Shown here piece by piece: positions 1 to 64,000 of a DNA stretch of 64,000 bases. Under the pieces are notes generated by a model, which was not told the origin of the DNA, ran no database searches, and saw nothing but the letters and a program-made list of their open reading frames with translations. A program made the position numbers and the translations under genes. The stretch is taken from positions 868,001 through 932,000 of the forward strand of contig JAIWZP010000007.1 of assembly GCA_025201375.1 (NCBI GenBank), read 5' to 3'. Position 1 is the first letter of the stretch, and every line of letters starts with the position of its first letter. The DNA comes from Gongronella butleri. Lineage: Eukaryota; Mucoromycota; Mucoromycetes; Mucorales; Cunninghamellaceae.

Positions 1-2
1 AA

Positions 3-392
3 CCACGTCCTGACATGGAGCGCGTGCCCGGTGGGGACCGAGAAAACTACCCACTTGTATTCTGGAAACAACACGCTCAACGTTGGCCACGATTGGCAAA
101 CATGGCTCAAGATTACATAGGCATTCCGGCGACATCCACGTCCTCAGAGCGCATGTTTTCAAGAGCGCGCGTCATGATGGGAACGCCTCAGAGAAACAGA
201 ATTTTGCCTGAAAATGCAAAAAAGCAGCTACTGGCCTCATACTGGACACGATTTCTCAATGGAGATGATCTGACGGCAGCGTTGCAAAAACAACAGCGCG
301 ACCCTTACGAACAACACATCTCCGATGATGATGAAGACTACGAGGACGCGTCGTCGTCGTCATCGGAAGATGATGATGATGCTGACGAATGA
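3..392 (+). CDS. hAT transposase, C-terminal part (partial)
   Basis: This is the C-terminal 129 codons of a hAT transposase, open at the left edge of the window. It contains the hAT dimerisation signature: ANMAQDYIGIPATS, then SSERMFSRA, then RNRILPENAKKQLLASYW. It ends in a very acidic Asp/Glu/Ser tail before TGA. The visible residues are the same as the C-terminus of the transposase at the right end of the window, so the two elements transposed or duplicated recently. The DDE catalytic residues lie upstream, outside the window, so activity cannot be judged. Confidence 0.88.
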   Translation, partial: PRPDMERVPGGDRENYPLVFWKQHAQRWPRLANMAQDYIGIPATSTSSERMFSRARVMMGTPQRNRILPENAKKQLLASYWTRFLNGDDLTAALQKQQRDPYEQHISDDDEDYEDASSSSSEDDDDADE

Positions 393-599
393 CGCTATTT
401 TTTTTATCTTGAATTATTATACCTTAGCCCTATTTTTTTTCTTGCAGTAAATTCATGCAATATCATATTATGAATTCAATCAATAAAAAGAAAGATGGCA
501 TGTTGCCACATAAAAAAAGTGACCGGCACAAGGTTGGCGGCAGTACTACTGTAAATAAGCCTACTGTACCGTACTGTACAGTACAGTATGATAAAAACA

Positions 600-810
600 T
601 ATCGAGATATCGAGATCAATCGAGATCAATCGAGATTCTCGATTGTCTCGCTCGATCCTCTCGAATTTTTTTTTTCGAGATTTATCAAGATTTCGAGCGA
701 GATCCAAATTGATTTCAATCGAGACAATCGAGATCGCAGGCTTCTCGATTGTCTCGAATACGCTTCGAGACCATCGAGATTTCGAGCGAGACTCTCGATA
801 GACAACCCTA
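600..810. repeat. hAT subterminal CTCGAT/ATCGAG repeat cluster (left)
   Basis: Well over fifteen copies of CTCGA/TCGAG-type hexamers in both orientations fill about 200 bp next to the transposon end. Clustered short subterminal repeats are the usual transposase-binding sites of hAT elements. The mirror copy is at 61915-62125. Confidence 0.7.
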
Positions 811-1677
811 CCAGAGCGCGTTTTTTAGACTTTGCCGGCCTGCTGTGCTTCCAGAATTTTTTTTTACAACGTGCTTGCCCGGATGCCCGCCAATGAAACA
901 TGGGTCATGGCATAAACTCTACAGTAGTCCAGTGTTCAAGACGGACCCGCCCGATTTTTTTTTGCACTCGAAAATGCCAAAAATCTCAGATTTGTCCTAT
1001 GATACAGTATTTTGCATTCATCTCGCCATCTGCATGGTCGACCCCGCTCAAAAATATGATAGCCGGATCGTGTTCAGCGCAAAATTCGCAACAAAAAAAA
1101 AGCTTAAAACACCAAAGTGCTACTGTATGTGTGTATGACCACTTTTGAAAATTCAGGGGGGGTCACTCAGGGGTCACACATTTCAATCTCAGAATAATTG
1201 TGGGAAATTTGGAACTCCGTATGATCAATGCATCCCAAACAGGTAACTCCGACGATTTGCTATTGGCAGACAAAATGGCAGCTCGCCCGAACTTACGAAA
1301 AATACCAAAGAGTGATGCATGAACGGCGATCGACTGAAAAAAAGTGCCTACTTTGGGTAATATTATTTTTCGCCAATTCATGTTTGACTCTTTCCGAAAA
1401 AAAATAGAAATTTTAAATGGCATGGGAATTTTATTTTTTATTTTTTGTTGCACAATTTGTGCGCTGCTGGTAGTGGATGGCGGGCTGCTGCTGCTGCTGC
1501 TGCTGCTGCCTGCAGTGAAGAAATGACCGATGCAAAATTTTCAAACTTAGAACAGTATAAAGTTACTGTAAATGATATTACAGCAGCGCGCTGCAAGTCA
1601 TCCTTCGAGCGACCCAGCCATCATTAGATGATGATGCTTTACCCCCTGTTTGTTAATATATTATCATACATACAGTA
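811..1677. other. Intergenic DNA without recognisable gene
   Basis: I see no supported gene here. The stretch contains scattered T and A homopolymers and a (CTG)8 microsatellite at 1485-1508. The small open frames lack codon structure and introns. It is the unique flank of the left hAT copy. Confidence 0.5.
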
Positions 1678-1876
1678 CAGTAGAATGCCGCTATATCGGC
1701 AGCCTCTATATCGGTTTTGACCTTATAGCGGCGCAATTTCAGGTTTCATTTGATGACCTCAAGCGCTAGACACTGATTCGTATATCGGCATTTGGCTGGT
1801 GAACATTACAGTATAAGTACGGCAGACAAAAATTTTGATTTTGAAAATGCCGATACTGTATAGAGGCATTCTACTG
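1678..1876. mobile_element. 199-bp MITE with TA target duplication
   Basis: A short non-autonomous element starts CAGTAGAATGCCGC and ends GGCATTCTACTG, a clear terminal inverted repeat. It is flanked by TA on both sides (1676-1677 and 1877-1878). Subterminal CTATATCGG motifs occur in direct and inverted form. Terminal CAGTAGA with a TA duplication fits the Tc1/mariner superfamily (pogo/Fot1-like) by established rules. It shares its end motifs with the larger element at 58126-59137. Confidence 0.8.
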
Positions 1877-1878
1877 TA

Positions 1879-2308
1879 AATCTGCAATAAAAATCGGATG
1901 TCGACATTTCAAACATGTTGTGTTTTTTGCTTGAAAGCTTGTTGTTTGAAAAAGCTTGGTTTGACTCAAACTCAAAATAATGCAAAATTTTATGATATTT
2001 CAATCAAGTTCAAGCTTTTGTTTTGGTGTTTGAAAAAGCTTGAAAGCTTGAAAAAAAATAATTATGAAAGAGGTACCTACGTATGTTCCATATCATACAG
2101 TATTTATCTTCATTTATGCTCTGAATTTTCATCATCATTTATTATTTGGGTGCCGTGTTCTTCAATTTTTTTCTTGAGACTTTTTTGCATTTCCAAGCTT
2201 GCTTTTGTCTGACAAGCTTTTCAATCAAGCTCGGCTTGAAGCTTGAGCTTGAAGCTTGATTTTTCCTTTACTTACTGTAATTATGATACTGTACAGTACT
2301 GTACTGTA
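1879..2308. repeat. AAGCTT-rich low-complexity block
   Basis: About a dozen AAGCTTG/CAAGCTT motifs in both orientations lie between about 1934 and 2262, several nested as back-to-back palindromes near 2220-2262. Dense short inverted motifs like this resemble the subterminal repeats of a DNA transposon, but I could not define termini. An alternating TACTGTA/TACAGTA tract (about 2286-2310) follows and abuts the next element. Confidence 0.45.
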
Positions 2309-3312
2309 CAGTGCCCGGACAAAAAAAAGTTTCGCTGTGCATAATTCTCTGCAGTGCAAGGTATCAATTAATCGCGTTAATCTCTGCTGTATTGATCAAT
2401 AATGGCTCCAGTGATATGAAATTTTGCAGGAACAATGATTTAAAAGTAAAAAAGCAATTCTAAAATTATGAAATGGCTATGCCAAGCGGGTATTGAAATA
2501 GATCAAAAAAGGGATACCTGACGCGTCACGCGACGCGACGCGTACCTACGCGTATACAATGGCCTGTGGAGATGAATTGACGTTATGAACACCATCTCCA
2601 ATTTTTTTGCAACGAGTGCAATGATGCCTAATTGTATTTTAAGAATCAATTCCATGTTACATGCATTGCATCGGTGCTGTGATCGAATAATGTAAAATCA
2701 TCATGTGACACGCTTCACGCGTCAGTTGCATCTGGAATAACAATTGCCATCTCTGTTATCTAATTTTAATCCCTAGTTGGCTTAAAACCATTGTACTTAT
2801 TTAATTTGAAGGACTAGAATAGACTGTTATCGATTGGTTGACCAGTAGGAGCACTACGACCATGTTACGAAGGAAATCGCGACTTTTGACGCGTCTGACG
2901 CGTGACGCGTGTCACATGATGAATTTTACATTATTCGATCACAGCACCGATGCAATGCATGTAACATGGAATTGATTCTTAAAATACAATTAGGCATCAT
3001 TGCACTCGTTGCAAAAAAATTGGAGATGGTGTTCATAACGTCAATTCATCTCCACAGGCCATTGTATACGCGTAGGTACGCGTCGCGTCGCGTGACGCGT
3101 CAGGTATCCCTTTTTTGATCTATTTCAATACCCGCTTGGCATAGCCATTTCATAATTTTAGAATTGCTTTTTTACTTTTAAATCATTGTTCCTGCAAAAT
3201 TTCATATCACTGGAGCCATTATTGATCAATACAGCAGAGATTAACGCGATTAATTGATACCTTGCACTGCAGAGAATTATGCACAGCGAAACTTTTTTTT
3301 GTCCGGGCACTG
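2309..3312. mobile_element. Foldback Tc1/mariner-like element, 1004 bp
   Basis: The ends read CAGTGCCCGGAC and GTCCGGGCACTG with TA on each side (2307-2308 and 3313-3314), as in Tc1-like elements. The arms are 2309-2725 and 2895-3312, about 417 bp each, reverse complementary with only a few differences that I can see. They surround a 169-bp spacer. The arms contain ACGCGT-rich palindromic tracts near 2520-2550 and 3070-3100. There is no transposase coding capacity, so it must be mobilised in trans if at all. The near identity of the arms suggests recent activity or gene conversion. Confidence 0.85.
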
Positions 3313-3798
3313 TACAGTACAGTATGATATGATAGTGCAAATTTGCAATCAAAAACAAGTTTCAGTGTTTCACACATTCACACTTTCACAACAATCTGAT
3401 ACGTAGGATATACTGTATTACTGTATCATACTTGATATCATACTTGATATCATGCTGTAAACTGTTTGTATGAACATAAATGTAGCGTTTTACAGTATGA
3501 CGATTTTTCTTTTTTTGAGGAGAGAGGCGCGTCGAAATAGTCAAACGGCAAAGTTTTGGAGACAATCCAACAAGGACTTGTGGTGGTCAACGTTGAATTT
3601 GCAAAGCTTGGTGCAAACGGTGCCTCGTTCATGGCTTCATGCGCAAATCACTTGTCAAGGCGTCAGGGGCGGACGGCGGAGATCGCGTGCAGCGGAATTC
3701 CCTTTCGGGCGGGCGTCCATCGTGTAGCGTTGCTTTTTCGCCTCTTTTTTTTCTTTTTTTCTTTCTTGTGTGTTCATTGTATTTTTTTGACTAACATC

Positions 3799-4055
3799 AT
3801 GGCGCTATGGCATATTTGTTGGTTTGCCGCCTTGTGCCTCGTGTTGCCGAGCGTGTTAGCTGTGCGCTTTGACATGCAAGCGACACTACGCGATCAGATG
3901 GCCAAAAGGTGCATTTATCAGTTTGTTGCGCTGGATACCCAAATTTTCCTCACTGTCGAGGTTGGCGATGGCTACAATCAGCGTATTGACTTGAGCGTAA
4001 GTCGATCTACAAGGATGGGCAGGCCGGAGAGACTGCGTTTGCTGATGCTGACGCG

Positions 4056-4097
<42 letters not shown>

Positions 4098-4712
4098 GCA
4101 GGTCACTGGCGAGGACGAGCCACCCACAGTGTATTACAAAAAGATGGCATTGAACAATCGCGTCGTCAGCACGTTCAACAGCGTGGCGGAGGGCAACATT
4201 GCCTTTTGCTTCACAAACACGCTGGATGAAGGTAAAAAAAAAAAAAGAGCAAAATGAGCATTTTGCATGATTTCTTGACGCGCACTCATTTTTTTTGTAC
4301 ATGTAGGGTTCGTTGCGTCGCCTGATTACAGTCGATGGGTGGATATCAAGGTGGAAGTGGGTGCGCAAGCCAAAGATTTTGAGGCTTTGGCCAAGGCCGA
4401 GAAGCTCGGACCCTTGGAACTGGAGATTCGCAAGCTGGAAGCCATTGTCGCCGAGATTACCGAGGAGATGGATTATCTGAAGCAGCGTGAAGGCCAAATG
4501 CGCGACACGAATGGTAAGGGGGGGTGTTGGAAACCCGCCACAAACGTCTGTGCGCGTACTTATTCGTTTTCTTTTCTTTTACTCTTACAGAGTCGACGAA
4601 CGCGCGTGTCAAATGGTTCAGCATCTTGTCCTTGTTTCTGTTGACGAGTCTTGGCTGTTGGCAAGTACTTTACTTGCAGCGCTTCTTCAAGAGAAAGCGA
4701 CTGATTGACTAA
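3799..4712 (+). CDS. ERV25: p24 family cargo receptor, Erv25/TMED10 type (p24 delta)
   Basis: Predicted exons 3799-3996, 4102-4231, 4307-4513 and 4591-4712 give 218 residues; all introns are GT-AG. The protein is a type I membrane protein of the ER-Golgi p24 complex, which helps package cargo into COPII vesicles and cycles back in COPI vesicles. Visible order: signal peptide (about 1-21), GOLD domain with the conserved Cys pair (RCIYQFV and IAFCFTN), a coiled coil (about 145-185), one membrane segment (about 190-210), and a short cytosolic tail [10 protein letters not shown] with the FF and basic retrieval signals. The length is typical of the family. The tail matches the p24 delta (TMED10/Erv25) subfamily. 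Intron 1 holds a run of 38 T. A poly(A)-like AATAAA-type signal follows the stop near 4737. Confidence 0.92.
4059..4096 (+). repeat. T38 homopolymer in ERV25 intron 1
   Basis: This is an uninterrupted run of 38 T immediately before the 3' splice site GGCAG. It is the longest of several intronic homopolymers in the window and takes the place of the polypyrimidine tract. The length may be affected by sequencing error. Confidence 0.85.
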
Positions 4713-4855
4713 ACCGGAACGGACACATGGAAAAAAAAATAAAAAGCCTGCTCACCTCCGTTTACAATTGTTCATCAATGGGGGTAAAAAGACGCGTCGG
4801 GCATTGACCACGCGCCAATTGACGTGGTAAAGATTTATTTATACAATTGAGATAT

Positions 4856-5282
4856 TCAGAGATTGTTGATTTCCTCGCACACCTTGGCGAGAGCATGGCC
4901 GGTCGTTTCAAAGTCGTCCAAGGTAACGTAGACCTGGGCACAGAGGCGGACGTACCATTTGCCGCACAGCTTGTAGGCCGGGGCCATGACATGATGGTCG
5001 TAAATCACCTTTTTCATAAAGATGCTCGCCAATTCCGCATCCGGCGTGGTCGTGTTGGTGATTGGCAGCTCCACGTTGACCATGGCGGCCGTCAGCGTGC
5101 CCTCGTCGTTCTCCAAGACCTTTGTGTTGAGGATCTTGGCGACCAGCGCGCCTCCGCGCACCGCGAGGTCATGGTTGTGGGCCATGATCACCTCTTCGCC
5201 GCCCAGCGACTCACGGTATTTGAGCGCTAAGAGAAAAATTAAAAACGGAGAGAAATCAGCCATTTCAGCCGTGGACCACACG

Positions 5283-5316
<34 letters not shown>

Positions 5317-6417
5317 AAATTTCTTACCAGCCTCGACGCAAAAGTAATTGGCATGCTCAATGGTGCCTGGGGACGCGAATTCCTTCTCAAAGGACGTGTT
5401 GTCGGCGCCGTCCACGTGATGAATGTACGCGCTGTTCACGGTCTGCGGGTGCAGCAGACCCTGATGGCACTTTTTCACGTACAACACGGCAAACCCGCGA
5501 GGCACAAATAGCCACTTGTGGCAATTGGTGAAGTAAAAGTCCGGATCCAGGTTTTCCAAGTTGATCGGGACCTGGCCTGAATGCAAAAATCGTTTAGAAA
5601 CGAAAATGTAAGTCAATTGCTCATAGATTCCCTCTCTTTTAAATTTTACCAATGGAATGCGCGCCATCGGCGATGGTCAAGATATCGCGGCTCTTAAAAA
5701 GTTGTTCCAGGGCCTCGTAGGGCATGAGCACGCCGGGCAAGGAGCTGAGCACGTCATACAGGGCCATGCGGATGGGCTTGCCGCCCGCTTTGTTGGCCTC
5801 ATCAATGGCCTCGGCGGTCTTGGTCACAATGTCTGCGTGGCTAAGGGGGAAAGGCAGGTCCACGGGCACCAATTCCACTTGCAGTGTGTTTTGGATGTAC
5901 TCGAGGGTCTTGTTCACATTGATGTAACCCGTGGTGTACTATATGTATATATAAAAAAAAAAAGAGATATGGATCAGGGTCTGGTTTGCCCCGCGCCACC
6001 ATCGCGATGTGGTGCCATCACGCCATCACGCGTGTGTAGCCGTGGGAAAGCTCCCCCTCTCGTCCGATTCGACGGGTGCGGGTGCGGTGTTATTCTTACA
6101 TAAAGGATCTTGTCGCCTTTTTCAAAGGGGAAGCTGCGCAAAATGGTGTTTGCTGCCGAGGATGCATTGTGGGAGAAGACCAGGTCATTGGGGTCACAAT
6201 GCAAGAGGCCAGCGAGCAGCTTACGGCTCTTTTGCAACTCTGCGTACATTTCCAGGCGCATCCAGCGATCAGGGAACAGCTCGTTTTTCTCTTGGTACTT
6301 GCGATACTCCTGCTGCACACTGCGCGGGTACGTGCCGTACGAGCCGTGATTCATCGCCACGTAGCCAGGCTCCAGCAGAAAATCTTGACGCAAAACTTTT
6401 CCATCCAACGACACCAT
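4856..6417 (-). CDS. PLP-dependent class V aminotransferase, isopenicillin-N-epimerase/Egt2-like
   Basis: Predicted exons in coding order 6417-6100, 5938-5650, 5576-5328 and 5226-4856 give 408 residues. The fold-type I class V signature is clear: an N-terminal NHGSYGTYP loop, then SHNASSAANT for cofactor phosphate contacts, TIADGAHSIGQ holding the Asp that pairs with the pyridine nitrogen, and NCHKWLF with the PLP lysine. In fungi this family includes isopenicillin-N-epimerase-like proteins and the ergothioneine C-S lyase Egt2. Which reaction applies here cannot be decided from sequence alone, and no ergothioneine gene lies nearby. The start was chosen at MVSLDG because upstream codons have no family match. 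A TATAAAAAG box lies about 50 bp upstream. The gene is convergent with ERV25. Confidence 0.85.
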
Positions 6418-6466
6418 GATTGATTTGTATGAAAAAAAAGGAAAAAGAATGCGTCTCGAGTCTCGA

Positions 6467-6475
6467 CTTTTTATA
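6467..6475 (-). promoter_or_regulatory. TATA box of the class V aminotransferase gene
   Basis: TATAAAAAG on the minus strand, 50 bp upstream of the predicted start codon at 6417. The position and consensus fit a core promoter. This is inferred from sequence only. Confidence 0.45.
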
Positions 6476-7343
6476 CGCTGGCGACTGTGCCTCATTTTCT
6501 TTCGGATGATCGGAATTAGAAATTCGAGCAATGATGAATCATCTTGCAAGGAGTCATTGGATCTGGGAGAGAGATCTCGGACGCTGAAGATAACTTTTTT
6601 ATGTGTCTTTGGCGAGACACCATGGGAGGGGAAACCTAATCTCCTCATCGCCGGCACATAAAAAGGGCAAAGCATGCCATTGTTTATGCAAAACATAAAA
6701 AAATTCTCACCGTGTCATTTGAGCCACTCTCCTGGTGATGATCGACTTTTTTTGGCTGGCTTTAGTGAAAGTATGCACAGTGGGGCAGGCCGACGACCCT
6801 GTCGATCCCAAGGAAATGGACCCAAAAGGCGGATGCCGTCCAAAAGCAGCTACTCCATTCTGTTGGCGGCGCTGGAATTGGGTCTGGTCTGGAAGAAAAA
6901 AGACGTGCGCGACTGATGCGCAAGCTAAAAAAAAAAAAGAAAAAAATTCATGGAATCATGGTGTCACGCACCTGATTTTGAAAAAAAAACAAAACAAACA
7001 CAAAAAACAAAAAAAAAAAAGGCGTATGCCACGAGCTTTGGTTGATTGAGCAATTCAAGCAAGTTGACACGCGTGTGTCCACGCTCAATTGATGTCAATT
7101 TGGCTCATGGCATGGCTGCCAGAATCACGTGTATGCTATTTATAGCAATGACGGGGCCCACACGCAGAAAAAAGGGGAGAGGCGGACAGGCTGAGAGGAA
7201 TCAAATCAGCGCCTGCTGGCCATAATTAGGGCCTTCCTTTTTTTTTGACCCCTCTTTCTTTTTTTTTTCTTCTTTTTACTTGTTCCCCTCTCTCCCCTTT
7301 CCCCCCTCCCCCTCTTTTTTTTTTTTTCTTCCTTGTCCATCTT
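6476..7343. other. Shared upstream region of aminotransferase and kinase genes
   Basis: This is a divergent promoter interval. It contains A and T homopolymers, an AT-rich TATTTATAG stretch near 7137-7145 and a strongly pyrimidine-rich leader (about 7231-7340) just before the kinase start. I found no supported gene. A small open frame from 6735 has no family resemblance. Confidence 0.4.
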
Positions 7344-9905
7344 ATGACTGCTCTGATGATAGACAGCAAGGAGCCAGTCAAGGAGTCGGCACACAGCGCC
7401 AGCACCACCAGTTTGCCACCGGCCAGCCACGAGCCTCACTCGCGATACCAACAAAAGGTTATTGGCAACTACACGCTGTCCGAGAGCCTTGGAAAGGGAT
7501 CTATGGGCAAAGTCAAGCTTGGGGTGCACAATGTCACGGGCGAAAAGGTGCGACAACAGGGCCACACTGTCTCCTGAGAAAAAAAAAAAGACGCCACACA
7601 ACGCGCACGCGTGTTGCAATTTATTAACGTTTTGCCTCCCCCCTTTCCCCCTTTTTTTCTTGTTTTTTAGATTGCCATCAAGATTGTGCCACGGGCTAAC
7701 CTTGCTCAATTCAAGACGAACCAGGGCAACAAGACGGCCAAGCAGATTGCAAAGGAATATGCTCGCGAAGAAAATCGAGAAATGCGCACGATTCGCGAGG
7801 CACATATGATGATGTTGCTCCGACACCCGAATATCGTGGGTCTCAAGGATCTTGTTGTTGCCGGGCCCTATTTTTACATTCTCATGGATTATGTCAATGG
7901 TGGGCAATTGCTGCATTACATTGTCAAGCGTCAGCGTCTGTCTGAAAAGCGTGCACGCAGCTTTGCACGCCAGATTGTCAGCGCACTCGATTACATGCAC
8001 CGCAACAGTCTTGTGCATCGCGATCTCAAGATCGAGAATATCCTCATAGACAAGACGGGGCGCAAAGTGAAGATCATTGATTTTGGACTCAGCAACCTGT
8101 TTTGCCCTGAGCGGCAATTGACCACGTATTGCGGCTCGTTGTACTTTGCCGCGCCGGAATTGCTTCGTGCCACGCCTTACTATGGGCCCGAGGTCGATGT
8201 ATGGAGTCTCGGTGTGGTCATTTATGTGATGGTCACAGGCACCGTGCCGTTTGATGACAAATCCATGCCTGGTTTGCATGACAAGATCAAACGCGGCCAG
8301 GTCAATTTCCCTGCGCATCTGAGCGACGAATGTGTGGATCTCCTTCGCCGCATCTTTGTCACCGATCCAGCGCAGCGCATCTATTTATCTGACATTTGCT
8401 TGCATCCTTGGATGAATTTGGAATTGCCGCCAATTCGCAACCATCTGCCTGTACGCAGCCCGCTGACATTGCCCATGGATCCGCACATCATTGAGCAAAT
8501 GTCGCACGGGATGGGGCTCGGCACGCCCGACGAGATCAGCAGCAAGCTGGATGTGATTGTGCAATCGCCTGTGTATCGCAATGCGGCGCATCTCGTGCAC
8601 GAGCACCAGACCAAGCCGGCCACCCTCGTCCATGACCCGCAGCCGCCCTTTTACGACGACCCGCAGTCCATTCCAGCCGCGTATCACCCGTTGGTCTCGG
8701 TCTATCACTTGACGGTTGAACGCCGCCAACATGTCCAGGAAATGTCGATGAAACGGCCCGCACCCGTGTCGTTATCGCGCAAATCGTCGGTGGATTCCGT
8801 CGCGTCCATGGGTTCGAACCCGGGTAGCCAGGTCTCGCTGCCATTGGACGCGTCGGGCGGCGCCACCATCACAAGCAACGCGTCGGACCATGATGCACGC
8901 AAGATCAACGATGTGCCCCTTCACCAGATGGTCCAACCAGCGTCCAACAAGCTCAATTCGTCCAACGTGATCATGCAATCGTCCGATTATCTCGGTAGGA
9001 TCCAGCGCTGGCTCCGCTCGTCCACTTCTCAGCATCAATTGGAGGACCACACCAGTAGCTCCAATGGCCCATCCCCATTGACGCAGCATGTCACCAACGC
9101 GTCCACAGAAGACCACGAACAGGACATCCAGCAGCGGCGTTCTCCTTCCTCTGGCAGGCGATCCGAGAAAACGGGTTCAAATCTCGTCAACCAAACAAAT
9201 CACGTCAACCACGTCAATCACGCGTCTTCTTCGACACGCGTTACCACCCCATTGTCGTCGTCGTCGCCAAAACAGCAGCAGCATGATCACTCGCCGACGG
9301 GCTCCGTGGATCATCACGCGTCGCCTGTGCCGACGACAACCACGCATGCCACGCCGCCATTGACGGCAACACCCTTGCCTGCTCGGTCCCTTTTGCGAAA
9401 GATATCCCTTGTCGTTCTGCGTCGCGGTGCGTCGCACAAGAGCGACAAGAGCAACGACAGCAATGGCAGCTCGCAGCACATGGTTGAAATCACGTCGTCG
9501 TCGTCGCCCACCATCACGCCGCAACCGACGGCCACGCTGCACCCACCCATGCCCGCCACCAGCACGACAGCAACCACGCCCACATTGACGCCGTCGCCAT
9601 CGCCCAAGCAGCAAGCCTTCCTCCGACCAGGACCCCCACCATCGCCCACGCCCATGCCAAGCAAATCCTACTCAATGGCGCCTTTACCCGCGTCCGTCAT
9701 GGATCGCCCGCTGCCTCCCTTGCCCACAACCCCTTCGGCATCCACATCTACAGCAAACACCCCAAAGCTACGCACACGCAATCGCTCGGCATCGTCCGCT
9801 TCCGCTTCACAAACCATCAATCACTTGTCAACAAAGCTCGGCGCACTCCTCAATCGGTCCACTTCCTTTAAAAAGCCCCCCAAACAGCCGCATCCAGCTC
9901 ATTGA
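7344..9905 (+). CDS. Ser/Thr protein kinase, Kin1/Kin2 (PAR-1/MARK-related) type
   Basis: Predicted exons 7344-7547 and 7671-9905 give 812 residues. The kinase domain (about 43-316) has the glycine loop LGKGSMGKV (49-57), the VAIK-type lysine K72, catalytic HRDLKIEN with D186, and DFG with D205. A YCGSLYFAAPELL activation segment follows. The best match I recognise is the fungal Kin1/Kin2 group, which acts in polarity and exocytosis and in ER-stress mRNA control: note GSMGKVKL, REMRTIREA and CGSLYFAAPELL. The remaining 500 residues are Ser/Thr/Pro-rich and look disordered. The C-terminal KA1 domain found in Kin1/Kin2 is not visible; the protein ends in a basic segment. The start is the first ATG after the pyrimidine-rich leader. 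A second ATG four codons on is also possible. Confidence 0.88.
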
Positions 9906-10680
9906 AAACCACACAAAAAAAAAGATCATCTCCCTCCCCCTTTGTTGTAGCATTTTCTCCACCCTCCGCTCCTTTTTTGTCCTTTTGCAATTAAACCATT
10001 TCATCCTTTTTGATTTTCCACCACACTGTCAAATGCTGTACAACATTGCTTGCGTTTGGGTCCGCTCGTGTCCGCGCGCGTCACACAAAAGGGCACATGG
10101 CCACTGGATTTCATTAAAACAACAAAAAGAAAACAAAAAAAAAGTAATTTCATAAACACTCGCGCCCAGCATCCTTTTGAGTTATTGAGGGCGGGCAAAG
10201 GATCATTCGATACAGGTTGACGTGTCCTGGATCAATAACTATCGCGACTTGAGCCATCATTCAGTCTCTCCGTCCTCTTGACGCGTCGTTTGAAGCGACA
10301 AAGACGCGCCACACACTGGCCTAATGCGGGTAATTTGCGTTTTCAATGTCAACGAGCAAATTGCTGGTCTTGTTGGACCGAGTCGTGGTCACTATAAAAG
10401 CCAGCAAATCCGAAATTGGTGCACTTCTGACAATTTAATGATTTTCGAATTCAAAAAAGTGCGCCACGTGTACATCTACTATAACGTTTTAATCTCTTGT
10501 TGGACGTGCGATCGCTATGGTGTAAAAAGGGGTGATGCACTGAGAGGATTTCGAGAAAATCGCAATTGAAACCCTTTTGGTATCTTTTAATCACCTGTCG
10601 CGCTGGATTTACGACTTGCAGTGACCATTTGTTCCTTGAATCCGTCAAGCCAAGGCTTGTCGTTCGAATGAGCCCACCCG
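9906..10680. other. Kinase 3' region and unassigned DNA
   Basis: This region contains the kinase 3' untranslated sequence and unassigned DNA. No open frame has the features of a gene here. Confidence 0.4.
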
Positions 10681-10689
10681 CGCACGGCA

Positions 10690-11460
10690 CCGACCACTGA
10701 AAGGCCGCAAATCGACCATTTTCGAAAATCGCGGATTTACCAAGGGGTACAGTCAGGGAGCTGGAAATGGTGAAATTTAGGAGCTCGGATCGTCACACCC
10801 TTCAAGTATAGGTAGAACGCAACGCGTTCACTGGTGAAAACGTAAAAAAATCCAGGGGTCCGTTGACCGACTCTCGCGTAAATCGCGAAAATGTGCAAAT
10901 TTTCATGCCAAGGTAAACTCAGCGAGGAATGGCCGCAGCGCCTTGAAAGTCACCTCATCCGAAAGAGCAAAGCTCGCTGCGTATGTGGACATTGATGATC
11001 TTTGAAAAAACTGCGTTTTGGCAGAATTGACGCGAGCAACGTGTTTGCGGGACGACTTTGACGCGTGAAAAACCGCGTCAGACGTCGAGTGACACGCGTC
11101 TGTTCAAATGCAAATCCGTGTACCTCGCTTCTCTCTTGCCAGTGAACGCGTCAGCGGGGCAAAATATGTGCGTTTTTCCCGTGCCATTTGCAAGTAAAGT
11201 TTTATCGAAAATTGGTGATTGCTCGCCGACGACCAGATCGATCACGCCCCTTTTTGTCAGTTTCCATCGTTTGACCATGCGGTGCATCTTGTGTGCCAAG
11301 TTTCGTGTCATTCTGCGAACCCAAGTTTGCCATTTCATTTCGGGCGATCGAAAAGGCTTATTTTTTGATTTGCGCGTGGCGCTCCCCCCGATGAGCGAGG
11401 CAGCTGCAAACCGATTCCACTCGCGTTTCGAGCGTGACGTTTCACGCCTGCACATGTTTT
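10690..11460 (+). repeat. Repeat family B, copy 1 (+)
   Basis: This dispersed repeat has two further copies in the window: about 34480-35180 on the same strand and about 38000-38720 on the opposite strand. Shared landmarks in order are a TTTTCGAAAA palindrome, AAATTTTCAT, a block TTTGACGCGTGAAAAACCGC, TTTTTCCCGTG-like sequence, and a late block with ATCTTGTGTG. The copies have diverged, and open frames are not conserved between them. I infer a non-coding or long-dead transposable element and could not identify termini. Confidence 0.6.
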
Positions 11461-12739
11461 GAATCTTTGCCGAGCCCTCGCTGGAGAGTTGCATTAGAAA
11501 TTTCAGCAAAATACAAATTTGGTAAGTTAGTTCGCCGACAGTCGAACAGAATCCTTGTCGCAAAATAAGTAGACTAAACTGCTTTTCATCGCTCATTCTT
11601 TTGAGATAGTCGCATGCTCTGATCGGCGATGTTCTCGTCGAGTAAAACGACTAAGAGGTTAATTTTCCCCCTTTTACCTGAGATTTTTTAGATGACGCTG
11701 TCCAAATGGCCCCAAATTTAAGGCACATGACGGGTGACAAGGTATCGGTGTCTGGGCCAACTACGGGCGTGATCGAATCACTGCATCAACTACATGATTG
11801 TATTTATGATTTTAAAACAGTTTTGATGTGTTTGACTTGGCTAGTTCCGCATTGGTTTGCGCCAAAGTTTTTCTGTAGATGCGTTGGCGCTCTTTTTTTT
11901 GTCACGTCTTGTGCAAAACTTACGGAGCATCATTTGAGCGTTTTGCGAGAATATCACGATTTGAGAATAATAATTTTGTTTATTGGTTATTTCATCGATT
12001 TGCAATGTAACGCACCCTTTGTTTCCAATTGAATACGCGTGTGCCACCACAGTACCACCTGGTTGTGTTTTCCTGTCTTCCAATGCGCTTTTTGAAAATC
12101 TTTTTGTTGTGGCCGCTTGACCTCTAGTTTTCGACGCGCTCATTTCTGGAGAAACACACGCGCCAGCGTCTCCAAACGGCCACCACACCTAGAGAATCAT
12201 CAAAGAAGCGTGACACGTCAAGAAATCTCGAGAAAGGCATGACTTGGTGTCCAAGCAGCACCAAATTGCATCAATATGTCCTGTTGTAGGCCTTTTTTGC
12301 TCGTTGATTCTTTTTTTTATGGCCACGGTGTGATAGTCGACTCCTGGTCTCTTCCACCACGAGGACTACCTTTTTGCCGGGCGGCTCCACGGGCTATTTT
12401 GGAAGAAAGGAGCAATCGAGGGATGGGTGGCTAAAAATGTGCGCAAGCTGCTTGACACGCGTGTGGAACTACTAGAAAAAGCGCGTCAGTGGAACGAGAT
12501 AGCCGAGAAAAGATGCAAGCGCGTCCGACACAAAACAACAAAAAAAATAATACGAAATTCACGCGTCAAAAGCAAGAAATTAGTGCAAAAGGAAGCCATC
12601 CATTTTATTGAAACATGCTAAAATAAAAGCAAGGAGGCAACGGGGGGTGGGGGCGATGGAAGAAGGACAATGATATCGATTGAAAGAGGTGTTTTGGAAG
12701 ATGAAGGGTACAAAAGAGAGAAAAAAAAAGTTTTTTTTT
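11461..12739. other. Unassigned intergenic DNA upstream of RPL2 3' end
   Basis: I see nothing that supports a gene. A basic 64-residue open frame (12427-12621) overlaps the likely 3' untranslated region of RPL2 and has no recognisable domain. Confidence 0.35.
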
Positions 12740-13597
12740 TTACTCCTTGATCTTCTTGGTACCACGGAGGAGACCAGTGCGGCGGGCAGCAATGAGACCG
12801 ACCTTTTGACCGGCGGGGGCATCGCGGGCCATGGTAGAGGCGTGACCAATGTGCTGATGGTTACCACCACCGTGAGGATGGTCCACGGGGTTCATGGCAA
12901 CACCACGGGTCTTGGGCCAAGAGTTACGCTTGGCCTTGTACTTGTGGTAGGCACGGCCAGCCTTCAAGAGGGGCTTGTCGATACGACCACCACCAGCAAC
13001 GATACCAATGGCGGCACGGGCAGTGGAGGGCACGATCTTCTTGGAGCCCGAGGGGAGGCGGATACGGGTCTTGCCGTCATCACCGTGACCGATGATGGTG
13101 GCGTAGTTGCCAGAGGTACGGGCCAACGCGCCGCGGTCACCAACCTTCTCCTCAACGTTGCAAATGACGGTACCTTCGGGCATCGACGCCAAGGGCAAGA
13201 CGTTGCCAATGTTCAAAGTGGCCTTCTTACCGGCGTACACGAATTGACCGGTGTACATACCCTCAGTGGCAATGAAGGTCTCGGTGCGAAGCTTGTAGCT
13301 GCACAAAAAAGAAAAAAAAAGAAAAAAAAAGTGAGAAACGAGTAAAAAAAAGGAAAAAAGAAAAAGAGGCCAATTGCCCACGAAACACACTTACCGGTAG
13401 GGATCGCGGAAGACAACCTTGGCGAGGGGAGCACCACGGCCAGGGTCGTGGATGATCTCCTTGACAATGCCGCGGATGTAGCCGTGACGTTCAGCGAAAT
13501 CGAAGGTGCGGAACTTGGCAGCACCCTTACGGCCAACGGTGTGAGCCTTGAAGATAGAACCACGACCTTTTCTTTGAGAGCGGATAACGCGACCCAT
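12740..13597 (-). CDS. RPL2: 60S ribosomal protein uL2 (L8/Rpl2)
   Basis: Predicted exons 13597-13395 and 13298-12740 give 253 residues, matching the usual 253-257 of eukaryotic uL2. The protein sits at the peptidyl-transferase centre of the large subunit. The N-terminus [20 protein letters not shown] and the near-invariant C-terminal block [15 protein letters not shown] are both present; the latter contains the conserved His of the family. The phase-2 intron falls inside the RDPYRYK segment. The gene is divergent from the CINP-like gene with 443 bp between starts. The start is the canonical MGRVIR. Confidence 0.97.
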
Positions 13598-14040
13598 GGC
13601 AAATACTAGAAACACAACAGAGAAACAGGGAGTGAGAAAACGTGAAAATGTAAGAAAGAAAAGAAAATGCACAATGGACAAACGACGATGCCCTTTTTCC
13701 AACTTTTTTAATCCATCCATCCATCCATCGTTTTCTTTTGGGCATCCATCCATTTGTAAATGGATGGTGCCCATCGTCGTAGGGCATCGTCGTCATCGTG
13801 TTTTGAATGGAATTGTCGTTAAAAATGGTCGACCATGCATTACCTTAAATGAGCTGAGGGGAAGAGGAAGAAGAAGAAGAAATGTGAGGCACCCGCTGGG
13901 ACCAAAAAATATAGAAAGGGGGTGCGGGCGGCCGTTGGCGGGGTCCAAAGACGGGTCCGGCGCAAGCCTTTTTATCGTCCGGCAACACTTTTTCCATTGT
14001 AAATCCGTCATTTTTTTTTCTTTTTTCTTTTTTTTCCTTT

Positions 14041-14685
14041 ATGCAGCAACAGGAGATAGCCTTGCGCAAGACGACGTTCCAGCTTGTGACGCGCGCCGAC
14101 CAACTATGCAACACATGGGACGCTTATCAGGCGAGCTCTCTCGCACTTTTAAACACGGTGCACAATTTACAGCAGCAACGCGACGTTGTGCACAGCGACG
14201 AGCTTGCTGACGTGCTTCAAGGCATAAAAGTGGACGCTCCACACCTTTTATACAAGCAGACGACGCGCGTCGAGGCCGCTTTGCAGCAATTAGATGTCTT
14301 TTTTGACACCAAATGGCGCGATCTCCTCGATGACTGGCAGCGCCTGGAGCGCGACGCAGTGCATGCGCTCAGCAAGCATGCCACCATCGTTCCCAGCGCA
14401 CCGGGCAAGCTGTCGTCGCACGCGCTCATCCAAATTGCTGCGATTTCGCCATATCAGACACATCAATGGATCCAAACGCTGGCCAAGCAATACAAAGCTC
14501 AATTCCATTGCAAGCAAATGCTTCTACAGAACCTCATGGCGTCCATTCAACCCACACCGCTGCCCACACTTTTGGACCAATGGGCCCAACAAACACATAT
14601 TGATCATCTTGACATCCAAGCCGATCTTGCCGAGCGACTAAAGACGTACAAGCACATCAAGGCGGCCGTCGAGTCCGTTCAATAG
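14041..14685 (+). CDS. CINP-like protein (CDK2-interacting protein family), tentative
   Basis: This is an intronless 214-residue, largely helical protein. The layout resembles CDK2-interacting protein CINP (human CINP is about 212 residues). An N-terminal helical segment contains the pattern ADQLCNTWDAYQ, and an amphipathic middle region follows. The C-terminal block WIQTLAKQYKAQFHCKQMLL and LLDQWAQQTHID parallels the CINP region where a helix of the form LxxMYxxELLLK is followed by a tryptophan-containing helix. CINP functions in replication and genome-stability checkpoints and in ribosome biogenesis in other eukaryotes. The match was made from memory of the pattern, without a search, and may be wrong. 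The gene is convergent with ELP2, with stops 112 bp apart. Confidence 0.45.
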   Translation: MQQQEIALRKTTFQLVTRADQLCNTWDAYQASSLALLNTVHNLQQQRDVVHSDELADVLQGIKVDAPHLLYKQTTRVEAALQQLDVFFDTKWRDLLDDWQRLERDAVHALSKHATIVPSAPGKLSSHALIQIAAISPYQTHQWIQTLAKQYKAQFHCKQMLLQNLMASIQPTPLPTLLDQWAQQTHIDHLDIQADLAERLKTYKHIKAAVESVQ

Positions 14686-14796
14686 TCCCTTTTTTGTATT
14701 TACACGTCCCTTTGATACCCCCAATTGCCGACATTAAAGTGCATTGTCCTCTCCATTTCATTCAATGTTTGGTTTTTCAACCTCTAAATGGTCATT

Positions 14797-17700
14797 TTAA
14801 TGGATGTTCAATATCCTCACAGAGTGATCTTCACTGCCCGACGCCAATTGAAGCTGGCCATCCGTCGAGCGCCAGGCGACGGATCGCACGACACCGGCGT
14901 GACACAGCCTCTCATCGACTTGGCACACCATTTCCCATTGCATGGGGGCGTCACTCGGCGCAGACCACAATTGCAATTGACCATTCTCCAAGCCCACGGC
15001 CAAGAGGTATCTAAAATCCAAGAGAGAGAGGAGGCATGAACAAAGGTTTCCTCATTTTTTTTTTCGCCTTTTTTCATGTTTTTACCGATTATCCTTAAAG
15101 TGCGGGGCAAAGTCCAGGGCGGTGATGGCGTCTGTGCACTTTAACGTGGCAATGGCCGTCCATTCGGGGCTGGAGGGGCTGTGGCCGGCGGGTTGTTGCC
15201 AGATTTTGATGGTTTTATCACGGGAACCTGTAGCAAAGAGATGATCGTCGTGTGTCCAGGCGGCATCCCAGATGATTCGTGCGTGTGCCTTGTTTTTAGC
15301 GACGAGGTCGTAGTGGGTGGATGTGGTTTGGATGTCATTGTCGCGTCTGCGGGACAGCGACCACAATCGATCGCGAGAAACAGTGAGCAACCACTGGTCA
15401 TTGTGTGAGAATCGAACACGAGTGACCGTGAGGGCATGCGCGGCGATCTTGTCATCCAATTCCTTCCAAGTTTGCGTGTCAAAGAGGCGGACAATGGCGT
15501 GCTCTGGATTGGCGGCTTTGCAGGCAGTGGCGATGACGCGGCCATCGTGGCTGGCGTCCACGCACATCACTTCGTACAAATGGCCGTACAATTTCTCCAT
15601 TTCTGGCCACAACGTGTGCTGAATCAAGTGCTCCTCAAAGGGCGGCTGCGCCATTGTCTCTGTCAGCGATGTGGGCGTGGCAGACGCGTGTGCATAGCTC
15701 TGAAGCGTCGCGTGGTTGCCATCGGCTGCCTGCATCGCCTCAATGTCCGTGTCAAATACCGCCTTGTTCGACAGACCGAGCGCAGGCAGGTTGGCGCCGA
15801 CAGGCCGGCTGCTGGACTCGCCCAAAAGCGCGTCATTGCTCGTCAATGTCGCCAGACTCGAAACACACGCTTGTGGCGCGTCAAACAACCGCAGCACCTT
15901 CTCGTCGGCGCCGCTGACAAACTGCCACTTGTCCGTGAACGCAAGGCACTTGAGATCGTACCCGTGCACCTGCGGACGGCCCATTTCGTGCCAAGTAGAC
16001 GTCGATCCACGCTTCCAAGGCGCATACAACCGCGCCGTCTGGTCAAGGCTCACGGAAACAAGGTATCGCGATTGCGGATCCCATGAAACCTGCTCCACGG
16101 ATCGGAAATGTCCGCTGATCGTCACTTGCGGCACCCAACGATGGAGATCTATCATAAAAATAAAATAAAAATCGAAAATCAGGCCTTTTTATCCATTTTT
16201 TCTGAAAAATGGGTTTACCAGTTTCTTTCCACAGGTGGAACGAGCCATTGGCGCCGTACGAAAGAACGTACTTGCCATCCGGGCTGAACATGGCGCCGCA
16301 AAAGCCGAGAGCTGCATTACCGCCAATATCGCCCATGCGCACCTCATTGATCCACACACCCGTCGCAGCATCCGGGCGCCAGATCATCATGGATTTGTCG
16401 CTGGAAGCCGAGATCAGGCGCAGCGGCTGATGTGCACCGTCGGCGCCCTTGCGTGGCCGCTCCCACGCAACGCTAAACACCCAGTCGTCATGACCCATCA
16501 AAAGCGCCTCAAACATGATCGTGTACGCTTGCAATTGCCCATCGCCTGCTTGCACTTGGATGCGATGCGCCTTGGTGCTGAGCTGCGCGTCGTCATCCGA
16601 GCTACAAAAAGAAAAAAAATGCCTGTTAGATGGTCTTTTTTTTCTTTTTTCTTTCTTGTCAAGTATTTACATCGCCTTCAATGCTTGCTTGAGATCGCTG
16701 ACATCTGCCGCTGCGGCTTCAGCGGTTGGCGACTGCTTGTCGGTCGTCTCGCTCGTGTTGCCGCCGTTAGAAGCGAGGTCACCCGGCGAAATCTTCCAAA
16801 TGCGGATATACTTGTCCTGCGACGCGCTGGCGAGGATCAAATCGCCGGTGCGTAGCGTGTGTGTCTTGTTGGTCAGGTCTGACGCGCCCGTGTACGTTGT
16901 GAACGCGAGCGATCGCACCCAATTGTCGTGCCCTTGCAGCGCATACACCTTTTCATACGTCTTGCTGTCCTGCTGGTACACGTAGATATTAATCACTTTG
17001 TCCGTGTGACCACTGGCGAGCACTGGAGCTGCAGAAAAAGCAAAAGAAAAAGGGAGGGATGAGCAATGACGCGACTTTTTTTTTTTTTTTTTTGCACGGC
17101 ATACTAAAAGTGCCCGGTAAGCAGGCCATTGCCAAGGCCATGGGGTATTTGTTGCCGCAGTCAAAAGTGTGCACACATTCGACATGATCTATTTCCATTG
17201 AAACAGGTGAGTCATTGGATAAAAGCAAAAAAAAAAAAAAAAAAAAAAAATTGGTTTACCCTTGGCTTCATCGAGGACGGCGCGCTCCCAGAGGCGGATT
17301 TTGCCATCGGCTGAGCCGGTCGCAATCAGATCCTTGCCCGTGTGCGTCTTGTCGCCACTGAGCGTCGCAATGGTCTCGACAGCGCCGCCAAAGCCCGTCA
17401 GTGTCGCGGAATTGACCCATTGCTGCCCTTGCCGCTTCCACACCTTGGCAGTCTTATCCGCCGAGCCTGACACGAGCACCACCTCCTCAACGTCGTCGTC
17501 TGAGCGCCCAAAAAAAAAAAAAAAGCGCGTAAATACCATGCCAATGATGCGTCCATTTTGTTTTGGTTTTACCTTTTTCAATGGTTTCGACGCAGATAAC
17601 ACGCGCCGTGTGGCCCGGCAGCGTCTCCTTGACACCGCGGCTGTCCGGATCCTTGAAAAAAAAAAAATGTGTAAGTAGATCAGGCAACGGCTTGGCTCGT

Positions 17701-17833
17701 TTCTTACCAAAGGTTCGTACAGCGCCACAAATTTGTCAGCGCCAAATGCTACAAGGCCATTAGGCGCCCACGCGGCCCCATTGGTCGTGCTGTTGCACCC
17801 GATCGCGATAAATTCACTCGAGACAGTAAGCAT
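14797..17833 (-). CDS. ELP2: Elongator complex subunit 2 (WD40 repeat protein)
   Basis: Predicted exons in coding order 17833-17708, 17651-17573, 17499-17260, 17188-17105, 17028-16671, 16601-16219, 16148-15086 and 15010-14797 give 848 residues, all with GT-AG introns. Elp2 is the double beta-propeller subunit of Elongator, which modifies wobble uridines in tRNA. The N-terminus EFIAIGCN followed by GLVAFGADKFVALY is the typical Elp2 start. Repeated WD blades follow, for example LVSGSADKTAKVW, LILASASQDKYIRIW, LISASSDKSMMIW and LFATGSRDKTIKIW. The conserved central SGHFRSVEQVSWDP is also present. The length is within the family range. Several introns hold T or A runs of 15-25. The upstream in-frame extension to the start has no family match, so ATG 17833 was chosen. 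Confidence 0.93.
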
Positions 17834-18354
17834 GTCAATGGTGATTGAAAGAAAGAAAAAGAAAAAAAGGTCTGCATCGCATGGATTTCCTTTTTTTTGC
17901 ATCAGTACAACATTTTCAAATTCCGCCTTTTTGAACGCAAACAGGACCTGAACACCACGACGCGGTTCTTGAGCACCATGGATTCGATGGTCAATGCAAG
18001 AATTTTGACAGCTGCAGCACCAAAGCGAGTCTTTTCAATCGGATTACTCGAATTTCTCGAGAAGAAACAAGCAACCTAGAGATTCTCTGGGCACATTAAT
18101 GCCATTACAGCTTACTGACTTTCCAATTGTGTCTAATAAATTCTGGCACACCCGTTTTTTGACACGAGGTCGCGTTGATGGCAACAGGCACAATGAAAAA
18201 TCGCCAAACCGATGACCTTCAGGAGAAAAAAAAAAGAGTATTCATTGCCAATGATCGCCCTGCTTCATGAGCTGCAAGGCGTCGATCTGAGCGCTGGGGC
18301 TCTTTTCTAAAAAAAATAATTCGACCAAATGGGTAAATGGCGCTCCATGAGCTG
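17834..18354. other. ELP2 upstream region
   Basis: Probable promoter of ELP2. No gene is recognised. Confidence 0.35.
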
Positions 18355-18837
18355 CTATGATACTGGGGATTTTCGCACGTATCCGACCGTGACATAGCCC
18401 ACTGACTGACGGGCCGATTGCCTGTAGGCATCCAAGTTGAATAATGATAGTGCTGCGGCATCTGCAAATGGTAAAAAGTAAATCCATAATGCCATTGTTT
18501 TGAGACACTCGTACGCGTAATGTCTGGCTGACATACCTCTGAGTTTCTCCTTCAAGATGTTCATGTCACGCACCCATTTCAATTTCTTACCACGTCGCAC
18601 GCGTTTCTTCGGCCGCTCCAGGTGGCCCTCGTGGGTCACCCAGCCGTTGATCTGTGAGGGCGAGAACTTGCCGCGCACATCTGGCAGGTATTTCACTATA
18701 ATGGCGAAAAACTCGTCGACGGTGAGCGATTTGTGCTCGTAGTTCTCGGGCGGGGTAGGCAGCTGGTCCTTAGGCACGGTGATGGCATTGATTAAAGCGA
18801 GAATACTAGGTTGCGTGGCCTTGGTGCGCAAAGTCAA
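18355..18837 (-). CDS. Hypothetical protein, possibly with one intron
   Basis: An open frame of 160 residues with basic character (RPKKRVRRGKKLKW). A good intron signal lies inside it: GTATGT near 18539 and TTGCAG near 18462. Its length is a multiple of three, so both spliced and unspliced forms read through to the same stop. Spliced, the protein would be about 135 residues. I do not recognise the family. The 5' end is uncertain because no promoter is evident. It may be a remnant of a mobile element or a fast-evolving gene. Confidence 0.3.
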   Translation of the reverse strand: MTLRTKATQPSILALINAITVPKDQLPTPPENYEHKSLTVDEFFAIIVKYLPDVRGKFSPSQINGWVTHEGHLERPKKRVRRGKKLKWVRDMNILKEKLRGMSARHYAYECLKTMALWIYFLPFADAAALSLFNLDAYRQSARQSVGYVTVGYVRKSPVS

Positions 18838-19925
18838 ATTTTCTGCGGTGCCAGCTGTAAATTGTACGAGGTCGTGGGAGCGGGCGCCACCCCCCGCGCC
18901 GCAACCACCGCCAAACGTATCATAAAATACTTGATAATCGCACTTTTACCGCCGCCAAAGGCCGAAATCGCGTACAATCGCGTAAAGTGCGATTATCTCA
19001 AAATTTTATCAAGTTAACGGACACCGTGTGAAAACTTTATTCGATTCTAAATTAAATTTTACATCTGGTTACGTGAACAGAATTACGAATTGAGCGATTT
19101 TTGAGGCGCTTGTATTAGAACAAACGCGAACAAACCGCAAAGATAGGATGAAATCGCTAAGTGCTCAAAATCCAGCAATTTGACATGCATTTCAGACTTC
19201 ATCATGCGATTCGGAATCATTAATAACCCCTAGAACGTCTGTCAAAGCATCACGAACGCAAAATCAAGTGCAAAAAAAATTGTGTTCACTTTTTATTCAC
19301 ATCAATCCTAAAGCAACTCTTTTGCCCATCGCCTCCTTGCCCATTGCCAATAAACCTTCAAGCGGCACGCTGGCTTTTTCCATTTCGGTGGCGCGCGCGA
19401 CAAAGATCCAATGGAGTACTTGCAAAAGATCGTGATGTTGTCCGCGGTGCCCCATCCGTGATATAATAATCGTTGCTCTTTGGGGTTCATTTGCCATTTG
19501 CACCCATGTCGCGAAAACAAAAAGATTTGAAGGCTCGGCGGTCCCCTGACCTCGCGCCCCCGCGTTTTTTTTTTTATCTTGAACCTATTTTGGGCGACGC
19601 CTGAGAAAAAAGGTCAAAAAAGAGGCGGATCAAGATCATGTGGGGATGGTGTCACCATACACATCCACGGTCCCAGGATCACAAAAGTCAAAATGTTGGT
19701 GTGCGGCGCAAAAACCTTGTTAAATGACCGCGAGGATCGTGGCACGCGCTGGCTGTTTTTATTTGATTGGGAGTGATGAAAGAGAAAGAGAGAGATTGAG
19801 GGTGAATTGAGAGGGTGCAAAGAGTACAAAAAAAAAAAAAAAATAGTGAAAAGAGAACAAAGGAAAAAAAAAAAAAGAAAAAAAAAAGCCGCGATAACGC
19901 CCACAAGGAGCCTAGATTCGACCTT
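18838..19925. other. Intergenic DNA with an imperfect hairpin
   Basis: An imperfect inverted repeat pairs ACTTGATAATCGCACTTT (near 18930-18947) with AAAGTGCGATTATC and ATCAAGT (near 18987-19015). It could be a decayed small transposon end. A 68-codon minus-strand frame at 19297-19503 shows some protein-like composition but no recognisable domain. The 3' end of the homeodomain gene follows, with A homopolymers near 19829-19887. Confidence 0.35.
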
Positions 19926-22155
19926 TTAGACACCTTGGAAGAGTAAGAGGTCCTGTGTGTCTTGGTCTTTGTCTTTTTCCATGAGCTGAAGCATGGATTC
20001 ATTGTCGTGGAGAGCCATCATGACGTCTGCCGGTGTGACCTCGCGCGACGAGAGGCCCAACATGGACTGGCCGTGAGGCCCGAGGGCGGTATCAAATGCA
20101 GAGGTCACGGGGAGCGAATTGGTGGGCTGCTGGGACAAGGATGAGGACGAAGACGATGCCGATGGCGCGGTGCTTGTATTTGTCGCGGTGATGGCGGTGT
20201 TGGCGGGTAAATTGTCAATGAAGAGTGCCTTTAGATGGGGCTCTGTGGCGATCAGATGGAACCATTCTGTGCGGAGGGCCATGACGGGCCCATCGATGGT
20301 GTGTGTGCGCACGCTTGTTGCCTGGCGGTCCTGGGTGAAATCTCGGCATTGCGTCCAGCTCTCGGGGCCGCCCTGCTGGCTGTTGAGGTCCTCCATGTAG
20401 AACGAGATGGCCTCGGGCTGCGTGACCGTCACGGTCAGGCGCGCCCAGCCAGCGCGGTCGACAAGCGCGTCCAATTGCATCTTGTCAATCATGTCCAGGC
20501 CAAGGTGCATCTTGAATCGCTGTTGTCCGTCCTGGATGCGCCACAGCATGCTGCGCGTCTGACGATCAAAAAAGCACTCGAGGTCGTGTGGTCGCAAAGA
20601 AATGCGCTTCCACGTGCCAATCTGCAGCGCTTCCACGGAAATGCGCGAAAGATACGATTCCTCCACTGGACCAACGTCATCCATGGACATGGGCGTCCCT
20701 AGGCGGTCGTCTTTTTGTAAAAAAAAAAAAAAAAAGATAGTGAGTCTTAATGGATTTTTATCCAATTTTCCAATTTTTTTCTATTTTTTTCTTACCAGGA
20801 AGGAAGCCGGGCATGGACATGGGTATCATGGGCATGGTGTATAGGCCCGAGGCGGTGGTTGGTGCGCCTGTGGCGTTGACAAGGCCGGAAGTCTCCTCCA
20901 AGATGGTGTGATCCATAAGACTCGAGGAGGTGGAGGCCCACATGGCGGCATTGGTGTGCTGGGGAGGCGGGGGCGGGGGAGCCATGGCGAATTGGGGTTG
21001 AGCAGACGGATGATGATGAGGTGCAGGCGACGATGAATAATTGCGGCGATGATTGGAGGCGGCCGCGGCGGAATGGGTGGATGTGCTTGATGTGGGTCGC
21101 ATTTGTGCACGCTGATACGGGTGGTGGTAGGGGTAATGGCCAACTGAGTGGGAGCGGACGCGTCCTGCGGATGAGACGGAGGCAGCAGAGGCGGATGGGG
21201 CCGGGACGGGAGGTGTGCCGACACGCGACACGGCATTGGACGCTGCAGAATGGGGCAATGGGTGAGGCATCTGAGTCATGTGCGAGGGCGAGACGGAGGA
21301 CGGCGGTGTCTGCTGCCAGGGAAGCTTGGAGCCGGTGGGGGTGGTGCCTGTAGGTGTGGTTGTGGTGGATGGCATGGGTGGAGGCGGAGGCGGCGTGGCT
21401 TGATGCAATGGCTTTTGAGCAAAGACGTGATTTGGATCGCATGACGCGTAATAAGCCTGTTGCTGCTGCTGCTGCTGGTTGTAATAGTAATAATAGTAAT
21501 AATAATACAGGTCCGGATTGGCCACGGGCGTGCCATCGGGCGATGTATGCTGTTGATGGAGCGACGCCGCCTGGCAAGCTGCTGCTGCTGCTGTTGCCGC
21601 GTAATATTGCATGCGAAGCGTCTCGTCGTGCAACAAAGACGATCGCTTGGCCATGTTCTTCACCTTGGCACGTCGATTCTGGAACCAAATTTGAATTGAG
21701 CGCTCGCTCATGCCCAAATCGCGCGACAATTGCTCGCGAACGCGATTGTTGGGCGATGGATTCACACTAAACGTCTTTTCAAGCACGGCAAGCTGCTCGG
21801 GAGTCGCGCGTGTGCGCTTACGAGGTTGTGCACCCGCATCGTTGCTATTGCTGTTGCTACTATTCGAGTTGTTGGCAGCCGCGCCACCCACAGACGAAGC
21901 CGACGACACGGGCATGGACGCCGATGGCTGTGGTTGCGGCAAGGGTGGCGCATAGTAGGCATTGGCGCTCATGGGCAAGGATGACGTGGTGATCGAGACT
22001 GGTGTGGGCGTGGTTTTTGGCCCGGAGGCGGACGCGTTCATGGCGCCCAGCGACGTGTTGATTGGCGGCGGCATCAGATGCGCTTTCGGATGGTTTGGTA
22101 TATTGCTCGCGTACGAGGGCGGCATGCCGGCATGCTGTTGCACGGAATTGTCCAT
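19926..22155 (-). CDS. Homeodomain transcription factor, HOY1/TRF2/Phx1 type
   Basis: Predicted exons 22155-20796 and 20710-19926 give 714 residues. A homeodomain spans about 111-170, with recognition helix IQIWFQNRRAKVK (W157, N160). The second exon encodes a conserved region (about 478-600) starting ISVEALQIGTWKRISLRPHDL, with FKMHLGLDMIDKMQL further on. It resembles the PH-like domain that accompanies the homeodomain in fungal HOY1 and TRF2-type proteins. Between them lies a long low-complexity stretch with nine consecutive Tyr, Gln runs and Pro-rich tracts. HOY1-type factors control filamentous growth or stationary-phase stress in other fungi; the role here is inferred. The start is the only ATG ahead of the Pro/Ser-rich N-terminus. 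A long purine-rich leader precedes it. Confidence 0.88.
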
Positions 22156-24347
22156 GATGGTGAGGCAAAAAATAAAAATAAGGAGACCGGGGGAAAAAGA
22201 TGAATGACAGACGAAGAAAAAAAAAGAACTATGTATAGAAAAAAGAAAGAATGGACTGGGAAATGACGCGAAAGGCTATGTATAAAGTCAAGAAGAAAAA
22301 AAAGAGCGGCAAGGGGGTCAAGAGCGTGTGTGCTTCAAGAAAAAAAATAAATGAGAGTGCGGGGGGATGAATGAAGAAAACCAAAAAAAAAAGCTACAAG
22401 AAGGACGGCACGAACTCGTAGTGATAAAAAGAAAGGACCATAAAAAATAATGAAAAAGGGAAAAGAGAGAAGCAAAGAGACCCTCACAATAAAAAATATA
22501 TAGAGGGGGACGAAAACTCTATTTGCAGGGATTGCCTTTTGCGGCGACCGTGCTAGTTTTTTGCCCTGGCCCCCTTCTCTTTGTCGCCCCGAACCAACAA
22601 AAAAAAAAAAAAGGGGAGCAATACCTCTTTTGCCTTGTGGCAACAGAGTTGATCCCCCGCCTAAACGCTATTTTATGTTTTTCTCTCGAGACACGTCTTT
22701 TTTCGCCCTAATTGATAGGTTACCGAAAATAGGGATGCAGAAAAAAAAAAGAGGCAATAGACGTGATGACGAAGCAAATACGAAAAAGAGCAAAAAGCAG
22801 GGCTGGTGAAAACAAAACTAAAAGAAAAAAAAGCCCAAAATGCCATCATGATGAGGCGGCGCCAAATGTAGAAAGGGGGTGGAGTCCCAAATTGCCACCC
22901 ATTCCAATGCCCAACAAACCCTCCCCCCATTGCGCACCCGCTTAATGCAAAAGGATCAACATTGACAACTATGGATCTGCCGGTGAACCTTTTTCTTTTT
23001 TTTTTTTTTAATAGGGAGTGCGCGCGGTTCACGTCGCGTGTCTTGCTCCGCGGTCCTTGTCTCTTGCAGATCAATTGGCCCGCGCGTGCACGCCCATACA
23101 TAGGAAGAGAGAGATTCAATGGCGCTTTCATGGCGCGCGCGTTGTGCTCTTGAGACAAGACACGCGTGAAAAATAAAAGCAATTTATGCGCTTTTCCTTT
23201 GCCAAGGACCCCTATTTTTTTTTTGATGGCCGAGCGGCCCGTCAAGCCTCATTCTTTATGTTTGCCCTTTGATGCTGCAGGGATTTGGCCCGGAGCTGCA
23301 CGGGAAGACAAAAAAGGGCACTTGCCCTTTTTCATCGCCCCACTTGAGACGAGTGAGGTGGCACAAAACAGAAGACACGAACGCTTCGGCAATGAAAGGC
23401 CACATGATCAATTGTCATTTATAGCCACCTCGTCTCCACACGACGCGGCCGTGGCGGCGCGGGCAACGCACAGCAGCCGAGATGAAACCAATTTTACACT
23501 TTTTTTTTTTTTTTTTTTTTTACTTTTTTTTCTCTCGCAAACTTGTAGGTGGATCCAGCGCAAAGGAAAGCTATGATGAATTAAAATCATAGTCCGCCAC
23601 TGCGACTCTTTTTCGGATGGCAAATGCACTATTGGGAAAAGAACTTGGGAGATTCCAGAGTCTAGACCACAGAAAAAGCGCGTCGCTTTGCGTCTCCTCC
23701 CCCCCTTTTTTTGCTTTCAAATGATTCCACACGCCCATGGTCAGCGAGTGGAGCGAGCTAGAGCGAGAATTGGACGTCATGGGAAGACGTGGACCCCGAC
23801 CTCTCCCTGTTTTTTTCTTTTTATTGGTGGGGAGTGGGTGAAAAAAAAAAGAATCAGAGCCACGTTGCCTGTGCATGGACCCTAAAAGATCCCGCGCTCT
23901 TAATAAAAAAAAAGCGAGCCGCCGTCGTTCTTGGGATGCAAATAGAGGGGCAATTCATCGTAATGAAGACATGGCGTGATGATTGGGGGAAGATGGGAAA
24001 AGAAAAAAGGTTTTGTGGCAGGTCATTTTACCTGTCCAACATTGAATTCATAAAAAATGCAATTTCGGTCAATGAAAGTCCATGCCCCCATTGCCCGCCT
24101 TGTGCTACACCGGCGGGCGGGCAAAAGAAAAGACGCGAAAAATATCATAAAAAAAATAAAGAGTGGCCCCAGTTCCGTCTGGCCATGATCCCACCGTGTT
24201 TCTAGCAAGAACCGCGCGCCATTATACCTTGTACAACAAATGCACAGAGAAAAGAAAGCAATTAAGAAGATAGATGGGAACCGACAGACTGTGTCAGGAC
24301 GTGTTTTGTTTTTTTTTAATGTAAATTTACGATTTTTTTTTTTATTT
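22156..24347. other. Long intergenic region upstream of the homeodomain gene
   Basis: 2.2 kb with no supported gene. It contains many A or T homopolymers, including T runs near 23500-23530. The length fits a large regulatory region and leader for the homeodomain gene, as is common for transcription factor genes, but no specific site is claimed. Confidence 0.4.
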
Positions 24348-25945
24348 TCACTTTGGGTCTGGCTTCTCGACATAATCCGGCGGAGGTATGGTGGGCACGG
24401 TGGCGGCAAGGGCGGCATTGGCTTGCTCCATTTGGCGCCGGAACTCGTGGTAGCACGGGCAAAGGTAGGCATGATGGCGGCGTCGGCGGCGCTGCTGATC
24501 AATTGCGCCATGTGTGTTGCCGGCGGGCATGATGGTGGTGAAGGGCGCCTCCACGAGTCCCGTTTCGAAGTAGGAGGGCAGATGGCTATAGTCCTCTTTT
24601 AAACGACAATCAAAAACGATCATCGGCATTTCCAATTGCACTTTTTCCGACACGCGGTGCTTGTCCAGGTGTTTTTTGCCTTTACGCAGCCGTGCAACGA
24701 CCGACGGCCATGACGGTTGTTGCTGTTGCGCGTGATTCGGCTGGTTCAATGGCGGCGAAAGCGAGCCAGAAGGCGGCGAACTGGGTGTGGACGATAAAGG
24801 AGGCGTGTCTGAGGCTGCAGCCAAAGCGAGATCCACGTGCGAGAGCGTGACGTCGATGTGCAAGTGATGGCGGATGTGGATGGCGCGGTAATGTGTGCTG
24901 TGGTGGAAATTTTCTTGGCAAGTGGGCGTCGCAAATGCAACGCGATAGGCAAATGTATCGACGAGCGGCAGGCCGCCGGCGCCCTTTTCAAAAACACGCA
25001 GCATATCGTCCTCTTCAATGTAAGCGTGGCACAGCGAGTCGGCGTCGCCCAGTGGCGTTGCATAAGCGTAGGAAAGTGGATATGTTTTTGTCTCTTTGCG
25101 CCACGCGCCCAATTCGTCCACACGATATTGTCGCGTCTCCGTCACGGCCACCTTGATATTCTCGAGACGGCACTCTTTTTGCTGCGGCTGGATCACAAAT
25201 TGCACATTGTACAAGTCGCCGGACGAGAAAGCCGTGTATTCGACCATGACGGACACGTCGCCCGCCGTCAAGTGCCGCTCAAATGTATGCGAAAGATCGC
25301 GAATCGAGTTGCTCACAAGAAGCGCATCTGACATGTACGATCGCAAGATTAAAATCGGCTTGGCAAGCTTCCATTCCGGCTGTAAAAGTGTTTTGCCTCC
25401 GCGCGTCACTGTCGCCTCAATAGTGTGCTTGACACGCCCAAATTGCGTCTCAATGGTATCGATGGTGCTCTACCAAAAAAGCCATCTGGTTTAGGAAACC
25501 AGAAAAATCCACAAAAAAGCAAAAAAAGTGCACTCACGTTTGGAATAATAAAGGTAAAAGGCCAATGATGCTCGCCAGCATCGAGCATCGTCTTTTCTTC
25601 GATCAGCGTCAATGTCTGTGTATGCAGCACCTCATCGTGGGTCACCTGCTTTGCGCGCTGTCCAAGACCTGAAATGAAAAAAGTGAAAAAATGATGAGCA
25701 TGGGCATTTCTCGACCTTTTTTTTTCTTTTTTCGGCGATCCATGGTGTCACGCACCCTCTGGCCAAAAGGATTTGCTGGTCGATTTTAAGCAGACGGCGA
25801 TAGAGGTGATTTTCTCGGTTTTTGACAGCGTCAGGCGCAGTTCGCTATCGAGGACAGACGAGGCGTCGACGTCCGGGGCGCCGCGCAAGATAACCGGCTT
25901 GAGCGAGCCAAAGCTGAGACGGTCACTTGTCGAAAGCAGTCCCAT
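24348..25945 (-). CDS. Alpha-arrestin (ART-type ubiquitin-ligase adaptor)
   Basis: Predicted exons 25945-25756, 25668-25538 and 25469-24348 give 480 residues. Features of arrestin N and C domains are present: an N-terminal beta-sandwich with LRGAPDVDASSVLDSELRLTL, HHWPFTFIIPN, and the turn TIDTIETQFGRVKHTIEATV. The C-terminal sandwich includes PLSYAYATPLGD. The C-terminal tail carries a PPxY motif (PPDY, about 470-473) for binding the WW domains of Rsp5/Nedd4-type ligases. Such proteins recruit the ligase to plasma-membrane transporters for endocytosis. A Ser/Pro-rich insert and a basic patch KGKKHLDKHR lie between the domain and the tail. The start ATG was chosen because the upstream frame has no further ATG. 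Confidence 0.85.
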
Positions 25946-26098
25946 GAGTGGTATCAAGAAAGAAAAAAAGAAGCTTTATTCTAAGCGAAAGCAACAAGAT
26001 ACAAGCAAAAGGGGGTAACAAAAGAAAAAGAAGAAAAAAACGATTGACAGACCGTGGAAAAAAAAGCAATGGGGCAATGTCATCCAGCCAATGAGCGC

Positions 26099-26826
26099 TC
26101 AGATGACTGCATTGCCTTTCTCCAATGCGGAGACGTGCTGCTCCATCGATGAAAGCAGGTCATCCCACGCAATGAAGATTTCCGACAGCGTGTTGATCAG
26201 CTTGTTGTATTGATTCATTGTCGATGAGATGTCCGACGTCACCTTTCCGAGGGAATGACATTGCTCGCTGTGTGCCACCTCCAGCGGCGCCAATTCGCGT
26301 GCAAGCTGATCCACATCTGCAGAAAAAAGAAAAAAAAAAAGAAAAAAACAGGGTCAGAGCGCGAAATCGCGCTATTTTTCATTGTCAATTTGCCCCCTTA
26401 CGCTGATAGTCTTTGCTGTTGACCACATGCTCCAGCTGCTTGACTTGCTGGAGCGTCTTTGCAAGCTGTTCCATATCGTCGTGTGCCGCAAGAACAAGCT
26501 CCAGCTTGGTTTCTGGCTGTAAAAGCTCTCTTTCCAGCTCCAACGACGACTGTGTCGGGTTGAGCAGCTTGTGATACGGCTCATCTACAAACAAAAGAGT
26601 AAAAAGCAACAATGAGGTTCGCGTGGTAGCGGGTGAAAAGGAGTCGTTTTGCTTTACACTTTTGTTGAAACTCTTGCAAGTGTTTGTTCGCCTTGTAAAG
26701 CGCTTGCAACTCCTTGTTCAAGGTGTGTGTCTGATGCACAAGCGTCGCGTCGTCGGGTCCTAGCTTCTCACTGCCGACAATATGCTCCAAGTGGCGTAGC
26801 CGAGTGTCAAACCCATAGGTATCCAT
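26099..26826 (-). CDS. Dynactin subunit 3 (p22/p24 family)
   Basis: Predicted exons 26826-26658, 26584-26402 and 26316-26099 give 189 residues; mammalian dynactin subunit 3 is about 186. The protein is all coiled coil, with an N-terminal heptad region, a middle EPYHKLLNPT segment matching the family KxxELLxYLDP region, and a C-terminal block IFIAWDDLLSSMEQ matching the QFVQWDELL signature. It belongs to the dynactin shoulder, which supports dynein-driven nuclear and vesicle movement along microtubules. It starts divergently from the TONSL-like gene with 155 bp between the two start codons. Confidence 0.8.
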
Positions 26827-26981
26827 AGAAAAAGAAAGAAAAAGTGCAATAAAATAGGGCAAACAAAACGAGAAGAAAAAAAAAAAGGCACACTGGCGGC
26901 GGCGGAATTCGAACAAATCCACTTTTTCGGCGCGTCTCTTTTTTTATCGCTTCTTCTTCCGCTGTTTTTTTTTTTTATTTT
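26827..26981. promoter_or_regulatory. Bidirectional promoter between dynactin p22/p24 and the TONSL-like gene
   Basis: A 155-bp interval separates the two divergent start codons, so both core promoters must overlap. It is rich in A and T homopolymers (A12 near 26875 and T12 near 26965). Confidence 0.5.
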
Positions 26982-29901
26982 ATGGGAAAGGTCACATATG
27001 GTATTCGTTTCTCGCAAAAGTCGCCCTTTGCACAGGAGATCAAGGAACGCAAGCAGCGGCTAAAGGGCCTGGTGACCCAGGGAAAGCAATTGGACGCCGC
27101 AAAATCGTGCATCGACCTTGGCGAGCTGCTTCTCCACCAGGCAGACTATGACGACACGCAAGACGACCAGATCCAGTCCCTGGCCCAGGCACTCAGGTAT
27201 TGCGTAAAGGCAAACCAGGTTTTTGAGCACAGTCAGAAATACCATTGGCTTGCCAGGTAAAAAAAAATCAAAAAAAACACAAAAAGGCGTAAACGACGCG
27301 AAGTGTGACAAATACAAATAAGCTCATGCCGACCACCCCCTTATTTTCTTCCGCAAGATCGTTGACGCTCATGGTCCAATGTTACCAAAAGTATAAAAAA
27401 AAAGAAGAATGGGAGCAATTGAAGCTTCAAATGCTCAATGTTCCATTTTTTCTTCATCAATTGACTAGGCAAGAGGACTATGACAAGGCCATTGAACATA
27501 ACCGGCAGCTCATTGAGCTGTTCAAGCAGCCGGATGCCAAAGTCAAGAGCAAGACGATGCTGCAGCAGGCATACAAGCTGATGGGCGATGGGTTTTTCTG
27601 TCGTGCGCAATTGGATCCTGGCCGTTCCAAGCACGATGACATGGCCAATGCCAACAAGTACTATGAAAAGGAGCGCACGGTGCTGGATCGTCTGTCGGCA
27701 AAAGAGGTGGGCGACAATGACGCGTGGCGCGAGATGTTGAGGTCATCCCATTTCAATTTGGGTGTGGCCAAGGCCAAGTTGCGTCCGTTCATGGATGATC
27801 GCGCTGCCGAGCAGTCGCTCAAGCAGGCAATTAATGACAGCCACCGCATGCATGATGTCGCGCACGAGCGGCGCACGTGGTGGGAATTGGGCAATCTTTA
27901 TTATCGGCAGCGGGAGTGGGACAAGACGCTCGAGTGTCAACGCAAAGAATTGGCTTTCGGCCAGAGTCTCGAGGAGGACGAGCTGGCCAGCTACATTGAT
28001 CTGATGCGCACGTGCTTGGAAATCAGCGATTACAAATCGTGCATGGTCCTTGTTCGCGAAATGCGCAAATTAGTTGGAGATGATGAGCAAGGGATGGCCA
28101 CCCAGAGCCTGGATGAGGATGGTGACGAGCGCAAGGAGCTCGTGGAGCTTGCTGTCAATCGCGTGGCTGCCGTACGCGACCGGCGAAGCGAGCTCGAGGA
28201 GCTGTCGGAACGAAATGTCACCGGACGGCCAATGGCCATGGCATGTCTGGCCCTTGGCGAGGCCCAAACCGAGGCAGACATGCTTGCCTCCGCCTTGCAC
28301 ACCGTCCAGCTTGGACTCATGCAATTCGACTCAAAAAACAAGTCCGAGCCCCTGTTGCTTTCCATGGGCACCCTCCATTTACGCCTTTTGGAGCTGAAAG
28401 CCAATCTGCATTGGCACTTGCGCGACTTGTCCCTCGACGACACCATCAAGCTCAATCGCCAGATCATCAATGACGCCAAGCAATATTGCACAGACAAAGA
28501 AAAAGCCGTTGAATACATCTCTGCCGCCGTCGAGAGGAATCGCGACATTTACGCATATTACAACCAGCCCGAAAAAGCCGCACAATGGGACCAACACCTC
28601 GATCACATCCTGGACACCACCGATGACGTTGAGGTAAAAAAATAAAAATGAAAAAAATGAAAAAAAAATCACGCATATTGACGCGTTTTTTTTCGTTTTA
28701 GATGGCATACGATCAATCCAGTCAATCCGAAAGCCTAGGACCCGCGTCTCCGCCGCTCCTCAAGCTGTCAAAGCCATTGTTTGATCTTGCACAGGTCAAG
28801 ACAACAATGGTATGCCCAAAATGAGTAATTTTTTCCACTTTTGCCTCATTTTTTTTCGCTTTTTCCGCAGTCGATGATTGTCAATGTGCCATTGAAGTGC
28901 AAGGAGGTGCAAATTGGCGTCATATGTGAAGATACCATGGAGACGATGGACTGGCTTGCGTGTCGTGTTGCCTCGCTGTGCTGGGAACAGCATGGCATCC
29001 AGGTAAAATACAAAAGAAAAAGGGATCCATGGCGAAATGCAATGCATCTAATCCCTTTTTTGCAGCCCAAGATCACTCAATTCTATTTGCAAGACCACCC
29101 GCTGGACATGGACGACGTGTTGACCAAGTTGTTGGACCTCGCTGGCAGACGCACATATCATTTGGAAGCCGTGGTCAATGGTAAGCATGCTGTGCGCGCG
29201 TCCGTGGCCCTTTCTTCGTCATGTTTCTTATTTTTTTTCTTTTTTGACGCGTCCAGGCTTGGTGGAAAAGCCTTTGATCGATCTTTACAACAACGTTTGC
29301 GCGAGACGCAGTGAAAAACCATCACCGCTGATCCAAGAAGTACTCAAGGACCAGGCAACATCATCCAAGATCTCATTGCGTGGCTCGGGTAAGGCTCCAA
29401 TGCAACGAAAAACCTTATTAGTCACTTGTGTTCATCGTATTTGGCTCTTTTTTTGACGCAGGGCTCTGCCATGAACAATTGGATACTATCATCGAGTGGC
29501 TGAATCTCGTGCCCGACGTGATCACCGAGCTGGATTTGTCGGCCAATTTGCTCCGTAAGGACTTGAGGGGCAGCTCAGGGATGTGATAAAGCGAGCAATG
29601 GCTCATTTCTTTCTTTTTTATTGTTGTTATTGCAGGCGATGAGGACATTCGACGAATGATGGGCGCCCTGACATTCATCCCCACGCACCTCAATCTGAGC
29701 AGCAACCTGTTGACAGCCACCACCTTGGAATATCTCTTGTCCGAGCACAACGCGCACTTTCAAAAGTTGTATTTCGCCTACAACTTGCTGGACGCACTGA
29801 CAAAGCAGCAATTGACTGACCTTTATACCTCACATCCTGATCTCCAGCTCTTGGACGTCCAAGGCAGCCATGCGCTGCCCGTGGCGCCTTGGAAACAATA
29901 A
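26982..29901 (+). CDS. TONSL/TONSOKU-like protein (TPR, ubiquitin-like, LRR)
   Basis: Predicted exons 26982-27256, 27358-27390, 27469-28633, 28702-28809, 28871-29002, 29066-29180, 29257-29388, 29462-29554 and 29636-29901 give 772 residues. TPR-like helical repeats fill about 1-490, for example EDYDKAIEHNRQLIEL, RTWWELGNLYYRQREWDKTLECQRKEL. A ubiquitin-like domain follows (about 528-613; SMIVNVPLK, then TMETMDWLACRVASL) and then PLIDLYNNVC. C-terminal leucine-rich repeats end the protein (about 660-760; ITELDLSANLL, THLNLSSNLLTATTL). This order matches animal TONSL except that the ankyrin block is missing, as in plant TONSOKU. TONSL and TONSOKU act in recombination repair at damaged replication forks and read newly made histone H3. 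The protein is shorter than animal or plant relatives (about 1300-1380). Confidence 0.82.
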
Positions 29902-30749
29902 TAAAAAAAGTGACAATGAAAGAAAATTGGAGATTTTGGGAAGATGAACGCGTCGCAGAGCCCTTGCTGCGGCTCGTCGAGTGGCAAAGGCGCGTCCAAA
30001 ATGAGTCTGGTCCCGAAACCTATTGATGACGTGGGGCAATGGCGATTGGCCATGGCAAAACGAACTTCACAACATGTAAATTCGCCATCCATGAGCAATT
30101 CCTCTTAGATGCCGATGTGGTCCCGGGATGGACGCGTGTGTGCGCGAATGTGTGCCTGCTTTCTGGTGCTCAATGGCCCACAAACACAGGACGCGGCGAC
30201 CACCGTCACTTTTTCCCTTTTTTTAAGGTCTTTCTTTTTTCCCACCCCTGCTGAACCTTAAAAAGGTACAAATTTTTGTCATGCAAAGAAAGGGGTGGCC
30301 ATTGGAATGACAGGGCTGGGAACCATGTTTTGTTGTTTCTTCGAAAATCCTACGACGCGTCAGCAAACCCGTCACATTACCGTTTTTCTTCTTTTTTCCT
30401 TTTGTAGCGTCTGTAATGAGACTCCTTGATCATCCAACGATAGCACGATAACCATCTTCGCGGCCAAAAAGTCCTCAGAGGATAGGCCAGGGCTTGATTA
30501 TTAAAAAAGGTATGATTGGCTTTGCATGGAAGCCTCTCGCAACACGCGATTGGCCAGCGGCGTGTTTGACTAAGCAATGCTTCTCCGCCTCTGGCGTTGG
30601 AACTCGATGGAAACCCATTGTGAGCCAATCATCCGCCGAATATAGGCGTTTCTTAGCGCCCCGACGGCCCAAGCTATAAAAGACAGAAAAAAAAACAGGT
30701 CATCACCCGATTTTTTTCTTCTTCTTCTTAAATTTTATATACACACAAA
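29902..30749. other. Intergenic region upstream of the peroxiredoxin gene
   Basis: No supported gene. A TATAAAAG box lies at 30675-30682, about 75 bp upstream of the peroxiredoxin start, followed by a pyrimidine-rich leader. Confidence 0.45.
30675..30682 (+). promoter_or_regulatory. TATA box of the peroxiredoxin gene
   Basis: TATAAAAG about 75 bp before the start codon at 30750. Highly expressed stress genes such as peroxiredoxins often have a TATA promoter. Confidence 0.5.
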
Positions 30750-31753
30750 ATGGTTGCTCAAGTCCAAAAGCCCGCCCCCGAATTCACTGCCACTGCCGTC
30801 GTCGATGGTGACTTCAAGGAGATCTCCTTGTCCGACTACAAGGGCAAGTACGTCGTCTTCTTCTGGTACCCCATGGACTTCACCTTTGTGTGCCCCACTG
30901 AGATCATCGCCTTCTCGGACCGCATCAAGGAGTTCGAGGCTCTTGACACCGTCGTCATTGGCGCCTCGTGCGACAGCGAGTTCTCCCACTTGGCCTGGAC
31001 CCAGCAGCCCCGCAAGCAAGGTAAGAGCAAATTAGAGCCCCCGATGGGTCACAAAAGAGGGACGCGTTCCCCTCCCCATGTTTCCCAGGACAACAAAACG
31101 CGCGATAAGCTTCCATAAACACGATCCGCTTATCTTTTTTTTTCCCCTTTTCCCTTTTCACTAGGTGGCATTGGCGAGATCGCCTACCCCATTGTTGCTG
31201 ACAAGACCAAGAAGATCGCCCGTGACTATGGTGTCTTGATCGAGGACGAGGGCATCACTCTCCGGTAAGGACCACAAAAAAAAAAAAATCAAAACAAACA
31301 AAAATGTGGGGCGGAAGGGGAAAAAGTGGCGCCCAATGTGTTGTTCGGCGCGGAGCGTGCCAAATTTGAAGCTGACCTCCTTGTTTTTATTTTCTTTTAT
31401 CAGTGGTCTCTTCATCATCTCCCCCGAGGGCATCGTCCGTCAAATCACCATCAACGACTTGCCCGTTGGCCGCAACGTCGATGAGATCATCCGCCTCGTC
31501 AAGGCTTTCAAGTTCACCGATGAACACGGGTAAGTGGTGACACAAAAAAAAAAAAAAAAAAGGAAGCGTGCGACAATCATGGCCTCGTGGCCACCGTCGG
31601 CATGGCACCATTTGGCTTGGAATTGACACTTTTTTTTTTCTTTTTCGCTTTTGTAGTGAGGTCTGCCCCTCTGGCTGGAACTCGGCTGAGGACAAGACCA
31701 TCAAGCCCAGCGTCGGTGCCTCCAAGGAGTACTTTGAGGCCGTCAACAAATAA
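30750..31753 (+). CDS. Typical 2-Cys peroxiredoxin (thioredoxin peroxidase, Tsa1/Prx1 type)
   Basis: Predicted exons 30750-31020, 31165-31264, 31404-31529 and 31657-31753 give 197 residues, the normal length. It reduces hydrogen peroxide and organic hydroperoxides using thioredoxin. The peroxidatic Cys lies in [10 protein letters not shown] and the resolving Cys in GEVCPSGW. The C-terminal YF motif (KEYFEAVNK) linked to overoxidation sensitivity is present. The more usual GGLG motif reads GGIG. Strong codon bias toward C-ending codons (GCC, ATC, AAG) unlike most neighbours suggests high expression. An AATAAA-like signal follows near 31798. Confidence 0.95.
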
Positions 31754-32039
31754 AGCAATTGCTTGAGTTGGCCCATTCCCCCATATTTTTAGACCTGCAA
31801 TAAAAAAAATCACTCCCTGTTCATCCATTCAAAAAAATGAGCGTGTCCTGATAAGCATTGAGCAAGAATGCAGGGTGGGTGGCACAAAAAAAGTATGCCA
31901 AAAGGATGCCAACGGCAGTGATTTCACGTGATGACGTCAATTTTGGATCACCGAGCGTTGGCTTTGCAAAAAAGACGGGCCCTGTGCGAGATTGCACGCG
32001 CCATTTTCGTCCAACATGACGATCGTGACTCTCGTGTCA

Positions 32040-34050
32040 TGCTTGGCAACACATTTCTGCAACCCAGAGGGGGAAAGAGACTAGATGCAACACAAGTTCG
32101 CAGGGAAATGTAGAAATCTCAGCATCCACCTAACGGATCGCTCTGGAATTTTGTATGAATTGACTTGCGCGCTCGACGACTGCGTACTAAAAAAAATTGA
32201 GAGGAATTGACCAGTCACAATCCTCAAGCGCATGGATGAATCATCTAAACTACTTGGCCATATAATCAAGATGCTCATAATACCTAGGAAACATTGCTAA
32301 TTTGGGGCACGTTGGTGCACACGGATTGAGACCACCCGTGGTGCGAATTTCGCGCCTGTCGTATTGTAAAAAACGCGGTCAAATCGCGCTTTCTAAATAG
32401 CGATTTCTGAGAATGACATTTTAGCGGGGGATTCTGGAAACCTACAAATTTTAGCATGCCCATGTGCATCATCATCGTTGCTTGTAGACCAATCGGTTTG
32501 ATCGCAGAGGGGTGCCCCATGGGCGAGCAATTGCTGACATTGCTGATTTTTGAAAGGAATTAATTTTTCTTGACAATCCTGTTATTTTTTTAGCTTGAAA
32601 TTTTGTACACTGCACGAGAAGCACCTCAATTTCACCTTTGTTGCGTACATCAGGGCATCCCAATTCATTAAACACAAGTTGCACAACAAAAAACAAAATT
32701 ATTGCAGCTATTTTTGCTTGGCGTGCCTCTGTAGTAATCAGTCTTCCCCAAAAGCCTGGCCAGCCAACAGAATACATCGGAATAGACAACTTTACGGCTT
32801 TTAGCTGGTAGCTATAACATTGCAAGAGGTTCATAGATATACCTAGAAGATTAAAACGATCATTTTGCATTTTTCGTTAGATTTCCACTAGCTACATCCT
32901 TAAAACCAGAGCTTAGAAGCAGCACGCGATTTGCTGTTCAACGTGACAAAAAAACGTAAAGCGCTGCAATGCGTTTAAAAAAGTTAGATAAGAGAGATGT
33001 TGCTTTTTTGGAAATATGGGATTTTCTGCCGCTTGCCTTTCTTTCTCAGAATTGACGCAGGTAGCAAAAGTACAGCACATGATACGGTTCGCAAACTATT
33101 ATGTGATTGAGAGGGTCGTCTTGAACAAAGTTCCGCAAAAGTCATTTTACTCAAAAATCCGTCCCTTCTTTCAGATTTTTTCCCCAAGCATCGTAGCGCT
33201 GCCACTCTAAAACGTTGAATGATGCATTACAGCGGCCCCTAAGCGATGTAATTATTTTGAGCAGATTGGATTGAGGGAACCAACGTAATGTGCAACACAA
33301 ATATTTTGCTTTTCAAAGGCATTATTAGTCCCCTACATAACATTGGAGCGCTCAGCTACTAGCGACAATTGTCGCTCGCAATGCATAGCACGCAATGCAT
33401 TTGTTTTTAAACGAAGTAATCAATACAAAAGGCGCGCAATACTAAAAAGTTTAGAGTTATTTTGCACTTTTTGGATCATCTTGTGTTTGATGCATTTGGG
33501 TGCTTTGCTTCAGGCAACGAAAATGAATTGTAATTCGGTCAGGTGCAACTGACAAAGTTTCAAGCTATTCAAATAGTATTAACGTCGAGCAAAAGAAACT
33601 TTTAGCCAAAAACATCATTGTACAAGGTAAAATCGCCATTGAGATGCACCTCCGAGATAAAACCAAATGGATTCAGATATCACAATGCTGATGTACATGG
33701 GAATGCCAACATTTCACTGGTTTCCAAAAACCTCCTGGTAAAATGGCATTCACAAAATATCTTTTTTTACAAAGCGCGATTTGACCGCGTTATTACAATA
33801 CAACAGGTGTGGAATTCACACCACGGGTGGTCTCAATTTGTGTGCTCCAAACGCCCCCAAAATCGGCAATGTTTCCTAAGCAGTTCAAGCATGCTGATTG
33901 TACAGACAAGTATTTTAGATGATTTATCCATGTACTTGTAAATTGTAATGATCCAGTTCTCTCAAAGTTTTGGTAAGCATTCTTTGCGCACGCAAAGCAA
34001 TGCGAACGAAATTTCAAGACGATTGATTATGTGGATGCTGAGATTTTGTT
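32040..34050. repeat. Repeat family A pair in inverted orientation, about 2 kb
   Basis: The arms at about 32100-32520 (+) and about 33640-34020 (-) are related in reverse complement, roughly 75-80 percent by eye. Shared blocks include AAACATTGC, GAGACCACCCGTGGTG, ACGCGGTCAAATCGCGCTTT and GGAAAC. The middle (about 32530-33630) has no recognisable coding sequence. The left arm also matches 37330-37800, and the core matches both arms of the 45817-48578 palindrome. This looks like an old non-autonomous element family with long inverted ends. Exact termini are not clear. Confidence 0.6.
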
Positions 34051-34479
34051 AAATTGATTTGCACTGAGAACAAAAAGAAATAATGCAAGACAAGTGCAAA
34101 CACCCTGGACAATTGAAATCAACCGGCCTTACGCCTCCATGCATCGCGAATTCGCCGGTGTCTCTGCGACCAACACAAAGCAAAGAAATCCTACGTATCA
34201 ATGGCACCGCACGGGCTTTAACAGTTCCGCCATCAATTTGATGCGTTACCTGTCAAACTTGGCCGATGTGTGTTGAGTGTCTGTAAGTCGCTTGCTGTGC
34301 AATATGGAAAGGATGGCTTAAGCAGGCGGTGACCAAAAACATTGCGATACAATTGTTTTTTTAATCGTTTTTTGATCATTTAACAAAAAATTGGCAAAAT
34401 AAAAGGAATCCACTTACTGCATGAGAGAATCACAGCATTTCTCGTTCAAATGAGCTCACTATTAGGTCCTTGCGGCCAC
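34051..34479. other. Unassigned DNA between repeat families A and B
   Basis: No supported gene or structure. A 60-codon frame at 34094-34276 has no recognisable domain. Confidence 0.3.
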
Positions 34480-35180
34480 TGGATGACGTGCGATCACGAT
34501 TTTCGAAAAAAGGCGTATATCATATTCCCAGGGCAGCAGTCGAAAATTTTTAAAATCTTCTCGGATTACCATGATATTCAATCGCATTGTAAGGCACTTT
34601 TCACCGATAAACATGACATAAAAATGAGGGATCCATTGACTAGTTTTCGCGTTTTACGCAGAAAACTGTAAATTTTCATCTTAAGGAAAAGTCAACGAGG
34701 GTTGGTCGCAGCGCCACGAAAAATTTATCACTGCAACGTGAAGTGTGTGTAGATTCCAGTGATCTACGGAAAAAGGGTTTTTTTGGCTTTTGACACGGTT
34801 TTAAAATCATAGACATTTTTCGACGCGTGAAGAACCGCGTCATTCGTCGAGCTACTGTACGCGCGCCAATTCCTGCTCAATCCATGCAACTCAAGTATCT
34901 CTTTCTAGTAGAAGCGTCAAGACGACTCAATGGACGCTTTTTCCCCTGTTATTTGCAATTTAACTGTATAATCTGAAATTGACATTGATCGTCAACCAAC
35001 ATACGGGTCATTCTCTTTTTTGGCTTTTTTGTGGTTTCTCCGAGCGATGCATCTTGTGTGAGAGTTTGATGCAATTCTGGAGACATAATTTTTATTTTTT
35101 GATTCGGGGGCTCAATACGGTCAATATTTGATTTTTGCATGATTTTCCCCAAAGCATCGCGACAGCTGAGCTGTGAGCGA
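34480..35180 (+). repeat. Repeat family B, copy 2 (+)
   Basis: Diverged copy of the 10690-11460 repeat. Collinear blocks include TTTTCGAAAA, AAATTTTCAT, GACGCGTGAAGAACCGCGTC (34828-34847 region), CTTTTTCCCC and GCATCTTGTGTG. It lies just upstream of the first F-box unit. Confidence 0.55.
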
Positions 35181-35389
35181 CAAAATTGTTGCTCCAGATG
35201 AGGTCTATCCAATCCACCTTCTGGCGAATGGATTGAATACCAGGAAGGGTGCACAAAATGTAAAAAAAAAAAGTATAAATTGATCATTTTCCGGATTTTT
35301 TTCATTTTCTCAAAACATACTTCATACGATAGAAATGCACCAAACATGAATTTCGAGAAGGTGCTCAATAACGGCTTGAACTTTACCGC

Positions 35390-37330
35390 GTGCAGCAGAG
35401 AGCTACGGCCACGCAAGGAAGAAAAAAATAGCAAAAAAAAACATTTACCAGACTTCAGGTCATCAAAATTGACTCTCTCAGCAAATTGCCTCTATGCGGA
35501 CTGACATCAATTGTGTCCTTGGTGTAGGGCAATGGAAAGGGGGCAATTGTAGATGATTATTGATCAATTGACTCACTGATTGGTGACTGGGGCGCTTGGG
35601 ATCGTTTTATTCGTGCAAAGCAATGCGCTTGAAACGCCGACTTCGCTCGCTACCCCTTTTTTTCCTTTCCATTTCTCTTTGTCTTTTTTTTCGCAGCCCC
35701 TCTTTCTCTCTTTTCCTCTTTCTCTCTTTCTATCTCACTCTATTCTTGTTGTCACAATGGACCGTCTTCCCAATGAAATCCTGCGTTCCATCTTTGCTTA
35801 CCTGCGCGTGAACGACCTCGTCCAAGTACGATCGGCTTGCCGCGCTGTTTGCGGCGCAGCGACCTGAATGCTTTGCCAAAAAATGACGGTCGTTGTCCGA
35901 TCTGGAGAAAAACAGCAAAAATTGATCGATTTGCTTGAAACTCCCACAATGTCACCTTTTTTTGTGGGAAATTTGGAGCATAATTCGCGTGTCGACAAGG
36001 ACAACGAACTTTCTGCTTTGCTGCCGTATCTCGAACGCCTTCGTAAAATCTCTTTTCATTCCAATGACGACGATTTGGACCTGAATTCTTTGACACGCCT
36101 CTTTTCGCTGCCGGCACTTCGGTTCATGATCCTAGAGGCGAGTGGTCATCTTTTTCCATTGGTCCTTGCGACAATGGATCCAAGCATGGTGACCATGCTG
36201 GAACTCGAAAACCAACACCAACATCGCCCCGAAGTAATCTCACTGTCAATGATTGCCAAGAAGATGCCGGCGCTTCAAGGCCTCTGGTTGAATTATTTTC
36301 GACTCGGTGAATGGGATGAGTGCACTGGTCTTCCGCATTTGAATTGTCTTCTTCTTAACCATTGTGAAGGTTGCACATCTACAGGTTTAGAACATTTTCT
36401 TCGCCTTTGCCCTCTCGTCAAGCGATTGACATTGTTCTGTGACAATTCGTATCGTCCCTTTGATGTGCCAGACACTCTGAACACGTGGGTGATGCCTCTA
36501 AAACGCGTGCTACAGCATGGAATGGCAAGCGACGGGCGGTTCATTTGGTGGTCGCTGCCATTGAATAATTTTGAGTATGCATGCATGGATATACAAGACG
36601 ATCGGACGCTCCTGCAGCCTCGAGTGCACATTGTGCTACAAGATTCATCACTTGCTCTTGGTGCAGCAGCGCGAGTGTATGTCCGTCCCGCCTTGGAGGA
36701 TCCCGATGACCAGTTCATCCAGTACGAGGAGTTGCCCTCAACAGACATGCAAAGATTGCTTGTCTTTTTGATTGGACTCCGAGCCGGTCGAGGCGATTGG
36801 CCAGGCAATGGCCTCATCACCCAACCAATTGAAACCGCCATGGATTGCCTGCGACAGCGCTTGATCACCGTCACCACTTGCAAATCAATCATGAGCTGCG
36901 AATTTCTTCCCAACATGCCGTCCGAATACACCTATGCTCTTGCCTTTGATGAATAAACCAATCAAGATGTTGCTTTGCATCAATTTAGCTTCTTTCATTG
37001 CGATCACCCGATGATTACGAGATGCCATCGACGTGTCGCGCGTCACGCATCAGCTGATAAGTCCGGCTTGGTCGCGCGCAATTAAACCATACTTTCCCCT
37101 TTTTACATTTTTGAGAGAAAATTTCGTGTGTCAGCCTTACTTGCACCAGGGAGAAAAAATCAAGACAAGAGGTTGGACGTGCAGCTGAAGGATCAATGGA
37201 AAAAAAAGGAAAAAAGGCGAGATATGCCGATTTGGCGTTGTGTGATGCCATTAGCATTGGTGACGAGGTGGAAAAAAAAGCGTGGCAGCACAATGGCAGT
37301 GCCAGGGCGTGTGAATGAGCCCTTTTGAGT
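35390..37330 (+). repeat. F-box segmental duplication, unit 1
   Basis: This unit includes upstream DNA (AGAGCTACGGCCACGCAAGG near 35399), the F-box gene and about 370 bp of downstream DNA. It matches about 38770-40740 throughout. The duplication therefore involved a roughly 1.95-kb block, not the coding region alone. Repeat families A and B lie between the two units. Confidence 0.75.
35757..36956 (+). pseudogene. F-box/LRR-like gene, copy 1, with in-frame TGA
   Basis: The frame 35757-36956 (400 codons) encodes an F-box protein related to its neighbour at 39104-40351. It starts MDRLPNEILRSIFAYLRVND, the F-box that would bind Skp1, and continues into leucine-rich segments (PHLNCLLLNHC, STGLEHFLRLCP). 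Codon 37 is TGA (35865-35867), where copy 2 has TGG (Trp). This is a single G-to-A change. The rest of the frame stays open for 363 codons, so the mutation is recent, or the downstream ATG at 35868 is used to make a protein lacking the F-box. No recoding signal is evident. F-box proteins select substrates for SCF ubiquitin ligase. Confidence 0.75.
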
Positions 37331-37800
37331 ATGATCGCAACGGCAGTGCATGGATCACGACACTCGTGTAATGATTGGCAACCCATTTCTGCTTCCCAGA
37401 GGCGAACTAGACAAAATGCAACACAAGTTTGCCGGAAAAAGTTGAAATATCAGTATCCACCAAACGGATCGATCTCAAATTTTGCATGAATTGACTTGCG
37501 CATTCAACGAACGTGTACTAAAAATGGAGAGGAATTGACTAGCCACAATCTACAAGCGCCTGGACAAATCATCTAATATGTTTAGCCTTGTAATCAAGAT
37601 GCTCATGATGCCTAGAAAACATTGCTGATTTGGGGCGCGTTTGGAACACACAGATTGGAGCCACCTGTGGTGTTAAATATGACGACCGGTTGAGATTGTA
37701 GAAGTGCGTCAAATCGTGCTTTGCAAAAAAAAAAAAAAAACAATCGAATTTTGAGAAGGGTGCGGGGGGGGGGGAGATTCGAAACATACAAAACTTGGCA
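37330..37800 (+). repeat. Repeat family A, solo arm
   Basis: This matches the left arm of the 32040-34050 pair: ATGCAACACAAGTT, TGAATTGACTTGCGC, GAGAGGAATTGAC, AAACATTGCTGATTTGGGGC and CCACCTGTGGTG. The matching inverted arm is not seen nearby. It separates the two F-box units. Confidence 0.55.
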
Positions 37801-37999
37801 CTGATGGAGCTTATGCCTCCAACGTCATCTGCTTCGAATTTGAGACCATTCGCACGAGTATTCTAGGAGAAACACGCCAGATGGCCCATTTTAGCAGAAG
37901 AGATACTAAAGTTGTCCAAGCAAGTCATGATGACGCTCCAAAATATATTGAAACGTGAAATGGCGGGCGAGAAACCTCGAGTGTCATCCAACTTGTAAG

Positions 38000-38720
38000 G
38001 TGTCAAAAGGCGTTGTGGCACGCCACAAGCAAATCAAATTTTAGTCCTGGCGAGCATCCAAAACCAAAATTGAAAAAAAGGGCCTCCAGATTTCCACCAA
38101 ACTTCCACACAAGAGATACCGCATAGAGAAACCACGGAAAACACCAAAAATGAATGGGTTGACTTGTTGCTTGACAAGCAATTCCTGATTTTAGATTAAA
38201 CTTTAAGCGCGAAATGCACGGGAAAAACGCGTCCCTAGAACCGCGTCGGCGCATCCACTAGCAAGAGAGACCCCAGGTGTATGAATTTGAGGAGGATGAG
38301 ACGCGTGCATCTCGACGTCTGACGCGGTTTTTCACGCGTCAAAGTTTCCCCGCAAACGACCTGCTCTTATCAATTCTGCATGGAAATTGTTTTTTGTAGC
38401 GATCATCCACATCCACTTACGCAACAGATCGTGCTCTTTCTGTTGGTCTTTGTTTGGCGGCTCCGTGGCCACTTATCATCGACTTGGACTTGAGACGAAA
38501 AAAAAAAGAGGCAAATTGCGTTTTACGCGGAAACCAGCCGACGCACCCCTTTTTTTTATTGCATCTGTACCGGTTAATGGGGTGACACAACCATGTAGTT
38601 GAATAGCGTGGCGATCTGAGGGCTTGATTTTTGCTGTTTTTGAAATCATCGACTGCACCCCTTGGAAAATTCGCAATTTTCGAAAATGGCGATTGCTCGC
38701 GATCCATTGATAACAATCTC
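38000..38720 (-). repeat. Repeat family B, copy 3 (-)
   Basis: Reverse-oriented copy of the 10690-11460 repeat. On the minus strand it shares AACTTTGACGCGTGAAAAAC, CGCGTCAGACGTCGAG, TTTTTCCCGTGCATTT and TATCTCTTGTGTG with copy 1. The match to copy 1 near the ACGCGT block is the closest among the three copies. Confidence 0.6.
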
Positions 38721-38769
38721 TCAAAAGTAGGCTCATTCGAAAGAGAAAACATCAAATAATAGATTCATG

Positions 38770-40740
38770 ACATGCAGAGAGCTGCGGCCGCGCAAGGAAG
38801 AAAAAAATGGCAAAAGGAACGTTTGCCAACCTCCAGATCACCAAAGTTGACTTTCTCAGCAAATTTTCACCATGTGAAATGACATCAATCGTGACCATGG
38901 CGCACGGCAATGGAAAATGATGATCATTGATCAATTGACTCGCCTGGATGGCCTCATTCATGCTGAGAAGAGTGCTTCAAACACCGACTCCGCTTGCCCC
39001 CCCTTTTTCATTCCATTTCTCTTTGTTTTTTCTCGTAGTCCTTCTTTCCCTCTTTCCCTCTTTCCCTCTCTCTTCCACACACTCGCGATTTCTTTTTGTC
39101 CCAATGGATCGTCTTCCTAATGAAATCCTGCGTTCCATCTTTGCTTACCTGCGCGTGAGCGACCTCGTCCAAGTACGTTCGACTTGCCGCGCTGTTTGCG
39201 GCGCAGCAACCTGGATGCTTTGCCAAAAAATGACGGTCGTTGTCCAATCTGGAGAAAAACAGCAAAATTTGATCGATTTGCTTGAATCTGGCACAGTGTC
39301 ACCTTTGTTTGTGGAAAACTTGGAATATTTCGCGACCGAACGCTCGCTCAACGAACTTTCTACTCTGCTGCCGTACCTCAGCCGCCTTGTCGAATTTGAA
39401 TGCACTTTTTATCCTAACGTACGATCCAATGCCGAAGATTTGGACCTGCTTCCCTTGTCGCGCCTCTTCGCGCTTCCCGAGCTTCGGTACTTGATTCTTG
39501 AGATGTATGACCACCACGTTCAAAGGCTGTTGTCGAAAATGCAGCCCAGCATGGTGACGAGACTGAATCTCCAAGGCCTCAGCTACAAATACACCACGCC
39601 CATCTCAATGTCGTCAATCGCCAAGTGCATGCCGGCTCTGAAAGGTCTTTTTTTGTGTTATTTTCGTCTTGATGGATTCGATGGCAACATTGGCCTTCCA
39701 AGCTTGAATTGTCTCCATCTTGCCGACTGCACCGGCGTAACATCCGCGGGATTGGAACAATTTCTTCAAAAATGTCCATCCGTTCAGCGCCTGTCATTGT
39801 TCTGCAATCATGAATATCGTCCCTTTGGTTTCCCAGATCGTACAAATATGTGGGTGGCGCCTCTGACAAGCCTGCTGCAGGATGAATGGGAGGACGATGA
39901 ATGGGCGGACGATGGGTGTGTCGTTTGGTGGTCGCTGCCATTGGAGAACTTGGAGTATGCGTGCATGGACACGCAGGCCGAATGGAATCTTGAGATGCCT
40001 CGAGTGCACATTGTGCTACAAGATGTATCACTTGCAGTCGGAGCGCCAGCGCGAGTCTATGTCCGCCGCGCCTTGGGTGAGTCCGACGATTGGTACAAGG
40101 AGCTTTCTGCCACAGACACGGAAACACTGTTTAACTTTTTGATTGGTCTCCTGGCGGGCCGAGACGACTGGACAGATGGAGAGTGGGACCCTGATGTTGA
40201 AGAGGACCGTATTCTCCAGCCGATTGAAATCGCCAAGGGCTGCCTGCGTAGGTGCTTGATCACTGTCACCACTTGCGGGTCCGTCAAGAGCTGCAAGTTT
40301 TATCTCGACATGCCGCGCAATCACACCTTTGACTTCCATATTGACGAATAAATCAATCGAAATGCTACTTTCCATCAATTCAGCTTCTTTCATTGCGGTC
40401 ACTCGATGATTACGAGAAGCCGCCGACGCGTCGCGCATCGCGTGTCACGCGTCAGATGATAAGACCGGCTTCGTCGCGTGCAATTGTGCCATTCCTCCTC
40501 TTTTTTTTTTTTTTTTTTTTTTTATCTTGGAGGGGAAATTTCGTGTGTCAGCCATGTTTGTACCAGGGAGAAAAAATCAAGACAAGGAGGTTGGACGTGC
40601 AGGTGCAGGATCAAGGGAAAAAAAGGAGAAAAAGCGAGATATGCCTTCTCGGCGTCGTGTGATGCCATTGGCATTGGTGACGAAGGGGGAAAAAAGGGTT
40701 GCAGCATGATGGCAACGCCAGGGCGTGAGCGAGCCCTTTT
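38770..40740 (+). repeat. F-box segmental duplication, unit 2
   Basis: Second unit of the duplication, with matching upstream DNA (AGAGCTGCGGCCGCGCAAGG near 38777), the F-box gene and matching downstream DNA (GCGGTCACTCGATGATTACG near 40397). Confidence 0.75.
39104..40351 (+). CDS. F-box protein with leucine-rich region, copy 2 (intact)
   Basis: An intronless gene of 415 residues. The N-terminal F-box (LPNEILRSIFAYLRVSDLVQVRSTCRAVC, about 4-32) should bind Skp1 in an SCF ubiquitin ligase. The middle has irregular leucine-rich segments (PSLNCLHLADCTGVTSAGLEQFL, about 202-224) typical of F-box/LRR proteins that use the LRR face for substrate choice. The substrate is unknown. The start follows a pyrimidine-rich leader that is also conserved upstream of copy 1. 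Compared with copy 1 it has a short acidic insertion (EWEDDEWADDG). Trp at codon 37 is intact. Confidence 0.75.
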   Translation: MDRLPNEILRSIFAYLRVSDLVQVRSTCRAVCGAATWMLCQKMTVVVQSGEKQQNLIDLLESGTVSPLFVENLEYFATERSLNELSTLLPYLSRLVEFECTFYPNVRSNAEDLDLLPLSRLFALPELRYLILEMYDHHVQRLLSKMQPSMVTRLNLQGLSYKYTTPISMSSIAKCMPALKGLFLCYFRLDGFDGNIGLPSLNCLHLADCTGVTSAGLEQFLQKCPSVQRLSLFCNHEYRPFGFPDRTNMWVAPLTSLLQDEWEDDEWADDGCVVWWSLPLENLEYACMDTQAEWNLEMPRVHIVLQDVSLAVGAPARVYVRRALGESDDWYKELSATDTETLFNFLIGLLAGRDDWTDGEWDPDVEEDRILQPIEIAKGCLRRCLITVTTCGSVKSCKFYLDMPRNHTFDFHIDE

Positions 40741-41010
40741 GAGCATGGTCGCACGGCATGGAGCTGCTGCCGAAAAGGCAAACAAAGTGCGTGTTGTTCT
40801 CTGTGTTGCAATTTTGTTGGGGCCAATGGGAATGCAGCTGAGGTTGAAAAGGGGCAGACGCGGCACGCGCCTACAAAAAAAAAAAGGACCCCCGTCCAAA
40901 AGGGCGGCGCCCCTTTTTTTTTTTTTGTTTTTCTTTTTCATCCTTTGAACGTCTCGCCTACCCTAACCACAGGTCTTGTACGCTTTATCCCCCCCTTTGT
41001 TATCTAAAAT
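40741..41010. other. Alpha-tubulin upstream region
   Basis: Short promoter interval with A and T runs and an ACCCTAA (telobox-like) sequence near 40962-40968. No gene is recognised. Confidence 0.4.
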
Positions 41011-42564
41011 ATGAGAGAAGTCATTTCTATCCACGTTGGTCAAGCCGGTGTCCAGATTGGTAACGCCTGCTGGGAGCTCTACTGCTTGGAGCACGGCATC
41101 CAGCCCGATGGTCGCCTCCAGAACCCCTCCGAGAACACCGATCACTCGTTTGACACCTTTTTCAGCGAGACCGGCTCTGGCAAGCACGTCCCCCGTACTG
41201 TCTTTGTCGACTTGGAGCCCACCGTCGTCGACGAGGTCCGCACTGGTGCCTATCGCCAGCTCTTCCATCCTGGTAAGCCTCCATTTTTGCCCTTTTGCCC
41301 TTTTTTTCCTTTTTTTTTTTCCCTTTGTGGCGCCACTCACGCTTTTTTTTTTTGTTGTTGTTGATTTTTTTTCTCGCAGAGCAATTGATCACCGGCAAGG
41401 AGGATGCCGCCAACAACTATGCTCGTGGCCATTACACTGTTGGCAAGGAATTGGTCGACTCTGTGTTGGACCGCGTGCGCAAGTTGGCCGACAACTGCAC
41501 GGGTCTCCAAGGTTTCTTGGTCTTCCACTCGTTCGGTGGTGGCACTGGCTCTGGTTTCGGCGCCTTGCTCATGGAGCGCCTGTCTGTCGACTATGGCAAG
41601 AAGTCCAAGCTGGAATTCTCCATTTACCCCGCTCCCCAGGTGTCCACGTCGGTTGTTGAGCCCTACAACTCGATCCTGACCACCCACACCACCTTGGAAC
41701 ACTCGGATGTGTCGTTCATGGTCGACAATGAGGCCATTTACGACATTTGCCGCCGCAACTTGGACATTGAGCGCCCCACGTACTCCAACCTCAACCGCCT
41801 CATTGCCCAGGTCGTGTCGTCCATCACCGCGTCCCTCCGCTTCGATGGTTCGCTCAATGTCGACTTGAACGAGTTCCAGACCAACTTGGTGCCTTATCCC
41901 CGCATCCACTTCCCCTTGGTCACCTATGCTCCCATCATCTCGGCTGCCAAGGCCTACCACGAGCAATTGTCCGTTGCTGAGATCACCTCGTCCTGCTTCG
42001 AGCCCAACAACCAGATGGTCAAGTGCGACCCCCGCCAGGGCAAGTACATGTCTTGCTGCTTGTTGTACCGTGGTGACGTCGTCCCCAAGGACACCAACTC
42101 GGCCATTGCCAACATCAAGACCAAGCGCACCATCCAATTCGTCGACTGGTGCCCCACTGGCTTTAAGGTACATGGCAAAAAAATGAAAAAAAAAAACACA
42201 GAAGCAGAAAAAACATGTCGCGTCACGCGTTCAATGGGGCTCATCGGTCTTCTTTCCATAGGTTGGTATCAACTGCAAGCCCCCCACCACTGTCCCTGGT
42301 GCTGACTTGGCCCAAGTCAACCGTGCTCTCTGCATGTTGTCCAACACCACGGCCATTGCCGAGGCCTGGGCCCGTCTTGACCACAAGTTCGACTTGATGT
42401 ACGCCAAGCGTGCCTTTGTCCACTGGTACGTCGGTGAGGGTATGGAGGAAGGTGAATTCTCCGAGGCCCGTGAGGATTTGGCTGCCCTCGAGAAGGATTA
42501 CGAGGAGGTCGGCTCCGACAGCTTGGGCGACAGCGAGCTTGAGGAGGGCATGGAGGAGTACTAA
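41011..42564 (+). CDS. Alpha-tubulin
   Basis: Predicted exons 41011-41272, 41380-42167 and 42262-42564 give 450 residues. The start [20 protein letters not shown] and the nucleotide-binding loop GGGTGSG are canonical. It carries alpha-specific blocks ([21 protein letters not shown]) and ends GMEEY with a C-terminal tyrosine. The H1-B2 loop reads [13 protein letters not shown], so residue 40 is Ser and the acetylatable Lys40 is absent. Codon choice is strongly biased toward C-ending codons, consistent with high expression. An AATAAA signal follows near 42629. Confidence 0.97.
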
Positions 42565-43406
42565 GCGACTCGTTCCCTTTCCACATCCCTTCGTCCCCTT
42601 TTAATTGCGTGCCCAGCGCCGCTTGATCAATAAAAAAATGCGCCTCTTGCCATTTTGTTCCTTATATCTTTTTTTTTTTTTTTTTGTCGCATTTGACAGC
42701 ACATGGAATTCCATTCGTGTTTGACCACATCAGGTTACACACAATTGAGCTCGTTTTCCCCGTCCTCTCGTACTGGGGAAGGGGACGGGGAGGGGCATCC
42801 GTGGAGATAAACGTGGGCCATTGAGCAAATTTTGCACGTTTGTGAGTCCAAAAGGGCGATCCTGGTATCTCTAACCGCGCCACAATGGACCAGAAGGGGT
42901 GTGAACCCACATGTTTCTGTTTGCATGTCAATTGGAAATTCAAGGAACGCCCAGGTGCAGAAAATATTCTAGAGCAAGTTGCTCAGCTCTCTAGGTTCTG
43001 CACAGCCGCAAATTCACTTTGTATTTTGTGCACAAAGGTAAATTACAAGGGGTACGCTATTAAAAAATGCAAAGCGAGGCTGGTTTCTTTTGACGCGCGC
43101 GCCATCTTGAAGGCAAAAGCGCGCAAAAGTGATGTTTCTCGGAGCAAGGCTTTAAAACATTAAGAGCATCGTCCTGGCAGTGTGGCAATGGCAATTCATA
43201 TCATGGCAATGGATGCAGAATTCGTTGACCACGCGTATCCCGGGGCAAAGACGCGCGAGTGAACCAAAACACACGGTGGAATGGGGCTGAGTTTCACGCC
43301 TTTTGCTTGACGTGAACATATTTAAACTTTGAAAACTCCGTCAGCTAATATATAATGGTCCCAAACACAAAGAAAAAAAACCATTGAAGCATCACTCTTT
43401 CTCAAA
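42565..43406. other. Intergenic DNA
   Basis: Contains the alpha-tubulin 3' region and an upstream region for the next gene with TATA-like sequences (ATATTTAAA near 43318 and TATATAATG near 43350). I found no supported gene or complete tRNA. Confidence 0.4.
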
Positions 43407-45633
43407 ATGTTTGACTCATTCAAGGACAAGGCATTGGCGGCTGCCAAAGGTCAGACTTTTCAAGCAATCAAAGATGGCGTCAAGAAGGCAACCGGTGTGG
43501 ACATCAATTTGAATGGCCAGCAAAATCAGCAATCATCTGGCTATGCTCCTTCCGGTCAGAATTATTACCAGCAGCCCAACCACGGCTATGCTCCACCTCC
43601 ACCAGGTAAAGCAAAAAATAAAAAAAATAAAAAAAAATAAAAAAATGCGAGAATGGCTCCAACTCACTCAATGTCATGATCCTCCAGCTGCTGCCCCTGC
43701 CCCCTACCCTGCTCAATCGGCTGGCAAACCCAGCGTGCCCATGCGCGACGCGTCGGGAGCGTCCATTTGCTATATTTGTCATTCCTCGTCTTTTGGTCGC
43801 ATCATGTGTGGTGGATGCGCTTGCGTCAATTGTGAAAAGGAGCCCAAGATGACCAATTCCAATTATTGCTCCACCCACGGCTGCAGCAAGTGCTTCCAAG
43901 CCAAGTATGCCAATCAAGATTATTGCCCCAGCTGTCTGGACAAGATGAAAAAGGCTGCCGCTCCCCCTCCTCCTCCAATGGCGCAGCAACAACAGCATTA
44001 CCAGCAGCAATCGCACCATTATCAACAGCAGCAATATCAACAGCAGCCCCAGCAATATCAACAGCAGCCCCAGCAATATCAGCAGCAACCTCATCATTAC
44101 CAGCAGCAGCCTCAGCAGCAATATCAGCAGCAACAGACGCGTGAAATGCATCAATCGTACGCTCCCGAGCCTGTTCAAGCTCCAGCTGATCCTGTTGAGC
44201 TCACGGCTCTTCAACTTGCCGAATTGTCGCTGAAACAACCTGGACCACTCCGTGATGCCACGGGTCGCAGCCTCTGTGTCCGCTGCAGAAATCCTTCTTT
44301 TGGCAAAAAGGCTTGTCAAAAATGTGAATGTGCCTCGTGTATGGAGCAAGCTGCTATTGAAGGCACAGACTATTGCCCCAATTGCACGTGCCCCACCTTT
44401 GGCTGCACGCAAACCAAGTCTCGCCACGACAAGGTGTGCAGCAGCTGCAAGACCAAGATGTTGTATTGGGGCCGCGACCGCTGGGACCTGGTTGAGGGCC
44501 CCAAGGACCCTGCTCCGTCTGGTTTGGCTGTGATTGTGGTCGATTCGTTCCACGCCGACGATTTGGCCAAGGTCAAGTCGCAACTTCCGTCCAACACGGT
44601 CTATTTGGAGCCCAAGTGCAGCCCTCTCCAGCACGTGCGCTTCATGGTCGAGGGCGGATGGGAGTCGTACCAGCGCCACGACTCTCATTTCCTTCTCGTG
44701 TATGACAATGAATTGATTTTCATCAATGAAAATGGTGACGAGCAGCCTTGCAAGCTTGACACTGTCGGCGAGGCGTACGAATTGGTCAAGAAGTACGGCG
44801 AATCGAGCCTGGACGACCTGAAATTCGAGATCAACAAGCTCGCCGCGCCCAAGATGGAAGGTGGCATCAATGGCGTCGCGTTTATCTATACAAGCATCTT
44901 TGATGAGCAGCCGATGAAGGATATTGTTGCCAATCTCAAGCGCCCTGCAACAGCGATCGACAAGGTCCCAACATTTGGAAGCGTCTACAATGAGGATTTG
45001 CGCGAATGGTTGCAATTCAACAATTACCAATTCCCTTACTTTGTGCGCTACGACCGATCCGTGGAGGTTGTGCTCATGGAGCCCACCGCTTACCGCCAAA
45101 TCCCCTGCCGTAATCACCAAATTGAACAGCTGTTGGACTACATTGACCAAAATCCTGGCCGTTCGGATGATTACTACAACGAATATGGCAATGAATTGAT
45201 TGTTGCCGCTGCTGCTGTTGAAGATGCCGAAGAAGCGGAGCGCAAGAAGGTGTTTACGATTGGTGATGGCCGCGGCATTCCTGTCTTTATCATTGAAAAG
45301 TTCTGGGACAGCGCCGACGTGATCGAGCAGGCATTGGCTGGCCATGACCCCAAGATCATCAAACTTGGTGGTAGTTACAACACGCTGGGTGTGCTCATGT
45401 CCATCGAAGAATTTGTCCCAGGCCACCAGGGTCTGATCATCTCGGTCGCCCATGATGACGGCGTGATTCAACTCTCAAATCCCACGCAAGTGGTCGGCAG
45501 ACAACAATGGCTTGATGTCGGCATGCGATTCTTGCCCGCTGTTATGGAAAAGATGCCTGCTAGCTATGTCGAGTACGTGCTGGCTCAAAATGATCCTCGT
45601 ATTGCACGTGGTCGCTTTGTTACATACTTTTAA
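43407..45633 (+). CDS. Unrecognised protein with two Cys-rich modules and a Gln-rich linker
   Basis: Predicted exons 43407-43605 and 43688-45633 give 714 residues. An N-terminal amphipathic segment (MFDSFKDKALAAAKGQTFQA) leads into a Pro/Gln/Tyr-rich stretch. A first Cys-rich module (about 94-153) begins CYICHSSSFGRIMCGGCACVNC and ends YCPSCLDKM. A Gln/Tyr-rich linker follows. A second module (about 263-325) begins CVRCRNPSFGKKACQKCECASC and ends CSSCKTKM. The shared Cys spacing shows an internal duplication and suggests zinc binding. The last 390 residues are a mixed alpha/beta region with no family I know. The parallel SFG motifs in each module make a common origin likely. The cellular role is unknown. 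Confidence 0.75.
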
Positions 45634-45816
45634 GTAGCTTTTTTATATTTTGTGATTAAAAACTCCATTTTAATTGAACAATGTTTCCCTGGTGCGAGTC
45701 GACCGGACGTAACGCGAAGATGGCTATATTTTGGGTGCTTCAAGTCGGGCGCTCTGGATCTCCTGCGCTCGGTTTTATATGACCGTCGTGCAAAAAATTA
45801 CTTTTTTCTGTTAAAA
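45634..45816. other. 3' flank before the large palindrome
   Basis: Short A/T-rich 3' region of the preceding gene. No feature is recognised. Confidence 0.35.
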
Positions 45817-48578
45817 CACATGCACCTAATGTAAATTTGCAATTGATGGTGCATTTGATGCATAGCGATTGGGACCACCTGTGGAACAAATTTGAAAGCT
45901 TTTAAGTAGTAAAAACGCGGTTAAATCGCGCTTTGTAAAAAAGGGACTCCTGAGAATGGCATTTAAGCAGGGCGAGTTTGGAGATCTACAATTTTTTGAC
46001 ACGGTCGTGTTCTCTAGGATTAACGCACGTGAATCCACTCAGTTTCGTCCTGGGTGTGCGTCACACTGGCAAGCAATCGCTGGCATTCGCTATTTTCTCG
46101 GAATATCAAGTTTTCTTAGCAATCCCTGTATCGGTCAGCCTCGAAACGTGGTCGGCTGTGCTCAACATTTCTCTCAAACACTGCCCAAAATTTGAGCACC
46201 ATCGAATCAAGGAATCAAGAATTACACGCAAAAACATGAATCTATTCAAAAATGCAAAAATATCAGGATTGAGTTGATAGATCCACGAGATTCTTTTGGC
46301 ACTATTTGTACCTGACTATGACCGACCGGTGGACGCCAGTTTCAAGTCATTGAAGGCATTCATACAAAAGTTAGCCTTGAACTGTCATATTTTATACTTT
46401 TGCCATTTTCTCACAAACTAGCTTATTAAAGCGCGTCAAAACAAGCGTCAATCTGTTGACACACATGCACTGCATCTCTGTGATAAGTTTCACGGACAGA
46501 TGGCGGTTATTTCACGAGCCATAAGCGATCTAACAAAATGCGCCTTTTTTCAATTTTCTCAAGATTGGCAAGGTAGATTTTTAAACCAAATGGAATCTGA
46601 ATTCACCTATACCTGATGATACACTGTGCAAAGTTTCAAGCGATTTAAAAATGAAAAATGACGATTTTTGCTTTTTGCAGATTTTGTCCAACTTTTATAA
46701 TACAATTGCGAAACTGATTAATGGAGGCCAAAGAAGACGTGATTGCGCGTCTTTTCGTTCAAAGCAGAATTGCTCTAGTGCCGTTATTTAATGTTTTACA
46801 CGCGTTTGAAAAATCGGCATGTCGCCAAACAAAGGCAAGTTATTCATCGACTCTGAAATTCAAACCAGATGTGAATCCGTTGATACATAGCTTCGCGTTC
46901 AAATTTTGCGGGATTTGGTCCAGTGGATGGCGAGAAAATTGAGATTTGGATTTTGCTGTGTTTATATCAATTGGTTGCCAGGTGCGGGCGCTACAAGGAC
47001 AAAACCAACTTGCTTAGACAGCCAATAAAACGGCGCGTGTTTTCAACAAAAAAGGAATCAACATTATTAGACAGATTCGCAAGTATTTCTCGTTTTTTTT
47101 TTTTCTCACAGGCGAATTAATTAGCGCGTCATGAGTAGGCCTGTGCCCAGCCAATTTTAATTGAAATTGAATGAATCTCAAAGCAGTGGTATATGAAGTG
47201 GTCGTCGCTTCACTCTAAAGGTTATAAATTGGATTGCTGGCGGACCGATGTCTAGAGCACTAATCGATTGGCCCTTAAGAAAATGCAGTAAACACAAAAA
47301 AACGAGAAATACTTGCGAATCTGTCTAATAATGTTGATTCCTTTTTTGTTGAAAACACGCGCCGTTTTATTGGCTGTCTAAGCAAGTTGGTTTTGTCCTT
47401 GTAGCGCCCGCACCTGGCAACCAATTGATATAAACACAGCAAAATCCAAATCTCAATTTTCTCGCCATCCACTGGACCAAATCCCGCAAAATTTGAACGC
47501 GAAGCTATGTATCAACGGATTCACATCTGGTTTGAATTTCAGAGTCGATGAATAACTTGCCTTTGTTTGGCGACATGCCGATTTTTCAAACGCGTGTAAA
47601 ACATTAAATAACGGCACTAGAGCAATTCTGCTTTGAACGAAAAGACGCGCAATCACGTCTTCTTTGGCCTCCATTAATCAGTTTCGCAATTGTATTATAA
47701 AAGTTGGACAAAATCTGCAAAAAGCAAAAATCGTCATTTTTCATTTTTAAATCGCTTGAAACTTTGCACAGTGTATCATCAGGTATAGGTGAATTCAGAT
47801 TCCATTTGGTTTAAAAATCTACCTTGCCAATCTTGAGAAAATTGAAAAAAGGCGCATTTTGTTAGATCGCTTATGGCTCGTGAAATAACCGCCATCTGTC
47901 CGTGAAACTTATCACAGAGATGCAGTGCATGTGTGTCAACAGATTGACGCTTGTTTTGACGCGCTTTAATAAGCTAGTTTGTGAGAAAATGGCAAAAGTA
48001 TAAAATATGACAGTTCAAGGCTAACTTTTGTATGAATGCCTTCAATGACTTGAAACTGGCGTCCACCGGTCGGTCATAGTCAGGTACAAATAGTGCCAAA
48101 AGAATCTCGTGGATCTATCAACTCAATCCTGATATTTTTGCATTTTTGAATAGATTCATGTTTTTGCGTGTAATTCTTGATTCCTTGATTCGATGGTGCT
48201 CAAATTTTGGGCAGTGTTTGAGAGAAATGTTGAGCACAGCCGACCACGTTTCGAGGCTGACCGATACAGGGATTGCTAAGAAAACTTGATATTCCGAGAA
48301 AATAGCGAATGCCAGCGATTGCTTGCCAGTGTGACGCACACCCAGGACGAAACTGAGTGGATTCACGTGCGTTAATCCTAGAGAACACGACCGTGTCAAA
48401 AAATTGTAGATCTCCAAACTCGCCCTGCTTAAATGCCATTCTCAGGAGTCCCTTTTTTACAAAGCGCGATTTAACCGCGTTTTTACTACTTAAAAGCTTT
48501 CAAATTTGTTCCACAGGTGGTCCCAATCGCTATGCATCAAACGCACCATCAATTGCAAATTTACATTAGGTGTATGTG
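45817..48578. repeat. 2.76-kb palindrome with 1.28-kb arms
   Basis: The arms 45817-47098 and 47296-48578 are reverse complements. Position x in the left arm pairs with 94395 minus x at every checkpoint I tested, so there are no gaps over about 1.28 kb. The only mismatch I saw is near the outer end (45822). The spacer is about 197 bp. The open frames in the arms are mirror copies with no known domain. The outer part of each arm carries the repeat family A core (ACCACCTGTGG and CGCGGTTAAATCGCGC). It is either a foldback element of family A or a recent inverted duplication kept alike by gene conversion. Confidence 0.85.
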
Positions 48579-49046
48579 AATTCACAGCAAAAAGTGGTTA
48601 TTTTGGTCTAACGACCTTATTGCTGAACATTGGGAGGTTCTTGGCGCGCGGATTTATGCGTCAAAATGAAGCATTAGTTGTGCCGTATTCTGTTACGTTG
48701 CATTTGGGATTCTTCTCGAAAAGAATTGCTGCACAATGGCAAAAGGAGCAATTCTGTTGAGCCTTTCTTGATTTGCTTTTCCATGGAGACATCGGAGCAC
48801 CCTTCCGCAAGCATCAAAATCACCCGCAATGATGAGCTCTAGCCTGCTGGTGTGACATGGGGATAATGAACAATGAACAAAAACGAACGATTCTCAATTT
48901 TGCACTGTTTAGGCGCCTTTTTCTTTGAAAATAATGGATATCATGATGCGAGGAGAAGTTTATGGGTCTGTACAGAGAAGCGGGTGATGGCCACGAGGCA
49001 ACAGGGAATAAAAGAATGAAGGAAAAGGAGAAATGGCAAAGAGAAA
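48579..49046. other. NUF2 downstream region
   Basis: No supported gene. It contains the NUF2 3' region on the minus strand. Confidence 0.35.
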
Positions 49047-50893
49047 CTACATGGGGAGGCGGGGAACAGTGAAAGCGCGCTCTGCTGCGAGCATGGCGCG
49101 CTTGATGAGGTCATTGATGCGATTGACGTCCTTTTCCAGATCGTGCTTGAGTGTGTCGATGCTCCGCTGCAGCTTGTTGACGACTTCTTTGGATTTGTTT
49201 AGCTCGAGACGATTGGCGGCAGCAGCAGCGTTGGCCTGCTCAAGCTCTTCTTGTTTTTGATCGAGATGGATGCCAAGTGTCTCTTTTTTTAGGCGCAGCT
49301 GTGCGCTGATCTTCTGAGTCTTGCTCTCAGTGTGCGCAATTTGGCGTCGGAGAGCCTAAAAAGCAGAAATGACGCGTCAGACACGTTCCATTGTTGGACT
49401 TTTTTTTTCTCTCATTGTCCATACATTGATGCGCGACTCTGCCTCCTTTATCTTTGTGGCACCGTCTTCAATCTTGGTATCTAACTCCTCAATGCTCGTT
49501 TGTTGCTGCTCGACGGAGACCATTGTCTGCACAAGGACCTGTGCCGATTTGATGCATGTGACAAGAAGGCGGTCGATCTCATTGAGCTTGGCAGCGGTGC
49601 GGTCGGCAAGCTTGTTCGTCTCCACGAGCTTGTCAACGGCGTCCTGGCGGTTCCGAATCAGTTGTTTCAGCTCGAGCATTCGCTAAAAAAAAAAAAAAAA
49701 AAAAACAAGAAATAAAAGAAAATAATATGAATGGGCAAGAAATTGCAGCGCGTCGCGTGATTTCTTACGGCTTGGACTTGATCATGATCGTAGTTGACGC
49801 GCGTGTTGAGCAGTTTGACTTCATCCATCAGGGCAGTGACATTGCGATGGATTTCCGCCTTGAAAAAAAGGGCAAAATAAGCATCCATGCACGTTTTCTC
49901 AATTTTTGGCGCGTATTTACGCGCGCATTCGACTTACCAATTGGCTGTGCATGGCCTTGCGCTCTGATTTCTTCTCCTTGGACTGAAAATGGTACGTTTC
50001 TGCCGATGCGCGCAGACGATCCAAATGGACGAGCTCGTTTTCGCACCATTGTTCAAGCTTTCGAACCTCGGACTCCTGATCTTTGATCATTTGCCTGCAA
50101 TGGCACAAAAAAAAAATTGAGCCATTGGCTGTTTCCCCCCCCCCTGCGACGCCTTTAAATCACTTACTCATGCTTGGCAATCTCCGCTTGGGCGCTTTGC
50201 GCGTCCATCGTCACTTTTTGCGCCTCCAGCACATACTCCTCCTGCAAAAATAAAGAATGTGTCAGCCACTGACGAGGATGGGATGATCTGTCAACATACA
50301 GCCTCCTTTGCAAAGGGCTCAAACTCCTTCCACCTCTCTTCACTATAGCAAACATAGTGTGTGATCTTATTGAGGATCTCGAGCAAGCGCGCAGACGTGG
50401 GCGCGGACACATCCTGTAGCTGAAAATCATTGTATCCGATCAAACGCGTCAGAATTTGCCTAAAAAAAAGCAAAAAAAAATGTGTTAGCGTTGCGCCGCG
50501 AGGCAAGAGAGGGGAATTGGCTTGCATTTGAAGGTGGATGCTCATCATGTAGGCGAAATCATTGCCCAATTCCTATAAAAATGCGGTGTGAGAAAGTCTG
50601 ACAGAGTTGACAAGGCCGTCAAATCTTACCGGGTGGCCAGACCATGCGGTGTGCAAATAACCATCTGGGCGCTTTATTTTGTTGGCGAGCCATGGAGCCA
50701 GCAGATCCAACAGAGCCTCGTACATGAGCAAAACGCGGTTGCTTGTTGGGTGCTCCAAGTCGTGCATGGTCGCTTTGATCGTCATGTTGTGTAAACACTT
50801 GAGAATATGTGACGCTCTGGGCGCAGGCACCGTGTATTGCGTGCCTTGGTCGTCCAATTGCGTCGTGACCTGCTGGAACTCGGACGGCAGCAT
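49047..50893 (-). CDS. NUF2: Kinetochore protein Nuf2 (Ndc80 complex)
   Basis: Predicted exons in coding order 50893-50630, 50572-50526, 50459-50300, 50241-50168, 50094-49938, 49858-49769, 49682-49425 and 49355-49047 give 452 residues, as expected for Nuf2 (about 450-465). The N-terminus is a calponin-homology-type head with YTVPAPRASHILKCLHNM and HDLEHPTSNRVLLMYEALLDLL. It is followed by LLEILNKITHYVCYSEERW. The rest is long coiled coil. With Ndc80, Nuf2 binds microtubules at kinetochores. The second intron begins GCAAGC instead of GT; no GT occurs in that stretch, and the GC-AG splice joins HLQM to QILTRLIG in frame. The start may be one or more codons upstream if there is a 5' exon. Confidence 0.88.
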
Positions 50894-51259
50894 ATTCAAG
50901 TAAGAGGGAAAAAAAAGAGGGGAAGAAGAAAAAAGAAAAAGAAAGGCAAGCGCGAAGCGCGACCTGAAAAAAAAAAAAAGGAATTGAAGAGCTCCACACC
51001 GCTGATTGGCCGATTTCTACCCCACCAAAAGTGCCCGCAGCTCTTTTTACGAAACGTAGCATGCGATAGCCGTATGCCAAGCCCATTGGCGAAAGGAATG
51101 AAACCATGCTACCCATGAAAAAAAATAAAAGCAATCAAAAAAAAAAAAAAAGAGATAGAGTCGTATAGGGCATGCTTTATTGGCAAGGGACGTTATGGTA
51201 TCGTACGGCTGGAATGGGTGATGAAAAAAAAAGGAGGAATCTGCTTGGTCATCATGAAA
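50894..51259. other. NUF2 upstream region
   Basis: Probable NUF2 promoter, with A homopolymers near 50968-50980 and 51139-51151. No gene is recognised. Confidence 0.35.
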
Positions 51260-51898
51260 TCATGTAAAAAGGGCCAGAAAATCGGGTAGATGAATGGTGA
51301 GATTGTTTACAAAAAAGTAGCCGCAATTGGCAGAGGCGTGCCATGGCGAAGCAATGATGCGTCGTGGGGGTAAGCGGCATGAATCGGGGTCAATTGAGCA
51401 AGTGGCGTCGAGCGCAATGGTTGGCGTGCCGTTGGTGGTATTTGGGTGATGAATGGTCATTTCAAAAGTTGTCGAGGACGATTTTTTTGATGAAAGAAAA
51501 CGACAACGAATGTCCCAGAGCGACGCAATGCTCCTGTGGTGTGCAGGGCTGTGTCGGACGACCAGTTTCCCATGCGACACGTAATAGTCTTTAACTTCAA
51601 AAAAGGCGAGTGACCCGGGCTGCAAGCACACGACGCTACGCGCCAAATCGACGCGCTCATAATACAATGGCAATGCTGACTCATTGTGCTTGGTGAAAGG
51701 GGTGCGACAAGGCGCCGCTAGCTCGTGCACGTTGGTTGAGACAAGCTGCAAGAGTGGTGACCCGCCTGCTTGTCGGCCAAGCTTTTGTTGGATAGCGCGG
51801 TGCACCACGTCCTCGGGCAGCACCTCATACAGCACTGCGTACTGTGAAAGAGGCACGTGAATAAGGATCTCGTACACCAATTCCAGCGGCAACCTCAT
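51260..51898 (-). CDS. F-box-like hypothetical protein
   Basis: An intronless frame of 212 residues. The N-terminus MRLPLELVYEILIHVPLSQY resembles an F-box start (LPxELxxEIL). The rest (about 40-212) has no recognisable repeat or domain. It is divergent from RPA49 with 252 bp between starts. If the F-box is real, it would act in SCF-type ubiquitin ligation. The gene call rests on the open frame, composition and spacing. Confidence 0.55.
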   Translation of the reverse strand: MRLPLELVYEILIHVPLSQYAVLYEVLPEDVVHRAIQQKLGRQAGGSPLLQLVSTNVHELAAPCRTPFTKHNESALPLYYERVDLARSVVCLQPGSLAFFEVKDYYVSHGKLVVRHSPAHHRSIASLWDIRCRFLSSKKSSSTTFEMTIHHPNTTNGTPTIALDATCSIDPDSCRLPPRRIIASPWHASANCGYFFVNNLTIHLPDFLALFT

Positions 51899-52150
51899 TG
51901 ATACCACAAGAGAAGAGTGGGAGAGAAAAAGATAGAAAAGAAAAGAAAAAAGGTGTTTCGCACACGACCGCCCCCTTTTTATTACACCCTCGGTTTTGTC
52001 GGCATGGAGCCGGGCCAGGGCAATTGGAAACTCCGCTCAACAAAAAAAAACTCCAAGCCTTTTGCTCATCTGGAAAAAAAAATCTTTGTCCCGCTCTTTT
52101 TTTTAACCTTCTTTTCGCTTTTTTTTTTTTTTCTTTCTTGATCGATACCA

Positions 52151-53700
52151 ATGGGCAAAAGGAAACACGACGAGTCTGCGTCCACCGACAAGGAACAAAA
52201 ACTGACCAAGATCAAGCTTGCCAAGGTACCTGTTTCCACTGAGGCGCCTGTTTTGGGTAAGTATATAGTGAAAAAAATGACCAAAATTGCAAGTTTGATC
52301 TGATCGTCTCACTCTTTTTTTTTTTGCGTTTTGGTAGCCACGTTCCCCGGTATCACACCTGCACGCGATATTGCGTTCACGCCGTACAAGCGCAATTACG
52401 ATACCAGTGTGGAAAAGGCCAACGAGCGAGTTTTGGTCGCCGAGGCCGACAAGGTTGTGTTCCAAGGCGCCAACTTTGGTGCCCAAGGCCCTCGCAACCT
52501 CAATTGCACGTAAGGTTTCTTTTTGAGCCACCGCGGAGCCAAACAAACCGCGACTGACGACGCGCTTTTTTGACGTTTTTGACCTTTCTTCTTTTTTTTT
52601 TAAAAAAAAAGGTACTATGTTGGTGTGTACAGCAAGTCCAAGAACGAGGTGCAGGTGACGCCAGCACGCGTCGTGGCGATGCGCCGCCTCGTCAAGGCAG
52701 CGGACAGCGATCACAAGGCGGCTACCAAGACCAAGTTGGCGCAGCGCCAGGCGCTCGGTCTGTCGTTTGGTTCGCGTCGCGTCAAATCAGAATTGCGCAA
52801 CAACGAGCGCAATGCGGTGGATGTGGGCAAGATGGAGGAGCAGGTGGCCGAGGCTGTTGCGTCTGTGGAGCGCAGCGTGGCCAATTTGCCGTCTGCTGCG
52901 ACGCTTTCCAAGGAAATTGCAGCCAACATGCCGATTCCCAAGTATAATTTGGATGCGACGACCCTGGACGCCGCCTACGACCTCGACAGCATTGTCACGG
53001 CCGACGAGCTCAATGCCATTCCTATCAAGGACCTGTTCAAGGTCACTTCCATGGAAGAAATGCAACAATGGCTGCCCTTTGGCTACTCCAAGTTTGTCAA
53101 CAACAAGCTGTACCCGCTCATCACAGCCTCGGGCAAGAAGGATCGTCATCTCGCACGCCTCCTCGTCTATGTCTCGTACCTTATGGCCTATCGTAGCAAA
53201 GTGCGTCCACACGACCTCAATGACATGGAACGCCTCTCAAAGGCCCTCAAGTACCCCCCTGCCGTCCTTCTCGAAGGCCTCACCAACCGCTACACTGTCG
53301 ACAATGTGTAAGTGCAAGCAGAAAAAAAAAACAGTTGAAAAAAATGAAAAAAAAAAAATTGGGCAAATGGCTCATTTTTTGTCTTTTTTTTTTTTTTTTT
53401 TTTGTTGGGCATGACAGACGCACGCCTCAGATGGGCGACAAGATTCTCTGCTACATGATGGTGCTGTGCCTCATGTTGCAGGATTACAAGGCGTTCCCTG
53501 ATGTGCTTGGCAGCGATTTGTCGCTCAAGGCCAGCCATGTCACCAACATTTTGCGCAGCCTGGGCTGTCGCATCGAGCCCGCCGTTGCAGAGGATATTGT
53601 AAAGGCCGGTCTCGATCCCAAGAGCAAAGCCAAGCGCGCTGTGCTCGTTGTTCCGTTGAAATTCCCTGAGCAAAAGAAGAAGGCCGCCGCACGACGATAG
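52151..53700 (+). CDS. RPA49: RNA polymerase I subunit A49
   Basis: Predicted exons 52151-52256, 52338-52509, 52612-53307 and 53418-53700 give 418 residues, close to yeast A49 (415). The N-terminal dimerisation module that pairs with A34.5 includes ATFPGITPARDIAFTPYKR and LNCTYYVGVYSK. The linker and C-terminal tandem winged-helix region contain IPIKDLFKVTSMEEMQQWLPF, RLLVYVSYLMAYR and RIEPAVAEDI. A49 stimulates Pol I initiation and elongation in the nucleolus. The start MGKRKHDES is basic, as in other fungal A49 proteins. An AATAAA signal lies near 53847. Confidence 0.92.
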
Positions 53701-54034
53701 ATCTCGACCAATCCCCCCTCCTCTTCTTTCATTTCTTTCCCTTTTTTTCTCATGCACATCATCACAACCTTCCCATTGTATATTTTTTTCTACCTCACGG
53801 CATCCGTGTAATCAACACGTCCTTCATGACAATCAAAATCCAAAAAATAAAGCTCGTTTTGGCACAAAAAATCTGACCATCTGATTTGACTCTGGGTTGA
53901 AAGAGTCAAATTCACGTGCGATTTTCTGGGACTCATCATTTTGCTTTTTACTTTTTTTTTTTTTTCCTCTTGCTTTTTTTATTTTCTTTGTTCACTCCTT
54001 TTTTTCTTCGTTTTCGTGTTTTTTTTTTTTTCAT
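53701..54034. other. Intergenic region between RPA49 and the peroxin gene
   Basis: Contains the RPA49 3' end and a very T-rich leader (about 53950-54030) directly before the peroxin start. No gene is recognised. Confidence 0.4.
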
Positions 54035-55683
54035 ATGGCCAACGAGGTACAACCGAGCTTTGCGTCACCGTACAGCCTGTCGAGCCTTGAAAAGATCCCG
54101 GCACCTGTGCTGAAGCTGCTTGTGCAAATGGGCCCGCTGCTGCGCGGGCTGCGAGTGGCGACAGATATCCTACAGTGGACTCATTCGCGCCAGTCGTTGC
54201 TTGCGTTGCTGCTTTGGGTGAGTGTGTGCCTGTGGACGTGGGAATGCCTTGCGCTTGGCGTCCCTGCGGTGTTCTTGTTCAAATTGCAGCGCGATTGGCT
54301 GCGTGTTCGCATTTTACGCACGCGTCGCCAGCGTCTCGAGCAGCAGCGTATGCTAATGCGTGAAAAGATGCGGCGCGAGGGCAACGATGATGAGGACACG
54401 GACGAAGACGACACGGACGACCGATGGAATGCTCAGCGGCGGCAGCAGCAGCATGAGATGGAGCAAGAGGAGCTGATTGCGCGCAAAATCCAACCAAACG
54501 ACTACTTGTCGCTCGACGATACCCTGCAAGACATTACCCAGATCAACAATTACGTCGCCCGCATCCTCGCCTTGCATCGCTCATTATTGCCATGGATCGA
54601 TGGCTCGCGCCAGGACGTTCTCATTGCTGTTTTGGCCGCATTGCTCTATCTCGTGCCATTGTGGATCATCACCGTCTTTGTTCTCGGTGCAAATGGCGCA
54701 CTCGCCCTGATCGGAGCCGCCGCCATCCTTGCCGACTCGCCTTGGAGCAAGGTCATTGCTTGGGTATTTGTCAAAAACACCCTCGTCCGATACACCGCCA
54801 TTTCATTCTGGTCTTATGGTGTTGCCGTCATCTCAAGCTACTCGTACTTTCTCATGCCATCCGAAACACACCCCGCCAATGCCAAATCACGCGTCAAATC
54901 TTGGTTTGGCCTCATCCGCCGCCGCGCAAAGGACGAACGCCACAACGCCCTCCAATCTCTCCGCGCAACAGACATCCCGCACGTGCGCAGCGAGATGCTG
55001 TTCCAATTCGAGATCTTTGAGAACCAGGTATATTTAAAAAAAAAATAGAAAAAAATGAGAAGAAAGAAAAAAAATGAGAAACATGAAAAAAAAAAATCGA
55101 AATAAAGATGGGCACGACGGGTTGCTCACCATCCACCCCCCTTGCTGCTTTTCACTTTAGCGCTGGTGGCTCGGTGCCAATTGGACGACCAACATGCTCA
55201 GCACGGAACGTGCTCCTTGGTAAGAAAAATAGCATGAAAAAAAAGACGCGTCGCGTCGCAGTCGCTTACTTTTTTTTTATTCTCTCCAGGACGGACAATC
55301 ATCTGACACCCATCTCATCCAAGGCGCAATTTGTGTTGCCCGAGCCCGCTAGCGAGTCGGGTCCAGACGGCCAAGTGACCATCAAGACGTGGACGTGGGC
55401 TGATGGCGACTGGTGGGTCGACATGACCGGTGAGTTGGACGCACGCGTCGACCTGAATGGCTGGGAATACAGCAACAATGCTTGGCAAAACCCCAGTGGC
55501 GTCCCCGGCATGCAGACATTCACACGTCGACGACGCTGGTGCAGACGCGCCAGACTTGTGCAAAAACATCAAAAGGACACCAAGACAGCGACCTCCCCCT
55601 CGTCCTCGCCTGCTTCAACCACGACCTCCAATGCCAATGGCAAACAGCAAGACGCCAATTTACCCATTCGCAAGCGCAAGTAA
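54035..55683 (+). CDS. PEX23/PEX30-family membrane protein with dysferlin domain
   Basis: Predicted exons 54035-55027, 55161-55219 and 55290-55683 give 481 residues. Fungal proteins of this family sit in ER regions that form peroxisomes and lipid droplets and control peroxisome number. Hydrophobic stretches at about 52-82 and about 202-245 are likely membrane hairpins. An acidic and Gln-rich cytosolic region lies between them. The C-terminal dysferlin (DysF) domain is seen in MLFQFEIFENQRWW, APWTD, WTWADGDWWVD and GWEYSNNAWQNPSG. A basic tail follows. The last exon ends in Ser/Thr/Asn-rich sequence. The start follows a T-rich leader. Confidence 0.85.
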
Positions 55684-56361
55684 AAGAAGAAAAAAAAAAG
55701 CAAAATTGCCTGCATCATCCCCTCTCTCTCTTTCGTTCCCACTTCAATGAATAAAACAAATAGCAAGCTGGATGAGCTGCGCTCGTCGGACGCACTACAA
55801 CATGGGCCAATCTATGGGAAATCGCACGATGGGGCTGGATCCAGAGGAGGGGAAAATGGCTGCACACGACGCGTGCATGCTGCACAATAGAAACATCTCT
55901 TGTGTTGCCCAAATACAGACACAACCCCGCTTTTTATCATCATGTCTCCAGTGCCTCCCACACGATTTTCATCGTTGCGCCTGATTAAACAAATATGTTT
56001 GGATTTTTTTTAATTTTTATTGATCAAACAAAGGGGAATACTGGTTATTCATTGAGCAGCCATGGCGCAATCACGAATCATGGGCAAAATTAGGGGTGGA
56101 AGGTGGTGGGTAAAAAAAAAAAGTTATGCAAATGAAGGTTTTGGGATTGGAGAACGGGGCGGGATGCAAGAAACAAATAAACCAAGGTTGGAACACGAAA
56201 TAAAAAAAGGGGGAATCAAAGAGGCGGGGTGGGGGGTCAGGGGCCATGCGTGGGAAATGCATTTCCATTTCCACGCAGTGCGCCTTGGAAACTGGGAGAA
56301 AAAAATCGTGGCGGGAGGCCAATTGGGCGGGTGGGAGATGTCCCATTATTTTTTTTTTTTT
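55684..56361. other. Intergenic DNA between convergent genes
   Basis: Contains the two 3' ends, with an AATAAA signal near 55750 for the peroxin gene. No other feature is supported. Confidence 0.4.
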
Positions 56362-56865
56362 TCACGAGATCACGCGGTCCAATTCATCGTCGTCGGCCAC
56401 CAGTTCCACGAGTGTCGACATCAAGTTGGCAATGTCGGCGTCGGAGCGCAGCCAGCAGAATGCTCGCACGCGCTTCAATCGCTCGAGTGCAGGGTGCTCG
56501 GCCATGGCGGTGGCAGTCGGCGTTGACGAAGTCGTCGATGGCTCCGGATTCTTGCACCTGTCGCCTTTTGTGCGCTTGTCAAGGACAACTTCTTCTTTGG
56601 CTTCGACAAGAAGTCGTTGCAGGTGGATGGGCAGCGCGTACACGTCATCCGAAAAGGCCGTCTCAGCAAGGTATGCCTCCATGTCGGGCGTCACAAGCAG
56701 ATTCAGCATATACGTGTACTGGAATTGAACGAGAAACCCGTCGTCCGCCACTTGCAGCCGGTCCACGTCGTCGTACGCGGGCTCGTACCAAATATCACTG
56801 TAAGTGCGCGCCAAGCTCGGGGTATCAAAGGCATTCTTGTTGTCCATTGGTATGAGAAGACTCAT
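56362..56865 (-). CDS. Hypothetical acidic protein
   Basis: An intronless frame of 167 residues with clean start and stop and a T-rich leader like its neighbours. It is acidic, with the segments YSDIWYEPAYDDVDRLQ, FLVQFQYTYMLNLLVTPDM and a C-terminal helix NLMSTLVELVADDDELDRV. I do not recognise the family. The composition and the promoter-like flank make it a likely gene. It is convergent with the peroxin gene. Confidence 0.55.
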   Translation of the reverse strand: MSLLIPMDNKNAFDTPSLARTYSDIWYEPAYDDVDRLQVADDGFLVQFQYTYMLNLLVTPDMEAYLAETAFSDDVYALPIHLQRLLVEAKEEVVLDKRTKGDRCKNPEPSTTSSTPTATAMAEHPALERLKRVRAFCWLRSDADIANLMSTLVELVADDDELDRVIS

Positions 56866-58040
56866 TGTTCACAAGCAAGTGGGAGAAAAAAAAAATGGGA
56901 AAAAACGAAAAAAAAAAAAAAAAAAAAAAAAAGAAGAGGAACGCTTGGGCGTCGCCTGATATATTTTTTTTCGCAGCCCGCCGTGCCATGATTGGAGTTT
57001 GGAATGAAAACTTTACAATGCCAATGCCTCGTGTCACCAGCCGCGCTGCGCCGGCCTTGCCGCTTGGATCCAGCCCAAAAAAAAAAACACACACGCCGCT
57101 ACCGCTTGCCGCAGGGGCCTAAACGACTTTGCCATCGACGTGGCAATAGCGTGCACAATGCCAAGAAAACATTGTATCTGTTGGGACCCGAGCCCCAGAG
57201 AATGCGAGCCGTCGCGGTGACCCGAGTCGCCGCGGGGGGCGCATTGCGCGAAACAAAATTGGGTGGAACGGTCATGATTTTACAGTATTTAAAAGAAAAA
57301 TAAAGGGGATCAAAAGTAAGAGAGAGGGTTTTGGAACAGATGGATGAGATAAGGAAAAAGGGAAAGGGAAGGCACAAAGTGCCAGCCCTTTTACCGTATA
57401 TCTATGGAATTAAGGGGAAATAAAGGTCACTAAAGCACGTTCTTGGGCACACTCGTGTGAGATGGAATCTTGTGGGTTTTGATGGAAGGATCTGGCGAGT
57501 AATAGGAGCACCTTGTCGATGGTGGTGGAAGATTCCAGTGCTTGATAGGGGGGTCTTGGACTCTCGTGGAATCTAGTGGAAAGTGGGGGAATAATACGGT
57601 ATTCGGGGAAGCGCGAGGAGAGCCCAATGGGGCGTGACGAGCGCGTAAGAAAAGAAAAAAAATAAAATAGGCGCGATTGGCCAATGACTGCTTCCATTTG
57701 GTCTGTGGGCATAACAATATCATATCATAGCGTAGTACAGTATCGAAACGGCTATTCGCAATTGTGATCGGCGTTCGAACAAGATTATATACACAAAATA
57801 TGTTTAGTTGTTTAAAACGCATCCAACTAATTCTTTACCGACCAAATAATCACATGACCGCGACTGAAATCTACCCATGGGTCTAAACCTCCGGTGTCCC
57901 GGTGGGAGAGCAGCGTTTAATGCAATTAAAATGGCTTTTTAAACAAAGATGTGCAATAAAATGAACGCTGATCTATCATACTAGGCACAGGCACCTACGG
58001 TAATTATGACCGACCTCCTGTTTTAAAATTTGTTTTAAAA
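56866..58040. other. Unassigned DNA left of the two-gene mobile element
   Basis: Contains an A23-type homopolymer (about 56909-56932) and no supported gene. The left end of the two-gene mobile element probably lies between about 57700 and 58040, but I could not identify terminal repeats. Confidence 0.35.
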
Positions 58041-58125
58041 TTACCCCTCAGTTATGGCAAGCATATATTCTTGCACCATGTTCCCATCATCGTTAAATTC
58101 GTTCATTGATACCGGTAGCCACTTA

Positions 58126-59137
58126 CAGTAGATTATGGATATATCGGTTTCAAAAATTTTCGATTTTTTTGCTGCCGATATACAAAAAGCCTGCCAAATG
58201 CCGATATAGTGAGCGGATTTTTCTAGGTTTTTCGTCTTTTATATGTGAAGAATATGGGGTAGCTTTTGAGCAAAAAAGGGTGAAAAAGATAGAGACGTTA
58301 AGAATAACGAGAATGAAGTACCGTAAGTCTTTTATTAAAATGAAAAGATCTCGATATTTATACAAAAATGAAAAATGCCTAGACGGATAGGCTAGATGCG
58401 CAGACGCGTAAAATGAAGCTGTCGCGGCGTCTGAATAAGGAAACAGGGGCGTGAGACCAAGACATGGCCGCGCAGATCTCAAACAAAACGTTATGCCCAT
58501 CCCAGTGGATTCAAACATGCCAATGCTTGCAAGCACCGTGTTGTTTCACTTGGTGCGCAAGTGCGAGAAACATAATGGTTCGAGTCGTGTGTGTCAACAT
58601 GCAATGTTTGGCACGGAGAAGCCATTTTTTTTCTTTTGTTTCTCAAAAGGCATTGATCACTTAGTGATCAAAGCAGGCTATGAAACCGTGAGGGTGTGTT
58701 TCTACTTAAGCATCTGAGACAATGTGATGATGCGTACAGAGACCGAGATGGAGGAAGATGCGCATTCTTCCAAAAGCATGAAAAAGCGGTAAAAGGAGAT
58801 GACCAGCCGACAGCGGGCTTTTGTGACGAGCAGAGCGGGAGCATTACCCAATTGGGCAATGCCCGCTTAGAGGAGCGGCATGAGAAAGATCCAATTGCGG
58901 CAACAAGTCAGCATTTTAATTCTTTGATCGCTGCTTGCACTCGCATTGACGCGTTGAGCGCGTTTAAGACGCGCTTATGCTTTCTTTCGTTGACAGACCA
59001 AGCGTCTGTTAGGCTTTTCTTATTAAATCAAGCTCTGTAAAGCAGGCAAATACAACAATATGTAGACCATTTTTTGAAGGCTGCCGATATAGCGAGGAAA
59101 ACCGATATAGCAGAGCCGATATATCCAGAATCTACTG
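58126..59137. mobile_element. 1012-bp non-autonomous TA-flanked element (pogo/Fot1-like ends) inside the transposase gene
   Basis: Left end CAGTAGATTATGG and right end (complement) CAGTAGATTCTGG form terminal inverted repeats, with TA at 58124-58125 and 59138-59139. Subterminal TATATCGG motifs resemble those of the 199-bp element at 1678-1876. No intact transposase is encoded; the small open frames have no recognisable domain. It lies inside the chromodomain coding sequence of the transposase. Removing it together with one TA restores the frame. Confidence 0.85.
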
Positions 59138-60503
59138 TATTATATCTATTATCATATCCTATCCATTTTACTTTGTATTCAATGCCATTAGAGGTACAAC
59201 GATGTTCAATTATCCTCTCCACCTCATAGCTATTGTCGCCGTCATTATCTTGCATTATTATCTCTTCAGTCTCAATATTATTATTATTTATCTCTTCTTG
59301 TGCTAAGGATTCATCGATAGTAAGGCTAAAAAGCTGTTGTTGTATTATCTCTATCTTCTCTTTATGTGCACGCCTATCAGCAATACTTAAAATATCAACG
59401 ACATCATAAATAGAACTTGTAGAAGCAGCACCGCCATAAAAATCAAAATCTTTATGCATCCAAAACGTATGATGGTCTGTGTGTTGAAGTCGCCCCATAG
59501 CTATAAACTTTTTCATGTTGCTTAGCACGCATGCCAACTTGAATTGAACTGTAAAAACTGCATCATCAGACACGCGGATCACAGACTTGCCATTAAAACG
59601 ATGAAAAAGGTGACCAAGCTCTCCAAAGCGAGATTCAATTGATGATCTAAACCCACCAAGTAGCTGGTTATATGCAATTTCTTCTGCGCTAAGATTCACA
59701 CCTTTTGATTTTCTTATAGGAGTTACAAAGCTCTCTATTTGAAGGTGGGGGTTCATGCGTATTATGCGATCTCTGAATAAAGTATAACCTCCATCCACGC
59801 AAACGACATCAAAACGACTTATTTTATTAGACAAATCCATTGCAACCAGCATCGATCCATCGTTGTTTGTAGCACAAGGTGCTGCTGCTGATACAAATAA
59901 TATCATTCCATTAATGTCCATGCCTACTTGTGTCCGAAAACCGGCTCTTTTTAATTTGTATGAATAATAATCTGCTCTTGATGTCGCATTTATATACGTA
60001 GCTCGCGAATCATGGCCATCGATCAACATAGTAACATGCTTAAACTCATTAGGATTCATCTCTCGCGCAAGCATTACCCTAATTTTTATATTTGAAAACA
60101 TCTTCGCAAGGCAGTCATCCAAGGCGCCGTTTAACCATTCCAGTTGCTTTTTATAAAACACTTTATAAATAGCATTAAAACTGCTCTTTGGTATAAATTG
60201 CCCCATTTTTTGATCCATAGAGACCCCGGTCAGTAGTTGGTACAAGACCAACAGCCCTTTCTCCACGCCACGATATGGTCCAGGATATTCTCGTTTGCTA
60301 AATAAGACGGTTAAAAAGAAGTACACAGGCATGTAGCCCAAATGCTCAAGCACATAGTTCTTTACAATCTCAATTCCAACAATTCCTTTATTTTCAGATC
60401 GATGATTCATTGTATTTTCTACAACAGGCCAGTCCTCATTCATAAATGTCCAATGTGTTGTAACTAAATGTTGAAATAGCTGTCTTAAATTATCGCTCAT
60501 CAT
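59028..60503 (-). CDS. DDE transposase (DDE_Tnp_4/Harbinger-like) with chromodomain, interrupted at its end
   Basis: The present frame gives 491 residues. The DDE triad is visible as D162 (LIDGHDSR), D237 (VVCVDGGYTLF) and E290 (FRSSIESRFGELG). The spacing and the G-Y and R-E-FG motifs fit the DDE_Tnp_4 (PIF/Harbinger-type) fold. A chromodomain starts at about 426 (YEVERIIEHR, then EYKVKWIGYDNRYN). From residue 456 the present frame reads into the inserted 1012-bp element and ends in 36 residues that it encodes. Without the element the frame continues N-K-W-L-P and stops at TAA 58043-58041, giving 482 residues with a complete chromodomain. Chromodomains can steer integration to marked chromatin, as in chromoviruses. 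A fusion to this transposase class is unusual to my knowledge. Confidence 0.75.
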   Translation of the reverse strand: MMSDNLRQLFQHLVTTHWTFMNEDWPVVENTMNHRSENKGIVGIEIVKNYVLEHLGYMPVYFFLTVLFSKREYPGPYRGVEKGLLVLYQLLTGVSMDQKMGQFIPKSSFNAIYKVFYKKQLEWLNGALDDCLAKMFSNIKIRVMLAREMNPNEFKHVTMLIDGHDSRATYINATSRADYYSYKLKRAGFRTQVGMDINGMILFVSAAAPCATNNDGSMLVAMDLSNKISRFDVVCVDGGYTLFRDRIIRMNPHLQIESFVTPIRKSKGVNLSAEEIAYNQLLGGFRSSIESRFGELGHLFHRFNGKSVIRVSDDAVFTVQFKLACVLSNMKKFIAMGRLQHTDHHTFWMHKDFDFYGGAASTSSIYDVVDILSIADRRAHKEKIEIIQQQLFSLTIDESLAQEEINNNNIETEEIIMQDNDGDNSYEVERIIEHRCTSNGIEYKVKWIGYDNRYNTVDSGYIGSAISVFLAISAAFKKWSTYCCICLLYRA

Positions 60504-60656
60504 ATTTACTTGTCTTTTTTATAATAAATATGCATTCAAATAAAAGGCCGTTTTAAAAGTGGTCACGTGACACAAAATTTATGTGAAGAGCATTGTATAT
60601 TGAAATACAATAACAGACAGATTTTTTGCGCGGTCGTCTAATTCTTCTCCAATACT
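60504..60656. promoter_or_regulatory. Bidirectional promoter of the two-gene element
   Basis: Only 153 bp separate the two start codons. The stretch is AT-rich, with TATAATAAATATG near 60520-60532 and TATATTG near 60595. Divergent transcription is inferred. Confidence 0.45.
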
Positions 60657-62099
60657 ATGACTAACACTGTGAACACCTTTTTTTATGAACATGCCCAATA
60701 TCTCAATGATCTTTATGGCATTGACTACACTGAAAATTATGACAAATTTTATGGATGGACGGATTTTACGAGCATGTTTGTCGACAGCATTATGTTATGG
60801 TGCGCCGTGGATTATGAGTGCGACCCCGCCAAAAAGATCAAGTATTTTATAGGCATCATAAAGTCTACCCTCAATGATGTCTTTGCAAAAGATCAATTTC
60901 GCATGAAATTTGTCAGAAAAGGCAAATGGATCAGCTTTGACGATAAATCAGAGCAACTTGAGATGCGTCAGTCATGGGAAACAGTCGGGTATCTTGGTGT
61001 CAATATTACATTTCATAATATTAACTTTGTAGATGTCTTGCATTCAATGCGACAAGCTCTTGAGATGCTGCATGGTAATAGTATCATCTTACGGAGCATT
61101 GATGTGACAGTGGACTGTGCGCGTATTTCAACTCGTGAAATTATCGAAAAATACGTTTTGTCACACAATCTCGCAACTAAATCTGATATCGTAAATGACC
61201 GACGAAGTACTGGCGACAATTGCATTTCTTACCTTGGAAAGTCGGCTCAATTGAACAATGCAAATACACGTACCAAAATATACAATAAGTTTATTCAAGC
61301 TTTGGAAAGCTCCCAAGTATTTCAACACCTTGGATCGCGACTGAGTCATCTTGTAGCAGATAGTGACACATCTTATATGGCTAAATTGAAACGATTTTTA
61401 GATGCTGGCTTCACTAGAATTGAGCTGTCTGTTTACGGAAGCACACTCTTTGCACCCATTTCGTACGAGGATGCAATGAATGACTTATTGCAAAATCTGG
61501 CTACATGTCCTACGTTTAAGGTGTCGTTGTTTGAGCAATGGCATAAAGTTGTCGACAGGCTTTCTCAAGTCCTTGCTGTGTACATTGAGGAAACAGGGAC
61601 ATTTGCTTATTGTCATTGGTGGAATTCTCTTACAAAGCAAATGCAGGGACTTTGCAAACAGCAGGTTAAATTGGACGATATTGAATGCCTATTGGCGAAT
61701 TTCAGCTTCAGTAGTGACAGGGTTATTCATTGTTTTCATCTAGAGACTGTTGCTGAAAGCGCCTTCTCTTACAAAATAACTAAGCATGAACGCTACCAGA
61801 GAGCCACAGGCTGCACATCAATGACGATGGTGCCAGGGCTGTCCAATTCACTGTTTCCTTCTCGTAGTCGACTTCAAATAAATGACATTCTGTTTGCAGA
61901 CGTTGGCCTCGATATAGGGTTGTCTATCGAGAGTCTCGCTCGAAATCTCGATGGTCTCGAAGCGTATTCGAGACAATCGAGAAGCCTGCGATCTCGATTG
62001 TCTCGATTGAAATCAATTTGGATCTCGCTCGAAATCTTGATAAATCTCGAAAAAAAAAATTCGAGAGGATCGAGCGAGACAATCGAGAATCTCGATTGA
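60657..62099 (+). CDS. Rep-like protein of the two-gene element, truncated by hAT insertion
   Basis: The frame is 480 codons, of which about 419 are native. The remainder (from 61915) is read from the hAT terminal repeats and is not original. The middle region shows LRSIDVTVDC (D149, D153), then GDNCISYLGK (about 187-195), TRTKIYNKF (204-212) and TRIELSVYG (253-261). This order, with acidic residues in a beta strand, a GxxxYxG-like strand, an R-x-Y-x-K motif and an R-x-E-x strand, recalls the Rep_trans family of plasmid and phage replication initiators. The resemblance is by motif order only. No HUH motif is obvious. It could equally be an accessory DNA-binding protein of the transposon. The hAT insertion removed its C-terminus. 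Confidence 0.6.
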   Translation: MTNTVNTFFYEHAQYLNDLYGIDYTENYDKFYGWTDFTSMFVDSIMLWCAVDYECDPAKKIKYFIGIIKSTLNDVFAKDQFRMKFVRKGKWISFDDKSEQLEMRQSWETVGYLGVNITFHNINFVDVLHSMRQALEMLHGNSIILRSIDVTVDCARISTREIIEKYVLSHNLATKSDIVNDRRSTGDNCISYLGKSAQLNNANTRTKIYNKFIQALESSQVFQHLGSRLSHLVADSDTSYMAKLKRFLDAGFTRIELSVYGSTLFAPISYEDAMNDLLQNLATCPTFKVSLFEQWHKVVDRLSQVLAVYIEETGTFAYCHWWNSLTKQMQGLCKQQVKLDDIECLLANFSFSSDRVIHCFHLETVAESAFSYKITKHERYQRATGCTSMTMVPGLSNSLFPSRSRLQINDILFADVGLDIGLSIESLARNLDGLEAYSRQSRSLRSRLSRLKSIWISLEILINLEKKNSRGSSETIENLD

Positions 62100-62125
62100 T
62101 CTCGATTGATCTCGATATCTCGATA
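61915..62125. repeat. hAT subterminal CTCGAT/ATCGAG repeat cluster (right)
   Basis: Mirror copy of the 600-810 cluster, with many CTCGA/TCGAG hexamers in both orientations. These are likely transposase-binding sites. Confidence 0.7.
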
Positions 62126-62327
62126 TGTTTTTATCATACTGTACAGTACGGTACAGTAGGCTTATTTACAGTAGTACTGCCGCCAACCTTGTGCCGGTCA
62201 CTTTTTTTATGTGGCAACATGCCATCTTTCTTTTTATTGATTGAATTCATAATATGATATTGCATGAATTTACTGCAAGAAAAAAAATAGGGCTAAGGTA
62301 TAATAATTCAAGATAAAAAAAATAGCG

Positions 62328-64000
62328 TCATTCGTCAGCATCATCATCATCTTCCGATGACGACGACGACGCGTCCTCGTAGTCTTCATCATCATCGGAG
62401 ATGTGTTGTTCGTAAGGGTCGCGCTGTTGTTTTTGCAACGCTGCCGTCAGATCATCTCCATTGAGAAATCGTGTCCAGTATGAGGCCAGTAGCTGCTTTT
62501 TTGCATTTTCAGGCAAAATTCTGTTTCTCTGAGGCGTTCCCATCATGACGCGCGCTCTTGAAAACATGCGCTCTGAGGACGTGGATGTCGCCGGAATGCC
62601 TATGTAATCTTGAGCCATGTTTGCCAATCGTGGCCAACGTTGAGCGTGTTGTTTCCAGAATACAAGTGGGTAGTTTTCTCGGTCCCCACCGGGCACGCGC
62701 TCCATGTCAGGACGTGGTTCAGCCACGTATTCCTCCAGGTTGTCCTTTTGAGGCACAGGAACCTTTGGGTAATGGTGGCGTTTCAGAAGGTTTTTGATCA
62801 CCTTGCGTTTTTTAGCTGCCATAGGCGCCAATGATGCTGCAGAAGATGAGGTGGATGATCCTGAAGCACCGCCGCCACCAGGCGCATAGTTCGCATGCCA
62901 AACGTCCATCACCTTGGTCTTGCACAAAGATGCGTAATCAATCCAAGACGGATCTTCGTCCCAGTACCCAAAACGTTGGCGGGGCTCGATCGTTGTTGCC
63001 ACGGAATACACACTAGTCAAATCGGTCTTCTCGTAATATTCTGTAAGCTTCAACCAAGCTTGGTGCGCAGCGTGTCTTATGTCGGGATGGTAAATCTTGG
63101 TTTTTTGCCGCGCTTGACCGTCGCCGCCATTAGATCCATCATTCGTTTCGTGACCGTCGTCTTGGCCGGGCCGGAATGCATGTTCAAGAATGGCCAGCAG
63201 GTCATTAAAAACAGGTATCACCGTCACAATGGAAGGATAAGACACGGATGATGAGACATACGCTGTTGCGCGCGCAAAGCCCCGCAGGAGGTTCTTGAGT
63301 GTCATGATGTGGTCCCATTCGCCTTCCGTCAACAGGTACTTGGAAAGACCTGGATCGTGGCGCAGCATGGCCTCAATCGCCAGTCGGCACTCTATAGCGC
63401 GCTTCATCATGGCGTAGGTGGATCCCCATCTTGTACGAACGTCCATTATTAGTTGGCGAACTGGCTGATCCAAGTATTCCACCTTGTGGCATTGATTGTA
63501 GCGCCCTTTTCGTAAAGGACTCGCGCTATTACAGTATAAAGAAAAAAATAAGCAAAAAATCCAAATTCGCCGTTGTTGCGCGTCGAACCCCTCTTTTTTT
63601 TTTTTACTGTATCTTACCGTATTTGCACAATTCCTTCTCGAAGTTTTTTGAGCGCACTCGCAGGGCTCTCGTCCACAATGCCGTCCATGGTATTTTCATT
63701 TTGCTGATGATCTACCCGACTGTTGCTGTTGGCAGTCTCATCGACCGCAGCGATACCCAGGCCATCGGCCGCCAAGAATGTTTGAACGGCAAGGTTGATA
63801 ACATGCGCCATGCACGGCACATGTGCCTCCTTGGCGTTGATTGGATAGCTAAAACAACGGAAATCGCCGTTAAAAATCAAAAAGAGCGAGCAACGAGTTT
63901 TTTTACCTCCATTTTCCCGTTGTCTCCAACTCCAACTCCTTCATCATTCGCACATTTGCAAAGGCATTGTCAGTCGTGATGCTAATGACTTTGCTTTCCA
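62328..64000 (-). CDS. hAT transposase (5' end outside window)
   Basis: Visible exons in coding order are the end of one exon down to 63907, then 63848-63618 and 63525-62328, with GT-AG introns in matching phase. The exon open at the window edge starts with ISITTDN, the hAT motif that holds a catalytic Asp. HVPCMAHVINLAVQTFL and DVRTRWGSTYAM follow, both typical of hAT transposases. The C-terminal dimerisation domain (PLVFWKQHAQRWPRLANMA, then SSERMFSRA) and an acidic Asp/Glu/Ser tail end the protein. No frameshift or stop is seen in the visible part, so this copy could be active. The left copy at 3-392 encodes the same C-terminus. Confidence 0.88.

What the first reader, a model, noticed from the sequence alone, without database searches (positions are those of the whole stretch)
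58041..61914. Candidate undescribed two-gene mobile element: chromodomain-DDE transposase paired with a Rep-like protein
Seen: a DDE protein with a C-terminal chromodomain and, 153 bp away in the opposite direction, a protein of about 420 native residues with the motif order IDVTVD, YLGK, RTKIYNK, RIELSVYG. Known: PIF/Harbinger elements carry a transposase and a second, Myb-like DNA-binding protein, and chromodomains occur in chromovirus integrases. Inference: the second protein may be a replication-initiator (Rep_trans-like) partner, which would be a new pairing of a cut-and-paste transposase with a replication-type protein. A chromodomain on this transposase class would add targeting to marked chromatin.
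Basis: partly seen in the sequence, partly recalled or inferred. Interest (0 to 1): 0.85.

Follow-up and report, generated by a model that had tools for sequence, protein, structure and literature searches.

The report
Fungal DNA transposon with LTR-like ends
The two neighbouring genes belong to a family of fungal DNA transposons that end in long direct repeats (as retroviruses do) and carry a cutting enzyme plus a second protein of an unrecognised family, so they offer a fresh test of how such repeats are kept identical without reverse transcription.

Summary
A DDE_Tnp_4 transposase with a C-terminal chromodomain and a divergent second protein lie side by side; the pair recurs at 14 of the second protein's 16 loci in this genome, window included. 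Aligned copies show a 3.7-3.8 kb element (5.0 kb once) bounded by long DIRECT terminal repeats (221-249 bp) that start GG and end CC. Eleven of 12 copies with two full repeats have matching, varied 3-bp target duplications; so do 37 of 39 solo repeats read. Empty sites were found for 4 of 10 complete and 7 of 14 solo insertions tested.
The architecture is that of KolobokP (animals, DDE plus homing endonuclease), but the transposase is of IS5/PIF type, the host probably a fungus, and the second protein unrecognised. Its likeness to Rep_trans initiators is motif-level only: no convincing Pfam, PDB or profile match; folding was unavailable. The window copy is broken by an insert in the chromodomain and a hAT element in the second gene. 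Most likely the transposase moves repeat-to-repeat units and the second protein is a DNA-binding or nicking partner. How both repeats stay alike is open.

The parts
57767..57769 (.). left flank ATC, expected left half of the 3-bp target site duplication; its partner is not in the assembly
   Evidence: 3-bp duplications at other copies
57770..58018 (+). left terminal direct repeat (249 bp, family D), starts GGCGTTCGAACAAG, ends TGACCGACCTCC
   Evidence: six solo relatives with target duplications
58041..58123 (-). C-terminal end of the transposase ORF (rest of the chromodomain and stop), cut off by the insert
   Evidence: read against intact relatives
58124..59139 (.). nested insert with 24-nt inverted ends and TA at both edges, inside the chromodomain: a short repeat (insert bases 1-123 plus 935-1016) that itself holds an ~813-bp repeat
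59140..60503 (-). DDE_Tnp_4 transposase with the start of a C-terminal chromodomain; DDE residues invariant in 39 aligned sequences (D160, D235, E288 of the L038 protein)
60504..60656 (.). 153-bp divergent intergenic region
60657..61914 (+). second ('Rep-like') protein, first ~420 of ~550 residues; C-terminus lost to an insertion
61914..64000 (.). hAT-type element inserted in the second gene (start approximate); transposase ORF within 62331-63695 on the minus strand; probably runs to the contig end

Best explanation
A two-gene DNA transposon built as repeat-internal-repeat. SHOWN: the unit inserts precisely with a 3-bp target duplication; its ends are long direct repeats that each begin GG and end CC; the inside codes for an IS5/PIF-type DDE transposase with a chromodomain and one further conserved protein, both under purifying selection; single repeats occur alone with their own 3-bp duplications; the two repeats of one element share variants that differ between elements. 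INFERRED: the transposase binds the outer repeat ends, cuts there and joins them to staggered target DNA; the chromodomain helps to choose target chromatin; the second protein is a DNA-binding or nicking partner that acts on the repeats; solo repeats arise both by recombination between the two repeats and, at least in family F, by transposition of the repeat itself; one repeat is renewed from the other by a DNA copying step (gap repair or a one-repeat circle).
For: Direct repeats of 221-246 bp in the same orientation at the ends of copies L035-L041 and L043, 244 bp and 100% identical in L079, right one truncated in L042. Target duplications: 11 of 12 two-repeat copies, 37 of 39 solos, plus one internally deleted repeat-50bp-repeat copy; chance for one site about 0.016 from the window's base composition. 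Empty sites: 4 of 10 complete copies, 7 of 14 solos. Shared repeat variants within elements. Purifying selection. Pairing: and contig-length coincidences between the two protein lists, 10 against a mean of 1.6 expected. DDE residues invariant. Family F: 37 rows of repeat matches but bodies at only two places.
Against: No nuclease or DNA-binding domain is detectable in the second protein. Nothing shows that it acts on the repeats: repeat similarity follows second-protein identity no better than transposase identity (Spearman 0.54 against 0.64, five families). Three repeats folded as single strands have z -0.93, -0.46 and -1.82, no clear extra structure. Copy C50 has mismatched flanks and mismatched repeat alleles. 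Three transposase loci have no second gene: C18 (intact transposase-chromodomain ORF, none within about 1.4 kb upstream and 3.2 kb downstream), C54 and C34 (fragments). The variants shared within elements are few (one substitution, one 3-bp insertion, one substitution). No transposition was observed directly.
Confidence: 0.62

Rival explanations
1. A plain IS5/PIF cut-and-paste element in which each terminal repeat is simply a small mobile unit (MITE-like) and the complete element is a composite of two such units. Host gene conversion alone keeps them alike, and the second protein is only a DNA-binding helper like the Myb protein of PIF/Harbinger.
For: Each repeat has GG...CC ends and its own 3-bp duplications when alone. 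Family F repeats far outnumber F bodies, and three solos are identical to the C105 left repeat over 244 bp. KolobokP repeats are thought to move alone as well (PMC9587614, section 8).
Against: Families A and B share inner junctions (TTG after the left repeat in 8 of 9 copies, TCC in C61; GTA before the right repeat in 9 of 9), and no inner duplications that would mark two separate insertions were noticed. Solos only modestly outnumber bodies in families A (7 to 5) and B (7 to 4).
Confidence: 0.28
2. A plasmid or ssDNA-virus-like replicon: the second protein is a true rolling-circle initiator that replicates a one-repeat circle, and the transposase only serves integration.
For: Motif order DxxxD, KxYNK, RxE is invariant or nearly so in 44 sequences and matches RxDxxxD, RxYxK, WxRxE of 11 Rep_trans-type proteins. 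Repeats within an element match each other.
Against: Profile comparison not significant (probability 0.9%, P 0.061; 6 of 200 shuffles as good on a region chosen by eye, 20 of 60 on whole profiles). No Rep_trans Pfam match in 44 members. No origin-like structure found.
Confidence: 0.07
3. A damaged or non-autonomous LTR retrotransposon that captured two genes.
For: Direct terminal repeats and solo repeats look LTR-like.
Against: In the five copies listed at 150 aa and above (L035-L039) the two genes are the only such ORFs lying within the element (no separate reverse-transcriptase profile search was run). Repeats are GG...CC, not TG...CA; duplications are 3 bp; the same two genes, sometimes broken, are in each of the 12 two-repeat copies.
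Confidence: 0.03

Closest known systems
KolobokP (Kojima and Bao 2022, PMC9587614; abstract, passages and sections 5 and 7-10 read)
   Same: Repeat-internal-repeat DNA transposon; repeats are direct, carry short inverted ends of 5'-RR/YY-3' type and occur alone with target duplications; inside codes a DDE transposase and a second protein, there on the other strand, as in 10 of 14 pairs here.
   Different: KolobokP is in seven animal phyla, has a Kolobok transposase with zinc finger motifs, ~450 or ~660-bp repeats, a His-Me finger homing endonuclease and frequent multimers. Here: probably a fungus, IS5/PIF-type DDE_Tnp_4 with chromodomain, 221-249-bp repeats, an unrelated second protein, no multimer seen among the loci read.
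PHIS superfamily (PIF/Harbinger, ISL2EU, Spy, Pangu, Nuwa; Han et al. 2015, PMC4482050; passages read)
   Same: Related DDE transposase, mostly two ORFs, 3-bp duplications in several groups. Pangu elements average ~3.5 kb, their inverted repeats usually start AG or GG, and their second ORF has no known motif.
   Different: PHIS groups have terminal INVERTED repeats and group-specific duplications (TWA, ANT, CWG, TNA). The words 'direct repeat' and 'chromo' do not occur in the paper's main text. Second protein is Myb/SANT, YqaJ exonuclease or unknown.
Rep_trans (PF02486) replication initiators of phages and plasmids
   Same: Order of invariant motifs DxxxD, [RK]xYxK, RxE.
   Different: No significant sequence or profile match; about 45 residues lie between the YxK and RxE motifs here against about 15 there; extra conserved YCHWWNS motif and C-terminal region here.
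Bacterial composite transposons, IS26-type units (recalled, and as discussed in passages of PMC9587614)
   Same: Direct flanking repeats that are themselves mobile.
   Different: There the flanking units code for the transposase; here the repeats are too short for a gene of that kind.

Membership tests
KolobokP | long terminal direct repeats with short inverted ends | tested here: met
   inverted ends imperfect, 7-10 of the first 12 bases
KolobokP | solo repeats flanked by target duplications | tested here: met
   37 of 39 read:
KolobokP | multimers (repeat-internal)n-repeat | tested here: inconclusive
   none noticed among the loci read; long tandem copies may be collapsed in the assembly
KolobokP | Kolobok-superfamily transposase | tested here: inconclusive
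   matches are DDE_Tnp_4 and, weakly, IS5, but no Kolobok sequence was held for direct comparison
KolobokP | His-Me finger nuclease | tested here: not met
   no such family among Pfam matches of 44 members at E up to 1
PIF/Harbinger (PHIS) | DDE_Tnp_4-type transposase | tested here: met
   E 4.7e-9, 36.5 bits against cut-off 24.8
PIF/Harbinger (PHIS) | terminal inverted repeats as the element ends | tested here: inconclusive
   only 7-10 of the first 12 bases agree between the two outer ends; the long repeats are direct
PIF/Harbinger (PHIS) | second protein with Myb/SANT domain | tested here: not met
   no such match in 44 members at E up to 1
PIF/Harbinger (PHIS) | TWA target duplication | tested here: not met
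   3 bp but varied: TTT, TTG, TAA, ATA, CTA, TAT, TAG, TGT, AAA, TCT
Rep_trans (PF02486) | match above the Pfam cut-off | tested here: not met
Rep_trans (PF02486) | invariant motif order | tested here: inconclusive
   order agrees; profile tests weak
Rep_trans (PF02486) | fold and catalytic tyrosine | not testable with these tools
LTR retrotransposon | reverse transcriptase/integrase ORF | tested here: not met
   judged from ORFs of 150 aa and above in five copies; no RT profile search was run
LTR retrotransposon | TG...CA repeat ends | tested here: not met
   GG...CC

The most novel reading that the evidence does not exclude
DNA-only LTR elements: the second protein is a distant Rep-type nickase that copies a one-repeat circle (or drives repair across the repeats), so that each new insertion gets two identical direct repeats. 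With KolobokP this would make 'transposase plus nuclease plus direct terminal repeats' a convergent, general way of life for DNA transposons.
Probability: 0.2. Interest if true: 0.88.

Novelty: new variant of a known kind. Interest (0 to 1): 0.7.

Why it matters
Long direct terminal repeats are the hallmark of retroelements, where reverse transcription makes both repeats from one template. KolobokP showed one animal DNA-transposon lineage with such repeats. This is, on the evidence here, a second lineage, probably in another kingdom, with another transposase class, again with a second conserved protein. Two probably independent origins turn an oddity into a pattern and make the question testable: how does a DNA transposon keep two direct repeats alike, and is the second protein the tool? 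Young copies with identical or nearly identical repeats in one 33-Mb genome make a tractable system. It also warns annotators that LTR-like ends and solo repeats need not mean a retrotransposon.

Tried and rejected
Led nowhere: pattern scans of IMG/VR and GTDB contigs, two peptide patterns each, found no relative of the second protein. A profile search with 44 members gave 50 proteins, 49 of them already known, and no further family. PHROGs and PDB sequence searches with the second protein gave nothing of note. Repeats folded as single strands are not clearly more stable than shuffles. Repeat divergence does not single out the second protein as the repeat-recognising one. The ORFs scanned in the first phage records fetched as Rep_trans yardsticks (XacF1, Pf1, SMA9, B5) gave no PF02486 match; VGJ did, and the 11-protein alignment A4 was built around it (PF02486 checked for six of the 11; the other five taken by similarity and annotation). 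Rejected: LTR retrotransposon. Literature: eight of ten searches looked for descriptions of such elements, and two were broader; judged from the listings and from three papers opened (PMC4482050 and PMC12730594 by passages, PMC9587614 by passages and sections), none describes a fungal element with these features. The library lacks most subscription papers, and I did not see Repbase Reports.

Left out of counts: target duplications were read only where flanks were fetched. Family A: 7 of 7 solos. Family B: 7 of 7 at 91% identity or more. Family D: 6 of 6 listed. Family E: 2 (further weak rows, C1:718580 and C1:1521238, not read). Family F: 13 repeats of 37 rows, two of which form one deleted element; the other 11 count as solos. 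Family C: 4 of 6 full-length copies outside C29 and C52. Family G: 2 of 5 copies outside C2. In one search 17 of 19 rows show a duplication; the two that do not are the two halves of the deleted element. Copies C105 (right repeat cut), C78:362123 and C69 (one repeat each) and the window copy were not counted among two-repeat copies. One search prints 9 of 30 junctions as mismatched: a fuzzy start match set their left edge one base off; searches give the correct edges. Six of those 30 junctions were not searched for empty sites. Searches scored only 40 of 861 and 40 of 781 candidates, so a missing empty site there means little.
Full report
OBSERVATION. The window is C78:868001-932000 of a 33-Mb genome. 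Named relatives of the two proteins are mostly from Mucorales and Mortierellales fungi such as Apophysomyces, Rhizomucor, Rhizopus, Cunninghamella and Mortierella (placement in orders recalled), so the host is probably a fungus; its species is unknown. The minus-strand ORF at 59028-60518 is a DDE_Tnp_4 transposase followed by a chromodomain. The plus-strand ORF from 60657 is the second gene.

ANATOMY. The second protein has 18 match rows in the own genome, at 16 loci; the transposase has 26 rows (lower bounds). At 14 of the 16 loci a transposase lies next to it. Ten pairs are divergent and four tandem (C105, C52, C29, C2). The two exceptions (C78:362123, C69) are truncated copies. Three transposase loci (C18, C54, C34) have no second gene. 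Pairwise DNA comparison of nine fetched copies and the window showed that near-identical copies share one sharply bounded unit of about 3.7-3.8 kb, and that in eight of the nine the first and last 220-245 bp are the same sequence in the same orientation (in the ninth, L042, the right repeat is cut to 154 bp). The C2 copy is about 5.0 kb, with 244-bp repeats, 100% identical, and an extra 297-aa ORF. Repeats begin GG and end CC. The outer ends agree as an imperfect inverted repeat (7-10 of the first 12 bases, five families).

INSERTION. Flanks carry 3-bp duplications: TTT, TTG, TAA, ATA, CTA, TAT, TGT, AAA in eight copies, TTT in C100a, TAG in C20 and TCT in C2. C50 is the exception (ATT/AAT) and also has unlike repeat alleles on its two sides. 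That is 11 of 12 copies with two full repeats. Solo repeats have duplications in 20 of 22 of the first set (several edges read by eye, one with a changed last base) and in 17 of 17 of the second. Two family F repeats 50 bp apart on C1 carry CTA at the outer edges only: an internally deleted copy that inserted as a unit. A 3-bp match by chance has a probability of about 0.016. Searching the genome with joined flanks found sequences that run through the junction without the element for 4 of 10 complete copies (C17 98%, C100a 93%, C25 91%, C59 86% identity) and for 7 of 14 solos (four at 95-100%, the others 79-87%).

REPEATS ARE COPIED. Within family A, C25 and C100a carry one allele on both sides and C17 and C61 the other. 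In family B a 3-bp insertion is on both sides of C100b and absent from C45 and C59. In family C, C52 differs from C29 by a substitution on both its sides. The numbers are small, but between five families the repeats are only 58-72% identical over aligned bases, whereas inside an element they are identical or differ by one change. So a copying process works between the two repeats. It need not be the element's own: gap repair or gene conversion would do.

SOLO REPEATS. Family A has 7 solos to 5 bodies and family B 7 to 4. Family F has 37 match rows but bodies at only two places (C105, C69), and three F solos are identical to the C105 left repeat. Recombination between repeats can explain the first pattern; F suggests that repeats can also move alone, as proposed for KolobokP (PMC9587614, section 8).

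PROTEINS. Transposase: the three acidic residues are invariant in 39 sequences; a weak IS5 match, far below its cut-off (E 0.0061), agrees with DDE_Tnp_4. Chromodomains are precomputed, by my count, for 87 of the 120 relatives listed of 166 found. Second protein: 57 relatives in 5.8 billion proteins, none with a precomputed Pfam domain. Invariant residues include D149, D153, K207, Y209, K211, R254, Y318 and H320-S324; E256 is nearly so. Ten contig lengths are shared by the two protein lists (mean 1.6 by chance, maximum 7 in 5000 trials); nine of them are 3.36-3.99 kb, about one element long. By inference other genomes hold the same pair. Identities of the two proteins over these nine inferred pairs and five own families go together (r 0.90), but not strictly: families A and B share 86% of the transposase and 64% of the second protein, A and C 70% and 66%, which hints at module exchange.

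IS IT A REP? I built a yardstick alignment of 11 phage and plasmid Rep_trans-type proteins. Its invariants, RxDxxxD, RxYxK and WxRxE (the first R of RxYxK at 90%), come in the same order as the second protein's DxxxD, KxYNK and RxE. But hhalign gives P 0.061 (controls with the transposase profile: 0.35 and 0.69). My own profile alignment beats 194 of 200 block shuffles only when limited to a core that I chose by eye, and not on whole profiles (20 of 60 shuffles as good). This is a lead, not a finding.

BROKEN WINDOW COPY. The left repeat is 57770-58018. A nested insert of 1016 bp splits the chromodomain. A hAT element starts near 61914 and probably runs to the contig end, so the right repeat is not seen. 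Copies with both genes open exist elsewhere in the genome (L037-L039).

COMPARISON. The layout is that of KolobokP (PMC9587614; abstract, passages and sections 5 and 7-10 read). By transposase it lies near the PHIS superfamily (PMC4482050, passages), but ends, target sites and second protein do not fit the groups described in those passages. Pangu, with an unexplained second ORF and ends starting AG or GG, is the closest candidate and could not be compared. I therefore file it as a new variant of a known kind: a long-terminal-direct-repeat DNA transposon of a second, probably independent lineage. In eight literature searches aimed at such elements, judged from listings, I found no description of it.

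Noticed in passing
window 58124-59139: The insert in the chromodomain is two-layered: a ~205-bp repeat with 24-nt inverted ends (its two parts lie side by side elsewhere) that holds an ~813-bp repeat, of which ten other places are 95-98% identical.
   Followed up: partly
window 61914-64000 and on to the contig end (L078): hAT element inserted in the second gene, with TCTCGA-rich sequence on both sides; its transposase ORF matches Dimer_Tnp_hAT.
   Followed up: partly
L079 2897-3787 (minus strand): The family G copy on C2 carries an extra 297-aa ORF between the two genes with repeated Cys/His-rich stretches; only one Pfam hit, far below its cut-off (E 0.14).
   Followed up: partly
L081 1397-2755 (C18): Intact DDE_Tnp_4-chromodomain ORF (about 53% identical) with no second gene and no direct repeats of 80 bp or more in the 6 kb fetched: a single-gene relative or a host-adopted copy.
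   Followed up: partly
L008 1263-1506 (C78:361885-362128): A family F repeat abuts a truncated second gene of family D without a target duplication, and the 5' part of that element is missing; a rearranged locus.
   Followed up: no
P0046 and P0050 (both list a 54,482-bp contig): Two distant relatives of the second protein (about 30% identity) appear to lie on one 54-kb contig of unknown origin; may be a different kind of element.
   Followed up: no
P0057: A relative of the second protein is filed under a Nitrososphaerales archaeon MAG; perhaps contamination, as a pattern scan of GTDB contigs found no relative.
   Followed up: partly
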